Positions 1 through 64,000 of a stretch of DNA of 64,000 nt are shown one piece after another; the stretch's first letter is position 1; every line of letters begins with the position of its first letter. A model generated the notes under the pieces. It had not been told where the DNA came from. It did not search any database and saw nothing but the letters and a program-made list of their open reading frames with translations. The position numbers and the translations under genes were made by a program. The stretch lies in contig JAPLFG010000003.1 in assembly GCA_026390795.1 (NCBI GenBank), positions 1,302,001 through 1,366,000 of the forward strand, read 5' to 3'. The stretch is from Ignavibacteriales bacterium. GTDB taxonomy: Bacteria > Bacteroidota > Ignavibacteria > Ignavibacteriales > Melioribacteraceae.

Positions 1-41
1 TCCTTAATTTTTCATTTGTTTAGATTAGCCGCACAAAGAGA

Positions 42-833
42 TCATTCAATTATTTTTAGCTGAGTCAATATTTTTCTAGAAAGACCATCACGGAGATCGC
101 GAGTTTCCTCGTATGTTTTTGCTTCAATGTTGAATGCAAAGAGATAAACATTCCCCTTCTTTTCCACATAACCAACAAGCCAGCCAATCCACGTTCCGTT
201 TTCTTTTGTTCCGGTTCCGGTTTTAAATTTTAGCCGCGAGTTTGAATATAATTCTTCCGGCATAATTTTCTTTACAATATCTATAGACCGTTTTGAAAAT
301 GGAAGATTATATTCGTACAAACGTTTTAAAAATGAAATTTGTTCATCGGCGGAGATCTTCAAGCTGTTGTCGAGCCAGAACATATCAACTTTTTTACCGA
401 TAGTATGATTTCCATAACTGATTGCTTTTAGATATTTATTTAGCTTTTCCCGTCCAACCCTGCGTGCTAATTCTTGATAATAAGGAACTACGGAATATTT
501 AATTGCTGTTGCAAGAGAGTGATCTTTATTCCACTCTTCATTCCAGCGTTTTATTCCATCCCATTTAATTATAAAATTCTCGTCCGTAATAATTCCGGTT
601 TCCAAACCTATTAACGAGTTTGGAATTTTAAATGTTGACGCCGGCAAAAATCGTTCGGAACATCGTTGAGCGTTGAATCTAAAATATTTCTCCTTCTGCA
701 TATCTAACATTACGAATGCGCCGGAATGCCCTTCAAATATTTTAGCAACTGTTAACGAATCATTTTTCTGATTCTGTGCAGCTGTTATTGTTACAATCAA
801 AAGTGTAATGATTGCAATAATCCGTTTTTTCAT
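42..833 (-). CDS. Class D (OXA-type) serine beta-lactamase
   Basis: Secreted serine hydrolase of 263 aa, expected to open beta-lactam rings in the periplasm. An N-terminal signal peptide is visible (hydrophobic residues 4-19). All class D signatures are present in order: STFK at 66-69 (Ser66 nucleophile, Lys69 the usual carbamylated lysine), SVV at 114-116, YGN at 140-142, an FWL motif whose Trp153 normally protects the carbamate, and KTG at 204-206. Length and motif spacing are those of a complete OXA enzyme. ATG start at 833. The neighbour upstream is an unrelated VOC gene and there is no mobile element nearby, so it looks chromosomal. Substrate range cannot be read from sequence; a BlaR-like sensor is less likely because there is no transmembrane sensor region. 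Confidence 0.93.
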   Translation of the reverse strand: MKKRIIAIITLLIVTITAAQNQKNDSLTVAKIFEGHSGAFVMLDMQKEKYFRFNAQRCSERFLPASTFKIPNSLIGLETGIITDENFIIKWDGIKRWNEEWNKDHSLATAIKYSVVPYYQELARRVGREKLNKYLKAISYGNHTIGKKVDMFWLDNSLKISADEQISFLKRLYEYNLPFSKRSIDIVKKIMPEELYSNSRLKFKTGTGTKENGTWIGWLVGYVEKKGNVYLFAFNIEAKTYEETRDLRDGLSRKILTQLKIIE

Positions 834-854
834 TTTATTGTCCGGAATCTCTTT

Positions 855-1199
855 TTAAACATCTTTAGCAATTGATCTATCTATTTGTAAAAATTCAACC
901 GGCGCACCGTTATCAACAATAAAAGCAACCATCACACCGGGCGAAGGACTGCTTGGCTCAATAAGGATTTCTTTTCCTTTAATGGTTTCATTTAGATCGT
1001 CAACTTCAAACGCAATATGCGGGACAGTCTTAACAAGTTCCGGTGTGGGTGAGCATTCTTCAAAACGCATCCATTCAATTTTATATGGACTGGAATCGTA
1101 ACCGGAAACATAAGTTTTAAATTTTTCGAGATAGACTTCATTCTCGTGTTTTTCTTTGGTGGGAATTCCTAGATGATGATACTTAAAATTATTGAGCAT
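855..1199 (-). CDS. VOC-fold (glyoxalase/bleomycin-resistance) protein
   Basis: Small 114-aa cytosolic protein with the vicinal-oxygen-chelate pattern: an N-terminal YHHLGIPT strand with a possible metal-ligand His, a central PHIAFEVDDL strand, and a C-terminal segment with the Glu of PVEFLQI. It covers one VOC unit, which normally dimerises to form a metal site. It lies 21 nt upstream of the beta-lactamase on the same strand and may be co-transcribed with it. The substrate is unknown; family members include lactoylglutathione lyases, dioxygenases and drug-binding proteins. The family call is solid, the function is not. Confidence 0.75.
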   Translation of the reverse strand: MLNNFKYHHLGIPTKEKHENEVYLEKFKTYVSGYDSSPYKIEWMRFEECSPTPELVKTVPHIAFEVDDLNETIKGKEILIEPSSPSPGVMVAFIVDNGAPVEFLQIDRSIAKDV

Positions 1200-1221
1200 A
1201 AAATCGGTTCGGTTTTATCTC

Positions 1222-1740
1222 TTATTTTTTTCTCGCAACTATGCCGTCAATATATTTTGTAAATTCTTCCGGTTTTCCGGGAGGAGCAATATCAAAACTA
1301 AACTTCATTTTATCATTTTCAATTTTCGTATAGGAAAACCGAAAGCGCGGAGCGGAAGGAATAATATCACTTACAAAAATTGTTGAAAGCGAATCACTGG
1401 AAAAACTTATTTTGTAATTAATTGTGTGTCCTTCGTTATCAAAATAGACCGCTTTGTTTTCTCCGCCTTCGAAATAAACAATCATCAAATCATCATGTCT
1501 GAATGCCGGTCTTCCATTTTGCGCGGGGTATTCTGCGAAATTCTTTCTTAGCAAGATTCTTTTTTGTAAATCGTACGAAAAAGTAAATGAGCCGGTTGCC
1601 TCCCCAGGGGCGCCGCTCCATTCTCCGATTAAAAATTTCAATGCAGTCCAATCGGCAGGCTTAGTCGCTTGTTGTGAAAAAATGCTCGACGTTTGTGTAA
1701 ACAAAAATACAACCACAATAAATTTTAAAATGTTTTTCAA
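1222..1740 (-). CDS. Secreted lipocalin-like protein of unknown function
   Basis: 172-aa protein with a clear signal peptide (hydrophobic residues 4-18, likely cleavage after the Ser of IFSQQ). The mature part has the FLIGEWSG pattern near residue 36, typical of lipocalin-like and DUF1579-type beta-barrels, followed by alternating beta-strand-like segments to the end. I do not recognise a specific family with certainty. The next gene on the same strand ends 37 nt upstream. Likely a periplasmic or exported small-molecule-binding protein; no catalytic motif is apparent. Confidence 0.6.
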   Translation of the reverse strand: MKNILKFIVVVFLFTQTSSIFSQQATKPADWTALKFLIGEWSGAPGEATGSFTFSYDLQKRILLRKNFAEYPAQNGRPAFRHDDLMIVYFEGGENKAVYFDNEGHTINYKISFSSDSLSTIFVSDIIPSAPRFRFSYTKIENDKMKFSFDIAPPGKPEEFTKYIDGIVARKK

Positions 1741-1777
1741 TTGATTCCCCTTTTTTAGTAAAGATAGTATTTAATTA

Positions 1778-2536
1778 TTATTTATTCTTAAATGCCTTGA
1801 TATAGTTTTTTGTGAAGTCGCTTAGAACCAGTTTTCCGCTTATTTCCGCGCGTTGTTCAAGAAGTTCGTCCCAGTTCTCAGTTCCTTCCCAAAATACTTT
1901 TTTCATTTGAGAAATAGCTTCCAGGTTACAGCCGGCAATTTTTTTTACTAGTGCAGAAACCGCTTCATCCAGATCATGGTTATTTGCAAAAACTTTTGTG
2001 AATAATCCATTCTGCTTAGCCCAAAACGCATCATGCCATTCAGCATCAATAGACATTGTTATAAATGCAGTCTTTCCAATCTTTCTTTCAACTGCAGGTC
2101 CTACAACAAACGGTCCGATGCCCAGCATTAATTCGCTCAATCGAACGGAAGCTTCATTAGACGCCAAGGTGTAATCTGCCGCAGCGGCTATTCCTATTCC
2201 GCCGCCGACAGCTTTCCCCTGTATTCGCGCTACAATGAACTTTGGGCATTTCCGCATTGAATTAATCAACCGGGCGAATCCCATAAAAAATTCTTTCCCG
2301 CTTTTTAAATCCTTTATTTCCAACAATTCATCAAAAGATGCACCTGCACAGAATGACTTATCGCCATCGCTGCGCAGAACAATTACGTGTGCACTTTTAT
2401 CGGAAGCGAATTTATCAATTGCGCTTGTAACTTCTTTAACCATTCTGGATGAAAGTGAATTGCTCTTAGGATGAGAAAAAGTAATTGTAGCAATTCCATT
2501 AATCATACTAGTTGAAACTTTTCCGTTTTTGTCCAT
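1778..2536 (-). CDS. Enoyl-CoA hydratase/isomerase family protein
   Basis: 252-aa crotonase-fold enzyme. The N-terminal strand TITFSHPKSNSLS, the oxyanion-hole segment SFCAGASFDELL and the second oxyanion segment GKAVGGGIGIAAAADYTLA are all visible. The glutamate of SELMLGIGP matches one catalytic position of hydratases. It resembles methylglutaconyl-CoA-hydratase-like members more than the paaG gene found later. I start it at the ATG at 2536, directly behind a good ribosome-binding site (GAGGTAGG); the in-frame ATG at 2554 would overlap the preceding HAD gene and put that site inside the protein. The preceding HAD gene ends 7 nt upstream, so the two are probably one transcript. The exact acyl-CoA substrate is not determinable. 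Confidence 0.85.
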   Translation of the reverse strand: MDKNGKVSTSMINGIATITFSHPKSNSLSSRMVKEVTSAIDKFASDKSAHVIVLRSDGDKSFCAGASFDELLEIKDLKSGKEFFMGFARLINSMRKCPKFIVARIQGKAVGGGIGIAAAADYTLASNEASVRLSELMLGIGPFVVGPAVERKIGKTAFITMSIDAEWHDAFWAKQNGLFTKVFANNHDLDEAVSALVKKIAGCNLEAISQMKKVFWEGTENWDELLEQRAEISGKLVLSDFTKNYIKAFKNK

Positions 2537-2543
2537 AATTGAC

Positions 2544-3209
2544 CTACCTCTCAAACAAATTCTTTTTGCCGTTAACTATATACTCTAGATCGATAATTTT
2601 GTCAATCAAAAAATCGGGAGATGATTTTTGCAGTTCTAACTTTGTTCTATAGCCATAAGTTACGGCGCATGTTTTAGATCCGGCATTCTTACCGCATTGA
2701 ATATCCATTTCGGAATCACCGACAATAATCGTATTGGCGATATCAATATTCAAACCCAAACAAATTTTTTGGAGCGGTTCGGCCGATGGCTTATGAGCAA
2801 TGCCCGGGCGACGCCCCATAACATAATCAAATTTATCGATCAAAGAAAAATGACGAAGAATTAATTCTGCCTGATCCTGACCTTTAGTAGTCAACAAACT
2901 AATTTTTGTCTTTCGATCTTTCAATTTTGCTAGTAATTCTTCAACTCCGGAATAGACTACCGACGAATCAATGTAATCGAAGTAAATTGATTTATAAATA
3001 TTTATGAACTGTTCGAAATCCGGAACGGCAAAACCAAATTCGCGAAAGATGTCTTCAAAATGAAGTCCGATCATATTATAAAATTTCTCTTCCGGCATTA
3101 CTGGCGATATGTTCAAATCCTTTAAAGCATGAAGCGTGGCTTTATAAATTGTTTCGTGAGAGCTAATTAGTGTTCCGTCAAGATCAAAAACAACAAGGTC
3201 AATTTTCAT
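2544..3209 (-). CDS. HAD-superfamily hydrolase (phosphoglycolate phosphatase-like)
   Basis: 221-aa haloacid-dehalogenase-type phosphatase. Motif I is VVFDLDGT with nucleophile Asp9 and acid Asp11; motif II is the SLLTTKG segment near residue 105; motif IV is GDSEMDIQCG near 165. A helical cap sits between motif I and II, as in Gph/PpaX enzymes that act on phosphoglycolate or pyrophosphate. It precedes the enoyl-CoA hydratase with 7 nt between them. The fold and chemistry are clear, the physiological substrate is inferred only from resemblance. Confidence 0.85.
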   Translation of the reverse strand: MKIDLVVFDLDGTLISSHETIYKATLHALKDLNISPVMPEEKFYNMIGLHFEDIFREFGFAVPDFEQFINIYKSIYFDYIDSSVVYSGVEELLAKLKDRKTKISLLTTKGQDQAELILRHFSLIDKFDYVMGRRPGIAHKPSAEPLQKICLGLNIDIANTIIVGDSEMDIQCGKNAGSKTCAVTYGYRTKLELQKSSPDFLIDKIIDLEYIVNGKKNLFER

Positions 3210-3282
3210 TAAAAAACTTCCAAACTATTAAATAGAGGCGATTGGGCCACCGACTCAAAAATATTTAATTATAAAATTAATT

Positions 3283-3702
3283 TTATGCAGACCAAGCACC
3301 AAGAATAATTCCAAATACGAGAATCACAATTAAATGATGGCCTGAATCGACCAAAAGGAGTTTAATTGATTTGCCTTCGAATAAAGAATTAATAACCATC
3401 GGTGCGACTATAAATCCAGACCAGCAAAGAAATGATAACCGGATGCCTGCCGCAACTGTAGTTGCATTGCTATGTGCCATTAGCTGCGCCAATGAAAAAG
3501 CAATAAATAGATTACATAGAAACGCCAATCCATAAGTTTTAAACGGGTTAAATTCTTTTCTTAAATCTTCTTCGGACTTATCAATCTCTTCCATCCATGT
3601 CCTTCCCAAAAGCATTGGGCTATACCATACCGAACCAACAATCATTGATATTACAGCACAGACTAAAACCGCCAAATAATTCACTTGTACAATAATGGAC
3701 AT
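3283..3702 (-). CDS. DUF1761 family small membrane protein
   Basis: 139-aa integral membrane protein with four predicted hydrophobic helices. The N-terminal VNYLAVLVCAVISMIVGSVW segment followed by YSPMLLGRTW is the characteristic start of DUF1761 proteins. The family has no established biochemical role. It is a stand-alone gene between the HAD and isoaspartyl-peptidase genes, with its own start at 3702. Confidence 0.8.
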   Translation of the reverse strand: MSIIVQVNYLAVLVCAVISMIVGSVWYSPMLLGRTWMEEIDKSEEDLRKEFNPFKTYGLAFLCNLFIAFSLAQLMAHSNATTVAAGIRLSFLCWSGFIVAPMVINSLFEGKSIKLLLVDSGHHLIVILVFGIILGAWSA

Positions 3703-3768
3703 TATTCCTCCTCATGAAGTTTTGCGATTTGAGAACAACCATGGATTATTAAACTGCAACTCGTTTAT

Positions 3769-4761
3769 TTATTCTTTATAAATTTTGACAACCGGTTGTT
3801 CGCCGTTTAAATATTGTCCTCTGTACATTCCTTCCGTATTGAACGGCATGGCAACATTTCCATTTTTGTCAATTGCAATAATACCGCCGTCGCCTCCAAG
3901 TTTGCCTAACTTATTCATTATTACTTCGTTGGCTGCATCTTTCAAAGAGAAATTTTTGTACTCCATTAACGCAGAGATATCTTTTGCAACACCAAGTCTG
4001 ATAAAATATTCACCATAGCCTGTAGCGGAGACAGCACATGTATTATTATTCGCATAAGTACCTGCGCCTATAATTGGCGAATCTCCAACGCGTCCAAATT
4101 TTTTCATCATCATTCCGCCGGTTGAAGTACCTGCAGCAAGATTTCCGTTTTTGTCAAGCGCTACCGCTCCGCATGTTCCGTGCTTCTCAGCTTTTTTTCT
4201 TTCTTCTTCTTTTTTAAGCATTTTCTGATATGATTCCCATCTCTCTTTTGTAATGAAGTAACTCGGGTCAACCATTTCAATATTATTCTCTTTTCCAAAT
4301 TCTTCGGCTCCGTCACCAACCATCATTACGTTTGAAGATTTTTCCATAACAAGCCGAGCCAAGTTAATTGGATTTTTAATATGACGAACTCCCGCAACAG
4401 CGCCTGCCATTAAATTTTTGCCATCCATGATTGATGCATCAAGTTCGGCTACACCTTTTTCGGTTAAAACGGCACCCTTTCCGGCGTTAAATAGCGGAGA
4501 ATCTTCCATTATATTTATCGCAGCATTTACAGCATCAAGTGCGGTTCCGCCATTCACTAATATTTTATAGCCTGTTTCAAGAACTTCGTTAAGTTTTGCG
4601 ATATACTCTGCTTCTCTCTCAGGCGTCATGCTTGATTTTAAAATCGATCCTGCGCCGCCATGAACTACTATTCCGAATCTTGACGATTGTGCAAATACGG
4701 TAACAGTGAGAGCTATAAAGAAAAAGAAACTAGCAAGAATAAATCTCTTTGATACACACAC
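3769..4761 (-). CDS. Isoaspartyl peptidase / plant-type L-asparaginase (Ntn hydrolase)
   Basis: 330-aa precursor that self-cleaves into alpha and beta chains and removes isoaspartyl residues or hydrolyses asparagine. The Ntn nucleophile is Thr196 in HGTCGAVALDKNG, preceded by the expected long charged linker (KKEEERKKAEK), which is the usual autocleavage region. The N-terminal VVHGGAGSI and GGTALDAV motifs are typical of the family. A signal peptide (residues about 7-24, ending VFAQ) places it in the periplasm, where it could act in damaged-protein or peptide catabolism. It is unrelated to the second asparaginase at 62.2 kb. Confidence 0.92.
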   Translation of the reverse strand: MCVSKRFILASFFFFIALTVTVFAQSSRFGIVVHGGAGSILKSSMTPEREAEYIAKLNEVLETGYKILVNGGTALDAVNAAINIMEDSPLFNAGKGAVLTEKGVAELDASIMDGKNLMAGAVAGVRHIKNPINLARLVMEKSSNVMMVGDGAEEFGKENNIEMVDPSYFITKERWESYQKMLKKEEERKKAEKHGTCGAVALDKNGNLAAGTSTGGMMMKKFGRVGDSPIIGAGTYANNNTCAVSATGYGEYFIRLGVAKDISALMEYKNFSLKDAANEVIMNKLGKLGGDGGIIAIDKNGNVAMPFNTEGMYRGQYLNGEQPVVKIYKE

Positions 4762-4911
4762 GGTTTACACTCCTTCTTTGAATTCTATTCCAAATTATCT
4801 CTACTCAATCTAAAAAGCAATCCTCTTTAGAGAAGCACTTTATAATAATTATGATTTGTTTTTACGAATAGATAAATTTCTAATCATAAATAATAAATAA
4901 TTGGAGAAGCA

Positions 4912-6081
4912 ATGAAATTCCGTCAATTAACTCTAATATTTTTTGCGTTTGTATTATTTCCATACCTGTTGTCAGCACAAGGAAAGAAAAAGAAAGATGT
5001 TTATGAATTTGAAATGGTGAAAGAGGTTAAAACCACGCCGGTCAAGAATCAGGCAAAGACCGGAACTTGCTGGTCGTTCGCAACAACATCCTTTGTTGAA
5101 ACAGAATTGATGCGAATGGGAAAAGGCGATAATATTCTTGCTCCAATGTTTAATGTGCGCTATGCTTATCCGCTCAAAGCGGAAAATTATATTCGATATA
5201 GTGGCCTTGCAAATTTTGGCGAAGGCGGACAGGCTCACGATGTTATGAATGTAATTCGAGATTATGGGTTTGTTCCGGAAGAAGTCTACAATGGAATGAA
5301 CATCGGCGAAGAGCAGCATAATCACGGCGAAATGGACGCCGTAATTAAAGGAATTGTTGACGCAGTTAATAAAGATAAAGGCGGAAAAATTACTCCGCTC
5401 TGGCCTCAAGTAATTGAATCATCGCTAAACATTTATCTTGGCAATCCGCCAAAAGAATTTACATACCAAGGCAAAACTTACACGCCAAAAAGTTTTGTCG
5501 AAGCGATGGGATTCAAACCGGACGATTATGTTGAGCTAACATCATTCACTCATCATCCATTCTATAAACAATTTGACCTTGAGGTTCCGGACAATTGGAG
5601 TAAAGGATTGTATTACAACGTTCCTCTTGATGACTTGATGAAAATTATTGATAACGCTTTGATGAACGGTTATTCTGTCGATTGGGACGGCGATGTGAGC
5701 GAAAAATATTTTAACCGTAAAAAAGGAGTTGCAATTGTTCCGCTTGAAGAAGAATTGCCGGTTGTGGATGATTCAAAAAAAGAAGATGATGCCGAAGAAA
5801 AACCGGAAGCAGAAAAAATTGTAACTCAACAAATGCATCAGGATGCTTTCGACAACCGCACAACAACCGATGATCATTTAATGCATATCGTTGGAATTGC
5901 TAAAGATCAAGAAGGTCATAAATTTTATTACACGAAAAACTCTTGGGGAACGAAGAACTCAAAATATGATGGTTACTGGTATATTTCCGAACAGTATATC
6001 CGTTTGAAAACAATCGCCATCATGGTTCATAAAGATGTAATTCCTGCAGAGTTGAAAAATAAATTGCGGATTGAAAATTGA
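4912..6081 (+). CDS. Secreted C1 (papain-like) cysteine peptidase, bleomycin-hydrolase/PepC type
   Basis: 389-aa exported thiol peptidase. Signal peptide residues 1-22 ending LLSAQ. Catalytic triad: Cys53 in QAKTGTCWSFATT, His in DHLMHIVGIAKD near residue 325, and Asn in YYTKNSWGTKN near 345. The long insert between Cys and His matches aminopeptidase C/bleomycin hydrolase rather than classical papain, but unlike cytosolic PepC this one carries a signal peptide. A run of acidic residues (DDSKKEDDAEEKPEAEK) near 285-300 is probably a flexible loop. It stands alone and ends before a strong terminator hairpin at 6113. Confidence 0.9.
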   Translation: MKFRQLTLIFFAFVLFPYLLSAQGKKKKDVYEFEMVKEVKTTPVKNQAKTGTCWSFATTSFVETELMRMGKGDNILAPMFNVRYAYPLKAENYIRYSGLANFGEGGQAHDVMNVIRDYGFVPEEVYNGMNIGEEQHNHGEMDAVIKGIVDAVNKDKGGKITPLWPQVIESSLNIYLGNPPKEFTYQGKTYTPKSFVEAMGFKPDDYVELTSFTHHPFYKQFDLEVPDNWSKGLYYNVPLDDLMKIIDNALMNGYSVDWDGDVSEKYFNRKKGVAIVPLEEELPVVDDSKKEDDAEEKPEAEKIVTQQMHQDAFDNRTTTDDHLMHIVGIAKDQEGHKFYYTKNSWGTKNSKYDGYWYISEQYIRLKTIAIMVHKDVIPAELKNKLRIEN

Positions 6082-6112
6082 GAATTTAGAAACATTGATA
6101 GATTCATTCTAG

Positions 6113-6140
6113 AGGGCTTGATAAATCAAGCCCTTCTTTT
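6113..6140 (+). terminator. Rho-independent terminator after the C1 peptidase gene
   Basis: A perfect 9-bp stem AGGGCTTGA / TCAAGCCCT (6113-6121 and 6126-6134) with a TAAA loop is followed by TCTTTT. It lies 32 nt after the stop codon of the rightward peptidase gene. The downstream gene is convergent, so this hairpin insulates the two. Confidence 0.85.
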
Positions 6141-6153
6141 AAATCAAAAAAAA

Positions 6154-6585
6154 TTATTTTCTCTCAAGCGCTCGTCTCTCAAGTTCCTCGCGCGATATAT
6201 CCTCAACGTGAGTGGCAATCCACCATTTGTTGCCGGCTGAATCCTGAACGCCCGCATTTCTGTCTCCATAAAATTGATCCGCCGGTTTCATCAAAGAAAT
6301 TCCGCCGGCTTCAATCGCTTTCTTGTAAACAGAGTCTGTATCAGTTACATAAAGATAGAGAGATGATTGAATTGCGGGAAATCCTTCCATAGTCTCACCC
6401 ATCATAATAATTGAATCTCCAATCTTTACCATTGCGTGCATAACTCTTCCGGTTCGATCGACCATTCTATCAAGTTCAACAGCATCGAATGCCGATTTTA
6501 GGAAATCTATAATTTGAGGAATTCCTTTTGTTATCAGATAAGGAGTAACAGAATGAAATCCCTCGGGAATAGGCTTTACTGACAT
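6154..6585 (-). CDS. VOC family protein, PhnB/YdeP-like glyoxalase
   Basis: 143-aa single-domain VOC protein. The start SVTPYLITKGIPQIIDFLKSAFDA and the tail GVQDSAGNKWWIATHVEDIS are typical of PhnB-like glyoxalase-family proteins, and GRVMHAMVKIGDSIIMMGE is the central strand pair. The His of HAMV and the His of ATHVED are possible metal ligands. Function unknown within this broad family. It is a stand-alone leftward gene convergent with the C1 peptidase. Confidence 0.82.
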   Translation of the reverse strand: MSVKPIPEGFHSVTPYLITKGIPQIIDFLKSAFDAVELDRMVDRTGRVMHAMVKIGDSIIMMGETMEGFPAIQSSLYLYVTDTDSVYKKAIEAGGISLMKPADQFYGDRNAGVQDSAGNKWWIATHVEDISREELERRALERK

Positions 6586-6684
6586 ATTTATTCCTCCTAT
6601 TTGTTATTTGAAGTTGTCATGAGTTCATGTTTTGAACTCACCTTTTCAATAAGAGCAAAAAATGCTAGCACAGTCAAACTACTT

Positions 6685-7341
6685 TTAATTATTAACCGGA
6701 TTCCTGTTCTTATCAATCCAATATCCCCATGCAATTAAAATCCATTGAAACATTCCGACCACAGCAATTGCATTTATTTCGTTTGGCGGCGGACCGATAA
6801 TATTCATCACATAAACCAGAGCAAGAAAAATCAATAATCCCCAGAGGCTGTAACTACCTTTTTTATTTTTTGCTTTAGTCGCGGTTATATAAAAATAAGA
6901 ACCCAGAATAAAAATCCCTCCCTCAACAATTATTGTAAGTGCAACTGAATTCCATAAACCGAAACCCATCTTAAAATCAATCCATGGAAGCAGCGGAAGA
7001 TCCGGGCGATGGGTGAACAAATCAAGAATCCAGTGGCTCATTACCAACGCTGCCAGCAATAAAGCGCTCTTAATGTTTTTTTTATAAAGGAAATAAATTA
7101 TACCAAATAAGAGAGACCAGATTAATACACCTAATAAGCTGTGTGAATACGGATAAGAAATAAAATTCAGCGGTGTGAAGGAAGTATTTCCCGGTTCAAT
7201 TATTACTTTTTCTATTCCTAGAAGTAAAAAAATTGGCCAGAGCAAATCTATAAACTGTGCGGCAAGGAATAGTGTTCCTAAGGAGATTTTTGGCTCGAGT
7301 TTCTTTGCCGCCAACCCGGTTCCGAAATGTCCAATGAACAT
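6685..7341 (-). CDS. Polytopic membrane protein, metal-dependent-hydrolase-like (YdjM/DUF457 type)
   Basis: 218-aa protein with about six transmembrane segments. The N-terminal FIGHFGTGLAAKK, the YSHSLLG motif and SHWILDLFTHRPD give the pattern of conserved His/Asp residues at membrane boundaries that defines the YdjM/DUF457-like membrane-bound predicted metal hydrolases. Activity has not been shown for most of that group, so this is a family-level call. It lies upstream of nothing obvious and its start is 93 nt from the end of uvrB. Confidence 0.65.
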   Translation of the reverse strand: MFIGHFGTGLAAKKLEPKISLGTLFLAAQFIDLLWPIFLLLGIEKVIIEPGNTSFTPLNFISYPYSHSLLGVLIWSLLFGIIYFLYKKNIKSALLLAALVMSHWILDLFTHRPDLPLLPWIDFKMGFGLWNSVALTIIVEGGIFILGSYFYITATKAKNKKGSYSLWGLLIFLALVYVMNIIGPPPNEINAIAVVGMFQWILIAWGYWIDKNRNPVNN

Positions 7342-7434
7342 TGCTTATTCTCCATATTTTTTATAAAGAATCAGTCTAAAATTCAACAATCAATAAACTT
7401 TTTACTTCTTTCTTCTTGCCTCTAACTTTTCACA

Positions 7435-9450
7435 TCACTTAATCATCTTTTTCAGTTTATCAATTTCATCCCGCATATTCGCCGCACGTTCAAATTCCAA
7501 ATCTTTTGCCGCTGCAAGCATCTCTTCGGTCATTTGTTCCAGTAATTCTTTGCGCTGATCATCGGTCATATATTTTATAACCGGTTCGGCTACTTTCAAA
7601 AATGTCGAATCTTCCCTTTCGTAATCTTTCTTGCGGACATCCGCAATTGAAGTTGCGTTCATAATTTCTTCAACACTTTTAAATATTGTTGTTGGTGTTA
7701 TGTTGTGCTCTATGTTGTACTCCGTCTGAAGTTTACGGCGTCGGGTTGTTTCTTCAATTGTCTTGCGCATCGACTCTGTAATTTTATCTGCATACATAAT
7801 TACAATCCCGTTCACATTACGCGCAGTTCGTCCGGCTGTTTGCATAAGTGATCTCTCGCTCCGCAGAAATCCTTCCTTATCTGCATCGAGAATAGCGACA
7901 AGAGAAACTTCAGGCAGATCCAGACCTTCTCGAAGTAAATTCACACCAACCAAAACATCAAACTCGCCGATACGAAGATCACGTATGATCTCAACGCGCT
8001 CGAGTGCGTCAACTTCGCTGTGAATGTACCGCACTTTAATTTTTAACTTATCCAAATAGTCGGTTAAGTCTTCCGCCATTTTTTTTGTAAGCGTTGTAAC
8101 AAGAACACGTTCTTTTAACACAACACGTTTTCTAATTTCACCTATCAGGTCATCAATCTGACCTTTCACTGGACGGACTTCAATTTCCGGATCGAGCAAT
8201 CCCGTTGGACGAATTACTTGCTCTACAAATGTTCCGTTGCTTCGTGTGAATTCATAATCGGAAGGAGTTGCGCTTACATAAATTAATTGATTCGTCATAG
8301 CGTCAAACTCTTCGAACTTGAGCGGGCGATTATCGAGTGCGGAAGGAAGCCGGAATCCATATTCAACCAAGACTTCTTTACGAGAACGGTCCCCGTTATA
8401 CATTCCGCGTACCTGCGGAATTGTCACGTGAGATTCATCTACTATTAATAAATAATCTTTAGGAAAATAATCGAATAGGCAATACGGTCTTGAGCCCGGG
8501 GCGCGGGCGTCCATATGCCGGGAATAGTTTTCAATTCCGGAACAATATCCGATCTCGCGCATCATTTCAATATCATATTTGGTGCGTTGTTCAAGCCGTT
8601 GAGCTTCAACATATTTTTCTTGAGACCAGAAATATTTTAATTGTTCACGCAGTTCCTCTTCAATAGAAATAATTGCGCGGTTAACTTGATCTCGAGTAGT
8701 TACAAAATACTTTGCCGGGTAAATAGGAATTGAATCAACTTCACGAATTACATCTCCGGTTATGGAATCAATTATTGATAACCGCTCTATCTCGTCTCCC
8801 CAAAATTCAATTCTGACTGCTTCTTCGTATTGGTAAGCTGGAATAATTTCCACAACATCTCCGCGCGCACGGAATGTACCGCGGGTAAAATCCGCATCGT
8901 TTCTTGTGTAATAAATATCTATCAAATTCCTTAAAAGTTTTTTCCGTTCAACTGTTTGTCCTTTACGTAGAAAGATTATCTGCCGCGCGTATTCTTCCGG
9001 TGCGCCAATTCCGTAAATGCAGCTAACGCTTGCAACAATTATTACGTCGTTTCTTCCTTCAATAAGAGATGTAGTTGCTTTCAAGCGCAGCCGGTCGATT
9101 TCTTCGTTCACTGAAAAATCTTTCTCAATAAAAAGATCGCGCTTTACTACATAAGCTTCCGGCTGATAATAATCATAATAACTTATGAAGAACTCAACGG
9201 CATTGTTTGGAAAGAATGATTTGAATTCCGAATAGAGCTGTGCTGCAAGAGTTTTGTTGTGAGAAATAATGAGTGTCGGGCGATTGTATTCTTTTATAAT
9301 GTTGCTCATTGTATAAGTTTTGCCGCTTCCCGTTACACCCAGTAAAACTTGATGCTTGTCTCCCCGTTTCAGTCCTTCTAGTAATTCTGCAATTGCTTTC
9401 GGCTGATCGCCCGACGGTTCATAACTTGAGACTAATTCGAATTTGTTCAT
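7435..9450 (-). CDS. uvrB: Excinuclease ABC subunit B
   Basis: 671-aa DNA-repair helicase-like subunit of UvrABC nucleotide excision repair. Walker A is GVTGSGKT near residues 38-45; the damage-verifying beta-hairpin region contains [10 protein letters not shown]; the Walker B helicase motif reads [12 protein letters not shown]; the C-terminal UVR motif, which contacts UvrC, is in the last 40 residues ([17 protein letters not shown]). Length equals that of full bacterial UvrB. It is monocistronic as far as can be seen. Confidence 0.98.
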
Positions 9451-9574
9451 ATTCTTAATTGTATTTAGTAAAGTGTGAGGGGTAATATATGAAATCGCTC
9501 TAAATCAAAACAAAAAATCGGTCGGTAAAATTCCTTCTAAATAATTAGAACAAGATTAGCGAGAAAATATTTTT

Positions 9575-9582
9575 TAACTTTG
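9575..9582 (+). promoter_or_regulatory. Candidate Bacteroidota-type -7 element before the DUF3078 gene
   Basis: TAACTTTG matches the TAnnTTTG -7 consensus of Bacteroidota housekeeping promoters and ends 33 nt before the ATG at 9616. The -33 TTTG element is not convincing (a TTAG lies near the right distance), so this is a candidate only. Confidence 0.4.
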
Positions 9583-9615
9583 GGCACAATAAATTTAATT
9601 TCAGGAATTGTGATT

Positions 9616-10449
9616 ATGAAAAAAATTATTGCTCTTTTATTTTTGTTATCACTGGAAACAACATTCGGACAGATACCGGACTCACTTAAAAATAAATGGA
9701 TTCCCACTTTCGTTGCCGGACTTGGAATCAATCAAATCGCCTTCAGCAATTGGGTCAAAGGCGGCGATAATTCTATTGCATGGACTTTGTTGGGCGATTT
9801 GCATTATGACAAAATAGGAACTCCATGGACATTCAAAAACTCCATTAAAGTTACTTACGGAAGATCAAAGATCGGATCAGAAACATATAGAACAACCGAT
9901 AACGACCTTTACGTTGAAAATGTTGCTGTACGTGATGTTGGCTGGGTGGTAAGTCCTTTTATTTCCAATTCAATTAGAACACAGATTGCAAAAGGATTTG
10001 ATTATAAAGTTGAACCCGCGGTTGAAATCGCAAATTTCTTTGACCCCGGTTATATGACTCAAACAATCGGTTTTACATATGATAAATATTCAAATGTTAT
10101 TACGCGTCTTGGAGTTGGCTTTCAGGAAATATTTACAAATCGCTTTCGCCAATATTCTGATCCAATCAATTTAGCTGACAGGTTTAAGTTTGAAATAGGT
10201 ATTGAATCCGTAACAGATATCAATTACAAAATTGACGACAATATTGTTTATTCCGGTAAGATGAGGTTTTTTTCTCAATTTAAAAGTCTTGATGTTTGGG
10301 ATGTTCGACTGGATAACGTAATCGCCGCAAAAGTTACAAAGTATATCTCAGTAAACTTTACTTATCTTGTCATTTATGAAAAAGTTCAGTCGCCGTATAC
10401 ACAAGTTAAAGAAGGGCTTCAAATAGGAATCGTTTACAATATTTTATAA
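9616..10449 (+). CDS. DUF3078 outer-membrane-associated protein
   Basis: 277-aa exported protein with a signal peptide (MKKIIALLFLLSLETTFGQ). The body carries the DUF3078 pattern: a SNWVKGGDNSIAW segment and many short amphipathic beta strands, ending in an aromatic-rich C-terminus (GIVYNIL) as in small outer-membrane barrels. The ATG at 9616 is preferred over 9580 because it directly precedes the signal peptide and has AGGA 10 nt upstream. DUF3078 proteins are common in Bacteroidota and have no firm function. Confidence 0.82.
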   Translation: MKKIIALLFLLSLETTFGQIPDSLKNKWIPTFVAGLGINQIAFSNWVKGGDNSIAWTLLGDLHYDKIGTPWTFKNSIKVTYGRSKIGSETYRTTDNDLYVENVAVRDVGWVVSPFISNSIRTQIAKGFDYKVEPAVEIANFFDPGYMTQTIGFTYDKYSNVITRLGVGFQEIFTNRFRQYSDPINLADRFKFEIGIESVTDINYKIDDNIVYSGKMRFFSQFKSLDVWDVRLDNVIAAKVTKYISVNFTYLVIYEKVQSPYTQVKEGLQIGIVYNIL

Positions 10450-10483
10450 ATCTGCTCAATCGTTTTTTAATAAAGAGAAATGG

Positions 10484-10942
10484 ATGAGTTATAAAAATGG
10501 AAACAACGTGACAATACCGGAAACACAGGATGAAATTGTAAAAGAGTTTGATCAGTACACGGACTGGGAAGACAAGTACAAACGAATAATAGATTTGGGA
10601 AGGCAGCTTGCCTCGCTTGATGAAACTTACCGGACAGATAAATACAAATTGAGCGGTTGTCAAAGCCAGGTGTGGATTAACGCCAAACTTCAAGACGGAA
10701 AAATATTTTTTGAAGCCGACAGCGATGCAGCTATTGTAAAGGGTTTAATAGCGTTGATAATAAAAGTTTATTCCGGTCATACTCCGGATGAAATTCTTTC
10801 CTCCCCTCCCGAGTTTGTTGCAAAAATAGGAATTGACAATCATCTTTCTCCGACACGCAAAAACGGGCTTGGCGCAATGATGAAACAAATTCAGATGTAT
10901 GCGGTGGCGTTTAAATCGTTAAATATGAAACGGGAAAAGTGA
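10484..10942 (+). CDS. sufE: SufE-like Fe-S cluster assembly sulfur acceptor
   Basis: 152-aa cytosolic protein. SufE takes persulfide sulfur from the SufS desulfurase and passes it to the SufBCD scaffold. The sulfur-carrying Cys59 is in YKLSGCQSQVWI, the hallmark of the family, and the preceding DKYKRIIDLGRQLASL helix is typical. It follows the DUF3078 gene by 34 nt on the same strand and may share its transcript. No SufS or SufBCD genes lie in the window. CsdE, a close relative, is the alternative name. Confidence 0.92.
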   Translation: MSYKNGNNVTIPETQDEIVKEFDQYTDWEDKYKRIIDLGRQLASLDETYRTDKYKLSGCQSQVWINAKLQDGKIFFEADSDAAIVKGLIALIIKVYSGHTPDEILSSPPEFVAKIGIDNHLSPTRKNGLGAMMKQIQMYAVAFKSLNMKREK

Positions 10943-10995
10943 AACGGAAAACGTTGAGCAGAAAAATTCTCAATTTGCCATTCTCAATTCTCAAT

Positions 10996-11919
10996 TTATT
11001 TATGTTTACCAAGTAGCCCGCTTTCTAAGCACTGATTGCACTCAAACTGAAGTGTGATGTGATGAACTCCGAATTTTGATTCAAGCAATTTTTCGATTTT
11101 AATTCTCAATTTATCGCTTTCGCTGATTTTCATATCGCTGACATTAAGATGCGCTTCGAGATGAACGTCGTTATCGCCGACAGTCCAGATATGAATGTGG
11201 TGGATGTCTTCTACTTCTGATAATTTTTCTACTTCTTTTTTTATTTGATCAAGAGAAATATCCGATGGTGCGCCTTCCATCAAAACATGAACCGCATCGC
11301 CGAGTATATCATAACTTTCTTTTATGATGTAAATTCCGATCAAAATTGTCAGCAGCGGATCAATCCAAACAATATTCCAGAGAGCAATGGCAAGTCCGCC
11401 TGCAATTAACGCAACGGACGAAACTGAATCTCCCAATAAGTGAATATATGATGAACGTATGTTAAGACTGTCTTTAGAATCGCGCTTAAGCAAAACAGTG
11501 CCGATAATATTTGCGACCAATCCCACAAAGGCAACAACTGCCATTGTTTGCGCTTCTATTTTATGCGGCTCATAAAATCTTAAAACCGCTTCATAAAAAA
11601 GAAAAATATAAATCACTATTAGAACGGATGCATTTATAACGGCGGCAAGAATCTCAGCACGCCTTAATCCAAACGTATGGCGCTGCGAATTACTTTTCTC
11701 TTTCAGCTTCAACGCAATGTAGGAAATAATGATTGCCACACCGTCGCTGAAATTATGAAGCGCGTCCGAGATCAGCGCGAGACTTCCCGATATAATTCCG
11801 CCGATAATTTGTACAACTGTGATAATAAAGTTGAGCGTCATTGTAATTGCAAGACGCCCGGTTGTGGAATTTAATCTGCTCTGGTGTGAGTGATTATGAT
11901 GCGAATGTTCGTGTGCCAA
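10996..11919 (-). CDS. Cation diffusion facilitator (CDF) metal exporter
   Basis: 307-aa zinc/cadmium/cobalt-type proton antiporter of the inner membrane. A His-rich N-terminus (HEHSHHNHSH) precedes six transmembrane helices. The metal site residues are visible as SDALHNFSDG in helix 2 and HLLGDSVSS in helix 5 (HxxxD pairs), and the cytosolic C-terminal domain has the HIHIWTVGDND motif typical of CzcD/ZitB proteins. It is convergent with sufE. The metal specificity is an inference from the CzcD-like pattern. Confidence 0.93.
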   Translation of the reverse strand: MAHEHSHHNHSHQSRLNSTTGRLAITMTLNFIITVVQIIGGIISGSLALISDALHNFSDGVAIIISYIALKLKEKSNSQRHTFGLRRAEILAAVINASVLIVIYIFLFYEAVLRFYEPHKIEAQTMAVVAFVGLVANIIGTVLLKRDSKDSLNIRSSYIHLLGDSVSSVALIAGGLAIALWNIVWIDPLLTILIGIYIIKESYDILGDAVHVLMEGAPSDISLDQIKKEVEKLSEVEDIHHIHIWTVGDNDVHLEAHLNVSDMKISESDKLRIKIEKLLESKFGVHHITLQFECNQCLESGLLGKHK

Positions 11920-11974
11920 TTTATTATTAAGCCTAATATTTAGTAAATTGTTCTACCGCTCCACAAAAATGTGA

Positions 11975-13252
11975 ATGATGAGAATGAAAAACAAATTTTA
12001 TAATGATTTTGATCTGGAAAGATTAAAACCAAATGCACGCGAAGGCGATTACCGGTCACCATTTCAGATTGACCGGGATAGAATTATTCATTCGTCGGAA
12101 TTCAGACGACTCCAGGGAAAGACGCAGGTATTTTTACCGGGTGAATATGACTTCTACCGAACCCGTCTGACTCACTCTATCGAAGTAGCCCAAATTGGCA
12201 GGGCAATTGCAAGTTTTCTTCTTTCGAAAGAAAAGACCTTTCTCAACGAAGAATATTTTATCGACGAAGACTTGATCGAATCGATCTGTCTTGCGCACGA
12301 TCTTGGTCATCCGCCATTCGGTCACGCAGGCGAACGAATGCTTAATTTGCTTATGAAAAAATACGGCGGCTTTGAAGGAAACGCGCAAACCCTTAGAATG
12401 ATAACCGAAATATTTTACCGGGATGAGGATCATCACCGCGGAATGAATCCGACTAGGGCATTCATTGATGGAATACTAAAATATAAAGCTGCATTCAAAA
12501 AATTTAAGAATCCGGATAATCATTTCATTTACGACGATCAAAATAAAATTATTGAGTATGCATTCGGCGGAAGGGGAACACCAAAAGAATTATCACATCC
12601 CGAAAAATTGAATCAATTCCAAAGCATTGAATGCCAGATAATGGATTGGGCTGATGATACAGCATATTGCATTAACGATTTGGTTGACAGCATTTCGGGC
12701 GGTTTCATAAACATTCAAAAACTTTCCCGCTGGCAGGAAGAGAATAAACTCAATCCTTCTCAAAAAATTATTATCGACGAAATTATAAACTGGATTAAAA
12801 TCGGGAATTTCAAAAAAAAGTTCGGTGCTTTGATTGGTGAGTTTGTGCGCAGCTGCAGCCTAAAAAAACGAAAGACCTTTATGGATGAATTTACGAACCG
12901 TTATAAATACGTTTTGGTAATTGATAAAGATATATTCGAGCGGGCTCAGACATACAAAAAGATTTCTGTTGATTTAGTTTTCCGGTCATCTCAGCTGCAT
13001 CAGATCGAGTTCAAGGGTAATCATATGCTCGAAAAACTTTTTCTACGGTTTGAAGAAAATTATGTTCTTGCTTTAAACGGAACTAGGCTTCTCCCGGATT
13101 TTAACGATAAAATATTACGCGCCGAAAAAAATAAAATAAAACGAGCAAGAATGATTTGCGATTATATTTCCGGCTCTACGGATTCTCACGCAATGAGAAT
13201 GTACCGCCGGTTATTTGATCCGGAGTATAGTTCTCTTTCCGATTTAGTGTAG
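11975..13252 (+). CDS. dgt: Deoxyguanosinetriphosphate triphosphohydrolase-like HD protein
   Basis: 425-aa HD-domain phosphohydrolase that converts dGTP (or other dNTPs) to the nucleoside and tripolyphosphate, so it tunes dNTP pools. The signature SSEFRRLQGKTQVF near residue 40-53, the first metal His in THSIEVAQIGR (His67), the HD pair in LAHDLGHPPFGHAGE (108-109) and the later DDTAYCINDL acidic motif are all present. It is divergent from the CDF gene with 55 nt between them, so the two promoters overlap. Member of the dGTPase type 2-like group by length. Confidence 0.93.
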   Translation: MMRMKNKFYNDFDLERLKPNAREGDYRSPFQIDRDRIIHSSEFRRLQGKTQVFLPGEYDFYRTRLTHSIEVAQIGRAIASFLLSKEKTFLNEEYFIDEDLIESICLAHDLGHPPFGHAGERMLNLLMKKYGGFEGNAQTLRMITEIFYRDEDHHRGMNPTRAFIDGILKYKAAFKKFKNPDNHFIYDDQNKIIEYAFGGRGTPKELSHPEKLNQFQSIECQIMDWADDTAYCINDLVDSISGGFINIQKLSRWQEENKLNPSQKIIIDEIINWIKIGNFKKKFGALIGEFVRSCSLKKRKTFMDEFTNRYKYVLVIDKDIFERAQTYKKISVDLVFRSSQLHQIEFKGNHMLEKLFLRFEENYVLALNGTRLLPDFNDKILRAEKNKIKRARMICDYISGSTDSHAMRMYRRLFDPEYSSLSDLV

Positions 13253-13327
13253 GGCAGAGAAACAATAAATTACTTGTTAAAGAAGCAAAGTTAGCTCCGC
13301 CAAAAGTCTTATCGGCGATCCCATATA

Positions 13328-13618
13328 TCAACCGAGATTAATCGTCTCAATTGCTTTTAAAACCCTTGCCGTGTTTATATTTAAGAATGAGCCAAGTGCT
13401 ACTATCCCAAGGCCAAGCGTTCCGTAAATCAGAAGCGTTGAAATAAAAAGCAGTTGGTGTAATTTATCGCTCCAATTTGCAAAAAAGATAAACAACAATA
13501 ACAACGTGAATTCATACAGAGCTATTCCAATGATCCCAAGTTTTAAATTTTTCTCTCTTTTTTCTATCTGCTCTAATGCTTTTTTTCTTATTGCATCAAT
13601 ATCTACTTCGGATGTCAT
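13328..13618 (-). CDS. Small two-helix membrane protein downstream of a sigma factor
   Basis: 96-aa protein that I do not recognise. A charged N-terminal helix (about residues 6-28, KKALEQIEKREKNLK) precedes two transmembrane segments (about 28-48 and 54-78). It is the third gene of a leftward run: ECF sigma factor (13789-14355), a 30-aa transmembrane peptide (13646-13738), then this gene 27 nt further on. A cytosolic amphipathic segment in front of membrane helices is compatible with an anti-sigma role, but no ZAS or FecR motif is present; that role is inference. Confidence 0.65.
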   Translation of the reverse strand: MTSEVDIDAIRKKALEQIEKREKNLKLGIIGIALYEFTLLLLFIFFANWSDKLHQLLFISTLLIYGTLGLGIVALGSFLNINTARVLKAIETINLG

Positions 13619-13645
13619 ATTTCCTCCAATATTATTTTTACTTTA

Positions 13646-13738
13646 TTAAGTATTTGATAATACAATACGAATTATTAAGAATATCCAGAGCGCCGCTTCC
13701 ATAAGAACGATTACACTAAGAACTATTTTTGTATTCAT
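13646..13738 (-). CDS. 30-aa single-span membrane peptide (overlooked small gene)
   Basis: The minus strand encodes an ATG-initiated 30-codon frame ending in TAA, starting MNTKIVLSVIVLMEAALW and ending with a basic-flanked hydrophobic stretch. Nearly all of residues 5-27 form one membrane helix. It lies 50 nt after the sigma-factor stop codon and 27 nt before the next small membrane gene, exactly where a co-transcribed gene is expected, and it fills that gap. There is no strong ribosome-binding site (CTTGAG close to the start). Function unknown; candidate regulatory peptide of the sigma locus. Confidence 0.5.
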   Translation of the reverse strand: MNTKIVLSVIVLMEAALWIFLIIRIVLSNT

Positions 13739-13788
13739 CTCAAGATTTTTTATTTGATTCAACACAAACTATTCCATCAATTGATAAA

Positions 13789-14355
13789 CTATGTACCAAT
13801 AGTTTCAAGTAAAATTTTATCTTGCTTTGCTTTTTCGCGGAGAATTTGTAAACCGTATGCCAGTCGCGACTTCGCTGTTCCAACCGAAATATTTAAAATG
13901 TCTGCAACTTCGTTTATGGACATCCCGCCATTATAGTGAAGGGTAATTACAGACCGGCTGGCAGGAGAAAGACTATTAACCAACGATGATAGTTTTTCAA
14001 GAATAACTTCTTCAATTTTGTTCTCTGACTCAAAAAAAGAGTGGTTTTCAAGCTGTTCATTCTCCGTCGCAAGTTCTTTATATGAACTATTTTTTCTAAT
14101 GAAACAAAAAATTTCTCTTGTTGCTAGGCGATACACCCACGAACGAAAAAATTCAGGCTGTTTTAACATTGGTAATTTTTTATAAATTATTACAAAAACT
14201 TCCTGAAGAATATCTTTTGCATGTGTTTTATCCGAAAGCATATTATAGATGTACCAGTAAAGTTGACTCTGGATTGTTTTCAACAAAGAATTTAAAGCCT
14301 CTTTATCGCCGGATTGTGCTCTTAGAATTAAAATTAGTTCCTTCTTGTCTTTCAT
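13789..14355 (-). CDS. ECF-type RNA polymerase sigma factor
   Basis: 188-aa sigma-70-family regulator. Region 2 runs from about residue 20 to 90 (SDKTHAKDILQEVFVIIYKK, then FRSWVYRLATREIFCFIR), and region 4 from about 120 to 175 with the helix-turn-helix SINEVADILNISVGTAKSRL that reads the -35 element. No extra domains. The following genes are two small membrane proteins rather than a recognisable ZAS anti-sigma factor. A short inverted pair ACTTT/AAAGT sits right before the start codon on the minus strand. Confidence 0.93.
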   Translation of the reverse strand: MKDKKELILILRAQSGDKEALNSLLKTIQSQLYWYIYNMLSDKTHAKDILQEVFVIIYKKLPMLKQPEFFRSWVYRLATREIFCFIRKNSSYKELATENEQLENHSFFESENKIEEVILEKLSSLVNSLSPASRSVITLHYNGGMSINEVADILNISVGTAKSRLAYGLQILREKAKQDKILLETIGT

Positions 14356-14470
14356 ACTTTATACACAAAGTTCACTGTTCACAAGATATAAGAGTAAATA
14401 TTATAGGAAAGTGTTCGAAAGAAATCTAATCTTTTATATTGAATAATTGAGTAGATGACTAGAGTAGAAA

Positions 14471-15697
14471 TTAGCGGTTATTTATTGAGTTTAGTGCTTC
14501 TTCGATATTTTTTACATCCTCGTAAAACGAAAGAATTTTATTCATCACTTCATCTACAAGGGAATCGGGACATGAAGCGCCGCTTGTTAGAGCGATTGTA
14601 ATTGGTTCTTTTTGCGGAAAATAATTTTCCGTTACTATTTCTTTACGTGTATGTAAATCAAAATGACTTATCAGAATACTCGAAATTATTTTTTCCGAAC
14701 CGGAAATAAAGTAGGTTGGAAATTTTTCTTCCAGAAGTTCAACCAAATGCGAGGTGTTTGAACTGTTATATCCGCCGATAACAATTGCAAGATCGGCATT
14801 GCTTTCAGACAAACGCGTTGTAGCGCTTTGGTTGTCATTGGTCGCATAGCATAATGTATCACGCGTATCGGCAAAATGCTCTTTTAGAAATTCAGCGCCG
14901 TATTTATTCTTCATTGTGTCGCGCAACAGATCAGAAATTGCTTCGGTTTCCGATGCAAGCATTGTCGTTTGATTAACAACACCTACTCGAATTAGATTTT
15001 TTTCAACATCAAATCCGGTTGAATATCTTTCTGCAAAGTACTTATAAAACTCTTCGCCAGCTATTTCACCTTGAATTATCTTTGAAATAATTTCCGCTTC
15101 CTTAATATCCCGGACAATAACCGAGGGGGCGCTTTGCCTACTTCGAGAAAATGTTGCTCGAGTTTCCTCGTGTTTGGATTTTCCATGAATAATAACAGTA
15201 TAATTCGCCTTTCCCAGCTCTGCCGCTCGATTCCAAACCTTTTCTACAAAGGGGCAAGTTGTGTTATACTTAACCGTGTCAATTCCCTTATCTTTTAGAA
15301 AAACTTCAGTTTCAAGTGAAGTGCCGAATGCGGGAATGACAACAATATCATCTTTGGTTATTTCGCTCCAATCAATTAACTGATTACCGTATGTATCTAA
15401 AATAAATTGAATTCCCTGGCTCTCTAGTTCTAAATTCACCATAGGATTGTGAATCATTTCGCTGAGAAGAAAAATTCTTTTGCCGGGATTTTCTTTTATT
15501 GTTTTGTAGGCAATCTCTATCGCGTTTTCAACGCCGTAGCAAAAACCAAAATGGCGGGCAATTAAAAATTTTACCGGTCCAAAATCCAATTCGGTTGGCG
15601 AAAAATCTTTTTTGCGGGGATCTTCAGATTTACGAAACTCTTTCAATTTAGAGATAATAGAGCTTCGATAAATATTTGGTACCTCAAAATTTTTCAT
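14471..15697 (-). CDS. ispH: 4-hydroxy-3-methylbut-2-enyl diphosphate reductase
   Basis: 408-aa Fe-S enzyme catalysing the last step of the MEP isoprenoid pathway (HMBPP to IPP and DMAPP). The three cluster cysteines are in HFGFCYGVENAIE (Cys53), NTTCPFVEKVWNR and RDTLCYATNDNQSA. The E. coli-type enzyme is near 316 aa; this one is about 90 residues longer, with an N-terminal extension of about 40 residues and insertions such as the IIQGEIAGEEFYKYFAERYS segment, as in the long cyanobacterial/plant-like form. Complete and presumably essential. Confidence 0.95.
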   Translation of the reverse strand: MKNFEVPNIYRSSIISKLKEFRKSEDPRKKDFSPTELDFGPVKFLIARHFGFCYGVENAIEIAYKTIKENPGKRIFLLSEMIHNPMVNLELESQGIQFILDTYGNQLIDWSEITKDDIVVIPAFGTSLETEVFLKDKGIDTVKYNTTCPFVEKVWNRAAELGKANYTVIIHGKSKHEETRATFSRSRQSAPSVIVRDIKEAEIISKIIQGEIAGEEFYKYFAERYSTGFDVEKNLIRVGVVNQTTMLASETEAISDLLRDTMKNKYGAEFLKEHFADTRDTLCYATNDNQSATTRLSESNADLAIVIGGYNSSNTSHLVELLEEKFPTYFISGSEKIISSILISHFDLHTRKEIVTENYFPQKEPITIALTSGASCPDSLVDEVMNKILSFYEDVKNIEEALNSINNR

Positions 15698-15735
15698 AAT
15701 TATAATTTGTAATCCTGGGAAGGAAAGATTTCCCG

Positions 15736-16590
15736 TTAATTCATTTTGCTTTTAATTTGTTTCTCAAGAAAATCTACCCGCGAAATAAATGTATCCCAAT
15801 TCTTGTCTGTCCGTCCTAAGTTGCGGCACGTTTCCAGACTTTTCAAGGCATCCGTAGTTTTATTCATCTTTAGCAGAACTTTTGCTTTGATATAATATAC
15901 AGTATAAACTTTATTAATAGAGATCGCTTGATCTATCCATCTTAATGCATCTGTCAATAAGAGTTCATTGTCTGCCGCATACTGGGCCGCGTCTGCATAG
16001 ATTGACCAATCTTCGGGATTAAGTGCAATTTTTTCTGTTACTGCTTTATAAAACTGGTTCGCTAAATGAATTTCGATTTTAAAAGCGATTTGAAAATTTT
16101 CCCAATTGATGAGAACATTCGTAGAATTATCCGTTATCTCTGCAAATGAATATTCTAATCTTTCCGTGAAATTTCCTTTTGACGACTTAACTTTAAAACG
16201 TAAATAATCTTCTTTTTCATCGTAATCGAGTCCCCAATTTTTGTAAGCTTTATTCAGAATAACCGTCCATTCGTTTTCGGTGGGAATGGTAAATAAAGAA
16301 TAGATACCAGCGGGAACTTTATTCCCATCAACCATTACATTTGTTGTAAACTGAATTGTCGTTGATTCATTAGCGCCGGTTCTCCACACTTTATTGTATG
16401 GAACAACTTCTCCTAATATTTTTCTTCCTTTAACACCCGGTCTGCAATATTTAATTGCAATTGTTGTGTATCCGATAGTCTGTGATACCGAAGCATTAGG
16501 ACTAGGACGCGGGAGAAATTCATCACTTTGAGCATTGATAGACGATACGCCAAAAAAGATCAGTGAAATAAAGAATAACAGCTTATTCAT
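15736..16590 (-). CDS. DUF2911 secreted protein with C-terminal helical repeats
   Basis: 284-aa exported protein. Signal peptide residues 1-20 ending INAQS. The DUF2911 part (about 25-175) has its usual landmarks RPSPNASVSQTIG, YCRPGVKGRKI, WRTGANESTTI and PAGIYSLFTIP. The C-terminal 100 residues are helical with a TPR-like pattern (residues about 190-270). DUF2911 is frequent in Bacteroidota and its biochemical role is unknown. Its promoter region upstream (16591-16788) shows no clear motif. Confidence 0.85.
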   Translation of the reverse strand: MNKLLFFISLIFFGVSSINAQSDEFLPRPSPNASVSQTIGYTTIAIKYCRPGVKGRKILGEVVPYNKVWRTGANESTTIQFTTNVMVDGNKVPAGIYSLFTIPTENEWTVILNKAYKNWGLDYDEKEDYLRFKVKSSKGNFTERLEYSFAEITDNSTNVLINWENFQIAFKIEIHLANQFYKAVTEKIALNPEDWSIYADAAQYAADNELLLTDALRWIDQAISINKVYTVYYIKAKVLLKMNKTTDALKSLETCRNLGRTDKNWDTFISRVDFLEKQIKSKMN

Positions 16591-16788
16591 TTTATCCTCT
16601 ATGTTTAGATTTACTTGTTAAACATATTTTATATTCGGAATAGTTTCATAGTATTGAAATAGCTTCTCTTCACTTTGAAAGATATGAAAGGTTGACTTAA
16701 ATCGTAACTCAATTAATTTTATCTATTTCCCGCACACTATTAGATCAATTTCATTGAGGTCAAGACGCCAATTCATGTAAATCTTGTT

Positions 16789-17745
16789 TTATTCCGAATC
16801 AACCTCAGCATATTTCATAATATATTCTGGTACACTCGGTTCATCTCCAAAAAAATCTTTTTTCTTCCCTTGAGTTACCGCCCATCTATGAATCCATGAA
16901 ATTCCCCCAGCGCCGATAAATGTATCTTTGGTTTTAAACGCTTCGTCTTTAAGAGCTTCCTCAAGCGAAATAAATTTATAACCTTCTGTTCGAATCATTT
17001 CGCAAAGTCTGCTGTAGTAATCGGCATTAAGTGTATTTGCATGAATGAGGAGAATGTGGTTAATATTTCTTCCAAATAGAGAAGTTGATTGACTTTCCCA
17101 ATATTCTAGTTTTCGCTTCATATATGAAATGTATTCATCACCGATACGTTTCATCATCCCGGTCTTGTTTGAATCAATTGCCTTTTCATATGCGCCGCCG
17201 AAGATCCATTCGCCATTATCAATGGTTACCGGTGCAATTACGTAATTATGTTCCATTAAAAATTTATCAATTTCGTTTTTCACTTCCAGACTTCTTCCGG
17301 TTTGAAGATACGGGTGCCTGAAGTAAGTAAGTTTTTTCCCTTTCTCTTCTATTAATTTTTTTATTGTTCTTTCGCCGTCTAGAATATCTTTCTCGTATTC
17401 TTCAACCGGTACCCGGTTAGCGCTCTTATGAGAGTACGTATGATTGCCCAGATCAAGTCCGGCATTTAACCAATCTTTAAGAAGTTCAATTTTTGCTTCA
17501 TCGTTTTTACCGTCTGATTGTAATTTTTCTTCATTAACAAAACCAACTATCGGTGCCTCTTGAGATTTAATTTTTTCAATAAGTTTGTCCATTATCAAAC
17601 GGCTTTGCTTACTTTCGAAATGTCCAATTCGCTGTAGAGGAAGATCATCCATTGTGACTGCCATCTTTTTATTGGCTTCCGTTTGCGAAAAAATATTAGT
17701 ACTAAGTAATGCCGCAACTGACAGAATAGTGAGTAATGATTTCAT
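16789..17745 (-). CDS. Secreted polysaccharide deacetylase (NodB fold, CE4)
   Basis: 318-aa periplasmic or exported enzyme that should remove acetyl groups from an amino-sugar polymer. Signal peptide residues 1-20 (ending NIFSQ). CE4 motifs: motif 1 AVTMDDLPL with the Asp-Asp pair, motif 2 GNHTYSHKS with the two metal His residues, motif 3 YFRHPYLQTG with the Arg. A C-terminal LLIHANTLNADY segment carries the late catalytic His. Substrate (peptidoglycan or other glycan) cannot be told. The amidohydrolase gene, on the same strand, ends 75 nt upstream. Confidence 0.88.
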   Translation of the reverse strand: MKSLLTILSVAALLSTNIFSQTEANKKMAVTMDDLPLQRIGHFESKQSRLIMDKLIEKIKSQEAPIVGFVNEEKLQSDGKNDEAKIELLKDWLNAGLDLGNHTYSHKSANRVPVEEYEKDILDGERTIKKLIEEKGKKLTYFRHPYLQTGRSLEVKNEIDKFLMEHNYVIAPVTIDNGEWIFGGAYEKAIDSNKTGMMKRIGDEYISYMKRKLEYWESQSTSLFGRNINHILLIHANTLNADYYSRLCEMIRTEGYKFISLEEALKDEAFKTKDTFIGAGGISWIHRWAVTQGKKKDFFGDEPSVPEYIMKYAEVDSE

Positions 17746-17820
17746 TCATCTTCCTTTTAAGAATTTTGCAAACGTTTTTTGTTGCAGAACTTTTTTGAAT
17801 AAAAGCTCACAAAGCAAAAT

Positions 17821-19545
17821 TTATTTAGCGCTATATAATATTTTGCCGCCAACAATTGTAAACATCACTTTCGTTGATTTAATTTCGTCATCGGAACATT
17901 TTAACAAATCATTTGAGAGTACAACAAGATCCGCCAATTTACCGGCTTGAATTGATCCTTTTATGTTTTCTTCAAACGTTGCATATGCACCGTTGATTGT
18001 ATACGATTTAAGTGCTTCGAGCCGGGTCATTTTTTGATCGCCGTAAAAAACTTTCCCTTCGGAATTTTTTCTAGTAACCGCAGAATAAAAACAGGCAATG
18101 GGATCAACGTCTTCAACCGGCGCATCGGTTCCATTGCAAATTGTTGCGCCGCTATTGATCAATTTTTTCCAAACATACGCCCCCTCCTCTGCACGTTTAT
18201 CACCAAGCCGCTCCGGAACAAATCCCATATCGGAAGTGCAGTGAACGGACTGCATTGCTGCAATAACCCCCAACTGCGCAAAGCGGGGAATGTCTTGTGC
18301 CGATAAATGCTGTGCATGTTCAATGCACCAGCGCAAATCTTTCTTATCTTTATTTTTCTTAAAAACATCTTCGTAAATGTTTAATACTTCCCTATTCCCT
18401 CGATCTCCGATGGCATGAATACGCATCTGAAATCCATCAGCAAAAGCTAGCTCGGCAATTTTTTTCAGTTCATCTATCGGCGTAACATTAGAGCCAACAT
18501 GATCCGGTAAATCTGAGTATGGTTCAAGCAGCCAAGCTCCGCGAGAACCAAGCGCTCCATCTATATATTGTTTTATGGAACGGACAGTCAGAAAATTATC
18601 TGCATAGCCAACTAAAAAATAATCTTTCAGTTTCTTTTTCATAATTGCAGGAGAATCGCCAACCATCACATTTAATCGAACGCCCAATTTTTTTTCATCG
18701 GCAAATTTTTTGAGTATGTCAATAACATCAAATGTTTCACCTGCGTCGGCACATGATGTAATTCCTTTTTTAAGACAATCCTCGGAAGCAAGTTTAACCT
18801 GCTGCTCATAATTAGCAAGAATCTGTTCCGGAGTTCGCTTTGCGAGAAAATCATTGTAAAAATTTCTAATCAAATTTTCTGCGTTCTCTTCAAACACACC
18901 GATTGGATTTCCAAGTGAGTCTTTTTCTATTGTTCCGCCTACTGGATCTTCCGTATTTCTGTTAACTCCGGCAATTTGCATCGCTTTTGCATTTGCGAAT
19001 ATTGCATGCCCGCTTGCGTGTGTAAGCATTACCGGATTATTTGGCGAAGCTTTGCTTAATTCATTATGAACAGGATACCCATTAACATTTGGATTTGGTT
19101 TAGGATCGAATTTTTCTTGATGCCATCCTCTGCCGACAATCCAATCGCCCGGCTTTGAAGATTCCGCCGCTTTGGCAAAAATAGCTATTACCTCATCCCA
19201 ATTTTTAGCGCCGTGCAAATCCAAGATTTGTTTGGAATTACCAATTCCAAGGAAATGTGCGTGGCTGTCATTGAATCCAGGCATAACAAATTTTCCATTG
19301 AGATCAATTACCTGAGTGTTATTACCACGATAATTCTCAATTTCGCTTGTTGAGCCGAAGGCAAAGATTTTTCCGTCTTTAATTGCAATTGCTTCAGCAT
19401 AAGGATTCGCGTCATTTATCGTTGCTATTACACCGTTAATCAAAACTAAATCTGCCGGATTTTCCACTTCTTTTCCTCCGCAACTTTGTATTAAAAGAAT
19501 GATAATTAACGCTACAATACCGATTAATAATTTCTTTGCTATCAT
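17821..19545 (-). CDS. Amidohydrolase lipoprotein (YtcJ/NfdA-like)
   Basis: 574-aa metal-dependent hydrolase of the amidohydrolase superfamily 3. The N-terminus is a lipoprotein signal (LIIILLIQSCGG, lipobox Cys22). First metal motif GFNDSHAHFLGIG, later metal His in RIHAIGDRGNRE and IEHAQHLS, and the terminal acid in GTDAPVEDVDP. The family includes exoenzyme regulators, formamidases and N-substituted formamide deformylases; the substrate is unknown. Membrane anchoring suggests action on extracytoplasmic amides. Confidence 0.85.
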   Translation of the reverse strand: MIAKKLLIGIVALIIILLIQSCGGKEVENPADLVLINGVIATINDANPYAEAIAIKDGKIFAFGSTSEIENYRGNNTQVIDLNGKFVMPGFNDSHAHFLGIGNSKQILDLHGAKNWDEVIAIFAKAAESSKPGDWIVGRGWHQEKFDPKPNPNVNGYPVHNELSKASPNNPVMLTHASGHAIFANAKAMQIAGVNRNTEDPVGGTIEKDSLGNPIGVFEENAENLIRNFYNDFLAKRTPEQILANYEQQVKLASEDCLKKGITSCADAGETFDVIDILKKFADEKKLGVRLNVMVGDSPAIMKKKLKDYFLVGYADNFLTVRSIKQYIDGALGSRGAWLLEPYSDLPDHVGSNVTPIDELKKIAELAFADGFQMRIHAIGDRGNREVLNIYEDVFKKNKDKKDLRWCIEHAQHLSAQDIPRFAQLGVIAAMQSVHCTSDMGFVPERLGDKRAEEGAYVWKKLINSGATICNGTDAPVEDVDPIACFYSAVTRKNSEGKVFYGDQKMTRLEALKSYTINGAYATFEENIKGSIQAGKLADLVVLSNDLLKCSDDEIKSTKVMFTIVGGKILYSAK

Positions 19546-19654
19546 CGCTTCCTCATTATTTTCTTTATTCTAATTCAACTGACTTAATATAACCACTACA
19601 TTCAATAATATTTGAAAAGTTTTTTGTTTTACTTTTTTCGCTTCACATCTCATA

Positions 19655-20554
19655 TTATTTTCTATTAACTAAAACCACTCCACCGATGATAATCAATCCG
19701 CTGAGAAAAGTTAATATTGAAATCTGCTCGTTCAGCAATAACCATGAACCGAAGAAAGTAACGAACGGTTCAATATAGAGAAAAACGCCCACTCGGGATG
19801 CATCCATCTCGCTTAACGCCTGCGCCCATAATGTATAGGCAACTCCCGAACAAAAAATTCCTAAAAATAAAATAGTGCCCCAGCCGTTTGCGGAAAGATT
19901 TACAACATCAGAAATGTTCTGTTGATTGATTGTGAACGGCGCTATAATAACGGCAACTATAACAAATAAATAAAATGTTGTAAGAACCGGCGAGAGTGTG
20001 AGTGTTGCTTTTTTGCTGGCAATAGAGAATCCAGACCAGGTTATTGAGCTTGTAATAATCAGAAGATCACCCTTGTTTTTGATAAAATCGAGAGAAGTAA
20101 AATCACCCTTGCTGACAAGAAAAAGGAGTCCGAAAAATGATATTACGATTCCGGTTGTTTGTGTGAGAGTAATTTTTTCTTTGAAAAACGCTAACCCCAT
20201 TAACACCATAAACACGGGAGTAATACCAATTATCCATCCGGTATGAGAAGCGGTTGTCCATTGGAGTCCGGTGACTTGAATCCATAAATGAAAGCATGCG
20301 ATTGCCGCCAAGGCAATAATCCATTTTTCTTTTCGCAGATCAACGGCAAAACTTTTCTTTTGCTTGATTAGAACAACTGATAAAAATAATATACCCAAAA
20401 GCTGGCGAACAAATACAATTACAACCGGACTTACTTCAACCAGCGCTCGTTTTGTTGCAATGAACGACAGACCCCAGACCGTAACAGCGAATAGAAGTTT
20501 CCAAACGGTTCTAAGTTTCGGTTTATTATCATTTATCTGGAAACTTAAACTCAT
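19655..20554 (-). CDS. EamA/DMT-family metabolite exporter
   Basis: 299-aa inner-membrane transporter with ten predicted helices in two EamA repeats (about 15-145 and 160-297). The repeat boundaries show the conserved KRALVEVSPVVIVFVRQLLG and WAQALSEMDASRVGVFLYIEP segments. The gene starts inside the end of truA (4-nt ATGA overlap, 20551-20554), so it is translationally coupled to it. Substrate unknown, family members export amino acids or nucleosides. Confidence 0.88.
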   Translation of the reverse strand: MSLSFQINDNKPKLRTVWKLLFAVTVWGLSFIATKRALVEVSPVVIVFVRQLLGILFLSVVLIKQKKSFAVDLRKEKWIIALAAIACFHLWIQVTGLQWTTASHTGWIIGITPVFMVLMGLAFFKEKITLTQTTGIVISFFGLLFLVSKGDFTSLDFIKNKGDLLIITSSITWSGFSIASKKATLTLSPVLTTFYLFVIVAVIIAPFTINQQNISDVVNLSANGWGTILFLGIFCSGVAYTLWAQALSEMDASRVGVFLYIEPFVTFFGSWLLLNEQISILTFLSGLIIIGGVVLVNRK

Positions 20555-21354
20555 ATTTTCTTTCTTGTCCGGCTAAACGGAGAGATGTTTATTGTAGAGC
20601 CAAAATCTTTTTCCATCTGCTCGTTCTCATAAGTAACATGTTCAAGAAAAAGCCCTGAAGGCGGTGCGGTATATTTTGCGGGAGTTGGTGATTCGTGCTC
20701 AAGAAAATATTTAAGATCTTTCTCGGTGAGTTTACCTCTGCCAATTTCAACAAGTACACCGATCATTCTGCGAACCATCTTCCATAAAAAATGCGAGCCG
20801 ATAATTCGAATCAAGATTAAATCGCCCTCGATTTTCATTTCTACATCTTCTATTAAAACTTTGGTCGATTTTTCGAGATCGTCTTGATCGGCAAATGAAA
20901 CATAATCATGCATACCGATAAAAAGTTTTGAAGTTTTTTCCATCTTTTCAAAATTCAGTTTGTCTTTGATCCACCAGACAAACGGTTTTCCAAATGCCGT
21001 TCTCCGTGTTGATATTTGATAAAGGTAGCTTCGGCTTTTTGCATCGTGCCGCGCATGAAAATTTGGATGCGTTTTTTCCACTTCAAGAATGCAAATGTCA
21101 GCAGGCAGTTCATCGTTAAACTTCATCTTGATGATTTCAGGCGCCAGCATTGTTTTAGCATCAAGATGAGCAACCTGGTATAACGCATGGACCCCGGCAT
21201 CAGTTCTTCCGGAACCTTGAATATCAACCCGTTCACCCTTGAAAATCTGCGCGGCAACTTCCATTAATTTGCCTTGTACGCTTTTTGCATTCCTCTGCAT
21301 CTGCCATCCGCTGTAACGGGTGCCTTCGTATTCTATATATAATTTAAAGCGCAT
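20551..21354 (-). CDS. truA: tRNA pseudouridine(38-40) synthase
   Basis: 267-aa enzyme that isomerises uridines 38-40 in the tRNA anticodon stem. The catalytic Asp52 lies in GSGRTDAGVHA; YSGWQMQRN near the N-terminus and RSYLYQI, HDYVSFA and HFLWKMVRRMIGVL are further TruA landmarks. Complete length. Overlaps the downstream DMT transporter gene by 4 nt. Transcribed away from the divergent DUF1801 gene, from the gap 21355-21433. Confidence 0.96.
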   Translation of the reverse strand: MRFKLYIEYEGTRYSGWQMQRNAKSVQGKLMEVAAQIFKGERVDIQGSGRTDAGVHALYQVAHLDAKTMLAPEIIKMKFNDELPADICILEVEKTHPNFHARHDAKSRSYLYQISTRRTAFGKPFVWWIKDKLNFEKMEKTSKLFIGMHDYVSFADQDDLEKSTKVLIEDVEMKIEGDLILIRIIGSHFLWKMVRRMIGVLVEIGRGKLTEKDLKYFLEHESPTPAKYTAPPSGLFLEHVTYENEQMEKDFGSTINISPFSRTRKKI

Positions 21355-21433
21355 GGATTTCCATTTTGTTGACAGTTAAAATAAGGATACATAAATTAAA
21401 ACACATCTTAGATCGAAAGGAGATTAAACTAAC

Positions 21434-22048
21434 ATGGGCAAAAAAGATCCACGCGTTGACGCTTACATCGCGAAGTCGAAAGAATTTGCTAAACCAATCT
21501 TAGAACATTTTAGAGAACTGGTTCACAAAGCTTGTCCCGATGTTGAAGAAACTATTAAATGGGGAATGCCTTCTTATGACTACAAAGGTCCGTATTGTAT
21601 GTCGCCCGCATTTAAGGAACATTGTGCAATTGTATTCTGGAAGGCATCACTTATGAAAGATCCCATTCTAGTTGCAAATGCAAAATCAGAAACGGCAATG
21701 GGACATCTTAGAAAGATCAAATCTCTAAAAGATCTTCCCAAGGACAAAGTTTTGATTTCATTTTTGAAAGAAGCTGCCAAGCTGAATGCAGACGGTGTAA
21801 AGAATCCCCCCAGATCAAAACCGAAAGAGAAGAAAGAGCTTGTTATTCCGTCTTATTTTTTAAAAGCTCTCAAGACTAAGAAAAAGGCATTGGAGACATT
21901 CAATAATTTTACTCCTGCTAAAAAGAAAGAATATGTTGAATGGATTACCGAAGCTAAGACGGATGAAACAAGAAACAAAAGAATTGCAACATCGCTCGAA
22001 TGGATTTCAGAAGGAAAAACGAGGAACTGGAAATACGCTCAGAAATGA
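21434..22048 (+). CDS. DUF1801/YdeI (OmdA-like) protein
   Basis: 204-aa cytosolic protein. Residues about 10-115 match the DUF1801 pattern (PDVEETIKWGMPSYDYKG and a CAIVFWK strand) and the C-terminal half (PSYFLKALKTKKKALETFNNFTPAKKKEYVEWI) is the YdeI/OmdA helical domain. Some relatives were described as iron chaperone or stress proteins, without a firm activity. A very good ribosome-binding site (AAAGGAGA, near 21416-21423) supports the start. Confidence 0.85.
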   Translation: MGKKDPRVDAYIAKSKEFAKPILEHFRELVHKACPDVEETIKWGMPSYDYKGPYCMSPAFKEHCAIVFWKASLMKDPILVANAKSETAMGHLRKIKSLKDLPKDKVLISFLKEAAKLNADGVKNPPRSKPKEKKELVIPSYFLKALKTKKKALETFNNFTPAKKKEYVEWITEAKTDETRNKRIATSLEWISEGKTRNWKYAQK

Positions 22049-22173
22049 CTTGGTTATTCAAGAAGAAGTATTCATTCTTTTTTTTATGATACTATACCTT
22101 TGTCCTTAATTGATTTGAACGAATAACAAAATAAAATCGTTTTCATAGATCATAATTCAGCCTTGAAAGTGAC

Positions 22174-22671
22174 ATGAAGTTTAAGAATAAATATTTATTA
22201 GCTTTGTCCTTGCTTGCGTTGATTCATGTTTCGTGTACCGGTAAAAATGATAAAACAAAATCGCTTGAACTTCGGATTGACAGCCTTCGGACGAAATTGA
22301 ACAGCAGTTACACACCGGGATTTGGCGAGATAATGGGCACGGTACAGGTTCATCATGCCAAATTGTGGTTCGCGGGTAAATATCAAAATTGGGATCTCTC
22401 TAATTATGAACTTGGCGAGATAAGAGAAGCGTTAGACAATATTCAAAAATATGAAACCGCGAGAACAGAATCGAAATTAGTCCCTATGATTTTCCCGGCA
22501 CTTGATGGCGTTTCATCGGCTATTACGAATAAGAATGTTGTTGAATTCGAGAAAGCGTTTCGAACTTTAACAAACACTTGCAATTCATGTCATCTTGCCG
22601 CCAAACATGAATACAACGTAATAACGATTCCGCAGAATCCTCCTTTTACAAATCAACTATTTAAAAAATAA
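22174..22671 (+). CDS. Lipoprotein with a single C-terminal CxxCH heme c motif
   Basis: 165-aa lipoprotein (lipobox HVSC, Cys21). The remainder is mostly helical; near the C-terminus CNSCH (Cys136, Cys139, His140) is a standard covalent heme c attachment site, so this is probably a small membrane-anchored monoheme protein. A distal Met or His ligand cannot be assigned by eye, although His60/His61 and several Met residues exist. Not a family I recognise; some relatives look like cytochrome-c'-type helical bundles. It could serve in periplasmic electron transfer. Confidence 0.75.
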   Translation: MKFKNKYLLALSLLALIHVSCTGKNDKTKSLELRIDSLRTKLNSSYTPGFGEIMGTVQVHHAKLWFAGKYQNWDLSNYELGEIREALDNIQKYETARTESKLVPMIFPALDGVSSAITNKNVVEFEKAFRTLTNTCNSCHLAAKHEYNVITIPQNPPFTNQLFKK

Positions 22672-22806
22672 TAACGATGCTGCTGGACTTTTTGTCTTGC
22701 TAATTTAAAATCGATTCTTGAGGGTGGTCGCGATCTTAGAAATAAAAATGTTAAGTTGAATAAAGTTCTTAATTCGTAATAATCGTTTGAGGCTCAAAAG
22801 AAAAGA

Positions 22807-23730
22807 TCAGACATTTTTCTGAGCTAAAAAATTTATTTCATTCTGAAGCATTGATGCTTTAAGCGGAATTTTACCGATCATCTCGCCGTCGGCTTCTATT
22901 AAACATTCTGTTCCTATCGGTTCAATGGAACAATTCTCAACCTCTTTATAAATTATCTGCGGATGGTCGACAGGCAGACATTTTCGAATTCTAGATAAAT
23001 TTTTTAGATAGTCGAAAAGACTTACATCGGCGGCAAGAGTTATTGATATTTTTCCGTCATTAATTTTTGCCTGGGGCGCTATTCCCAAACCGCTTCCGAA
23101 ATACTTCCCGTTGGCGAGACAAAGTATTAGCAATCTCCCACTCCAATTAAAATTTTCCGATTCGATTTTCAATTGTTTTCGCTTGTAGTTCAAGAAGCCA
23201 AGTACTGTTGCTTTGAAAAAATCGAAGTTCGGTCCGTAAATTTTCTTCCCTTCATTAACTCTCTTGGCAACCTCAGCACCTAAACCAATGTCGGTAATGT
23301 TGTTGAAGTAACGAACTGAATCTTCCCCTTTCATATTCTTGTATTCAAGTCTTCCAATATCAATCTGATTAACTGAATTATCCCGCATCAATTTTTGTAG
23401 ATCGGAAAGTTTTTTAGATAGCTTAAATGTACGTGCAAAATCGTTACCGCTTCCGAACGGATAAAGCCCCACAATCAAATTTTCTCTTTTAGATTTTTCA
23501 ACTTGCATTATGCCGTTTACAACTTCGCTCATTGTGCCATCTCCGCCGGCAGCAATAAGATAATCTGTTCCGCTCAATACCGCGTTGCGGGCAAGCTCTA
23601 TTGCGTGTCCATTTCCGTTTGTAACCGAAACCCAAACTAAAAACTCATCGTCAAATGCTTCTTCAATTTCCTTGATCGTCCTTTCTGTGTGTTTAAAACG
23701 ACCATTGATGACAAAGTGAACCTTTTTCAA
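22807..23730 (-). CDS. Diacylglycerol/lipid kinase family protein (YegS/DagK-like)
   Basis: 307-aa soluble lipid kinase. The nucleotide-binding GGDGT motif is at residues 62-66, and YPFGSGNDFARTFKLS is the second conserved glycine loop. It phosphorylates diacylglycerol, phosphatidylglycerol or a sphingoid base in related enzymes; the exact lipid is unknown. It follows the DUF1080 gene by 38 nt at the 3' end of the paa gene run and could be read through from it. Confidence 0.9.
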   Translation of the reverse strand: MKKVHFVINGRFKHTERTIKEIEEAFDDEFLVWVSVTNGNGHAIELARNAVLSGTDYLIAAGGDGTMSEVVNGIMQVEKSKRENLIVGLYPFGSGNDFARTFKLSKKLSDLQKLMRDNSVNQIDIGRLEYKNMKGEDSVRYFNNITDIGLGAEVAKRVNEGKKIYGPNFDFFKATVLGFLNYKRKQLKIESENFNWSGRLLILCLANGKYFGSGLGIAPQAKINDGKISITLAADVSLFDYLKNLSRIRKCLPVDHPQIIYKEVENCSIEPIGTECLIEADGEMIGKIPLKASMLQNEINFLAQKNV

Positions 23731-23768
23731 ACCAAATTCCTATCGTTAGAAAACTTTGCAGCAAGTGA

Positions 23769-24461
23769 TTATTTAATTATATAAATATTTCTAAAGTAAA
23801 CCGGTTTTCCTTCCAATTGAAAACCGATTGTACCTTCGGTTAAATTAACTTTCGTTCCTTTATTTTGCAAAGCGCCGTTAACATAAACAATTAGTGAATC
23901 CGGCGTGCATATAACATCAAAGTAATTCCATTTTCCATTTTCTTTTTCATTCGAATCGGCTAGTCTCTCGGCGGTATCTTTTGGTTTACCGGCAGCTTCG
24001 GCAATCATCCCACCGTTCATCGCTATTAAATCACCGGCTCTTTTCTGCTTAAGCTGCACCTGAATACATTTGGGCCAAACCGAATCCGGTTCTTGTGTAT
24101 AAATCAGAACCCCGCTGTTGCTGTTTGTTGCTTTTTCGAGCCACTTCCATTCACAATGTAATTTGTAATTATCAAACTTGTTTTTTGTGCGGAAATATCC
24201 AACTTGATTTGTATTAAAGAACAGCTCCCCATTTTCGTTTTTATAAATTGTATCGGGATTAACACTCTTATCCCTCATTACAAAGACAAAATCCTTAGCC
24301 ATGGTTTTGTTTATAAAATGAATTGTGTCTTGTGAAATCTTGTGTTCTGAATACTTTGAAGTGCCGGTCGGGTTTTTCCTTTCTGTCCCGTCTTCAGAAG
24401 CCGCATTTAAAAGAGTCATAAAAAACAGTACAGTAAGAAACAATAGTATTTTTACTTTCAT
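23769..24461 (-). CDS. Exported DUF1080 (LamG-like) protein
   Basis: 230-aa secreted protein. The signal peptide (MKVKILLFLTVLFFMTLLNA) supports the ATG at 24461 over a TTG at 24485. The mature part is the DUF1080 concanavalin-like fold: NQVGYFRTKNKFDNYKLHCE, LEKATNSNSGVLIYTQEP and the last strand VYFRNIYI. Some DUF1080 proteins are 3-keto-disaccharide hydrolases and glycan-binding modules. It sits 13 nt behind the SRPBCC gene on the same strand, so it probably belongs to the tail of the phenylacetate transcript. A link to aromatics degradation is not evident. Confidence 0.8.
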   Translation of the reverse strand: MKVKILLFLTVLFFMTLLNAASEDGTERKNPTGTSKYSEHKISQDTIHFINKTMAKDFVFVMRDKSVNPDTIYKNENGELFFNTNQVGYFRTKNKFDNYKLHCEWKWLEKATNSNSGVLIYTQEPDSVWPKCIQVQLKQKRAGDLIAMNGGMIAEAAGKPKDTAERLADSNEKENGKWNYFDVICTPDSLIVYVNGALQNKGTKVNLTEGTIGFQLEGKPVYFRNIYIIK

Positions 24462-24474
24462 TTTGAGGAGTGTG

Positions 24475-24867
24475 TTATTTAACAAAATATTTTTTCATTG
24501 GTGCAAAGTAGAAATCTTTCCATCCTTTCTTGTATGCTGCGCCTGTTCCGTCCGGTATTTCCGTGTGAACTATACTGACTTTTGTTCCGTTTTTAACTTC
24601 TTCAAGTTTTATAAGCAAATAAGAATCCAGATGGTCTTTCGAAAATTCCGTAGAGCGCCACGCTTGTAAAATTCTTTTGTTCGGAACAAGTTCAAGATTT
24701 TTACCGCTGATATATTTATCCCATGCGGTGAATTTACCACCGATTTTATTTGATGAAGTAGCGCTTGCGCCAGTCATCGCGGAATGTTTTTTTCCGTTCA
24801 GCCAAGCATCGTAAATTCTTTTTGGTGTTACCGGAAATATTACGGAGATTTTTATTTGTTCCGGCAA
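24475..24867 (-). CDS. SRPBCC/AHSA1-like domain protein
   Basis: 130-aa START-fold protein. The signature of AHSA1-type members is present: ISVIFPVTPKRIYDAWLNGKKHSAMTG at the N-terminus, an IGGKFTAWDKYISGKN strand, and the terminal GWKDFYFAPMKKYF helix. Such proteins bind small hydrophobic ligands or chaperone clients. It follows paaZ by 20 nt and is likely co-transcribed with the paa genes; whether it binds a phenylacetate intermediate is speculation. Confidence 0.82.
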   Translation of the reverse strand: MPEQIKISVIFPVTPKRIYDAWLNGKKHSAMTGASATSSNKIGGKFTAWDKYISGKNLELVPNKRILQAWRSTEFSKDHLDSYLLIKLEEVKNGTKVSIVHTEIPDGTGAAYKKGWKDFYFAPMKKYFVK

Positions 24868-24887
24868 AGTCTTCCTTTCAAAAAATT

Positions 24888-26906
24888 TTATAATTCTTTT
24901 CTTTTCACCAAAGTCAAAATATCATACACGGCAACAATTTCCAAATTCTGATTTGTGACTTCCACATACCACACGACAATACCCTGAGGAATTTCACCTT
25001 CACGTTTTTCTTTGGCTGTCTTCTGTTTGCAAATCAGTTTTGTTTGAATTGTATCCCCGATATAAACCGGTTTTGTGAACCGTAGATTTTCCAATCCGTA
25101 ATTTGCGAGAACGGGACCGGGATCGGGATCTACAAATAATCCGGCAGAAGCAGATAATACAAAGTAACCGTGCACAACTCGTTTTTCAAAAATTGACGCT
25201 CGTGCGGCATCATCATCAAAGTGCGCGTAGAAATAATCACCGCTGATATTTGCAAAATTAATTACATCGTTTTCCGTTACGGTTCTTGTTTTTGTAATGT
25301 ATGTTTCTCCGATCTGCAATTCATCACAATATTTTTTGAAGGGATGAACCTCATCTGAAATTTGCCGTGCGCCTTTAATCCATTGATTGCAAACTATTGA
25401 TATCGTTGACGGGTCTCCTTGAAGCGCAACCCGCTGCATATATTTCATTATTCCGCGGATTCCCCCAAGTTCTTCTCCGCCGCCCGCTCGTCCGGGACCG
25501 CCATGTGTAAGATGCGGCATAGGCGATCCGTGCCCCGTTGATTCTTTTGCGCATTCTTTATTGATTATCATTATTCTACCGTGGTACGAGCCGATTCCCA
25601 TAACGATTTTTTTGGCGACTTCATTATCGGCAGTAAAAAGAGAACCAACTAAACTTCCTCCTCCTTTGTTTGCAATTTTGATTGCATCATCAAGCGAATT
25701 GTAAGCCATTACGGTATTGACTGGACCGAATGCTTCAATCTCGTGCGGCTCATCGCTTTCAAGAGGAAAATTACATTGAAGCAAAAGCGGACTCATAAAT
25801 GCGCCATCATTTCCAGCTGTTTCATAAACTACTTCACTGGATTTTTTCAAGACCGCAATTTTTTTCTTCACATCTTCTGCTTGAGAAATTCCCACAAGCG
25901 GGCCCATTCTAATTCCCTCTTCTTTTGGATTTCCGATTTTTATTTTTGCCAATCTTTCTTTTAACGCATTCACAACATTCTGCAATTGGCTAGCCGGAAC
26001 AATCGTTCTGCGAATTGCTGTACACTTCTGTCCGGCTTTTGTTGTCATTTCATTTACTACTTCTTTAATGAAGAGATTGAATTCTTCCATTTCAGTTGAA
26101 ACATCGGGACCGAGAATTGAACAATTCAAAGAATCGGCTTCCATATTAAAGCGGATCGAATTTCTAATAATATTCGGGTGAGATTTTAATTTGATTCCCG
26201 TTTCTGCAGAACCGGTGAATGTAATTACATCTTGCCCGCCGAGATGATTTAACAAATCTCCAGTATCACCGCAAATTAATTGTAGCGTTCCTTCCGGAAG
26301 AATTTTCGATTCGACCATTACACGCACTAATGCTTCTGTAAGATATGCTGTTGCGGACGCCGGTTTTACTATTGCGGGCATTCCGGCAAGAAATGTAGGA
26401 GCTAATTTTTCGAGCATTCCCCAGCAAGGAAAATTAAATGCATTTATATGAACCGCCACTCCGTGAAGAGGAACGCAAATATGCTGACCGATGAATGTTC
26501 CGTTCTTCGATAAATTTTCTGAGGCACCGTCTACATAAAATATTTCATCTGGCAGTTCCCGTCTTCCTTTGCTCGCGTAAGTAAAAAAAGTTGAGATGCC
26601 TCCTTCGATATCGATCCACGAATCAATTTTAGTCGCGCCAGTCATATAAGAAAGAGGATAAAATTCCTCTTTACGACTCATTAAATATTGTGCCATTTCT
26701 TTGAGCATTCTTGCGCGTTGGTGAAACGTCATTTCACGCAGCTTAGATCCGCCGGTTTCTCTTGCATATTTTACCATCCCATTAAAATCGATTCCACAAG
26801 AGGAAATCTCACCGATGACCTCGTTTGTTATCGGGTGATATAACTTCTTAAATTTTTCTTTTCCTTCAACCCAATTCCCTTGTGAGTACGATTTCAATCT
26901 AATCAT
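24888..26906 (-). CDS. paaZ: Phenylacetate ring-opening bifunctional enzyme (oxepin-CoA hydrolase / aldehyde dehydrogenase)
   Basis: 672-aa fusion like E. coli PaaZ (681 aa). Residues about 1-520 are an NADP-dependent aldehyde dehydrogenase with its catalytic Cys in TKAGQKCTAIRR and the ITFTGSAETG cofactor loop; residues about 530-672 are a MaoC (R)-hydratase domain with SGDYFYAHFDDDAA and VVHGYFVLSASAGLF. It opens the oxepin ring and oxidises the aldehyde to 3-oxo-5,6-dehydrosuberyl-CoA. The paaY gene ends 12 nt upstream. Confidence 0.96.
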   Translation of the reverse strand: MIRLKSYSQGNWVEGKEKFKKLYHPITNEVIGEISSCGIDFNGMVKYARETGGSKLREMTFHQRARMLKEMAQYLMSRKEEFYPLSYMTGATKIDSWIDIEGGISTFFTYASKGRRELPDEIFYVDGASENLSKNGTFIGQHICVPLHGVAVHINAFNFPCWGMLEKLAPTFLAGMPAIVKPASATAYLTEALVRVMVESKILPEGTLQLICGDTGDLLNHLGGQDVITFTGSAETGIKLKSHPNIIRNSIRFNMEADSLNCSILGPDVSTEMEEFNLFIKEVVNEMTTKAGQKCTAIRRTIVPASQLQNVVNALKERLAKIKIGNPKEEGIRMGPLVGISQAEDVKKKIAVLKKSSEVVYETAGNDGAFMSPLLLQCNFPLESDEPHEIEAFGPVNTVMAYNSLDDAIKIANKGGGSLVGSLFTADNEVAKKIVMGIGSYHGRIMIINKECAKESTGHGSPMPHLTHGGPGRAGGGEELGGIRGIMKYMQRVALQGDPSTISIVCNQWIKGARQISDEVHPFKKYCDELQIGETYITKTRTVTENDVINFANISGDYFYAHFDDDAARASIFEKRVVHGYFVLSASAGLFVDPDPGPVLANYGLENLRFTKPVYIGDTIQTKLICKQKTAKEKREGEIPQGIVVWYVEVTNQNLEIVAVYDILTLVKRKEL

Positions 26907-26918
26907 GAGTATGCCTTT

Positions 26919-27518
26919 TTATTTCCCAAGTTTCGATTCTTTCCATGTTTTATAATTAACCGCTTGTTTTGTTTTTCTATTGGATTTTTTCCGCAATGGT
27001 TTGCAAACTTCAAGAGTATTATAAAGCTGTTTCGGAAGAAGCTGGTATAATTGAGTTCCTTCCGATTTCCATTCCAGCATTTCATTACTAACATCTTTAA
27101 TTATTTTGGCGGGATTACCAACCGCGACTTTTCGTTTTGGAATTTTCATTTCTGCCGGAACAAAACAAAGCGCGCCGATGATACATTCATCGCCGATATC
27201 TGCATTATCCATTATTACAGCATTCATTCCTATCAAAGAATTTTTCCCGATCGTAGCGCCATGTATAATTGCACCGTGCCCGATATGTGCGGATTCTTGC
27301 AACCTTACCGTTACACCGGGAAACATATGAATCACACAATTCTCCTGAACATTGCATCCGTCTTCAATTATTATTTCGCCCCAATCGCCGCGGATTACGG
27401 CACCGGGACCAACGTACACATTTTTCCCTATCGAAACATTGCCGATAACACTTGCCGTTTTATGTACAAAAGAGGATTTGTGAATAACCGGGCGGTATCC
27501 GTTAAATTTATAAATCAT
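26919..27518 (-). CDS. paaY: Phenylacetate-pathway hexapeptide protein (thioesterase-like gamma-carbonic anhydrase fold)
   Basis: 199-aa left-handed beta-helix protein. Hexapeptide repeats fill residues about 12-150 (IGNVSIGKNVYVGPGAVIRG, then IGHGAIIHGATIGKNS, and so on). The C-terminal EGTQLYQLLPKQL and TLEVCKPLR pattern is specific to PaaY, which hydrolyses dead-end CoA esters and so protects the pathway; a plain gamma-carbonic anhydrase would lack this tail. Lies in the middle of the paa operon with tight spacing on both sides (12 and 5 nt). Confidence 0.9.
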   Translation of the reverse strand: MIYKFNGYRPVIHKSSFVHKTASVIGNVSIGKNVYVGPGAVIRGDWGEIIIEDGCNVQENCVIHMFPGVTVRLQESAHIGHGAIIHGATIGKNSLIGMNAVIMDNADIGDECIIGALCFVPAEMKIPKRKVAVGNPAKIIKDVSNEMLEWKSEGTQLYQLLPKQLYNTLEVCKPLRKKSNRKTKQAVNYKTWKESKLGK

Positions 27519-27523
27519 AGTAA

Positions 27524-28732
27524 TTACACCCGTTCAATTATTGTTGCAACGCCCTGTCCAACACCAACACACATTGTGCATAATGCATATCTTCCGTGCG
27601 TCTCTTCCAATTCAATCATTGCGGTTTGAATCAGCCGCGCACCGGACATTCCAAGCGGATGACCAAGCGCAATTGCCCCGCCGTTTGGATTTAGTCTTCT
27701 ATCATGTGGATCAATTTTTAATTCCATCAGTACGGCTAAACTCTGCGCTGCAAAAGCTTCATTCAATTCTATAATATCAATTTCATCCAGCTTCAAACCG
27801 GATTTTTCTAAGACCTTTTTTGTTGCATCAACCGGACCAATTCCCATAATTCTCGGCTCAACTCCAACTGAAACAGAAGCTATTATTTTTACGCGAGGCT
27901 TCAATTCGAAATTTTTAATTGCATTCTCAGACGCAAGTAAAAGCGCGCATGAGCCATCATTAATTCCGGAAGCATTCCCGGCTGTGACGGTTCCATTTTT
28001 TCTAAATGCCGGTTTAAGTGTAGAAAGAATTTCAACAGTCGTGTTCGGTTTTACAAATTCGTCATATTCAAAAATTATTGTTCCGGCTTTTTTTTGAGGT
28101 ACATCAATGCGTATAATTTCTTTTGCTAATCTACCATTCATTTGCGCCCGGCATGCTTTCATTTGAGAATTGTACGCAAATTTATCTTGAGCTTCTCGCG
28201 ATATTTTGTATAACCCAGCAAGATTCTCTGCGGTCTCGCCCATTGAATCGATGCCGTACATTGCTTTCATCTTGGGATTAACAAACCTCCACCCTATTGA
28301 TGAGTCGTATATTTCCTGTTCGCTTGAAAATGCAAATTCCACTTTAGACATTACTAACGGGGCACGGGTCATATTTTCAACTCCGCCCGCAATAAATAAA
28401 TCTCCGTCTCCGACTTTTATTGCACGCGATGAATTAATGATCGCACTCATTCCGGAAGCGCATAATCTGTTTACTGTTTCTGCCGGAACTGAGTATGGAA
28501 CTCCTGCAAGTAGTGACGCCATTCGAGCTACATTTCTATTATCTTCTCCCGCCTGGTTAGCGCAGCCGAAAATTATTTCATCGATTTTTAAGGGATCTAT
28601 CGATGGATTTCTTTTTATGATCTCGCTTATTGTTAATGCTGCTAGATCATCTGCCCTGGTGTGGGCGAGCGCTCCGCCCAATTTTCCAATCGGTGTTCTG
28701 ATTGCATCTATTAAATATGCTTCCGACTTCAT
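27524..28732 (-). CDS. paaJ: 3-oxoadipyl-CoA / acetyl-CoA thiolase
   Basis: 402-aa thiolase. The acylation Cys is in NRLCASGMSAI (near residue 90), the acid-base His is in GGAIALGHPLGMSGARL, and the second Cys is in LCTMCVGVGQG near the C-terminus. In the phenylacetate pathway PaaJ cleaves 3-oxoadipyl-CoA and the 3-oxo-5,6-dehydrosuberyl-CoA to acetyl-CoA units. Function is assigned from family and operon position (between paaH and paaY, gap of 12 nt and 5 nt). Confidence 0.93.
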   Translation of the reverse strand: MKSEAYLIDAIRTPIGKLGGALAHTRADDLAALTISEIIKRNPSIDPLKIDEIIFGCANQAGEDNRNVARMASLLAGVPYSVPAETVNRLCASGMSAIINSSRAIKVGDGDLFIAGGVENMTRAPLVMSKVEFAFSSEQEIYDSSIGWRFVNPKMKAMYGIDSMGETAENLAGLYKISREAQDKFAYNSQMKACRAQMNGRLAKEIIRIDVPQKKAGTIIFEYDEFVKPNTTVEILSTLKPAFRKNGTVTAGNASGINDGSCALLLASENAIKNFELKPRVKIIASVSVGVEPRIMGIGPVDATKKVLEKSGLKLDEIDIIELNEAFAAQSLAVLMELKIDPHDRRLNPNGGAIALGHPLGMSGARLIQTAMIELEETHGRYALCTMCVGVGQGVATIIERV

Positions 28733-28744
28733 AAATATTTTCTT

Positions 28745-29944
28745 TTAGGTTAATGAGTTCACTTGATTTACGTAAAATTTTTCCCGGTACTTGTTCATCT
28801 TGATAAGTAATGACGAAACTTTGTATCGTTCTTTTTTTTGAAGACCGTAAAGCGATTGTATCTCTGCAACAATTTTATCTATTCCAAGTTCATCTGCCCA
28901 AAGCAGAGGTCCTTTTGGATAACTTACGCCCAATCTCATCGCTTTATCAATATCTTGTATTGTTGCTGTTTCAGATAAAACCAGATCTGCCGCTTCATTT
29001 ATAATAACAGAGACTATTCTCATAAATATTTTTTCTTTTAGAATTTTATCTTCGTTTGATCGAATGCTTTGTGCCGGATTATTATAGTCGTAAAATCCTT
29101 TACCGCTTTTTCTTCCCAATAAATTTTTCTCTACCATTTCTTTTTGAATTTTTGACGGTTCATATCTGAGATCATTATTAGTTTGGATAAAAATCATTTC
29201 CGTGACTTTATAATTAATATCATTTCCTATTAAATCCATCAATTCAAACGGACCCATTTTGAATCCGCCGATTTCTTTCATTGCATCATCAATTGTTCTG
29301 ACATCTGCAGTGCCCTCTTCAAGAATTCTTAACGCTTCCAAATAAAACGGTCGCGCGACACGGTTGACTATAAATCCCGGAGTGTCTTTACATATCACGG
29401 TTGTTTTTCCCCATGAGCCGATCAACTCCCGTGTAAAATCAATTGTCTCTTGCGATGTATTTTTTGCGGGAACAATTTCTACAAGAGGCATAAGCACCGG
29501 CGGATTGAAAAAGTGAGCCCCGATTAACCTCTCCTTTTTTATGAGCGCTTCAGCAATTGATGTTATTGAAAGAGATGATGTATTTGTTGCTAATATTGCT
29601 TCAGTAGAGACTAATCTTTCAAGAATTCTAAATAAATTTTGTTTTGCCGAAATCTCTTCAACAATTGCTTCTAAGATAAAATTGCATCCGGACAGCATTT
29701 CAATTCGATCGGCAAAAATGATCCGTGAAAATATTTCCTTGCATTCTGTATCGGTTATTTTTTTTTTCTGCCGAAGCTTGTTTAACGAGTCTTGAATTCC
29801 ATTTTTTGCTTTTACGACAGCGTCTTTATTATCATCAAAAATAAAAACACGGTACTCCGCTGTTGCGGCAACCTGGGCAATACCGGATCCCATTGTTCCG
29901 GCACCGATTATCCCGATCAAAATATTAGTTTTACTTATAATCAT
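28745..29944 (-). CDS. paaH: 3-hydroxyacyl-CoA dehydrogenase of the phenylacetate pathway
   Basis: 399-aa NAD-dependent dehydrogenase that oxidises 3-hydroxyadipyl-CoA. Rossmann motif IGIIGAGTMGSGIAQVAA at residues about 11-28; the substrate-binding HFFNPPVLMPLVEIV near 145; C-terminal 3HCDH domains (GFIVNRVARPFYLEA, then a second shorter copy). Shorter than E. coli PaaH (475 aa), with one full and one partial C-terminal copy. Start overlaps the paaG stop by 4 nt (ATGA), so the two are translationally coupled. Confidence 0.93.
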   Translation of the reverse strand: MIISKTNILIGIIGAGTMGSGIAQVAATAEYRVFIFDDNKDAVVKAKNGIQDSLNKLRQKKKITDTECKEIFSRIIFADRIEMLSGCNFILEAIVEEISAKQNLFRILERLVSTEAILATNTSSLSITSIAEALIKKERLIGAHFFNPPVLMPLVEIVPAKNTSQETIDFTRELIGSWGKTTVICKDTPGFIVNRVARPFYLEALRILEEGTADVRTIDDAMKEIGGFKMGPFELMDLIGNDINYKVTEMIFIQTNNDLRYEPSKIQKEMVEKNLLGRKSGKGFYDYNNPAQSIRSNEDKILKEKIFMRIVSVIINEAADLVLSETATIQDIDKAMRLGVSYPKGPLLWADELGIDKIVAEIQSLYGLQKKERYKVSSLLIKMNKYREKFYVNQVNSLT

Positions 29945-30729
29945 TCGCCCCTAAAATCGGGATTCCTCTTCTCTAAAAATGCTTTAACTCCTTCTTGATA
30001 ATCATATGTATGACTTGCTTCAATTTGTAATTCTTCTTCCAGTTTCAATTGTGAGGCGAGGTCATTGTGGAGTGATTTGTTAAGAGCACGTTTGGTCAAT
30101 CCCAATCCTTTTGCCGGTAGAGTCGAAAGATGCTTGGCAATTTTAAATGATTCTTCAAAAAGCTGGTCTCCGGGAAATGTTTTATAGATCATTCCGTATT
30201 TAAGTGCATCTTCAGCCGAAATTTTTTCTGCCAGCATCATCATAGCAGATGCTTTTTGCAATCCTACTAATCTGGGTAAGAAAAAAGTTCCGCCACTGTC
30301 CGGTATCAGTCCGATCTTCGAAAAGGCCTGTATAAATATTGCTTTCTCAGAAGCGACGGTTATATCGCAAGCGAGTGCTATGTTCGCGCCAGCACCAGCA
30401 GCTGTCCCGTTTACGGAACAAACTATTGGTTTTTCTATTTCTCTTAAGAGCATAATTATCGGGTTGTAGCTCTCCCGCACCAATTCACCAACGTCTGCCA
30501 TTGGTTTGTCTCGCGGAACAGTTTCGGAAAGATCCTGTCCGGCACAAAAAGCTTTTCCTTCTCCTGTAATTAAAATTGTGTGAACCTCTTTAAAATCTCG
30601 CGATCTTATTAATGCCTCTTGAAATTCCTTTGCCATCTCTTTGTTAAAACTATTCAGCACTTCCGGACGGTTTAGTTTTATCAAAGCAATTTTTTGTTCG
30701 ACCGAATATTTAATTGATTTATAATCCAT
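29941..30729 (-). CDS. paaG: Ring-1,2-epoxyphenylacetyl-CoA isomerase
   Basis: 262-aa crotonase-family isomerase that turns the epoxide into the oxepin-CoA. The oxyanion segments KAFCAGQDLSE and GTAAGAGANIALACD and the acid Asp of SKIGLIPDSGG are present; the last motif and the FLEKRNPDF end match PaaG rather than PaaF hydratase. There is no separate paaF gene in the operon. Overlaps paaH by 4 nt. Confidence 0.92.
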   Translation of the reverse strand: MDYKSIKYSVEQKIALIKLNRPEVLNSFNKEMAKEFQEALIRSRDFKEVHTILITGEGKAFCAGQDLSETVPRDKPMADVGELVRESYNPIIMLLREIEKPIVCSVNGTAAGAGANIALACDITVASEKAIFIQAFSKIGLIPDSGGTFFLPRLVGLQKASAMMMLAEKISAEDALKYGMIYKTFPGDQLFEESFKIAKHLSTLPAKGLGLTKRALNKSLHNDLASQLKLEEELQIEASHTYDYQEGVKAFLEKRNPDFRGE

Positions 30730-30741
30730 TCGGAATTATTC

Positions 30742-31197
30742 CTAAATACATTTAAAGCGTTCGAACGGCTGAACGCAGCTGTTGCAAAAATGAAGAGACT
30801 TGCACGCAGTCGATCCGAAAATACTTGTTAATTTTGTGTTAGATGATCCGCAAAATGGACACTCTACGTCCGCTCTGTTTTCTGGCGGTGCTATTCCATA
30901 TTCTCTTAATTTATTCTTAGTCTCTAAATTCATCCAATCTGTTGTCCATGCTGGCAAATAACTTTTTTTTACCTCCACATTTTTATACCCGTTCGAATGC
31001 ATGAGATCAAGTATCTCATCCTCAATTACTTTCATTGCCGGACAGCCCGAATAAGTCGGAGTGATTTCAATAATTAGCTTTTCGTTTTCATAAAACGCGT
31101 TTCGCAGTATTCCCATTTCAACAATGTTAATTACCGGAATTTCCGGATCGTAAATTTCAGAGAGCAGATTAATTATTTCAGTTTTCGTTTGAATCAT
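30742..31197 (-). CDS. paaD: Phenylacetyl-CoA epoxidase accessory subunit PaaD
   Basis: 151-aa MIP18/DUF59-type protein needed for maturation of the epoxidase. The N-terminal DUF59 part carries DPEIPVINIVEMGIL and PTYSGCPAMKVIE; the C-terminal CPFCGSSNTKL and FCNSCVQPFERFKC give the PaaD zinc-ribbon tail of four Cys pairs. This tail is diagnostic: other DUF59 proteins lack it. Located between paaC and paaG. Confidence 0.94.
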   Translation of the reverse strand: MIQTKTEIINLLSEIYDPEIPVINIVEMGILRNAFYENEKLIIEITPTYSGCPAMKVIEDEILDLMHSNGYKNVEVKKSYLPAWTTDWMNLETKNKLREYGIAPPENRADVECPFCGSSNTKLTSIFGSTACKSLHFCNSCVQPFERFKCI

Positions 31198-31246
31198 AAT
31201 TGTCTATTTCTGGATTGATTGTAACTGACAAATAGAATATTAACTG

Positions 31247-32026
31247 TTACCACTTTGCCGTTGGAAAAGAGCGCGCAACAATTTGCATTTCGGCAAGCAA
31301 GTGACCAAGATGTTCTGTATGAATTCCATGTCTTCCGCCGGTATGCATCAGCTCATCTTTAGGAATTGTCAACGTTGCCTGGTCCAAAATTTTTTCAACA
31401 TCGTTTTTCCATTTCGGTTTAATCAACCCGGGATCTACCGAAAATATTTCTCGTATCAATAGTTCATCTATTTCGTTTTTGAAAAACAATTCATCCGTGA
31501 ATCTCCATAAATCGTCAATTGCTTCTTGTGTTCTCTTGTGACTTTCTTCTGTTCCATCACCAAGCCGAAGGATCCATTCTTTGCAGTGACGCAAATGATA
31601 AGTTGTTTCCTTAACTATTTTAGATGAAATTCCGGCGAGCGGCTCAAATTTGCTGTTGGATAATTCTTGAAAATAATGAACTGCGAATACTGAATAAAAG
31701 AATTGCCGGGTGATCGTATAAGCAAAGTCTCTATTCGGTTGTTCTACCAAGAGCAGATTTTTGAATTGAGTTTCATTCCGGAAATAAGCAAGGTCGTCTT
31801 CAGTCCGACCCTCATTCTCTACTTCCGAAGCAAGAGTAAGAAAAGCGCTCGCCTGTCCAATGCAATCTAAAGCAATGTTTGCAAGGGCGATATCTTCTTC
31901 AAGAATCGGTGCGTGACCGCACCATTCGGAAAGTCTGTGTCCCAAAATTAATTTATCATCGCCTAGCCGAACCAAATATTCGAACAAACAATTCCGTGTT
32001 TCTGGTTTTAGTTCTTCTACCATCAA
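31247..32026 (-). CDS. paaC: Phenylacetyl-CoA epoxidase subunit PaaC
   Basis: 259-aa structural subunit of the multicomponent phenylacetyl-CoA 1,2-epoxidase; it is a ferritin-like helical bundle without a functional diiron centre. Landmarks LGDDKLILGHRLSEWCGHAP near residue 20, ANIALDCIGQA and the terminal MHTGGRHGIHTEHLGHLLAE match PaaC. Overlaps the paaB stop by 4 nt (ATGA), and PaaD follows in tight order. Confidence 0.95.
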   Translation of the reverse strand: MMVEELKPETRNCLFEYLVRLGDDKLILGHRLSEWCGHAPILEEDIALANIALDCIGQASAFLTLASEVENEGRTEDDLAYFRNETQFKNLLLVEQPNRDFAYTITRQFFYSVFAVHYFQELSNSKFEPLAGISSKIVKETTYHLRHCKEWILRLGDGTEESHKRTQEAIDDLWRFTDELFFKNEIDELLIREIFSVDPGLIKPKWKNDVEKILDQATLTIPKDELMHTGGRHGIHTEHLGHLLAEMQIVARSFPTAKW

Positions 32027-32322
32027 AATCCTCTTACCCCTTTTGGAACTTTATAAAATTGAGGATGGCGGTAAATTTTTTCGTTTGATGGCTCAAAGAA
32101 TGGTCCACTGTCCGAAGGGGACGTTGACACAATTTGATCGGATGGGACAACCCACAAACTTATTGCTTCGTTCCGGCGTGAATAAACATCTCTCGCGTTT
32201 TGCAGAGCCATTTCCGGATCTGCGGCGTGAACATTGCCGGCGTGAGAATGCGGCTCACCGGTTTTTGATTGGATAAAAACTTCCCAGACTTTCCAATCGC
32301 TTTGATTATTGTCGTTAATCAT
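32023..32322 (-). CDS. paaB: Phenylacetyl-CoA epoxidase subunit PaaB
   Basis: 99-aa bridging subunit of the epoxidase (E. coli PaaB is 95 aa). The motif WEVFIQSKTGEPHSHAGNVH, the ALQNARDVYSRRNEA helix and the SLWVVPSDQI strand are its signature. Start ATG at 32322; stop overlaps the paaC start by 4 nt. Confidence 0.96.
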   Translation of the reverse strand: MINDNNQSDWKVWEVFIQSKTGEPHSHAGNVHAADPEMALQNARDVYSRRNEAISLWVVPSDQIVSTSPSDSGPFFEPSNEKIYRHPQFYKVPKGVRGF

Positions 32323-32363
32323 TTTAACTCATCAAATTAATAACTGATAATTCTTACGGATAA

Positions 32364-33299
32364 TTAAACACTTTTCAATTGTTTTTTTTCTGCATACGCA
32401 ATTGCGGCTTCCCGGACCCATCTTCCGCTTTCGTGAGCATCCCTTCTTGCTTTAATTCGCTCTTTGTTCATGGGACCGTTTCCCTTTACTACTTTCCAAA
32501 ATTCTTCCCAGTCAATTTTCCCGAATTCATAATGACCCGTTTCCTCGTTCAATCTTAAATCCGGATCCGGAAGAGTAATATTAATTGCTTGTGCCTGTGG
32601 AACTGTTAGATCAACAAATCGCTGTCGAAGTTCATCGTTTCCTTTTAATTTTACTTTCCACTTCATGAGTTCTTCTGAATTTGCCGAATCTTTATCTGAA
32701 GGACCAAACATCATCAGAGACGGCCACCACCATCTGTTAACCGCATCTTGAATCATCTCGTGCTGTTGCGGAGTTCCGCTCGAAAGTGTAGCGGCTATTT
32801 CATATCCTTGTTTTTTGTGAAAATTTTCTTCTTTACAAATTCGGACCATTGCGCGTGCATACGGTCCATAAGAACATTTTGCAAGCATCGTTTGGTTCAC
32901 AATTGCCGCTCCGTCAACAAACCAACCTATTGTTCCTATATCTGCCCAGCTTAAAGTTGGATAATTAAAAATGCTTGAGTACTTCGCTGTTCCATCGAGC
33001 AGCTGCTGGATCAGTTCCGATCGATCCACGCCTAATGTTTCCGTAGCGCTGTATATATAAAGTCCGTGTCCGGCTTCGTCCTGTACTTTTGCAAGAATGA
33101 CCATTTTCCTACGCAGCGATGGCGCGCGTGTTATCCAATTTCCTTCCGGCAGCATTCCAACAATTTCTGAGTGGGCATGCTGGCTCATCATTCTTATCAA
33201 TTGTTTTCTGTATCGTTCCGGCATCCAATCTTTTGGTTCAATTATTTCGCCTGCCTCAATCCGTTTTTCGAATTGCTCTAACAATTTATCTTCAGACAT
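32364..33299 (-). CDS. paaA: Phenylacetyl-CoA epoxidase catalytic diiron subunit PaaA
   Basis: 311-aa ferritin-like subunit that activates oxygen and epoxidises the aromatic ring of phenylacetyl-CoA. Carboxylate/His iron ligands lie in [29 protein letters not shown] and [12 protein letters not shown]. The protein ends in [12 protein letters not shown], as expected. I prefer the ATG at 33299 ([10 protein letters not shown]) because family proteins begin near there; a longer frame from 33338 exists. First gene of the operon; promoter in the divergent gap 33300-33452. Confidence 0.95.
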
Positions 33300-33366
33300 T
33301 TGCGTGTTTTTCCGATGTTCTAATAAAATATATAACATCTTTTTTAATGAAACAATAACATTTAGT

Positions 33367-33405
33367 TTGATCGTCCAATCAAGGAATGTCGGTGTCGGAT
33401 TCCTT
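33367..33405. promoter_or_regulatory. Two inverted repeats in the paaA / acyl-CoA synthetase divergent gap (candidate operator)
   Basis: The gap holds an inverted pair TTGAT (33367-33371) / ATCAA (33378-33382) with a 6-nt spacer, and a larger one AAGGAAT (33381-33387) / ATTCCTT (33399-33405) with an 11-nt spacer that is itself a GTCGG duplicate. The right arm touches a TAnnTTTG box at 33405. A repressor bound here could control both divergent transcripts. No regulator gene is next door. Confidence 0.4.
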
Positions 33406-33412
33406 ATTTTTG
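33405..33412 (+). promoter_or_regulatory. Candidate -7 element for the acyl-CoA synthetase gene
   Basis: TATTTTTG fits TAnnTTTG and ends 40 nt before the ATG at 33453. It overlaps the right arm of the AAGGAAT/ATTCCTT repeat by one base. A good -33 partner at the usual distance is not visible, so only moderate weight is given. Confidence 0.4.
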
Positions 33413-33452
33413 AATCGTTTTTAAAATCAATCTATTATTGAAGAAAGCATAC

Positions 33453-35525
33453 ATGAGATATATCAAAAATTTTTTCTATCCCGGATCGGTTTGTGTTGCC
33501 GGCGCTTCAACAAAAGCGAAAAGCATCGGCTATGAATTGCTGAATACAATTAAGAGTTACGGCTTTAAGGGTAATGTTTATCCGGTTAATCCGAAAGCAG
33601 AAGAGATACTTGGTTACAAATGTTTTAAAAATATTAATGAAATACCAGCAGAGATTGATCTTGCAATTGTAGTTGTTCCAAAACAATTTGTTGAAGACAC
33701 AATAGATAGTTTGCTTGCAAAAGGAGTTAGGGCAATTGTTCTTATTACCGCGGGATTCAAAGAGATAGGCAAAGAAGGCGAAGAGTTAGAAAAAAAAATT
33801 ATTGAGAAGATTAAAAACTCCGGTGCGCGAATGGTCGGACCGAACTGTATGGGAATCATCAACACACTTGAAGGCGTAAAGCTCAACGCAACATTTGTAG
33901 CAGAAAAACCGGAAATGGGAAGCACTGGGTTCTTATCTCAGAGCGGAGCTCTTGGCGCAGCAGTATTAAATTCATTACGTGAAACAGATATTAAGTTTGC
34001 TCATTTCATTAGCGTTGGAAACAAAGCCGACATAAATGAAAACGATATGCTTGAATTTTGGCAAAATGATTCAAACATTAAAACACTTACTTTTTATCTG
34101 GAGAGTTTTATAAACGGTGAAAATTTTATTAAGCCGTTTATAACCGGCGATATTACAAAACCGGCAATCGTTCTGAAAGCCGGAAAGACAGCAAGCGGCA
34201 TGAAAGCCGCGTCGTCACACACCGGTGCATTGAGTAGTAAAGATAAAGTTGTTGATGCATTGATGAAGCAGTTTGGAATTATCCGTGTTTCCGATCTTAA
34301 TGAACTTTTCAACACGGCAAAAGGATTTGAGAATTTTCCAATACCGAAAGGAAATAAAGTTGCTGTTGTAACCAATGCTGGCGGTCCCGGTATTTTAACA
34401 GTGGACACGCTTGAGCGGGAAAATCTTGTTCTCACCGTTTTGGGAAACGAAACAAAAAAACTTCTGCGCGAAGTAGTTCATCCGGAAGGAAGCGTCGAAA
34501 ACCCGGTTGATCTTTTGCCCGGCGCCGATGCAGCGACATTTAAACGTGTAATTGAAATTATTTTAGAAGATGAAAATGTTGATGCGGTTATTTCAATTTT
34601 TGTGCAACCGGTGATGGTTCAACCATTCGAGGTTGTAGAAGCTATTTATTCTATCCATTCAGAAAAGCCGATCCTTCAAGTGGATATGCCTCTGCCTGAG
34701 TTCTGGGATGAATACAGAAAATTTTCTGAGAAAAATTTGCCGCTTTTCAGAAATCCGGAAGATCCCACAGAAGTACTTTCAAATATGCTTATGTTCTCGG
34801 CTTCACGCGAGCGTTTGAAAAATAATCACCGGCAATATCTTGATCTTCTCAATGCCAAATCAAAAAAATACGAATTTAAGAGCGGGTTCCTTTCGCAAAT
34901 AGAAGTCAGCCGGGTTTGCAATGATTATGATATTCCGTTAATACAGAATAAATTAATCTCTCCGGAGACACTTAAAGAACTTAACGGAGGAATAAAATAT
35001 CCGGTCGTACTTAAAGGAATTAATCATGAGATTATTCATAAGTCAGAGATTAATGCGGTTAAACTAAATATAAAGACAAAAGAAGAGTTGTTAATCAAAG
35101 CCGTTGAAATCGAGAAAAGTTTTTCCCGTTTTCATTTTATTGTTGAGGAATATTTAATCCAGCCGTTTGTAAAGACAAAACATGAAATACTTATCGGCGG
35201 TGTACGGGACGCTTCATTCGGTCCGGTAATAATGTTCGGTACCGGCGGTAAGTATGTGGAAATAATCTGCGACACTTCTATTAAATCCGCTTATATGTGC
35301 GATGATGACGTTGATGATATGATAAATGAAACAGTGATCGGAAAAATTCTGCAGGGAATCCGCGGAGAAGAGCCGTGCAACATGAAAGAGCTAAAACGGA
35401 TTATCCTTTCATGCGCTAGAATGATGGCAGAAAATAAAAACATAACTGAATTTGATTTGAACCCGCTGATTGTCGGTGAAGACAATAAATATTACGCAGT
35501 TGATGTGAGAATTAAGATTGATTAA
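33453..35525 (+). CDS. ADP-forming acyl-CoA synthetase (alpha-beta fusion)
   Basis: 690-aa NDP-forming acyl-CoA ligase: acid + CoA + ATP gives acyl-CoA + ADP + Pi through a phosphohistidine. The alpha half (1 to about 450) has a CoA-binding Rossmann domain (VCVAGASTKAKSIGYELL), the GARMVGPNCMGIINT motif and the phosphorylated His in AASSHTGALSSKDK; the beta half (about 480-690) is an ATP-grasp domain with the HKSEINAVKLN and FGTGGKYVEI motifs. The ATG at 33453 is preferred over a TTG 15 nt upstream. It is divergent from the paaA operon, which lacks paaK, so it may activate phenylacetate; acetate or other acids are the alternative. Confidence 0.85.
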   Translation: MRYIKNFFYPGSVCVAGASTKAKSIGYELLNTIKSYGFKGNVYPVNPKAEEILGYKCFKNINEIPAEIDLAIVVVPKQFVEDTIDSLLAKGVRAIVLITAGFKEIGKEGEELEKKIIEKIKNSGARMVGPNCMGIINTLEGVKLNATFVAEKPEMGSTGFLSQSGALGAAVLNSLRETDIKFAHFISVGNKADINENDMLEFWQNDSNIKTLTFYLESFINGENFIKPFITGDITKPAIVLKAGKTASGMKAASSHTGALSSKDKVVDALMKQFGIIRVSDLNELFNTAKGFENFPIPKGNKVAVVTNAGGPGILTVDTLERENLVLTVLGNETKKLLREVVHPEGSVENPVDLLPGADAATFKRVIEIILEDENVDAVISIFVQPVMVQPFEVVEAIYSIHSEKPILQVDMPLPEFWDEYRKFSEKNLPLFRNPEDPTEVLSNMLMFSASRERLKNNHRQYLDLLNAKSKKYEFKSGFLSQIEVSRVCNDYDIPLIQNKLISPETLKELNGGIKYPVVLKGINHEIIHKSEINAVKLNIKTKEELLIKAVEIEKSFSRFHFIVEEYLIQPFVKTKHEILIGGVRDASFGPVIMFGTGGKYVEIICDTSIKSAYMCDDDVDDMINETVIGKILQGIRGEEPCNMKELKRIILSCARMMAENKNITEFDLNPLIVGEDNKYYAVDVRIKID

Positions 35526-35566
35526 TACTTTTTTTGTGTGAACTTCTTCATTCTATATTCTTTCAC

Positions 35567-35574
35567 TATTTTTG
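35567..35574 (+). promoter_or_regulatory. Candidate -7 element for glycogen synthase gene
   Basis: TATTTTTG fits the TAnnTTTG consensus and ends 22 nt before the glgA start codon at 35597. A TTTG 30 nt upstream is too far for the usual -33 box, so confidence is limited. Confidence 0.35.
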
Positions 35575-35596
35575 CACCAACAAATAAAAGTACTAA

Positions 35597-37066
35597 ATGA
35601 AAATTGCATTCGCGGCAAGCGAAGTTTTTCCATATGCAAAAGCGGGCGGACTGGGTGATGTTGCGGGGGCTCTTCCAATTGAACTTTCAAAACTTGAGCA
35701 TGAAGTAAAGGTATTTCTTCCGAAGTACAATACAATTACTGACGCAGAATATAAACTACAACACTTACCGGAACTTGGCGAGATCCCGATTCAGGTTGCC
35801 GGCAAGAGTTACACTGTTACGGTTTATTCTTCACGGCAAAAGGATTGTAACGTTATCTTTTACTTCGTTGATTGTCCCCATTATTTCTGCCGGTATGAAC
35901 TTTACACTAACGATAAAGATGAGGATGAGCGGTTTATTCTCTTTTCTAAAAGTGTTATTGAAATTCTCCAGCGTCTTCAATGGGCGCCCGATATAATCCA
36001 TTGCAACGATTGGCCCACGGGCTTAATACCGCTGCTGCTTAGAGAAAATTACGGTTGGGACCGCTTGTTCGAAAAGACGGCAACTGTTTTTACAATTCAT
36101 AATATTGCATATCAAGGCAAATTTAAAAAAGATGCTTTTATAAAATCAGAGTTCGACTTAGAACACGCTTCGTCCGGCGGAATTGCAGAGCACAAAGGCG
36201 ATATTAATTTCTTGAAAACAGCAATTCTAACTTCGGACATAATTAATACAGTTAGCGAAACTTACGCCCGCGAACTTTTAACTCCGGAATATGGCGAAGA
36301 AATGAATGAAATTTTATCCGTTAGAAAAAATGATCTTTACGGAATATTAAACGGCGTTGATTATAACATATGGAATCCGGAGAAGGATAAAAATATTCCA
36401 TTCCATTATTCAACCAAAGATCTCTCTTCAAAAATAAAGAACAAAAAAACTTTGCTAACGCGTTTAGATCTTCCCTTTGATGAAAACATTCCCTTGATTG
36501 GAATTGTTTCCCGCCTTGTCGAGCAGAAAGGATTTGATTTAGTAAGTGCCGGTGTTGACCGGTTGATGGAGTTAAATGCCCAGTGGGTAATTCTTGGAAA
36601 CGGTCAAGCGATTTATGAAGAGATGTTTAGAAAAATGTCAAAAAAATATTCTAAGAAAGTTTCGGTTTACCTTGGTTTTTATGATGAGCTTTCTCATCTG
36701 ATAATGGCGGGCGCAGATATTTTTTTGATGCCTTCGCGTTTCGAGCCGTGCGGACTCGGGCAGATTTACGCTCTGAAATACGGAACGGTTCCCGTTGTTA
36801 GAAGAACCGGTGGGCTTGCGGATACTGTTCAAGATTGGGGTGAATCTAAAGTTACGGGAGAAGGAACCGGATTTTCTTTTTATGAGTATTCTTTAGATGC
36901 ACTTATTCATTCCGTTCAACGTGCCGTGAATGATTTTTCTAATAAACAGAATTGGAACAGAATACAATTAAATGGCATGCGCAAAGATTTCTCGTGGAGA
37001 AAATCTGCAGAAAAGTACGTCGCTCTCTATGAAAAAGCGGTGATTAAAAGACGGGATCGAAACTAG
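35597..37066 (+). CDS. glgA: Glycogen (starch) synthase, ADP-glucose type
   Basis: 489-aa GT5 glucosyltransferase that elongates alpha-1,4-glucan. The ADP-binding KAGGLGDVAGALP motif is at residues about 14-27 and the C-terminal RFEPCGLGQIYALKYGTVPV motif near 380-400 carries the catalytic Glu. Two Rossmann domains (GT5 N-domain about 1-250, GT1-like about 280-470). Other glycogen genes are not adjacent; the gene is alone between an acyl-CoA synthetase and a phosphoesterase. Confidence 0.94.
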   Translation: MKIAFAASEVFPYAKAGGLGDVAGALPIELSKLEHEVKVFLPKYNTITDAEYKLQHLPELGEIPIQVAGKSYTVTVYSSRQKDCNVIFYFVDCPHYFCRYELYTNDKDEDERFILFSKSVIEILQRLQWAPDIIHCNDWPTGLIPLLLRENYGWDRLFEKTATVFTIHNIAYQGKFKKDAFIKSEFDLEHASSGGIAEHKGDINFLKTAILTSDIINTVSETYARELLTPEYGEEMNEILSVRKNDLYGILNGVDYNIWNPEKDKNIPFHYSTKDLSSKIKNKKTLLTRLDLPFDENIPLIGIVSRLVEQKGFDLVSAGVDRLMELNAQWVILGNGQAIYEEMFRKMSKKYSKKVSVYLGFYDELSHLIMAGADIFLMPSRFEPCGLGQIYALKYGTVPVVRRTGGLADTVQDWGESKVTGEGTGFSFYEYSLDALIHSVQRAVNDFSNKQNWNRIQLNGMRKDFSWRKSAEKYVALYEKAVIKRRDRN

Positions 37067-37166
37067 AATACTTCTTATTATCAGAGACGGAAATAGAGAC
37101 TTGCTTTCGCTTTCAAATTACATTCCAAATTATGAACTAGATTATTAATTATTTGTTTAATGGATT

Positions 37167-38330
37167 ATGAAACTATCTCAGCAGTTAATTTTCTTCGGAA
37201 TTGTTTTCTCTGTCTACGGATTAATCAACTTCTATATTCTCCGGCGGGGTCTTTCTGTAATTCCCGAATCGTATAAAACGATCTATCTTGTTACGGGAAT
37301 TTTTGTAGTTATCTCTTTTATTGCGGGTCGATTTTTAGAACGCGTCTGGATTTCTTTTTTTAGCGATATTTTAATCTGGGTCGGCTCATTCTGGATAGCG
37401 TTCATGTTCTATTTTTTTCTCTCTTTAATACTTATCGATTCCCTCAGATTAATAAATCTTATCATTCCGTTTTTTCCTTCGTTTATTACGGCTAACATAG
37501 AAAAAACAAAACAAGTAACCGCTCTTGTTGTGCTTGTCTTTGTGATAATAACCGTCGCCGGCGGTTATATCAACACAAGGACTATCAACACAAGGACATA
37601 CAAATTCAAAATCAACAAGCAAGCGGGCGAATTAAGTTCTCTTAACATTGTAATGGCTTCGGATCTTCACCTGGGAACAATCCTAGGCAAATCTTTTCTT
37701 AATAATCTTGTAAATAAAATCAACGAGCTAAAACCGGATATAATTCTACTTGCCGGAGATATAATTGATGAGGACATAAATCCCGTAATCAAGAACAATG
37801 TGGGTGAAGAACTGGTGCGTTTAAAATCGAAATTTGGAGTCTTTGCCATTACAGGAAATCACGAGTATATCGGCGGAGTTGAAGCCGCGGTAAAATATCT
37901 TACCGCTCACGGCATCGCTGAATTAAGAGACTCTTCCGTAAAAATAGATGATTCTTTTTATGTGGTTGGAAGAGAAGACCGTTCAATCAGACAATTTTCC
38001 GGTAAACAAAGAAAAAATTTAACAGAACTTTTAACGGGAGTTGATAAATCTTTTCCGATTATAATGATGGATCACCAGCCCTTTGGTTTAAATGAAGCAT
38101 TTGAAAACGGGATTGATCTTCAACTTTCGGGACATACACACAACGGTCAGCTTTGGCCGATTAATTATATAATAGAAAAAATTTATGATTTGGCCTGGGG
38201 TTATGAGATTAGAGGAAACACTCATTATTACGTTTCATGCGGAGTGGGCGGTTGGGGTCCGCCTATCAGAACCGGAAGCCGACCGGAAATTGTAAACATT
38301 CAAATCAAATTCAAAAAAGAAAAAAAGTAA
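37167..38330 (+). CDS. Membrane-anchored metallophosphoesterase
   Basis: 387-aa protein with about four N-terminal membrane helices (residues about 7-135) followed by a calcineurin-like phosphoesterase domain. Dimetal motifs in order: ASDLHLGT (Asp and His), LAGDIIDED, ITGNHEYIGG, a DHQPFGL His and SGHTHNGQLWP. Resembles YkuE/LpxH-like membrane phosphoesterases. A 15-bp tandem duplication at 37568-37597 duplicates a five-residue unit (INTRT) just before the catalytic domain. Substrate unknown. Confidence 0.88.
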   Translation: MKLSQQLIFFGIVFSVYGLINFYILRRGLSVIPESYKTIYLVTGIFVVISFIAGRFLERVWISFFSDILIWVGSFWIAFMFYFFLSLILIDSLRLINLIIPFFPSFITANIEKTKQVTALVVLVFVIITVAGGYINTRTINTRTYKFKINKQAGELSSLNIVMASDLHLGTILGKSFLNNLVNKINELKPDIILLAGDIIDEDINPVIKNNVGEELVRLKSKFGVFAITGNHEYIGGVEAAVKYLTAHGIAELRDSSVKIDDSFYVVGREDRSIRQFSGKQRKNLTELLTGVDKSFPIIMMDHQPFGLNEAFENGIDLQLSGHTHNGQLWPINYIIEKIYDLAWGYEIRGNTHYYVSCGVGGWGPPIRTGSRPEIVNIQIKFKKEKK

Positions 38331-38351
38331 TCAAGCAATTTTGAAAAGTGA

Positions 38352-39248
38352 TCAGTACTGAATGACTTTCAATAAAATTGCGGTTAGTGTGGTTATGCTT
38401 ACTATCATCCATAGAATAATTCCTTGAGCCATCGGTTGAACCCCAACCCTTTTAATTGTTTCTCTGCTTAATCCTGTTCCAATAAGAAAAAGAGTTACAA
38501 CCAAAAGCCGTTTAGCCACAAACGCCAATTCATTCCAGATATAATTTTGTGATTGGAAAAGAGAGCTGATTATCGCAGCGGCAATAAATCCGAAAATAAA
38601 ATATGGAATTGTAATTTTACTTTTTGATTTTCCGAAGATTGCAAAACCAATAACAAACGGGGTTATCCACAATGCTCTTGTAAGTTTCACAGTAACACCG
38701 GTCATCAGTGCTTCGTGCCCGTATGATGAAGCTGCACCGACAACACTGCTTGTATCGTGAATTGCCAGACCGGACCAGATTCCAAATGACTGCTGATTTA
38801 ATTTTAATAAATGTCCAATGATTGGAAAAAGAAATAGCGCAACTGCGTTGAGTGTGAAAACAGTTGCCAGAGACACAGCGACTTCTTCATCCTTAGCTTT
38901 AATAACCGGCGCAAGAGCGGCGATCGCGCTGCCGCCGCAAATAGCGGTTCCAAAAGAGATCAACCGGGAAGTAGTCGTATTTACTTTCAGCATTCTTCCG
39001 ATTGCGGCACCAAACAAGAGAGTAAAAACTATTCCAACAATTGTATAAACAATGGATTTTTCCCCTTCGCGAAGTACACTTCCAATCCCAACTCCAAATC
39101 CAAGTCCAATTACCGAAATTTGTAAAAGTTTCTTGCTCCAGTTTGCTGAAAATTTTGGCAACGGATTACCAAAAGCAAGACTGAAAATAATTCCAAGGGC
39201 GAGAGCAACGGCTGCATCAATATGCGGCAAAAGACAGAGCATCATCAA
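38352..39248 (-). CDS. YeiH family exporter (UPF0324, putative sulfate exporter)
   Basis: 298-aa polytopic protein with nine or more helices. The GFGVGIGSVLREGEKSI segment, SFGTAICGGSAIAALAPVIKA and DTSSVVGAASSYGHEALMTGVTVKL are the conserved motifs of YeiH proteins. The ATG at 39248 is one of three tandem ATG codons; the frame continues eight codons upstream through a TTG and an ATT, so the true start may lie a little earlier. Convergent with the phosphoesterase gene. The transport role in this family is predicted, not proven. Confidence 0.8.
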   Translation of the reverse strand: MMMLCLLPHIDAAVALALGIIFSLAFGNPLPKFSANWSKKLLQISVIGLGFGVGIGSVLREGEKSIVYTIVGIVFTLLFGAAIGRMLKVNTTTSRLISFGTAICGGSAIAALAPVIKAKDEEVAVSLATVFTLNAVALFLFPIIGHLLKLNQQSFGIWSGLAIHDTSSVVGAASSYGHEALMTGVTVKLTRALWITPFVIGFAIFGKSKSKITIPYFIFGFIAAAIISSLFQSQNYIWNELAFVAKRLLVVTLFLIGTGLSRETIKRVGVQPMAQGIILWMIVSITTLTAILLKVIQY

Positions 39249-39371
39249 TATTATAAAAGATATTTTTTTAATTTATAATACTCTGATTTCGTTGTTCATT
39301 AATGATTTAAAAGTTGTTCTAAAATTATATGCGGTATCAAAAGGCAACTGTTTTAAAATTGCCGTTACCTC

Positions 39372-39397
39372 ATCCTCCCCACAAATTTGGGGAGGAT
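39372..39397. repeat. Perfect 10-bp hairpin (intergenic palindromic repeat)
   Basis: ATCCTCCCCA (39372-39381) and TGGGGAGGAT (39388-39397) form a perfect stem with a CAAATT loop in the gap between the two leftward genes. No T-tract follows on either strand, so it is less likely a simple terminator; it looks like a REP-type dispersed palindrome. Confidence 0.6.
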
Positions 39398-39414
39398 TAA
39401 GTAAACTTCTGAAA

Positions 39415-41325
39415 TTATTTCTTCTTCATTTCATATACATTATTCTTGGCGTCGGCATCCGGAACTAATTTTGTGTTCAGTTCCACTTTCTGAATTTCCT
39501 TTTTATTATTTAGCTCAAACTTTGCTTCTTTGTTTCCGGTTTTCCATGATGAGGTACTTTTGTGTATGTTTTCCGTTGTGCTGTCGGTATACGTTACAAT
39601 CAAATCAATTGGAACCGGTACATTTCCGATTTTTTCAACAACAATTTCAGTTTTGCCTTTTTTAGAATTTACACTTTTAATTCCAAGATCCGGAAAGCCG
39701 CGTTCGAAATACCACGGATTCCAGAACCAGCTTAAATCTTCTTTTGCAACATCGTTGAATGTGAAAAAGAAATCCCACGGCAACGGATGCTTGCCGTTCC
39801 ATCTGTTCATATATTCAAGCAGAGCTTTCTTGAATAATTCTTCTCCCAAAATATCTTTCAATACATAATATGAAATTGATGCTTTTGTATAAGAATTGAA
39901 ATTTAACATTGGTCCGCCCGCGAGTGATGGAGTGATCATTGGTTGATCCATCTCTATTCCCATCGATCTCCCAAGAAAAGTAACATTTCCTGTAAATTCA
40001 TCGGCGCCTTCAACAATATCTTTCAACATTGCCGAAGTAAAAAATGTAGCCCATCCTTCATCCATCCATGCATATTTCCGTTCGTTTGTTCCCATATAGA
40101 AAGGAAAATAGTTGTGCGCTATTTCGTGCAATGTTACTCCGGCTTGACCGGCAGCGGTTCCACCCATTCCGTTATTGCACATCATCGGCATTTCCATTCC
40201 GCCTCCACCCATTGTTTCGCCATTAAAAACCGTTATCTTGAAATAAGGGAACGGAACTCCGGGTAAATTTTTGGAAAGATTCTCAACAGAAAGTTTTGCA
40301 TAGTAAGCAACTTCTTCCCAGCTTTTCGATTTAGAAGGATAGACCGCGTCGGTTAAAACTCTTCTGCCGTTATTATCAACTACCGCTCCGATTCCGTCCC
40401 ATACATATCCGTCTGTGGTTGCAAAAGAAACATCGGAAACGTTTTCTGCTTTCAATTTCCAAGTTGTTTTTTCATTCTTCTGTGTAGCTCCGTTTTTTAA
40501 ATCCTCATCACTTACAATTCTTATTACTCCGTCGGATTCAATCGCTTCTTTATATCTAGCATATATTTCCGGTTTTAAAATTTCTTGTAAATTCTGATAA
40601 GCTCCCGTGCCCCACACTAAATATTTAGCCGGAACTGTAATTTCCAGATCAAAATTGTTTTGATCATTATAAAATTCAACCTCTCCGGTGTAATTGTTTC
40701 GATCCCATCCATCAATATCATCAAAAACAGAAACTTGAGGATACCAGTAAGCAACGTAAAGAGTTGAGTCGTTATACGCTCCCATTCTCATTCTCGATTC
40801 TCTGGGAATTATTACGCTCCACTTTACTTCAATATTTATAAATGATTTAGGCATAAGCGGCGACTGAAAAATATTTATAGTCATGTTAGTCCCGCGGCGG
40901 AAAACACCTCCGCGACCGTTAGCTTCAACTCCTTTGCCGTTGATTATTAAAGTATCGATTTGAACGCCGTCCGTTTCATCATTAGGAGAAATTTGTGAGT
41001 CTCTAGAATTTCCCCTTTTGTCGATGTCCTGATAAAGACGGAAAACCAGCTGTTTCAGAGTATCCGGACTTTCATTATAATATTTAATTTGTGCCGATCC
41101 TTTAACAGTATGTTCTTTAGGAAAAACCTCTGCCTGGATTTTGTAATCGGTATGATTAATCCAATATTTTGCGCCGGGTTTGCCGTCGTATGAACGTGTT
41201 CCTTTTTCATATGCTTTTACAATGTTGCGCGGAATGTAGACAGAAGATTTTTGCGCAAATGAAAATGATGCGAACAAGAAGAATAAAAAGAAAATGTTTG
41301 ATGCAAGAATTATTTTATTTTTCAT
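39415..41325 (-). CDS. Secreted M1-family metallopeptidase
   Basis: 636-aa zinc aminopeptidase. Signal peptide residues 1-24 (ending FSFAQ). Zinc site HEIAH, 18 residues, then Glu in MDEGWATFF; the exopeptidase motif reads GGGMEMPMM instead of the usual GAMEN. Residues about 85-260 form the M1 N-terminal beta domain (VKGSAQIKYYNESPDTLKQL). A paralogue follows immediately on the same strand, at 41386, with the same overall plan. Probable role in extracellular or periplasmic peptide use. Confidence 0.92.
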   Translation of the reverse strand: MKNKIILASNIFFLFFLFASFSFAQKSSVYIPRNIVKAYEKGTRSYDGKPGAKYWINHTDYKIQAEVFPKEHTVKGSAQIKYYNESPDTLKQLVFRLYQDIDKRGNSRDSQISPNDETDGVQIDTLIINGKGVEANGRGGVFRRGTNMTINIFQSPLMPKSFINIEVKWSVIIPRESRMRMGAYNDSTLYVAYWYPQVSVFDDIDGWDRNNYTGEVEFYNDQNNFDLEITVPAKYLVWGTGAYQNLQEILKPEIYARYKEAIESDGVIRIVSDEDLKNGATQKNEKTTWKLKAENVSDVSFATTDGYVWDGIGAVVDNNGRRVLTDAVYPSKSKSWEEVAYYAKLSVENLSKNLPGVPFPYFKITVFNGETMGGGGMEMPMMCNNGMGGTAAGQAGVTLHEIAHNYFPFYMGTNERKYAWMDEGWATFFTSAMLKDIVEGADEFTGNVTFLGRSMGIEMDQPMITPSLAGGPMLNFNSYTKASISYYVLKDILGEELFKKALLEYMNRWNGKHPLPWDFFFTFNDVAKEDLSWFWNPWYFERGFPDLGIKSVNSKKGKTEIVVEKIGNVPVPIDLIVTYTDSTTENIHKSTSSWKTGNKEAKFELNNKKEIQKVELNTKLVPDADAKNNVYEMKKK

Positions 41326-41385
41326 ATATCCTCAAAATGTGTTGTCTTTAGATGTTATGGCTGATTACTATGTTCCTTCCCGTCA

Positions 41386-43278
41386 TTAAAACTCAACAGT
41401 GTTGTCCTTCGTGTTTACGTCCGGAATTTGAGTTGTTCCGAGTTCAACTTTCTTTACTTTCTTTTTTGCTTGTATAAGAGTTGTAACAGAAGCATTTCCA
41501 TTTTTCCATACGTCGGCCTTTTTTTCGTAAACAAATTCGCTCGTTCCGTCATCATAATAGAATTTTAATTTTACCGGAACTGGCAAACCGCCCTTATTAG
41601 CAATGTTAACGATAACGCCGTCCCCGGAAACCTTTGCTGATAAGACAAGATCGGGATATTTGTTTTCAAAGAACCACGGATTAAAATACCAGTCGAGATT
41701 TTGTCCCGATGCAGAATTGAAGGTGAAAAAGAAATCAAAAGGAATTGGATGTTTGCCGTTCCAGCTGTTCATGTATTCGTGTAAAGCTTTTTTGAATAAA
41801 TCATCACCCAGCAGTTGACGCAAGAATTCGTAAGCGGCACCCGGTCTTCGGTATGATGCTGTACGGTATGAAGCTCCGCGCAATTCATAAGATAAAACCA
41901 TTGGCGGTACATCTTGTTCATTGCCTGCAAATTCGGAAAAACTTATTGCGTTGCGCGCTCTTGGATCGTAGCCCGGTGCATTTGTTGTTTGAAAATCACA
42001 CGGAAGCATTGTTGCCCAGCCTTCATCCATCCAGGCGTATTTGCGTTCGTTAATTCCCATATAAAATGGAAAGTATGTGTGAGAAATTTCATGCGAAGTT
42101 AAATGAACAGTTCCCTGAAGTTCGGGCTCGGATGAATCATTAACCATCATCGGAAATTCCATTCCGCCCTCACCGTTAAACACTGTCATCTTGGGATACG
42201 GAAACGGAACTCCGGGAATTGATGTAGAAAAACTTTCAATTGCTTTACGTGCGACTTCTGCAACGGTATAAAAATCTTTCGATTCTTTTTTGTACGCAGC
42301 GCTAATAAATGTTCTTCTTCCCGATTTTTTATCAACAATCAGACTCGATCCGTCCCAGAGATAATGATCGCTTACGGCGAATACAAAGTCCGGCACATAA
42401 TCCGCATTGAATTTGTAAGTAAGTTTTTCTTTGTCTGCTGTTACCAATCCTTTTTTATAATCATTCTCTTCAATTATTTTAACAACCACGTCTGAATTAT
42501 TGGCGTTTTTATATTTTTCAAAAACATTTTTTGATAGAACTTCGCCCGGATTTTCAAGGATTCCCGTTCCCCAAATAATAAAATTCTTCGGAACGGTTAA
42601 TGCAACTTCATAATTTGAAAAGTCGTTGTACATTTCGACCTGACCGGTATAATTAACAACATCCCAGCCGTCAATATCGTCATAGACTGCAACTTGAGGA
42701 AACCAGTAAGCGACAAAGAATGATGTGCTGTCATATGTACCCATTCTAACATTAGATTCTTTCGGAAGAATAAAACTCCATGCAAATTTTAATTCTATGT
42801 GAGATTTTGGAGCCAGGGGCAGCTTCGGCATAATAAATAAATTAGTTCCTTCTCGCCGGATTGCTTTATCGGTTCCGTCTATTTTTATTTCTTGTCCGCC
42901 AGCATTGATTTCGCGTAAATGAATTCCGTCGGTAATATCATTCGGAGAAATTTCAAAATCGCGCATGTTGCCTTTACGATAAAGATCCGGCATCACTTTA
43001 ACAACTAACTGCTTTAATGTATCCGGACTGTTATTAAAATATACTATTGTTTCTTCTCCGGTAATCATGCGGGTTTTGGGTTCGAGTTCAGCTTTGATTT
43101 TATACTCGGCTTTATTTTGCCAATATTTTGGCCCCGGTTTGCCGTCAAGTGAGCGCGTACCGTTATTAATTGCCTTCTGAATATTGAGCGGAATATTAAG
43201 AGATGATTTTTGTGCGAATGCTAAGTTGCAAAGAAATAACGCAACAGTTAGAAAATATAGGGTGGGTTTTGTTTTCAT
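41386..43278 (-). CDS. Secreted M1-family metallopeptidase, paralogue
   Basis: 630-aa zinc peptidase clearly duplicated from its neighbour: both share the signal peptide plus SS.NIP.NI start, the FNNSPDTLKQL or YNESPDTLKQL segment, HEISHTYFPFYMGINERKYAW and DEGWAT. The exopeptidase motif here is GGMEFPMM. The ATG at 43278 directly starts a good signal peptide (MKTKPTLYFLTVALFLCNLAFAQ); a longer frame from 43320 would put an N-terminal tail before it. Ends CGF-free and lacks a T9SS tail. Function as for the neighbour. Confidence 0.91.
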   Translation of the reverse strand: MKTKPTLYFLTVALFLCNLAFAQKSSLNIPLNIQKAINNGTRSLDGKPGPKYWQNKAEYKIKAELEPKTRMITGEETIVYFNNSPDTLKQLVVKVMPDLYRKGNMRDFEISPNDITDGIHLREINAGGQEIKIDGTDKAIRREGTNLFIMPKLPLAPKSHIELKFAWSFILPKESNVRMGTYDSTSFFVAYWFPQVAVYDDIDGWDVVNYTGQVEMYNDFSNYEVALTVPKNFIIWGTGILENPGEVLSKNVFEKYKNANNSDVVVKIIEENDYKKGLVTADKEKLTYKFNADYVPDFVFAVSDHYLWDGSSLIVDKKSGRRTFISAAYKKESKDFYTVAEVARKAIESFSTSIPGVPFPYPKMTVFNGEGGMEFPMMVNDSSEPELQGTVHLTSHEISHTYFPFYMGINERKYAWMDEGWATMLPCDFQTTNAPGYDPRARNAISFSEFAGNEQDVPPMVLSYELRGASYRTASYRRPGAAYEFLRQLLGDDLFKKALHEYMNSWNGKHPIPFDFFFTFNSASGQNLDWYFNPWFFENKYPDLVLSAKVSGDGVIVNIANKGGLPVPVKLKFYYDDGTSEFVYEKKADVWKNGNASVTTLIQAKKKVKKVELGTTQIPDVNTKDNTVEF

Positions 43279-43414
43279 TTTTGTTTTCCAAAAATTCGTT
43301 TGTGTGATGATGTGCGGCAAAAATAGTGCGGTAGAAAGATTAAAACAAATAAATAGTATGTCTGCCAGTAAACTTAAGAGAAGAGAAAAAAATCTTTATT
43401 TATGAGGGAATCTT

Positions 43415-43445
43415 CTCCCGGCACTAAGTTAATCTCAGCGCCGGG
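43415..43445 (-). terminator. GC-rich hairpin downstream of the Cys/Met PLP gene
   Basis: Arms 43415-43427 and 43433-43445 form a 13-bp stem with a TTAAT loop. On the plus strand two positions are A-C mismatches, but on the minus-strand RNA they become G-U pairs, so the hairpin is functional in the transcript of the leftward gene that ends at 43468. No long U-tract follows directly, so it may be a terminator of reduced strength or a processing hairpin. Confidence 0.5.
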
Positions 43446-43467
43446 ATCAGAATTATAATATAAGATT

Positions 43468-44691
43468 TTATGCTTTCGCTTTTTCCATCATTGGAATTTT
43501 TGCAAGCGCGTGTTCAAGATCTTCTATTATATCTTTCACGTTTTCAATTCCAACCGAAAGACGAACTAATCCTTCTGTGATGCCCGCATCTTTACGCGCA
43601 TCGGCGCCCATTGATAAATGCGTCATACTGGCAGGGTGCTGAATTAACGTTTCAACTCCTCCAAGACTAACGGCAAGCGCGCATAACTTAACTGAGTTCA
43701 TAACAATTTCGCCCGCTTTGAATCCGCCATTTAATTCAAACGAAATCATTCCGCCGGGTGCGCTATGCTGTTTCAATCCAACTTGATAATTAGGATGACT
43801 TTTCAATCCTGGGTAGCGTACCCATTTTACCTTTGGATGATTCTCAAGATATTCGGCGACAAGCTGTGCGTTCTCACAATGTCTTTGCATTCGTATTGAT
43901 AGAGTCTTTAATCCGCGGTGAACAAGGAATGAATTGAATGGATCAATTACACCGCCAATCTGATTCAAAGTTTTTCTCATCTTCAGATACATCTCTTCAT
44001 CTTTTACTACAACTATTCCCGCAACAACATCCGCGTGTCCGTTCAAAAATTTAGTCATGCTGTGAAGAATAACATCAACTCCGAATTTAAACGGCTGCTG
44101 AAGAGCGGGGCTCATAAAAGTATTGTCTACTACAAGCAGTGCGCCTTGTTTATGAGCAATCTTAGATGCTGTTTCAAGATCTGTTATAGTGATCATTGGA
44201 TTTGCCGGTGTTTCTACATAAACGATTTTTGTATTTGGTTTCATCGCTTTTTCAATTGCGCCGTCAATGTCGGTATCAACAAAAGTTGATTCGACTCCGA
44301 ATTTACTCATCACTGTTTGAAGCAAAGTGAGAGTTGGGCCGTAAACCGATTTTGAACAAACAACATGATCGCCCGATTGAAGCAATGACATAAAAACCGT
44401 ACTGATGGCAGCCATTCCGCTTGCGCAACCTAATGATTTATGTCCGCCTTCAAGTTCAGCTACCGCATTTTCCATTGCCTCAACTGTAGGATTTTTCATA
44501 CGTGTGTAAATGTATCCTTCCGCTTCTCCTTTAAAAAGAGCGGCGCCGTGTTCTGCAGATTCAAATTTGAACGTTGATGTCTGGTAAATTGGAGGAACAA
44601 CCGGACCAAATTCATAATCGCCAAGACCGGAGTGAACGCATTTTGAATCAAACTGTAAATTTTTGTGAGTGGATTTTTCTTGATCTTTCAT
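43468..44691 (-). CDS. Cys/Met-metabolism PLP-dependent lyase
   Basis: 407-aa trans-sulfuration-family enzyme. The PLP lysine is in SMTKFLNGHADVVAG; phosphate-binding and aromatic stacking residues lie in SGMAAISTVFMSLLQSGDHV and SVYGPTLTLL; C-terminal HLSMGADARKDAGITEGLVRLSVGIE is the family tail. Cystathionine gamma-lyase, gamma-synthase and methionine gamma-lyase share this pattern. The position after SVYG is Pro rather than the Cys of methionine gamma-lyase, so I leave the reaction open. Promoter region 44692-44876 shows no SAM riboswitch. Confidence 0.88.
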   Translation of the reverse strand: MKDQEKSTHKNLQFDSKCVHSGLGDYEFGPVVPPIYQTSTFKFESAEHGAALFKGEAEGYIYTRMKNPTVEAMENAVAELEGGHKSLGCASGMAAISTVFMSLLQSGDHVVCSKSVYGPTLTLLQTVMSKFGVESTFVDTDIDGAIEKAMKPNTKIVYVETPANPMITITDLETASKIAHKQGALLVVDNTFMSPALQQPFKFGVDVILHSMTKFLNGHADVVAGIVVVKDEEMYLKMRKTLNQIGGVIDPFNSFLVHRGLKTLSIRMQRHCENAQLVAEYLENHPKVKWVRYPGLKSHPNYQVGLKQHSAPGGMISFELNGGFKAGEIVMNSVKLCALAVSLGGVETLIQHPASMTHLSMGADARKDAGITEGLVRLSVGIENVKDIIEDLEHALAKIPMMEKAKA

Positions 44692-44876
44692 AATGTTTAT
44701 TTCCCGCTTACTTAGATTGAATGAAGATTATATATTTCCGATCTTTCAAAAACTTTATTCGGTTGCTTTTATTTAAACTTCCGTTGACCGGCTGATATTA
44801 GCGAACTTAATTTTCCTATTATCGCCGGAGCAAAAATAACACTCTTATTTGGAAGAAAATAATTTTATGTTTTCAC

Positions 44877-45464
44877 ATGGCCGCTGAAAAAAATATTTCC
44901 GATAATGAATTGCTAATTCAGCTTAAGAATGTTAATGCGCATGCGCTTAAAATTCTTTTCGATAGATATTACCCGGGCTTATTCTACTTCGCAATACAAT
45001 TGTTGAAGAATCACCAGTTAGCCGAAGAGGTCGTGATGGATGTATTCCTCAATCTTTGGACGAAGAAAGCTACAATTGAAATCAACACGAGCTTAAAAGC
45101 ATATCTTTATACATCGGTTAGAAACCAATCTTTGAATTATATCAAAAGAAACCGGGCTAAATTCGAACACGTCGATTATATAGATGGCGTCAATATTTCA
45201 TCGGATTTCTCTGCAGACCAACCGATTCATACTGAGGATCTCATAAAAGAAATTAACGCGCTTCTGAAAAAACTTCCGAGGAAAAGAGAACTGATCTTTC
45301 GGATGAACCGTTTTGATGGACTAACCTACAAAGAAATAGCCGAAACGCTTTCCATTTCTGTGAATACGGTTCAGAATCAGATGGTTAAAGCGGCAAAATA
45401 CATCTCAGGTAAATATCCCGGCTTCAAAAAACTCTTCACAATTTTTCTTTCATTATTTCCATAA
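44877..45464 (+). CDS. FecI-like ECF sigma factor
   Basis: 195-aa sigma factor of the Bacteroidota FecI type. Region 2 helices run about 20-85 (FDRYYPGLFYFAIQLLKNH, then EVVMDVFLNLW), and region 4 ends in TYKEIAETLSISVNTVQNQM. It directs RNA polymerase to the genes following it, or others, once released by the FecR protein. FecR gene starts 79 nt downstream. The start ATG at 44877 is the one with the family-like N-terminus. Confidence 0.93.
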   Translation: MAAEKNISDNELLIQLKNVNAHALKILFDRYYPGLFYFAIQLLKNHQLAEEVVMDVFLNLWTKKATIEINTSLKAYLYTSVRNQSLNYIKRNRAKFEHVDYIDGVNISSDFSADQPIHTEDLIKEINALLKKLPRKRELIFRMNRFDGLTYKEIAETLSISVNTVQNQMVKAAKYISGKYPGFKKLFTIFLSLFP

Positions 45465-45543
45465 TAATTTTACCGCCAGTAGTAGATCGATTACAAAATT
45501 GTTGTCTTATAGGTAAAGAATATTTACAAATAGGATAAATTTT

Positions 45544-46590
45544 ATGAACGAAGAAAATTTCATCGAGCTAGTGACAAAATATTTGTCAAAGGAATCCACG
45601 CCCGATGAAAACATTCAACTAAATGAACTCTTAAAACAGGAGGAGTATAACCGTCTTTTTCTTTCGATTTCTGAAAAGTGGAATGTGGTGAAAGATCCGG
45701 CAGAACTATCGCACTCGTATCTTGCTGATAGATTTAATTCTCTGACAAGTAAAATTAAGAAGCACGATCCTTCATTTGATACTTACCGAGAGGGAAAAAT
45801 AAGAACATTTTTTTCGCAACCGTACTTATTGCGAGTAGCGGCTTCTATTATTTTCTTTTTGACTATCGGCGTTTCTGCGCTCTATTATTGGGGTGTAATA
45901 AAATCCAACAATGATTCAATTGTTTGGAAAAGCAAATCTACGATGATGGGTGAAAAATCTTTGGTCACGCTCTCTGATGGAACAAAAATAATTCTCAATG
46001 CTGATAGTAAATTGAAATTCCCTTCATCATTTGAAAAAGCGTTGCGTGAAGTTTATCTGGAAGGAGAAGCCTACTTTGAAGTGACCCACAACCCGGCAAA
46101 GCCTTTTGTTGTTCATTCCGGCGATCTAACGACAACAGTTCTCGGCACCAAATTTAATGTTTGCGCCTATCCAAACGAAAATGATGTTTCGGTTGCACTG
46201 ATAGAAGGTAAAGTCCAAGTCTCTGCCGATAAAAGCAATTTGAAAAGAGAGGTCGTTTTGCTTACGCCATCACAGCAACTTATATACAACATAGAAGAGG
46301 CAAAAGGCATTGTGGATATATTCGATTCACAAAAAGTACTTGGTTGGAAAGAGAACAAACTCATTTTCGACAATGAACGGCTTTCTACAGTTTTGATTCA
46401 CCTAGAAAGAGCTTTCGGTACAAAGTTTGTACTAGCCGATAAATCGTTTGGCAATCTCAAAATAAGAGCCAACTTCGAAAAGGAATCTCCATTGACAATT
46501 GCCGAAGTAATTAAGAAAGCTACAGGGCTTTGGTATAAACGGATAAAAGAGAACCACGAATTGAAAGAAATAGTTTTCTTCAAAAAATAA
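45544..46590 (+). CDS. FecR-type anti-sigma factor
   Basis: 348-aa single-pass membrane protein. Cytosolic N-terminal anti-sigma part (residues 1-90, with LVTKYLSKESTPDENIQLNELL), membrane helix about residue 96-118 (LRVAASIIFFLTIGVSALYYW), periplasmic FecR domain (about 130-235, including EGEAYFEV and GTKFNVCAYPNE) and a C-terminal DUF4974 domain (about 260-348). It senses the TonB-receptor STN domain in the periplasm. It sits between its sigma factor and the S41/TonB genes. Confidence 0.93.
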   Translation: MNEENFIELVTKYLSKESTPDENIQLNELLKQEEYNRLFLSISEKWNVVKDPAELSHSYLADRFNSLTSKIKKHDPSFDTYREGKIRTFFSQPYLLRVAASIIFFLTIGVSALYYWGVIKSNNDSIVWKSKSTMMGEKSLVTLSDGTKIILNADSKLKFPSSFEKALREVYLEGEAYFEVTHNPAKPFVVHSGDLTTTVLGTKFNVCAYPNENDVSVALIEGKVQVSADKSNLKREVVLLTPSQQLIYNIEEAKGIVDIFDSQKVLGWKENKLIFDNERLSTVLIHLERAFGTKFVLADKSFGNLKIRANFEKESPLTIAEVIKKATGLWYKRIKENHELKEIVFFKK

Positions 46591-46607
46591 TTGTGCTGAG
46601 GCTCCAG

Positions 46608-47990
46608 ATGAAGATCAAAAAAAATTTTCATGCCGTCTCATTTTTGTTCATATTGGTTATTTTTTCGACAAGCTGCAAAGAAAATTTAAATGAGCCAATA
46701 CAAACAAAAGCAGATCTGCTTACCGGAACATCATGGCAAATCCAAAAAGTTTTCGATATAAGTTCCAGTCCCGGACAGAAAATCGACATCTCTTCTCAGT
46801 TACCATACATATCACAGACATTTAGCAAAGACGGCACTTATACAACACCAATTCATAACGGGACATGGGAGTTAATCAACGGCGAAACAAAAATTCTTTT
46901 CGACAAAGGAACTTCATCCGAGAATATTGCGGAGATCCTTGAACTGACTTCAACCATTTTTCGTATGAGTATGAAGGAACCAACTGCTTCCATTTCTTCT
47001 ACATGGGAAATAACTTTTATTCCGGTTTCCAGTTCTGTTTTAAAAGATAAATCACCCGAGAATAATTTTGAAACCTTATGGAAAGAGTTCGACGCAAGAT
47101 ATTCCTTCTTTATAATTAAAAATATCAATTGGGATTCACTTTATTCCGTCTATCGTCCCCAAGCAACAAATAAAACAACCGACCCTCAACTTTTTCAGAT
47201 CGCATCTTCTCTATTGAGCAATTTTAAAGATGGTCATGTAAGTTTATCAACACCATACGGTAATTACTTTTATACCGAATGGTACAGCCGCTATCCAAAT
47301 AATTTTCTTGGTATGGAGGTTATAATTAATTATTTAAATACCGATTACGGGACTACCGCCGGCGGATATATACACTATGGAAAAGTAGCGAACGACATCG
47401 GCTACATTTACGTTGGTCCAAATCTTATGGGTGATCAAACCGAGTGGTCAAAAGGTATCGACCGGGTAATTGATTCACTCAAAGAGATGCGTGGAATTAT
47501 CGTTGATATCAGAAACAACGGCGGCGGCAGCGACATTTTGGGTAATATTGTAGCAAGCCGGTTTGCAGACAAACAAAGAATTTACAGTTACACCAAAGTG
47601 CGCAATGGTCCCAAGCATACCGATTTCACGGAATATATTTCGCATCCTATAGCACCGCAAGGATTGAGGCAATTTACAAAACCGGTTGCGCTCCTAACCA
47701 ACCGTCATTGCTTCAGCAGTGCGGAGGGAACAACTTTGATGTTCCGTACTCTGCCTAATGTAACAATTATCGGCGATACAACTGGCGGTGGTTCGGCAAA
47801 TCCAATAACACTACAACTTCCAAATGGATGGAGCTACAGAGTTTCCCGTTGGATTCAATACACCGCTGATCAAGAAGTGTTCGAAGGAAAAGGATTACCG
47901 CCGGACATTCCCGTAAGAATAACCAATGCGGACGAGGCAGCGCGTCGTGATGTTATTTTGGAACGGGCTATTCAATTTTTACAAAAGTGA
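46608..47990 (+). CDS. S41-family protease lipoprotein
   Basis: 460-aa secreted lipoprotein (lipobox FSTSC near residue 20). After an N-terminal beta-rich region (about 25-130) follows a tail-specific-protease-like S41 domain: GHVSLSTPYG, VDIRNNGGGSDILGN, and the catalytic Ser in NRHCFSSAEGTTLMF followed by GDTTGGGSANP. A PDZ domain is not obvious. The start at 46608 has GAGG nearby and the lipobox right after; a GTG frame extends to 46593. Located between FecR and the TonB receptor, so it may process receptor or ligand. Confidence 0.88.
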   Translation: MKIKKNFHAVSFLFILVIFSTSCKENLNEPIQTKADLLTGTSWQIQKVFDISSSPGQKIDISSQLPYISQTFSKDGTYTTPIHNGTWELINGETKILFDKGTSSENIAEILELTSTIFRMSMKEPTASISSTWEITFIPVSSSVLKDKSPENNFETLWKEFDARYSFFIIKNINWDSLYSVYRPQATNKTTDPQLFQIASSLLSNFKDGHVSLSTPYGNYFYTEWYSRYPNNFLGMEVIINYLNTDYGTTAGGYIHYGKVANDIGYIYVGPNLMGDQTEWSKGIDRVIDSLKEMRGIIVDIRNNGGGSDILGNIVASRFADKQRIYSYTKVRNGPKHTDFTEYISHPIAPQGLRQFTKPVALLTNRHCFSSAEGTTLMFRTLPNVTIIGDTTGGGSANPITLQLPNGWSYRVSRWIQYTADQEVFEGKGLPPDIPVRITNADEAARRDVILERAIQFLQK

Positions 47991-48038
47991 AGCAGGAGAA
48001 TTAATTATGATCTTGGCCTATTCTACCGTTGAAAGAAC

Positions 48039-50738
48039 ATGGTAAAAACTAAATTTCATTTCTATCGACGGATCTGTTGCATTACTCTTGCAGTTATTGT
48101 ACTGCATGTGATTTTTTCAAATATGGTTATTGCTTCGGTTGAAGGAAGAAATCTTCGCGATATTAAAATAACTTTAGACGCTGTTGATGTTACACTGGAA
48201 AAAATTTTACAGATGATTGAGGACAAGACAAATTTCAAATTCTTCTACATAAAAGAAGAAATTCCGTTAAATGAAAAAGCAACAATAAAAGTGAACAATG
48301 AATCAATGTATCGTCTACTCGTCTCTCTCGCAAAAGATTACGGATTGGAATTCAAAAGAGTTAACAATCAAATCGTGGTAAAGAAAAGTACGAATGCAAA
48401 CATAAACAACGATCGTGTCGGTGAATCAACAATTAAAATAAATGGAAAGGTTATTGATTCAAGTAACGGGGAATCCCTTCCCGGTGCATCAATTTCAATT
48501 GAGAACACTCAATCCGGAACGATAGCAAATTTCAGCGGTGAGTTTGAACTTGATCTGAACGAAATTCCGTCGGTAATTCTTGTTTCATATGTTGGGTATA
48601 AAACAGAGCGGATAATTATTACGACTAACGATTCAACTTATGCTGTTCCTTTAACTCCGGTTTCTTATATGCTTCAGGAAGTAAGTGTCTTTTCGCGTCA
48701 ATCAAGTAGTGAGATAAGTTTGACTTCTATCCGGAATGAACAGGTGAATAATTTTGCCGGATTTACAAAAGATGCTCTCCGTTCAGTACAACTTTTTCCC
48801 GGAGTAAGCAATAACAACGAAGGTACTGCTCTTTTTAATGTTCGCGGTGGAACTTTTGACGAAAATCTAGTGCTTGTTAATGGTGTTGAAATCTACAGCC
48901 CGTTTCATTTAAAGGCAATGTCACCCATGGGCGTTGGAATATTCAACATTGATCTCGTAAAGAATATTGATTTTTCTTCCGGCGGTTACAGCGCCGAATA
49001 TGGAAATGCTCTAAGTTCAATTATGAATTTAGAGTATGACAAGGGAAATAATTCTTCTTATTCGGGCAGAGTCGATTTGAGCATGATCGATTTGTCTTTG
49101 CTTTTACGAGGACCGCTTACATCAAAAGGTTCATTCGCTTTTGCTCTTAGACATAGTTACCTCGACATGCTTATGAGATCGCTTCATGCCGATGTTGGAA
49201 TTAATCTTTCGTATTATGATTTACAAGGTACATTTAATTATAAAATAAGTGATTCCGATATTGTAACGACAACTCTAATCTTCTCGAAAGATAAGGATAC
49301 TCAGGATCCAACCACGGATTATTACGGCTCACAATGGCTTGCCACAATAAACAAACAGAGAGTCACCGCATCGTATAATGGAGTAAACTACAGAGTTGTT
49401 GATGCAAATTATCACAACACTTTACTCGCAACGAAATACGATAAAATCTTTTCTCCGCGTTTTTCCGCACACACTATTTTGTCCTTGTACGATGAGGCGG
49501 AGTATGAGACTATGCATCAAACAAAAAAGCAGGATTACACTTACCAGAACTTTCCCGACCTTTGGGCGGCATACAGGTATTATGCGAATTATTTAAATCA
49601 ATCGGATACAAAAACATTATCGGCCAAGCAGACCTTTATTTTTGCGCCTTCACCTTTCTATACGATTAAAACAGGATTTTCCTACAAAAGAATTTTATAC
49701 GATTTAGATAAAAATGCGGGTACAGAAGAATATTTTTCCGATAACATCAATTATAATCCAACTATTACAACTATTTATTATCCTAAAAATCCGTTATACA
49801 ACGATACGGCAGACGTACATTTTGCTTCTTATAGAACCGAAGGTTTTATTGAGAACATTATTCAACCGTTGGACAACCTTGTAATTAATGCCGGATTCCG
49901 CAGTGATTATTTCGCTCTAAACAAACAGGCTAAATTTTCACCGCGGTTAAATTTATCTTATACATTCCCCCAGGATTTTATTCTCAGACTTTCATGGGGC
50001 GTTTATTACCAGCCCCCGACATTCAAACAGCTGAAGTATTACGAACCGTCGGCAGCAAACACACCATACGCCAAGGCTATTCACTTCGTTGCCGGTGTAG
50101 AAAGAAACTTTTCGAGTGATCTATTTGCCAAGATAGAGTTTTATTACAAGAAATATTCCGACCTTCTTCCTGTTAGCCGAATGAGCGACGGCTCTCTTCA
50201 ATACTTTGATAAACAAAACAGCGCCGAGGGATCTGCCGCCGGATTTGATTTTCAGATGATTGCTAAATTTTCCCCTTGCGATCTCTGGCTGAACTATGGA
50301 TTTCTAAATGCTAGAGAGAAGCTTTACGCGGAAAGTGAGTATTACCCGCGTTATACCGATCAGCGTCATACTTTATCTGCAGTATTAAATGCTCATCTTG
50401 GTTCTATGTGGGAGTCGAGTATTAGATTTTTTTACGGAAGCGGTTACGCGTTTACACCATATGGCACCAGCTACAATCCCAGCAAAAGAAATTTCGAATG
50501 GGTGCCGCTGCAGAAAAACTCTGATCATTACCCGTCGTATGTAAGGTTTGATCTAAGACTAAGTAAATCTTTCGAGCTGTTTAATAACCTGCTGAATATT
50601 TATATCGATGTGTTGAATATATTCGGCAAGAGAAACGTCCTTTCTTTTAACTATACCTATAACAGCTCAACGCCTGTAAGAAAAGACAATCCTCTTCTGC
50701 CAATACTACCTTCTTTAGGAATCTTATATAATTTTTAA
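48039..50738 (+). CDS. TonB-dependent receptor with STN and carboxypeptidase-like N-terminal domains
   Basis: 899-aa outer-membrane transducer. N-terminal signal, then STN domain (about 45-115), which talks to FecR; a CarboxypepD_reg-like beta-sandwich (about 130-215, ending in SYVGYKTERII); TonB plug (about 215-330, RSVQLFPGVSNNNEG, FNVRGGTFDENLVLVNGVEIY); the rest is the 22-strand barrel with aromatic C-terminus (LPSLGILYNF). No SusD partner is found. Substrate unknown. Follows the S41 gene by 48 nt and completes a sigma/anti-sigma/protease/receptor operon. Confidence 0.94.
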   Translation: MVKTKFHFYRRICCITLAVIVLHVIFSNMVIASVEGRNLRDIKITLDAVDVTLEKILQMIEDKTNFKFFYIKEEIPLNEKATIKVNNESMYRLLVSLAKDYGLEFKRVNNQIVVKKSTNANINNDRVGESTIKINGKVIDSSNGESLPGASISIENTQSGTIANFSGEFELDLNEIPSVILVSYVGYKTERIIITTNDSTYAVPLTPVSYMLQEVSVFSRQSSSEISLTSIRNEQVNNFAGFTKDALRSVQLFPGVSNNNEGTALFNVRGGTFDENLVLVNGVEIYSPFHLKAMSPMGVGIFNIDLVKNIDFSSGGYSAEYGNALSSIMNLEYDKGNNSSYSGRVDLSMIDLSLLLRGPLTSKGSFAFALRHSYLDMLMRSLHADVGINLSYYDLQGTFNYKISDSDIVTTTLIFSKDKDTQDPTTDYYGSQWLATINKQRVTASYNGVNYRVVDANYHNTLLATKYDKIFSPRFSAHTILSLYDEAEYETMHQTKKQDYTYQNFPDLWAAYRYYANYLNQSDTKTLSAKQTFIFAPSPFYTIKTGFSYKRILYDLDKNAGTEEYFSDNINYNPTITTIYYPKNPLYNDTADVHFASYRTEGFIENIIQPLDNLVINAGFRSDYFALNKQAKFSPRLNLSYTFPQDFILRLSWGVYYQPPTFKQLKYYEPSAANTPYAKAIHFVAGVERNFSSDLFAKIEFYYKKYSDLLPVSRMSDGSLQYFDKQNSAEGSAAGFDFQMIAKFSPCDLWLNYGFLNAREKLYAESEYYPRYTDQRHTLSAVLNAHLGSMWESSIRFFYGSGYAFTPYGTSYNPSKRNFEWVPLQKNSDHYPSYVRFDLRLSKSFELFNNLLNIYIDVLNIFGKRNVLSFNYTYNSSTPVRKDNPLLPILPSLGILYNF

Positions 50739-50780
50739 AACCGAAATTTTTCTCTCCGGCTTTAAAAGCGTAGAAACATA

Positions 50781-53222
50781 TTATTCTTCTGCGCCTTCGT
50801 CTTCCGGAATTACGCGGGCGATATCGGCAATGTCGTCGCCTTCATTCAAGCGGATCAATCGAACACCCTGTGTGTTTCTTCCCATTACACGGAGTTCTTT
50901 GACTGCTTGACGAATTACCATTCCTCCCGTTGTGATGATTACAAGTTCGTCGGCATCGTTCACTTCTTTCATCGCAATCAATTTTCCGTTTCTATCGGAA
51001 GTTTTTACGGTTATAACTCCTTTGCCGCCGCGTTTTGACAATCTGTAATCTTCTATCTCGGAACGTTTACCGAATCCTTTTTCAGTAACAACCATTAATG
51101 TTGTTGCATTACGGATAACCAGCATTCCAATTACAACGTCATTCTTACCCAATCTGATACCACGTACACCGGTTGCGGTACGGCCCATATTACGAACATC
51201 TTTTTCGTTGAAGCGAACGGCCATTCCATTTTTTGTACCGATTATAATTTCGTTCTTTCCTTCGCTTAATTTTGCTTCGATCAAGCGATCGTTGCCGCTA
51301 AGATTAATAGCGATTATTCCGCCTTTACGGATATTTGAGTAAGCGGAAAGAACTGTTTTTTTGATTGTTCCCTGTTCGGTCGCCATAACAATATATTTAT
51401 CATCAGTAAATTCTTTTACCGAGACGAACGCCGTGATGTTCTCTTCTTTATCTTTTTCAATTAGATTAAGAATCGAACGTCCTTTTGTGGCACGTCCGCC
51501 TTCCGGAATTTCGTGAACTTTTAGCCAGTAACATTTTCCTTTATCCGTAAAGAACATAATATAGTGATGCGTTGATGCAACAAACATATGCTCAATAAAA
51601 TCTTCTTCGCGGGTTCCGGCTCCGGTTACACCTTTACCGCCTCTTCCTTGTCTGCGGTATCCACTAACAGGAAAACGTTTTATAAATCCCGCGTGAGAAA
51701 TTGTAACAACAACATCTTCTTCGGCAATAATATCTTCTAGTTTGAACTCCTGCAGCTGCATTTCAATTTTTGTTCTCCGCTCATCGGCATATTTTTCTCT
51801 TAGGGCAAGAAGTTCTTCTCTAATTATTGACCATCTTCTCTTTTCGTTTGTCAGAATGCCTTTTAATTTTTCGATGAACTTGAGCACTTCTTTATATTCA
51901 TCTTCTATCTTCTGTCTTTCAAGTCCGGTTAAGCGCTGCAATCTCATATCAAGAATTGCTTTAGCTTGAATTTCGGAAAGCTTGAACTTCTTCATCAAGC
52001 TTGTTTTTGCTGTCTCGGCATCTCTCGATTTTTTGATCGTCTGAATTACCGCATCAATATTATCAAGAGCAATTATGTATCCTTCCAAAATGTGTGCGCG
52101 TCTTTCGGCAGCATCAAGATCAAACTTTGTTCGTTTGATCAACACATCCATTCTGTGATCGAGGAAGTACTGCATCATTTGCTGAAGAGTTAAAACTCTC
52201 GGCTGACCGTTTACAAGCGCGAGCATTATCACACCGAATGTTACCTGCATCTGTGTGTGTTTAAAGAGCTGGTTAAGAGTAACTGCCGGCTGCCCGTCGC
52301 GTTTTAATTCAATTACGATTCTCATTCCGTCACGGTCGGATTCATCTCTAATATTTGAGATCCCTTCAACTTTTCCTTCGCGAACTAGATCTGCAATCTT
52401 TTCAATTAGAGAGGCTTTATTAACTTGATACGGAATTTCCGTGATGATAATATTTTCTCTATCATTCTTGAGAGTTTCAATATTAGCTTTTGCGCGGATG
52501 ACTATTCTACCGCGTCCGGTTAGAAAAGCTTCTTTCACTCCTTCGTAACCGTAAATAATTCCTCCGGTTGGAAAATCCGGTGCTTTAACAATCTTTATCA
52601 ATTCTTCCGCAGTTGTTTTCGGTTTATCAATTATCGCAACAAGTCCGTCAATAATTTCGCCAAGATTATGCGGCGGAATATTTGTAGCCATACCGACAGC
52701 AATGCCGCTTGCGCCGTTAATCAATAAGTTCGGCAAATATGATGGAAGAACTGTCGGCTCTTGTAATGATTCATCAAAGTTTGGAACAAAACTTACAGTG
52801 TTCTTATCGAGGTCGCGCAGCATTTCATCCGCAATTCGCGCAAGTCGCGCTTCAGTGTAACGCATAGCCGCAGGTGAGTCGCCGTCAACGGAACCAAAAT
52901 TTCCCTGTCCGTCTACAAGCGGATAACGCAAGGAAAAATCCTGCACCATACGAACCATTGAATCGTAAACCGCTGTGTCACCGTGCGGGTGATACTTACC
53001 AAGCACCTCACCCACGATACGTGCGGATTTTTTATACGGCTTATTGTGCGGAACTCCAAGTTCGTGCATGCCGAATAGAACGCGGCGGTGAACAGGCTTT
53101 AATCCGTCCCTTACATCGGGCAATGCGCGCGCAACAATTACGCTCATAGCATAATCGATGTAAGATGATTTCATTTCTTCTTCAAGTGTTACGGGTACTA
53201 CTTTTTCGAATATTGTGGTCAT
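50781..53222 (-). CDS. gyrA: DNA gyrase subunit A
   Basis: 813-aa type IIA topoisomerase subunit. The DNA-cleaving Tyr122 is in AAMRYTEAR, at the same number as in E. coli. The quinolone region reads [10 protein letters not shown], with Thr at position 83 and Asp at 87. C-terminal pinwheel repeats with the GyrA box near QGRGGKG confirm gyrase rather than ParC. Ends with an acidic tail. It lies apart from gyrB, separated by the HNH/zinc-ribbon cassette and the MgtE gene. Confidence 0.97.
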
Positions 53223-53279
53223 GTTTTACTTCTGATTTAGGATTTTGAATTTATGATTTATTTTTTTCTATCTTCTGTC

Positions 53280-53299
53280 ATTCCGGCGAAAGCCGGAAT
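53280..53299. repeat. Perfect GAAA-tetraloop hairpin upstream of gyrA
   Basis: ATTCCGGC (53280-53287) GAAA GCCGGAAT (53292-53299): an 8-bp perfect stem closed by a GNRA-type loop. It lies between the start of gyrA and the end of the HNH gene. The pattern is like the widely dispersed ATTCC..GGAAT REP elements of many bacteria; copies elsewhere in this genome would confirm it. Confidence 0.65.
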
Positions 53300-53353
53300 C
53301 TATTACTCTTTCTCTAATTTTTCGAATATGGGTCATCGAAAGTTCTTCTGTGT

Positions 53354-54202
53354 TTAATTGAAAACATTTTTATACGTATTGGTTAAATATTTATCGAGTT
53401 TTACTTGGTTAACTATATGCTCTCGATTGTTAAAAACAACTTTTATTAACCAACCCTCTTGATAAAAGTGTTTTACTTCAGCATAAGTAAATTGTCTATG
53501 GCAATTTGCACAAACTACTATCAAATTTTTCGGGTTGTTTCCAGTTTGAGGTTCTAGGTGATGAATTTCAAAGAAAGGTTTATTGTCTCTTTTCAAAAAC
53601 CAAAAGTCACAAACCTGACAATGCCCCTTATAAACTTTTTCTAAAATGATTTTCAAGTTAGGTGGTGTGTTTTCTTTAACCTTTACACTTACCCTAGTTC
53701 TTTCCTTTCTGTTCGTTGGCAATTCTTGTGATAATCTATACAATTCTCGAAGAATTGTTTCTTGTTCCTCCAAGTAATTCCATTTAGCAATTTCTAATAA
53801 ACTCGTTCTTGCATCATCTTCGTTTTTAGATATATCGAATTTATTTTGTACGTTCTTAACTCGCTCAATAAATTTCTTCTCCGTAATGAATCGATAAACT
53901 CTTTTTTTGTTATTAATCGCTTGAATTAAAATTTCGTCTCCCGCAGAAATATTATTCTTTCTATACCACTCCGAAAGACCATAAACTCTTGCTTCTCTAT
54001 TTTTTTCTGAGATAATAAATTTTTTCTCTTGTAATATGTTAGAGCTATCAAAATAAATGTATATCTCAATGCTTTGTTTTGGAAAAATATCAAGCATGGC
54101 AGTTGGTATTGCTAGAAGACCATACTCAAGTCTACTCCTAGTCATTCTGATCGTTGTATAGTTATAATTTATGGGGCTTTGTTTTTTTATTAATTCTATC
54201 AT
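53354..54202 (-). CDS. HNH endonuclease with an N-terminal B3-like DNA-binding region
   Basis: 282-aa protein. The C-terminal HNH nuclease (about 180-260) shows Cys195-x2-Cys198, the His-His pair at 214-215 (EIHHLEP), Cys231-x2-Cys234 and His235 (CANCHRQF). The N-terminal half has a beta-rich segment with GLSEWYRKNNISAGDEI, which resembles B3/EcoRII-N pseudobarrel DNA-binding domains; that part is inference. The ATG at 54202 follows the zinc-ribbon stop by 4 nt; an earlier ATG at 54280 would overlap that gene by 74 nt. AT-richer than its neighbours by eye, with no methyltransferase nearby. Could be a restriction-like or homing-type enzyme. Confidence 0.78.
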   Translation of the reverse strand: MIELIKKQSPINYNYTTIRMTRSRLEYGLLAIPTAMLDIFPKQSIEIYIYFDSSNILQEKKFIISEKNREARVYGLSEWYRKNNISAGDEILIQAINNKKRVYRFITEKKFIERVKNVQNKFDISKNEDDARTSLLEIAKWNYLEEQETILRELYRLSQELPTNRKERTRVSVKVKENTPPNLKIILEKVYKGHCQVCDFWFLKRDNKPFFEIHHLEPQTGNNPKNLIVVCANCHRQFTYAEVKHFYQEGWLIKVVFNNREHIVNQVKLDKYLTNTYKNVFN

Positions 54203-54206
54203 CTTA

Positions 54207-54422
54207 TTAGAATCCAAATTCTTTTCCTGTTCCCACCACTTTATCGCATTCGGGACACCTAACTTCTTGAGCGGGATCATCTATAAGAGAATTATGCGCC
54301 GTACACTCCCAAGCGTTCCCGTTCCATGACCACTGTTCTGTCATTTCAGCAGAAAAATTAATAGTGGTTAATTCAAAACCGCATTCTTTACAATTTTTTC
54401 TTTCAAAATTTTTATCGCTCAT
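54207..54422 (-). CDS. Small zinc-ribbon protein paired with the HNH endonuclease
   Basis: 71-aa protein with Cys11-x2-Cys14 and Cys56-x2-Cys59, plus Cys40 and His43 between; the two CxxC pairs likely hold one zinc ion. Acidic and aromatic in the middle (EQWSWNGNAWEC). I do not recognise the family. Its stop codon is 4 nt from the HNH start, so the two are translated as a unit. Possible roles are nucleic-acid binding, an inhibitor or a target-recognition subunit. Confidence 0.65.
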   Translation of the reverse strand: MSDKNFERKNCKECGFELTTINFSAEMTEQWSWNGNAWECTAHNSLIDDPAQEVRCPECDKVVGTGKEFGF

Positions 54423-54451
54423 TAATGTTCCCCTTTAACAAATAGTTTCTT

Positions 54452-55453
54452 TTATAATAGCATTTTTGCCAGTCCAAAGTAAAAGAGTATAGTACAAATA
54501 TCTGTCAACGCTAACGTAATTGGTCCGGCTGCAATTTTAGGATCGAGTTTCAGTTTGTGCAGCAGAGCCGGAACACTCAATCCCCAGACCGAAGCAATTA
54601 ACTGAACCGCCATTACGCTTAAGCCAATTACAAACGCTGCGGCAATCTCTCCCTTCCATAAAATAACCACCAAAGAAACAATTGCGGCACAGCTTAAACC
54701 GAGAAGTAAAGCAGTCTGCGTTTCCCTCAAAATACTTTTTAGATACCACTTCAACGACGGTTGTGAAGTATGCAATGCTTGTATAGTTACCGTCATCGAC
54801 TGAATGCTTACGCTTTCGCCAAGTCCCAACACCAAAGTAAAAAAGAACACAATTATTAAACTTTCCGCCAGCGTTGTTTCGAACATTCCCGTTAACAGTG
54901 CGCAGATTGTTCCGCTCGTAACGGTGGCAAAGAGCCACGGTAATCTAATGCGCCAAGCTTTTAACGGCGAAGCGTTTTTTACTTCGCTCATTCGAAAACC
55001 GATTGTTTCAAAGATCGAATCGTAATTCTGAGTTTCTATTTCATCTTCTTCCGAGTCTTTCTCTTCAAGCAGTTCGTCGGTAAAAAGATTTACATCAACT
55101 ATACCGACAATTTTTCTTTCCGCATCAACTACCGGGAAAGCTAAAAATTTATATGTTGCAAAAAATTCAAGCGCATCATATACCGTTGAAGTGCTCGGCA
55201 GCGCTGCAACACGCTTAACCATTATCTCTTCCAATTTCTGTTCTGCTTTACCGATCAGCAGTCTTCTTGTGGGCAATACACCAACAAGTTTTTCCTCTTC
55301 ATCAACAACATAAAAGTAAACTATTCTTTCGCCAACGCCCTCTTCCCGTATCTTCTTCAGCGTTTGGTCAACGGTAAGATTTTTATCCAGCGCAGTAAAA
55401 TCTTTCCGCGCATGTTCCATTGCCAATTGACGATATAAATGTTTGTCTTGCAT
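54452..55453 (-). CDS. Short MgtE-type magnesium transporter
   Basis: 333-aa inner-membrane transporter. Residues about 1-130 hold two CBS domains (EEGVGERIVYFYVVDEEEKLVGVLPTR..., then DVNLFTDELL), and residues about 165-333 the five-helix MgtE pore with GLGESVSIQS and the acidic residue in TLALTDICTILFYFG. The usual MgtE N-domain in front of the CBS pair is missing (typical MgtE is about 450 aa), so magnesium gating may differ. Located between gyrB and the HNH cassette. Confidence 0.85.
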   Translation of the reverse strand: MQDKHLYRQLAMEHARKDFTALDKNLTVDQTLKKIREEGVGERIVYFYVVDEEEKLVGVLPTRRLLIGKAEQKLEEIMVKRVAALPSTSTVYDALEFFATYKFLAFPVVDAERKIVGIVDVNLFTDELLEEKDSEEDEIETQNYDSIFETIGFRMSEVKNASPLKAWRIRLPWLFATVTSGTICALLTGMFETTLAESLIIVFFFTLVLGLGESVSIQSMTVTIQALHTSQPSLKWYLKSILRETQTALLLGLSCAAIVSLVVILWKGEIAAAFVIGLSVMAVQLIASVWGLSVPALLHKLKLDPKIAAGPITLALTDICTILFYFGLAKMLL

Positions 55454-55468
55454 TCATTTTCTTTTCGA

Positions 55469-55558
55469 TGTCATTGAGAGTCCCCGATCTAGGGAACGAA
55501 GCAATCTTTGGGATTCTTTCGTTGTCCTTCAACAAGCTCGGGACTCCTCAGAATGACA
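55469..55558. repeat. Long imperfect inverted repeat (REP/MITE-like) between mgtE and gyrB
   Basis: The left arm begins TGTCATTGAGAGTCCC (55469-55484) and the right arm ends GGGACTCCTCAGAATGACA (55540-55558); they are reverse complements apart from short insertions. Inside lies a second pair around 55496-55505 and 55511-55523 (AACGAAGCAATC against GGATTCTTTCGTT). The whole 90-nt unit can fold into one long hairpin. It resembles the widespread GTCATTGCGAG-type interspersed repeats. Confidence 0.65.
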
Positions 55559-55561
55559 ATG

Positions 55562-57562
<2,001 letters not shown>

Positions 57563-57579
57563 TTATCTGTTATCCTTCT

Positions 57580-57879
57580 TTACAAAAATCTAATTGATTT
57601 GATTATTTGCTGGTTGAAATGCTTATTTATTTTATCTACGATTAAATTCTTTTTAAAGTTGAGTTCACTTTTCCAAACAGAGTTCTCTACTCGTAAAAAG
57701 AGAACCTGTTTATCAACTCTAACTGCTTGAGCAATTATTTTCAGTTCGGGAAATATTTTTTCAAACTCATCAACTATATCGTAGTTCTTAAGCGACTCGC
57801 GCAAATTCGAAAATTCACTTTCGTTTTTAAGTAGGTCTTCTAAGGTTCTAAAACTGCTACGCATATGCTGCTGTGCCAT
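57580..57879 (-). CDS. DUF721/DciA-type protein
   Basis: 99-aa protein between recF and gyrB. DUF721 proteins include DciA, which loads the DnaB helicase in most bacteria. The RVDKQVLFLRVENSVWKSELNFKKN segment is typical of its KH-like core. The gene overlaps the end of recF by 23 nt; an internal ATG at 57864 would reduce the overlap to 8 nt. Confidence 0.82.
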   Translation of the reverse strand: MAQQHMRSSFRTLEDLLKNESEFSNLRESLKNYDIVDEFEKIFPELKIIAQAVRVDKQVLFLRVENSVWKSELNFKKNLIVDKINKHFNQQIIKSIRFL

Positions 57880-58969
57880 TGTTAACTTTTATTAAAATGT
57901 TTTCCGCATTTATATTGAGTCCTTCCGTTTTTGTAAGATCGGTCATAGTTATAAATGCCTGACCGATTAAAGAAAGATACTCACTTATTCTTCCCGCGCG
58001 GTAAGTATCAAGTTCGCCAAACACATCATCCATTAAAAAAATTGGTGTCTTACCGAGTTTTTCTTCCATGAAGAAGAATTGTCCAAACCTTAATGCTATC
58101 TGAAAAGTTTTATGCTGTCCTTGAGAGCCGAAACGTTTTAACTCTAGTCCGTTTATAGAAAAAACAAAATCATCCCGGTGCGGTCCTACAAGATTTGTCC
58201 CTCTGCGAAGTTCATCTTCGCGCATAAACGCAAGCTCTTCACGAAATTTATCCGCGGCATTTCCTTCATCTACTTCTGTAAGTGAATCGTAAATAATTAA
58301 CGGTTCCTCTGCGCTTTCAATTATGTGATTGTATGCTTCGTGCAGATACAAATTAAATTCTTTAACGAAACGAATCCGGTGCTTAATTATTTCCGATCCG
58401 GTAGTAATGAGCGTTTCGGTCCATGCTTCAAGCTGACTAAACAGATTTATGTTTCTAGATTCTTTTATCTGCGACAGCAGGGATGATCGCTGACGCAATG
58501 TTTTATTGAATTCCAGAAGCATTTCTAAATACGTATGGCTAGCCTGTGAAATTACTGAATCTATAAACCGTCTTCTTTCCGATGGCGCGCCTTGAGTAAT
58601 TGCGTGGTCGGATTGTATTAATGTAACAATCGGAAATTTTCCAATGATTGACGAAGAATTAAAGATCGGTTTTTCATCTAGGAAAAAATTTTTCTTGTTT
58701 TTTATTGTGTCAAAAAATATTCGTGTTTGATTTTCAGTCAAGTCGGAAAAAATTCCTTTTGCGTCAAAATATTGTTCTCCAAACAAGATTACATCATTCT
58801 CGTTTGCAAGATTTAAATTTTTTGTGGTACACAAATAATAAATTGCCTCTAAGATGGATGTTTTGCCCTGCCCATTTCCACCCACTATCAAATTCAGCTT
58901 ATCGGAAAAATTCAGCGATGTGTTTTTATGCAGTCTGAAGTTTTGCAATTCGATTTGTTTAAGAACCAT
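57857..58969 (-). CDS. recF: DNA replication and repair protein RecF
   Basis: 370-aa SMC-like ATPase that guides RecA loading at gaps. Walker A GGNGQGKT at residues 30-37, signature GPHRDDFVFSING and Walker B FLMDDVFGELD. It begins 1 nt after the end of dnaN, so it is coupled to it. Overlaps DUF721 by 23 nt. Confidence 0.96.
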   Translation of the reverse strand: MVLKQIELQNFRLHKNTSLNFSDKLNLIVGGNGQGKTSILEAIYYLCTTKNLNLANENDVILFGEQYFDAKGIFSDLTENQTRIFFDTIKNKKNFFLDEKPIFNSSSIIGKFPIVTLIQSDHAITQGAPSERRRFIDSVISQASHTYLEMLLEFNKTLRQRSSLLSQIKESRNINLFSQLEAWTETLITTGSEIIKHRIRFVKEFNLYLHEAYNHIIESAEEPLIIYDSLTEVDEGNAADKFREELAFMREDELRRGTNLVGPHRDDFVFSINGLELKRFGSQGQHKTFQIALRFGQFFFMEEKLGKTPIFLMDDVFGELDTYRAGRISEYLSLIGQAFITMTDLTKTEGLNINAENILIKVNNGTAAYA

Positions 58970-58970
58970 T

Positions 58971-60101
58971 TTATGTATTCAAACGAACCGGCATTAAAAG
59001 CATCATTAAATCTTGATTTTCTTTTTTCTGAACCGGCTCTATTACAACCGCTTTTGTCGGTGAATGAAGTTTAAAAATGACTTCTTCTTCTGTATTTAAG
59101 TGACTCAAAACATCATTCACATAAGCGGAATTAAAACCAATTTCAAGAGCATCTCCTTCATATTCACATATAACTTTTTCCTCGCCGGATGCCCCAATAT
59201 CCAAATCTTCCGCTGAAATTTCTAATGCATCTTTCGAGATAGAAAATTTAACGCGTCGTGTACTGCTTGTAGAAAAGAGCATCATTCTCTTAATCGAATC
59301 ATGAATATCTTTTGTGTTTACTTTCATCTGAAATTCGTTTTCCAAAGGAATAACGCTTGCGTAGTCCGGGTATTTTTGAGCTATGAGACGAGTTATTAAT
59401 TCGATGTCGTTCAACTTGAACGAAACAAAAGTTTTTGTTAAATGAATTTTAACATCTTTTTCGTCTAGTATTTTTGCTAAAACAGAGACAGCTCTTTCTG
59501 GTACAACATATTGCTGATTGAAAGCAGCTTTAATATTTTTCTTCAAAATATTTACAAGGCGGTGACCGTCGGTGGTTACCAAGCGAAGACCGTCATCTGT
59601 AAATTCAAACAGTGTTCCCATCATAGCCGGTCTCATTTCTTCTTTGCTCATTGCAAAGGCGCATTTATCAAACGCTTGCCGTAATTCCATTCCGTTAACC
59701 AAAACTTCATTTATATCTTTTGCATTTTTATCTGCATCAACCGATGGTATTTCCGGAAACTCGTCTGCGTCCAAGTAACTGATCGTATATTTTCCCATAT
59801 CGGTTACGATGTTAATTTTTTTATTTGCCAACAGTTTGAAATGAATTGTTGTGTCTTTCAATGAACGGATTACATCGTTTAATAAACGTGCAGGGATTAC
59901 TATTTTTATGTTTTCTTCGGATACAATGTTTAAGGAGGACTTCAGAGAAATTTCAAGATCGGTTGCATAGATTGTTAATTGACCGTCTTTAACTTCGAAT
60001 AAAAAGTTTTCTAGAATCGGCATTGGCGTCCGTGCGGGAACTGCCGGAATTATTTTACTTAGAAGTTTTTCGAGTTCTTTACTGTTTACCTTAAATTCCA
60101 T
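58971..60101 (-). CDS. dnaN: DNA polymerase III sliding clamp, beta subunit
   Basis: 376-aa ring-forming clamp. The start MEFKVNSKELEKLLSKIIPAVP is typical and follows a GGAG ribosome-binding site, so the ATG at 60101 is preferred over an upstream in-frame ATG at 60146. Three repeated clamp domains; the C-terminal MLLMPVRLN is the family ending. Preceded by a 314-nt gap to dnaA (60102-60415). Confidence 0.97.
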   Translation of the reverse strand: MEFKVNSKELEKLLSKIIPAVPARTPMPILENFLFEVKDGQLTIYATDLEISLKSSLNIVSEENIKIVIPARLLNDVIRSLKDTTIHFKLLANKKINIVTDMGKYTISYLDADEFPEIPSVDADKNAKDINEVLVNGMELRQAFDKCAFAMSKEEMRPAMMGTLFEFTDDGLRLVTTDGHRLVNILKKNIKAAFNQQYVVPERAVSVLAKILDEKDVKIHLTKTFVSFKLNDIELITRLIAQKYPDYASVIPLENEFQMKVNTKDIHDSIKRMMLFSTSSTRRVKFSISKDALEISAEDLDIGASGEEKVICEYEGDALEIGFNSAYVNDVLSHLNTEEEVIFKLHSPTKAVVIEPVQKKENQDLMMLLMPVRLNT

Positions 60102-60366
60102 AATCCGTCTCCATGTTGGGTCAAAAAATATCAAAAATTGATGCAATTTTCAATTTATGTCTGAACTTGTTTGTTAACATTTCAACAGCTCTATTATTAT
60201 ACTTAAGTAATATTTTTAAAATGAATAATAATAATAAAGAGTGTTGATATGTTAGTAACTGCTATATATTCCCTTTTAATGCCTGAATAACAAAAAATTG
60301 TTACCTGTATAATGTTAATAATTCATTAATAACCGCGACTTGTACCTTGACGAACCGAAAGTAATG

Positions 60367-60399
60367 TAATGTTAACATTATTTATACAAGTTATACACT
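60367..60399. promoter_or_regulatory. Palindrome and two DnaA-box-like sites between dnaA and dnaN
   Basis: TAATGTTAACATTA (60367-60380) is a perfect 14-bp palindrome. Directly next to it lie TTATACAAG (60382-60390, 7/9 to TTATNCACA) and TTATACACT (60391-60399, 8/9). The rest of the 314-nt gap 60102-60415 is AT-rich and shows no gene. The boxes could belong to a second part of the origin or to the dnaN promoter; I treat them as candidates. Confidence 0.4.
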
Positions 60400-60415
60400 C
60401 TATATCAACAAAAAA

Positions 60416-61819
60416 TTATGTGACGCTAATTTCAATTTTCATTTTTAGTGAATCGAGAACTTCTTTCATTTTAGGATCATTTAAAGATAATTGTTCGATG
60501 GTTGTTTGCGAATGAATTACCGTTGAGTGATCCCTTCCTCCAAAATGTAAACCAATAGTTTTGAGAGATGATTTTGTCAGTTGTTTCGAAAGATACATTG
60601 CAACTTGGCGCGCAAGAACCACTTCTTTTTTACGGTTTTTTTCACGCAACTTATTTTCTTCAATGCCGAAATATTCGCATACTACTTTTGTTATAAGCTC
60701 AACTGAAATGTTTACCTGTTTATTTGTAGACACTTCTCTCACAGTCTTTTTTACTAACTCAAAGTCAATCTCTTTTGAATTAAGAGACGAGTTAGCTAAA
60801 AGTTTTATTAAGCATCCTTCGAGCTCTCGTATATTGGAAGAGATATTCTGCGCAATGTATTCTACTATTTCTCTAGAAAGACTTATTCCATAAACTTCAC
60901 TTTTATTTTTAAGAATGGCGACGCGCGTTTCAAAATCCGGCGGCTGAATATCCGCGGACAAACCCCAAGAAAAACGGGAGATCAACCGCTCGTTTAACCC
61001 TTTTAGATCTTTAGGCGGCTTATCGCTTGATAAAATAACTTGCTTTCCGGATTGATGTAAAGTATTAAAAATCTGGAAAAACAAATCTTGTGTTTTTTCC
61101 TTACCTACCAGAAATTGAATATCGTCTATTATCAAAGCGTCCATGCTTTTGTAAAAACCTGAGAACTCATTTAATGTATTACTTTGAATAGCTTCAACAA
61201 ATTCCACCGTGAACGCATCCGAAGAAATATAAATCACTCTCTTGTTTTGATCTTTCTCTAAAATTTTATTACCGATGGCATGAATTAAATGTGTTTTACC
61301 AAGACCGACGCCGCCGTATATAAATAATGGATTGAAAGAAGTTTGACCGGGACTGTCGCCCACCGCCATAGCGGCAGCTCGTGCAAGCTGATTTCCCTCG
61401 CCCTTTATAAAATTTTCAAAAGTATAACGCGGATTAAGATATGTTTCGTAATCTCGTTTTATAATTTGAACTGCGGCTGGAGCGCTTCCATTGCTCGGTA
61501 TTTCTCTAGTTCGCTCTTCGACAATTTCTTTTTCTTCATAAATTACATAAGCAAGTCTGCCTTCGCCGCCAAGAACTTGAGAAACAGTTTTATTGATCAA
61601 CGTGTTGTAGTGTTCTTCAATCCATTCGATAAAAAAATTATTGGGGACATAAATTTTTAAAGTAGTGTTCTCCAATTCAAAAGGCTTAATTGGTAAGAAC
61701 CAGGTGTTGTAAGTTATAAAAGGAACATTATCTTTTATAAGACTTAAGCACTCCTTCCATAAATCCTTAGCGTTTTTTTCCAGAGAGGGACTTTGAAGAT
61801 TCATAGCCGCGTTTTGCAT
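60416..61819 (-). CDS. dnaA: Chromosomal replication initiator DnaA
   Basis: 467-aa initiator (ATG at 61819; a GTG 9 nt upstream is an alternative). Domain I near residues 15-90, AAA+ domain III with Walker A GGVGLGKTHLIHAIG, Walker B LIIDDIQFLVG and sensor motifs, and domain IV with the DNA-binding signature GGRDHSTVIHSQTTIEQL. All are intact. A perfect DnaA box (TTATCCACA, 61821-61829) abuts this start, which suggests self-regulation. Confidence 0.97.
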   Translation of the reverse strand: MQNAAMNLQSPSLEKNAKDLWKECLSLIKDNVPFITYNTWFLPIKPFELENTTLKIYVPNNFFIEWIEEHYNTLINKTVSQVLGGEGRLAYVIYEEKEIVEERTREIPSNGSAPAAVQIIKRDYETYLNPRYTFENFIKGEGNQLARAAAMAVGDSPGQTSFNPLFIYGGVGLGKTHLIHAIGNKILEKDQNKRVIYISSDAFTVEFVEAIQSNTLNEFSGFYKSMDALIIDDIQFLVGKEKTQDLFFQIFNTLHQSGKQVILSSDKPPKDLKGLNERLISRFSWGLSADIQPPDFETRVAILKNKSEVYGISLSREIVEYIAQNISSNIRELEGCLIKLLANSSLNSKEIDFELVKKTVREVSTNKQVNISVELITKVVCEYFGIEENKLREKNRKKEVVLARQVAMYLSKQLTKSSLKTIGLHFGGRDHSTVIHSQTTIEQLSLNDPKMKEVLDSLKMKIEISVT

Positions 61820-62022
61820 ATTATCCACAATACAGAAGATTGAAAAAGGTGTAAAAAACAGATTATTTATTAACTAAAAACGACTTTCCCAAACCCAGTT
61901 CACAAATTATTAACATTAATTAGAGCGAGTAACTCGTTTATATAAAAGCACTTTCAAGAAAAAACAATTTATGGTGAACATCCTAATTACAACTAAAGCC
62001 AAAACCACGTACCCGATTAAAA

Positions 62023-62040
62023 TTGTGGAACGTTCCACAA
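62023..62040. promoter_or_regulatory. 18-bp perfect palindrome in the dnaA upstream region
   Basis: TTGTGGAACGTTCCACAA is a perfect inverted repeat with no spacer, 8 nt from the TTATCAACA box. It differs from the parS consensus (whose centre is CACGTG) and from DnaA boxes, so it may bind another dimeric regulator. Confidence 0.55.
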
Positions 62041-62105
62041 GAATAAGTTATCAACATTTTATTAACACACTAATTTATCTGCCGTGAGGAGTTGTGAAGA
62101 TATGT

Positions 62106-62126
62106 TTTGCACCTCATTTGTGCAAA
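62106..62126. promoter_or_regulatory. TTTGCAC-N7-GTGCAAA inverted repeat before the asparaginase gene
   Basis: Arms 62106-62112 and 62120-62126 are perfect reverse complements with a 7-nt spacer. It lies 118 nt before the asparaginase start and just before the AT-rich block. It could be an operator for the asparaginase gene or a part of the origin. Confidence 0.4.
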
Positions 62127-62243
62127 TTAATTTTGACTTAAAAATTTATTTTTAAATTCTTTTCCTACCTTTGATGAGAGAAAATGTAGAGCTAATTTTG
62201 TGCCTACAAAAATAGTAAAGCAAAAATTCTATTTAGGAAAATT

Positions 62244-63212
62244 ATGAAAAACATATTGGTTGTTTTTACCGGCGGAACGTTCTCGATGAGAATAGATGAA
62301 AAGACAAAGTCAGCGATTCCCTTTTTTCACGGGGAAGAGATGGTAAAAATGATTCCGGATGCCAGAACACTAGCAAAAATTTCTGTTTATGAATTTGGAA
62401 ATTATCCGGGTCCGCATATAACTCCACAATTAATGCTGGAATTGTCAAAAAAAATAGATGAATTTGTTAAACGAGACGATGTCGACGGTGTAATTATTAC
62501 GCACGGAACAGATACACTCGAAGAAACAGCTTATTTTTTAGACTTAACAGTTAAGACAGAAAAACCAATTGTTGTAATTGGCGCAATGAAAACTAGCAGC
62601 GAGCCGGATTGGGATGGACCTAGAAATCTTTTGGATGCGATTCATATCTGTAATAATACAAACAGTCATGGTATCGGCGTTCTAGTATGTTTAAATGGAG
62701 AGATAAATGCCGCAAGTGAAGTAACTAAAACACATACAGAGGACATAGAAACTTTTCGCAGTCTCGATTTTGGGTCTCTTGGATTTGTAGATAGGGGCAA
62801 AGTGATTTATAACAGACTGCCGCGTAAACTGGAAACAATAAAAACAGAAATAATCAATCCCAACGTAGATCTTATTAAAGTTTATGCGGGAATGGATGAT
62901 AAATTTTTCAATTTCTCTGCAAGCAGCGGTGTTGATGGCGTTGTAGTTGAGGCAATGGGAGTTGGAAATGTTCCACCACCCGCATTTGAAGGAATAAAGT
63001 ATATAGTAGAAAAAAATATTCCGGTAGTATTGGTATCGCGTTGCCCCGCCGGGGAAACTTTAGATATTTACGGATACCCCGGAGCCGGTAAATGGCTAAA
63101 GCAAATGGGAGTTATCTTTACAGATTACTTAAATGGTCAAAAAGCGAGAATAAAATTGATTATATGTTTGGGTATAACTAAAGACCAAAATGAATTGAGA
63201 AAGATGTTTTAA
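62244..63212 (+). CDS. L-asparaginase (type I/II fold)
   Basis: 322-aa amidohydrolase converting asparagine to aspartate and ammonia. Two catalytic Thr motifs: FTGGTFSMRI (Thr12) and THGTDTLEET (Thr90/Asp89 region, HGTDT at 87-91). No signal peptide, so cytosolic. It is followed by a membrane gene after 7 nt, in the same direction. It is a second, unrelated asparaginase in this window besides the Ntn hydrolase at 3.8 kb. Confidence 0.93.
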   Translation: MKNILVVFTGGTFSMRIDEKTKSAIPFFHGEEMVKMIPDARTLAKISVYEFGNYPGPHITPQLMLELSKKIDEFVKRDDVDGVIITHGTDTLEETAYFLDLTVKTEKPIVVIGAMKTSSEPDWDGPRNLLDAIHICNNTNSHGIGVLVCLNGEINAASEVTKTHTEDIETFRSLDFGSLGFVDRGKVIYNRLPRKLETIKTEIINPNVDLIKVYAGMDDKFFNFSASSGVDGVVVEAMGVGNVPPPAFEGIKYIVEKNIPVVLVSRCPAGETLDIYGYPGAGKWLKQMGVIFTDYLNGQKARIKLIICLGITKDQNELRKMF

Positions 63213-63219
63213 ATAAAAG

Positions 63220-63765
63220 ATGAAAGATTATAATCCGCCAACACAAAAATCTTTTTGGCAATCCATCTCTGCATGGACTGGCACCATAGTTTTAACGCCG
63301 ATCGTTATCTATTATACCCTTAACGCAGGAAGCTTTACGTTTATAGATTACATAAATCTTCTAATTCATGAAGGCGGTCATGGTATATTCAAGATTTTTG
63401 GAAAGTTTCTCTATACTATTGGCGGAACACTGATGCAAATTATAATTCCAAGCATGTTTATAATATTCTATTTTATTAAGAAGAAAAGATTCGGAACGCA
63501 GGTATTCCTTGTCTTACTTGGAGAAAATTTAATTAATATCAGCGTTTATGCCGCTGACGCACGCGCTCAAAAACTTCCCCTTCTTGGCGGCAATAAAGTT
63601 TATCATGATTGGAATTGGCTTTTAAGAGAAACCGGATTACTTGAATATGATTCTTACGTCGGGCATTTCTTTTTCGGTCTTGGTGTCTTGATGTTCGTCT
63701 ATGCGCTTCTAATTCCATTGCAGATGAGAGAAAAGAAACATGTAACCATTCCCCTCGGAATATGA
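63220..63765 (+). CDS. Membrane protein with HEGGH zinc-protease-like motif (M50B-like)
   Basis: 181-aa polytopic membrane protein. LLIHEGGHG at residues 48-55 is an HExxH zinc motif placed at a membrane helix, followed by a conserved-looking IGGTLMQIIIP helix and a YAADARAQKLPLLGG segment whose Asp113 could be the third ligand. This is the layout of M50-type and M50B-like proteins, though the sequence is not a standard site-2 protease. It has no PDZ domain. Starts 7 nt behind the asparaginase gene and is probably co-transcribed. Could be an inactive or atypical peptidase. Confidence 0.65.
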   Translation: MKDYNPPTQKSFWQSISAWTGTIVLTPIVIYYTLNAGSFTFIDYINLLIHEGGHGIFKIFGKFLYTIGGTLMQIIIPSMFIIFYFIKKKRFGTQVFLVLLGENLINISVYAADARAQKLPLLGGNKVYHDWNWLLRETGLLEYDSYVGHFFFGLGVLMFVYALLIPLQMREKKHVTIPLGI

Positions 63766-63873
63766 TAGTTAAAAACCAGTCAAAGAATTATTTCTCCCGC
63801 TATTTTGCCAAGCCATAAGTCTGCAAACTGAGTCGTCGTTTTTTGTCAGTGCATTAGTGGGAAATCAAACAGA

Positions 63874-64000
63874 TTATTTTAAAAGCATAAATTTTTTAGT
63901 ATTTGAAAAACCCAAGCAGCTAAGTGTATAAAAATATACTCCGCTTGAAAGATGAAAGTTGTTAGCCGATAGACGGAAATTATAACTGCCCGGCTGTTTG
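63874..64000 (-). CDS. C-terminal T9SS sorting domain of a secreted protein (partial)
   Basis: Minus-strand frame, open at the right window edge and ending in TAA at 63874. The 41 visible residues (PGSYNFRLSANNFHLSSGVY..., then the KKFMLLK end) match the type A T9SS sorting domain: a beta-strand pair with SSGVYFY and a basic C-terminal KK..LLK. So the protein is a cargo of the type IX secretion machinery and the cell has the corresponding outer-membrane path. The catalytic part lies outside the window and cannot be named. Confidence 0.85.
   Translation of the reverse strand, partial: KQPGSYNFRLSANNFHLSSGVYFYTLSCLGFSNTKKFMLLK

Follow-up and report, generated by a model that had tools for sequence, protein, structure and literature searches.

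The window, by which we mean the whole 64,000-nucleotide stretch of Ignavibacteriales DNA that was analysed, encodes on its minus strand (14355-13328) an ECF sigma factor, a tiny one-helix membrane peptide and a 96-aa two-helix membrane hairpin protein. The three genes, their fixed order, a shared promoter-like block and a common genomic site are established in two genera, as is the clade to which the sigma factor belongs. From these features we lean, with some reserve, towards an autoregulated ECF operon in which the hairpin protein would act as a membrane anti-sigma factor and the peptide as its accessory subunit. That the small proteins hold the sigma factor at the membrane is plausible, a putative role suggested by gene order, the promoter block and sigma kinship. 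If true, this would be a very small sigma/anti-sigma set, and it would point to a likely function for the DUF6768 family.

A compact operon between ispH and a dGTPase gene

The preliminary description had placed the sigma factor, the small ORF and the 96-aa membrane protein in this minus-strand run, and all three ORFs lie at the positions given. The sigma factor (188 aa; 13789-14355, minus strand) is an ECF (group IV) sigma factor, with Pfam Sigma70_r2 (1.2e-9) and Sigma70_r4_2 (5e-12) over cut-off and a length below 200 aa. It scores 82.4 bits on the sigma70-ECF superfamily model TIGR02937 (cut-off 42.9), and the best-scoring NCBIfam model is SigY, at 99.4 bits, below its cut-off of 194. Behind it lie the peptide gene (13646-13765, minus strand) and the gene for the hairpin protein, our proposed membrane anti-sigma factor (13328-13618, minus strand), whose ATG is preceded by TTGGAGGAAAT. 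For the hairpin protein, Pfam and NCBIfam give no family over cut-off, nor is kinship to any anti-sigma family detectable in these collections, and the peptide has no match in either. PHROGs and solved structures returned nothing for the small proteins or for a profile of the hairpin protein. An Rfam search of 13300-14500 found no structured RNA, and 13200-14500 holds no terminator-like site.

The run was also described as lacking a ZAS or FecR anti-sigma gene, and this holds: neither the 96-aa protein nor the peptide contains a cysteine, and no FecR match appears up to E = 1. The class I ZAS signature is described as Hx3Cx2C, within a cytoplasmic domain (PMC7406223).

Two genes outside the system mark the site. 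Upstream is ispH (14471-15697, minus strand; NCBIfam NF009911, 492 bits against a cut-off of 440) and downstream, in convergent orientation, a dGTP triphosphohydrolase gene (11975-13252, plus strand; TIGR01353, 323.5 bits against a cut-off of 152). The dGTPase also scores 373.5 bits on an NCBIfam anti-phage dGTPase model, just below the cut-off of 400.

The same arrangement occurs in G022, a genome from another genus of the family: ispH, the sigma factor, a 41-aa one-helix peptide (L032:2030-2155), a 100-aa two-helix protein and the convergent dGTPase gene. The sigma factors are 51% identical and the hairpin proteins about 65-67%. The neighbouring genes give comparable values (ispH 66%, dGTPase 70%, the gene beyond 46%), and divergence of the operon is therefore close to that of its surroundings; the hairpin protein (67%) is as well kept as ispH and dGTPase.

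Strong matches to the 96-aa protein are confined to its own genome and G022 across five overlapping genome sets (57 relatives and 79 family, 391 class, 164 order and 395 phylum genomes). A two-row hairpin profile likewise found only the own genome (G000) and G022 among the order (164) and phylum (395) genomes. Matches in five further genomes of the class search (391 genomes; E 0.003-0.006) were dropped as chance, and the many weak matches of a single-sequence family search (79 genomes, E up to 10; best 0.0096) were also dropped. Further scans of genome contigs for orthologs gave nothing in one case and only G022 in another, and two operons are known, those of the window and G022. Another 21 genomes have an ispH match, and in none of them does the sigma or the hairpin gene occur within ~1.5 kb on each side or up to the contig end. 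The dGTPase gene directly adjoins ispH in 7 of these 21, where the stops of the two genes lie between 28 bases overlapping and 28 bases apart (1218 bases in the window). Because the sigma and hairpin genes are absent at ispH elsewhere, and ispH and the dGTPase gene stand back to back in seven genomes, the operon is a discrete block, which is either old and often lost or was passed on together with its flanks. Sigma matches in 210 plasmid records all fall below 60% identity, and small membrane partners are annotated in none of three plasmid sigma neighbourhoods.

The tiny peptide and the hairpin protein

The 30-codon, one-helix ORF of the preliminary description exists (13738-13646, 30 aa from ATG), but its length is probably wrong. 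Upstream of that ATG the frame continues without a stop to a GTG at 13765, for a product of 39 aa. As the N-terminus from this GTG (MLNQIKN) resembles that of the G022 peptide (MKNKITN), 39 aa is the likelier product, and either start is possible. A frame not conserved in relatives had been named beforehand as one finding that would count against the proposed anti-sigma set-up; the peptide's position, strand and frame are kept in G022, the sole relative found with the operon.

Of 5000 dinucleotide shuffles of the 170-base gap in the window, 1 yields an ORF of 28 aa or longer whose helix is as hydrophobic; for the G022 gap, 0 of 5000 yield an equivalent ORF. Translated and paired in every combination of frames (nine in total), the two sigma-to-hairpin gaps score 51 for the peptide frames and 12-31 for the remaining eight pairings. 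These results, with the same place and strand in both genomes, argue against an untranslated chance frame, which would leave the sigma factor and the 96-aa protein as the only genes. We consider that reading very unlikely, even though a single relative carries the ORF, the ATG at 13738 lacks a clear ribosome-binding site and the similarity of the peptides by itself is modest (127 and 299 of 20000 shuffles confined to the N-terminal and helical parts of the peptide reach a score of 51). Codon-position identities between the peptide genes (0.50/0.60/0.40 over 30 codons) also leave room for it, as they point towards selection but are weakly informative. Because the three genes recur in G022 in identical order and at the same site, with the match confined to the peptide frames, the peptide is probably a real gene.

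Within the helix both peptides carry a Glu and a Trp, and towards its end an Arg or Lys. Among 40 ECF loci compared, only at the window locus is the sigma gene followed within 320 bases by a free, tiny ORF of strong hydrophobicity. These comprise 21 loci of the own genome (window locus included), the 9 nearest by sigma and 10 with DUF6768; L044, L045 and the G022 operon stand outside this count.

In the hairpin protein, helices are predicted at residues 7-47 and 52-95 (mean pLDDT 74). Codon-position identities between the window and G022 genes are 0.71/0.87/0.47, with changes concentrated at third positions. Both the hairpin protein and the peptide have a Glu within a hydrophobic helix. A candidate paralogy between the peptide and the N-terminal half of the hairpin protein was dropped: the window pair aligns well, its score being reached by 196 of 20000 shuffles, but that of the G022 pair is reached by 18894 of 20000, and a joint test gives 867 of 5000.

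Promoter-like block and sigma clade

The promoter-like block common to the window and G022 (14386-14419, minus strand) reads GAACACTT-N14-CTCTT, with GAACACTT at 14416-14409, 14 intervening bases and CTCTT at 14394-14390. Of its 34 bases, 25 are identical between the two genomes, a level reached by 1 of 300 Markov nulls, and it stands 64 (window) and 55 (G022) bases before the sigma start. The pattern fits the geometry of ECF promoters and, because both operons share it, the sigma factor probably drives its own operon. It occurs in exact form once per genome, in both cases at the operon. A wider regulon was considered and rejected: matches with at most one mismatch number 6+6 in the own genome against 7+7 for the control, and 3+4 in G022 against 2+2. 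Most of these lie inside ORFs, and the sigma factor is the only downstream protein shared. No regulon is evident, since besides the operon there are no promoter copies beyond chance. A single sigma-70-like match before the 96-aa gene (minus strand) is at chance level, in a region with 7 such sites against 4.9 expected.

The nearest outside sigma factors were sought in the class (294 genomes) and the phylum (395 genomes). Behind one of them (L043) is a 129-aa two-helix protein with a DUF6768 match below cut-off (E 0.033), and behind another (L119) a clear DUF6768 protein (1e-51). Other listed sigmas with comparable E-values have neighbours of other kinds, or none evident. A DUF6768 search found the family in 10 of 126 phylum genomes, and not in the own genome. 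At all 10 loci (L126-L135), as at L119, the DUF6768 gene is directly behind an ECF sigma gene (8 of 10 recognised with the window sigma as query and 10 of 10 with the L119 sigma), and a tiny peptide ORF lies between or behind the pair at none of the 10. This gene order makes DUF6768 a likely ECF partner, probably an anti-sigma factor. In the open literature we found no study of DUF6768, whether in the role of a sigma partner or otherwise, and the supplements of ECF classifications may list the pairing.

In sigma trees, all 14 factors with a small two-helix partner (the window sigma, its G022 ortholog and 12 other ECF sigmas) form one group, with support of 91/83 (41 sigmas) and 94/89 (35 sigmas), which is below the 95/80 line and thus good, not top. 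The window, G022 and L043 sigmas form a subgroup within it (94/79 and 96/94). The second tree leaves out 8 long-branched rows of the own genome and adds L044 and L045. Seven of the 28 own-genome PF08281 loci were dropped as LuxR-like by eye (L084, L086, L087, L089-L092), and L132, near-identical to L131, was left out of alignment A4. Two own-genome partners with two predicted helices, at L077 (146 aa) and L081 (176 aa), were counted as 'other' because they are longer; their sigmas fall outside the 14-row group in the first tree and are absent from the second. A small two-helix partner is the rule in the sigma factor's own clade, and the peptide is an addition.

Judged by sigma descent and layout, the operon is a member of an ECF/small-hairpin-protein lineage whose hairpin proteins show no sequence kinship. 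Neither the 96-aa protein nor its G022 ortholog matches the DUF6768 model (PF20556) up to E = 1. Homology of the 96-aa protein is detectable neither to DUF6768, at an hhalign probability of 0.2% against a 10-row profile, nor to the L043 protein. For both kinds of hairpin protein, structure models of moderate confidence (mean pLDDT 74 and 71) have two long helices joined by a tight turn, which is weak evidence.

A promoter-like motif, GAAC[CA]TTT-N12-NGWC, stands before the sigma gene at 11 of the 12 partner loci outside the window/G022 pair, although it was first read off these same loci, so the count is no independent test. It takes the form GAACCTTT-N12-NGWC before all 11 sigma genes of L126-L135 and L119, and at L043 a similar site has a spacer longer by one base. 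Background sequence gave 0 matches: neither the remainder of these loci (77,304 base-strands) nor the stretches before 20 other ECF genes in the own genome contain the motif. Autoregulation looks general in the clade, because 11 of 12 partner loci carry the motif against none in the background. The window and G022 have the related GAACACTT, but with CTCTT as the -10 part in place of NGWC. In a class relative (G106, L044:865-2232), an ECF sigma gene is followed by that of a one-helix protein with dozens of AVEDFRNMLA-like repeats, which runs off the contig end.

Candidate roles of the small proteins

In the autoregulated operon that we favour, the sigma factor would recognise the GAACACTT/CTCTT promoter and transcribe its own genes. 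The 96-aa protein would form a helical hairpin in the inner membrane, where both the charged helix at its N-terminus (about residues 7-26) and the helix at its C-terminus would face the cytoplasm, and would bind the sigma factor and keep it from RNA polymerase. The 39-aa peptide may be a one-helix membrane subunit whose pairing with the hairpin protein stabilises or tunes the latter, comparable to YhdK for YhdL. A membrane signal would loosen the complex and free the sigma factor, leading to more sigma and more of its inhibitors. A split, minimal anti-sigma factor, in which hairpin and peptide share the sigma-gripping helices that come from one polypeptide in partners of the DUF6768 or CnrY type, and assemble through their membrane helices, seems to us improbable; the activating signal itself would then be that the peptide is lost or displaced in the membrane.

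The peptide may also have other employment beside a hairpin protein that is the anti-sigma factor, being toxin-like, serving quality control or coupling translation of the sigma and hairpin genes. Both known operons keep the peptide with the same helix residues, and coupling appears unnecessary given the gaps of 27 (window) and 22 (G022) bases between the peptide and hairpin genes, with a good ribosome-binding site there. We regard such a role as unlikely, though the 10 DUF6768 loci without a peptide suggest that a hairpin partner is enough elsewhere, and with 8 of 30 residues identical, against 62 of 93 in the hairpin protein, the peptide is the faster-diverging of the two. Doubtful, too, is the proposal that the small membrane proteins are the sigma factor's output, an effector pair for membrane stress, with the sigma factor activated in another way, for example by its transcription. 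The tight pairing of ECF sigmas with small hairpin proteins across the clade speaks against it, such pairing being the usual sign of sigma/anti-sigma pairs. The sole exact promoter copy per genome is the operon's own, which leaves the two membrane proteins as the only evident targets, but a promoter pattern drawn too narrowly would also give a one-target regulon. ECF factors without an anti-sigma factor are on record (PMC8999054).

For an anti-sigma complex of hairpin and peptide, a precedent tempers the earlier claim of an unusual set-up: two membrane proteins acting on one ECF factor are known from YhdL/YhdK-SigM, and what stands of the claim is the peptide, which is extra. At a size well above 96 aa, YhdL is much the larger protein, and neither it nor YhdK is known to be a one-helix peptide. 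Bacillus SigM is described as held by YhdL and YhdK, both membrane proteins encoded in its autoregulated operon, and the B. subtilis ECF operon sigM-yhdL-yhdK resembles the arrangement proposed here in its autoregulation and in its two membrane proteins, of which the second helps the first (PMC6827917).

The ECF/DUF6768 pairs share with the window operon a sigma factor of one clade, a small two-helix downstream partner and, in related form, a GAAC-type promoter-like motif before the sigma gene. They differ in that the 96-aa partner is shorter and without a DUF6768 match, and in that the pairs have no peptide. YxlC and YxlD of B. subtilis are small membrane proteins, and the gene order and sizes of sigY-yxlC-yxlD differ from those of the window operon. 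Among NCBIfam models the window sigma scores best on SigY, but at 99.4 bits against 194, and the window partner has no match up to E = 1 to DUF5345, which we take to be the YxlC family. YxlC is named as the antagonist of SigY (PMC4138018). The class II anti-sigma factor CnrY grips its ECF factor with two helices, a very short sigma-binding part like that proposed here (PMC4598750, PMC7406223), whereas the 96-aa protein has a short helix at the N-terminus and another helix at the C-terminus to offer, and a part for the peptide helix is speculative.

Class I anti-sigma domains are the mainstay of surveys of ECF control; they neighbour ~32% of classified ECFs, with domains below 50 aa set aside (PMC7406223). 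The partners in the window lineage are tiny hairpin proteins, including DUF6768, and the conserved peptide is short enough for usual gene calling to miss.

Elsewhere in the window there is a second ECF sigma gene (L074; 45249-45398, plus strand), followed ~79 bases on by the gene for a 348-aa one-helix protein that is FecR-like by eye.
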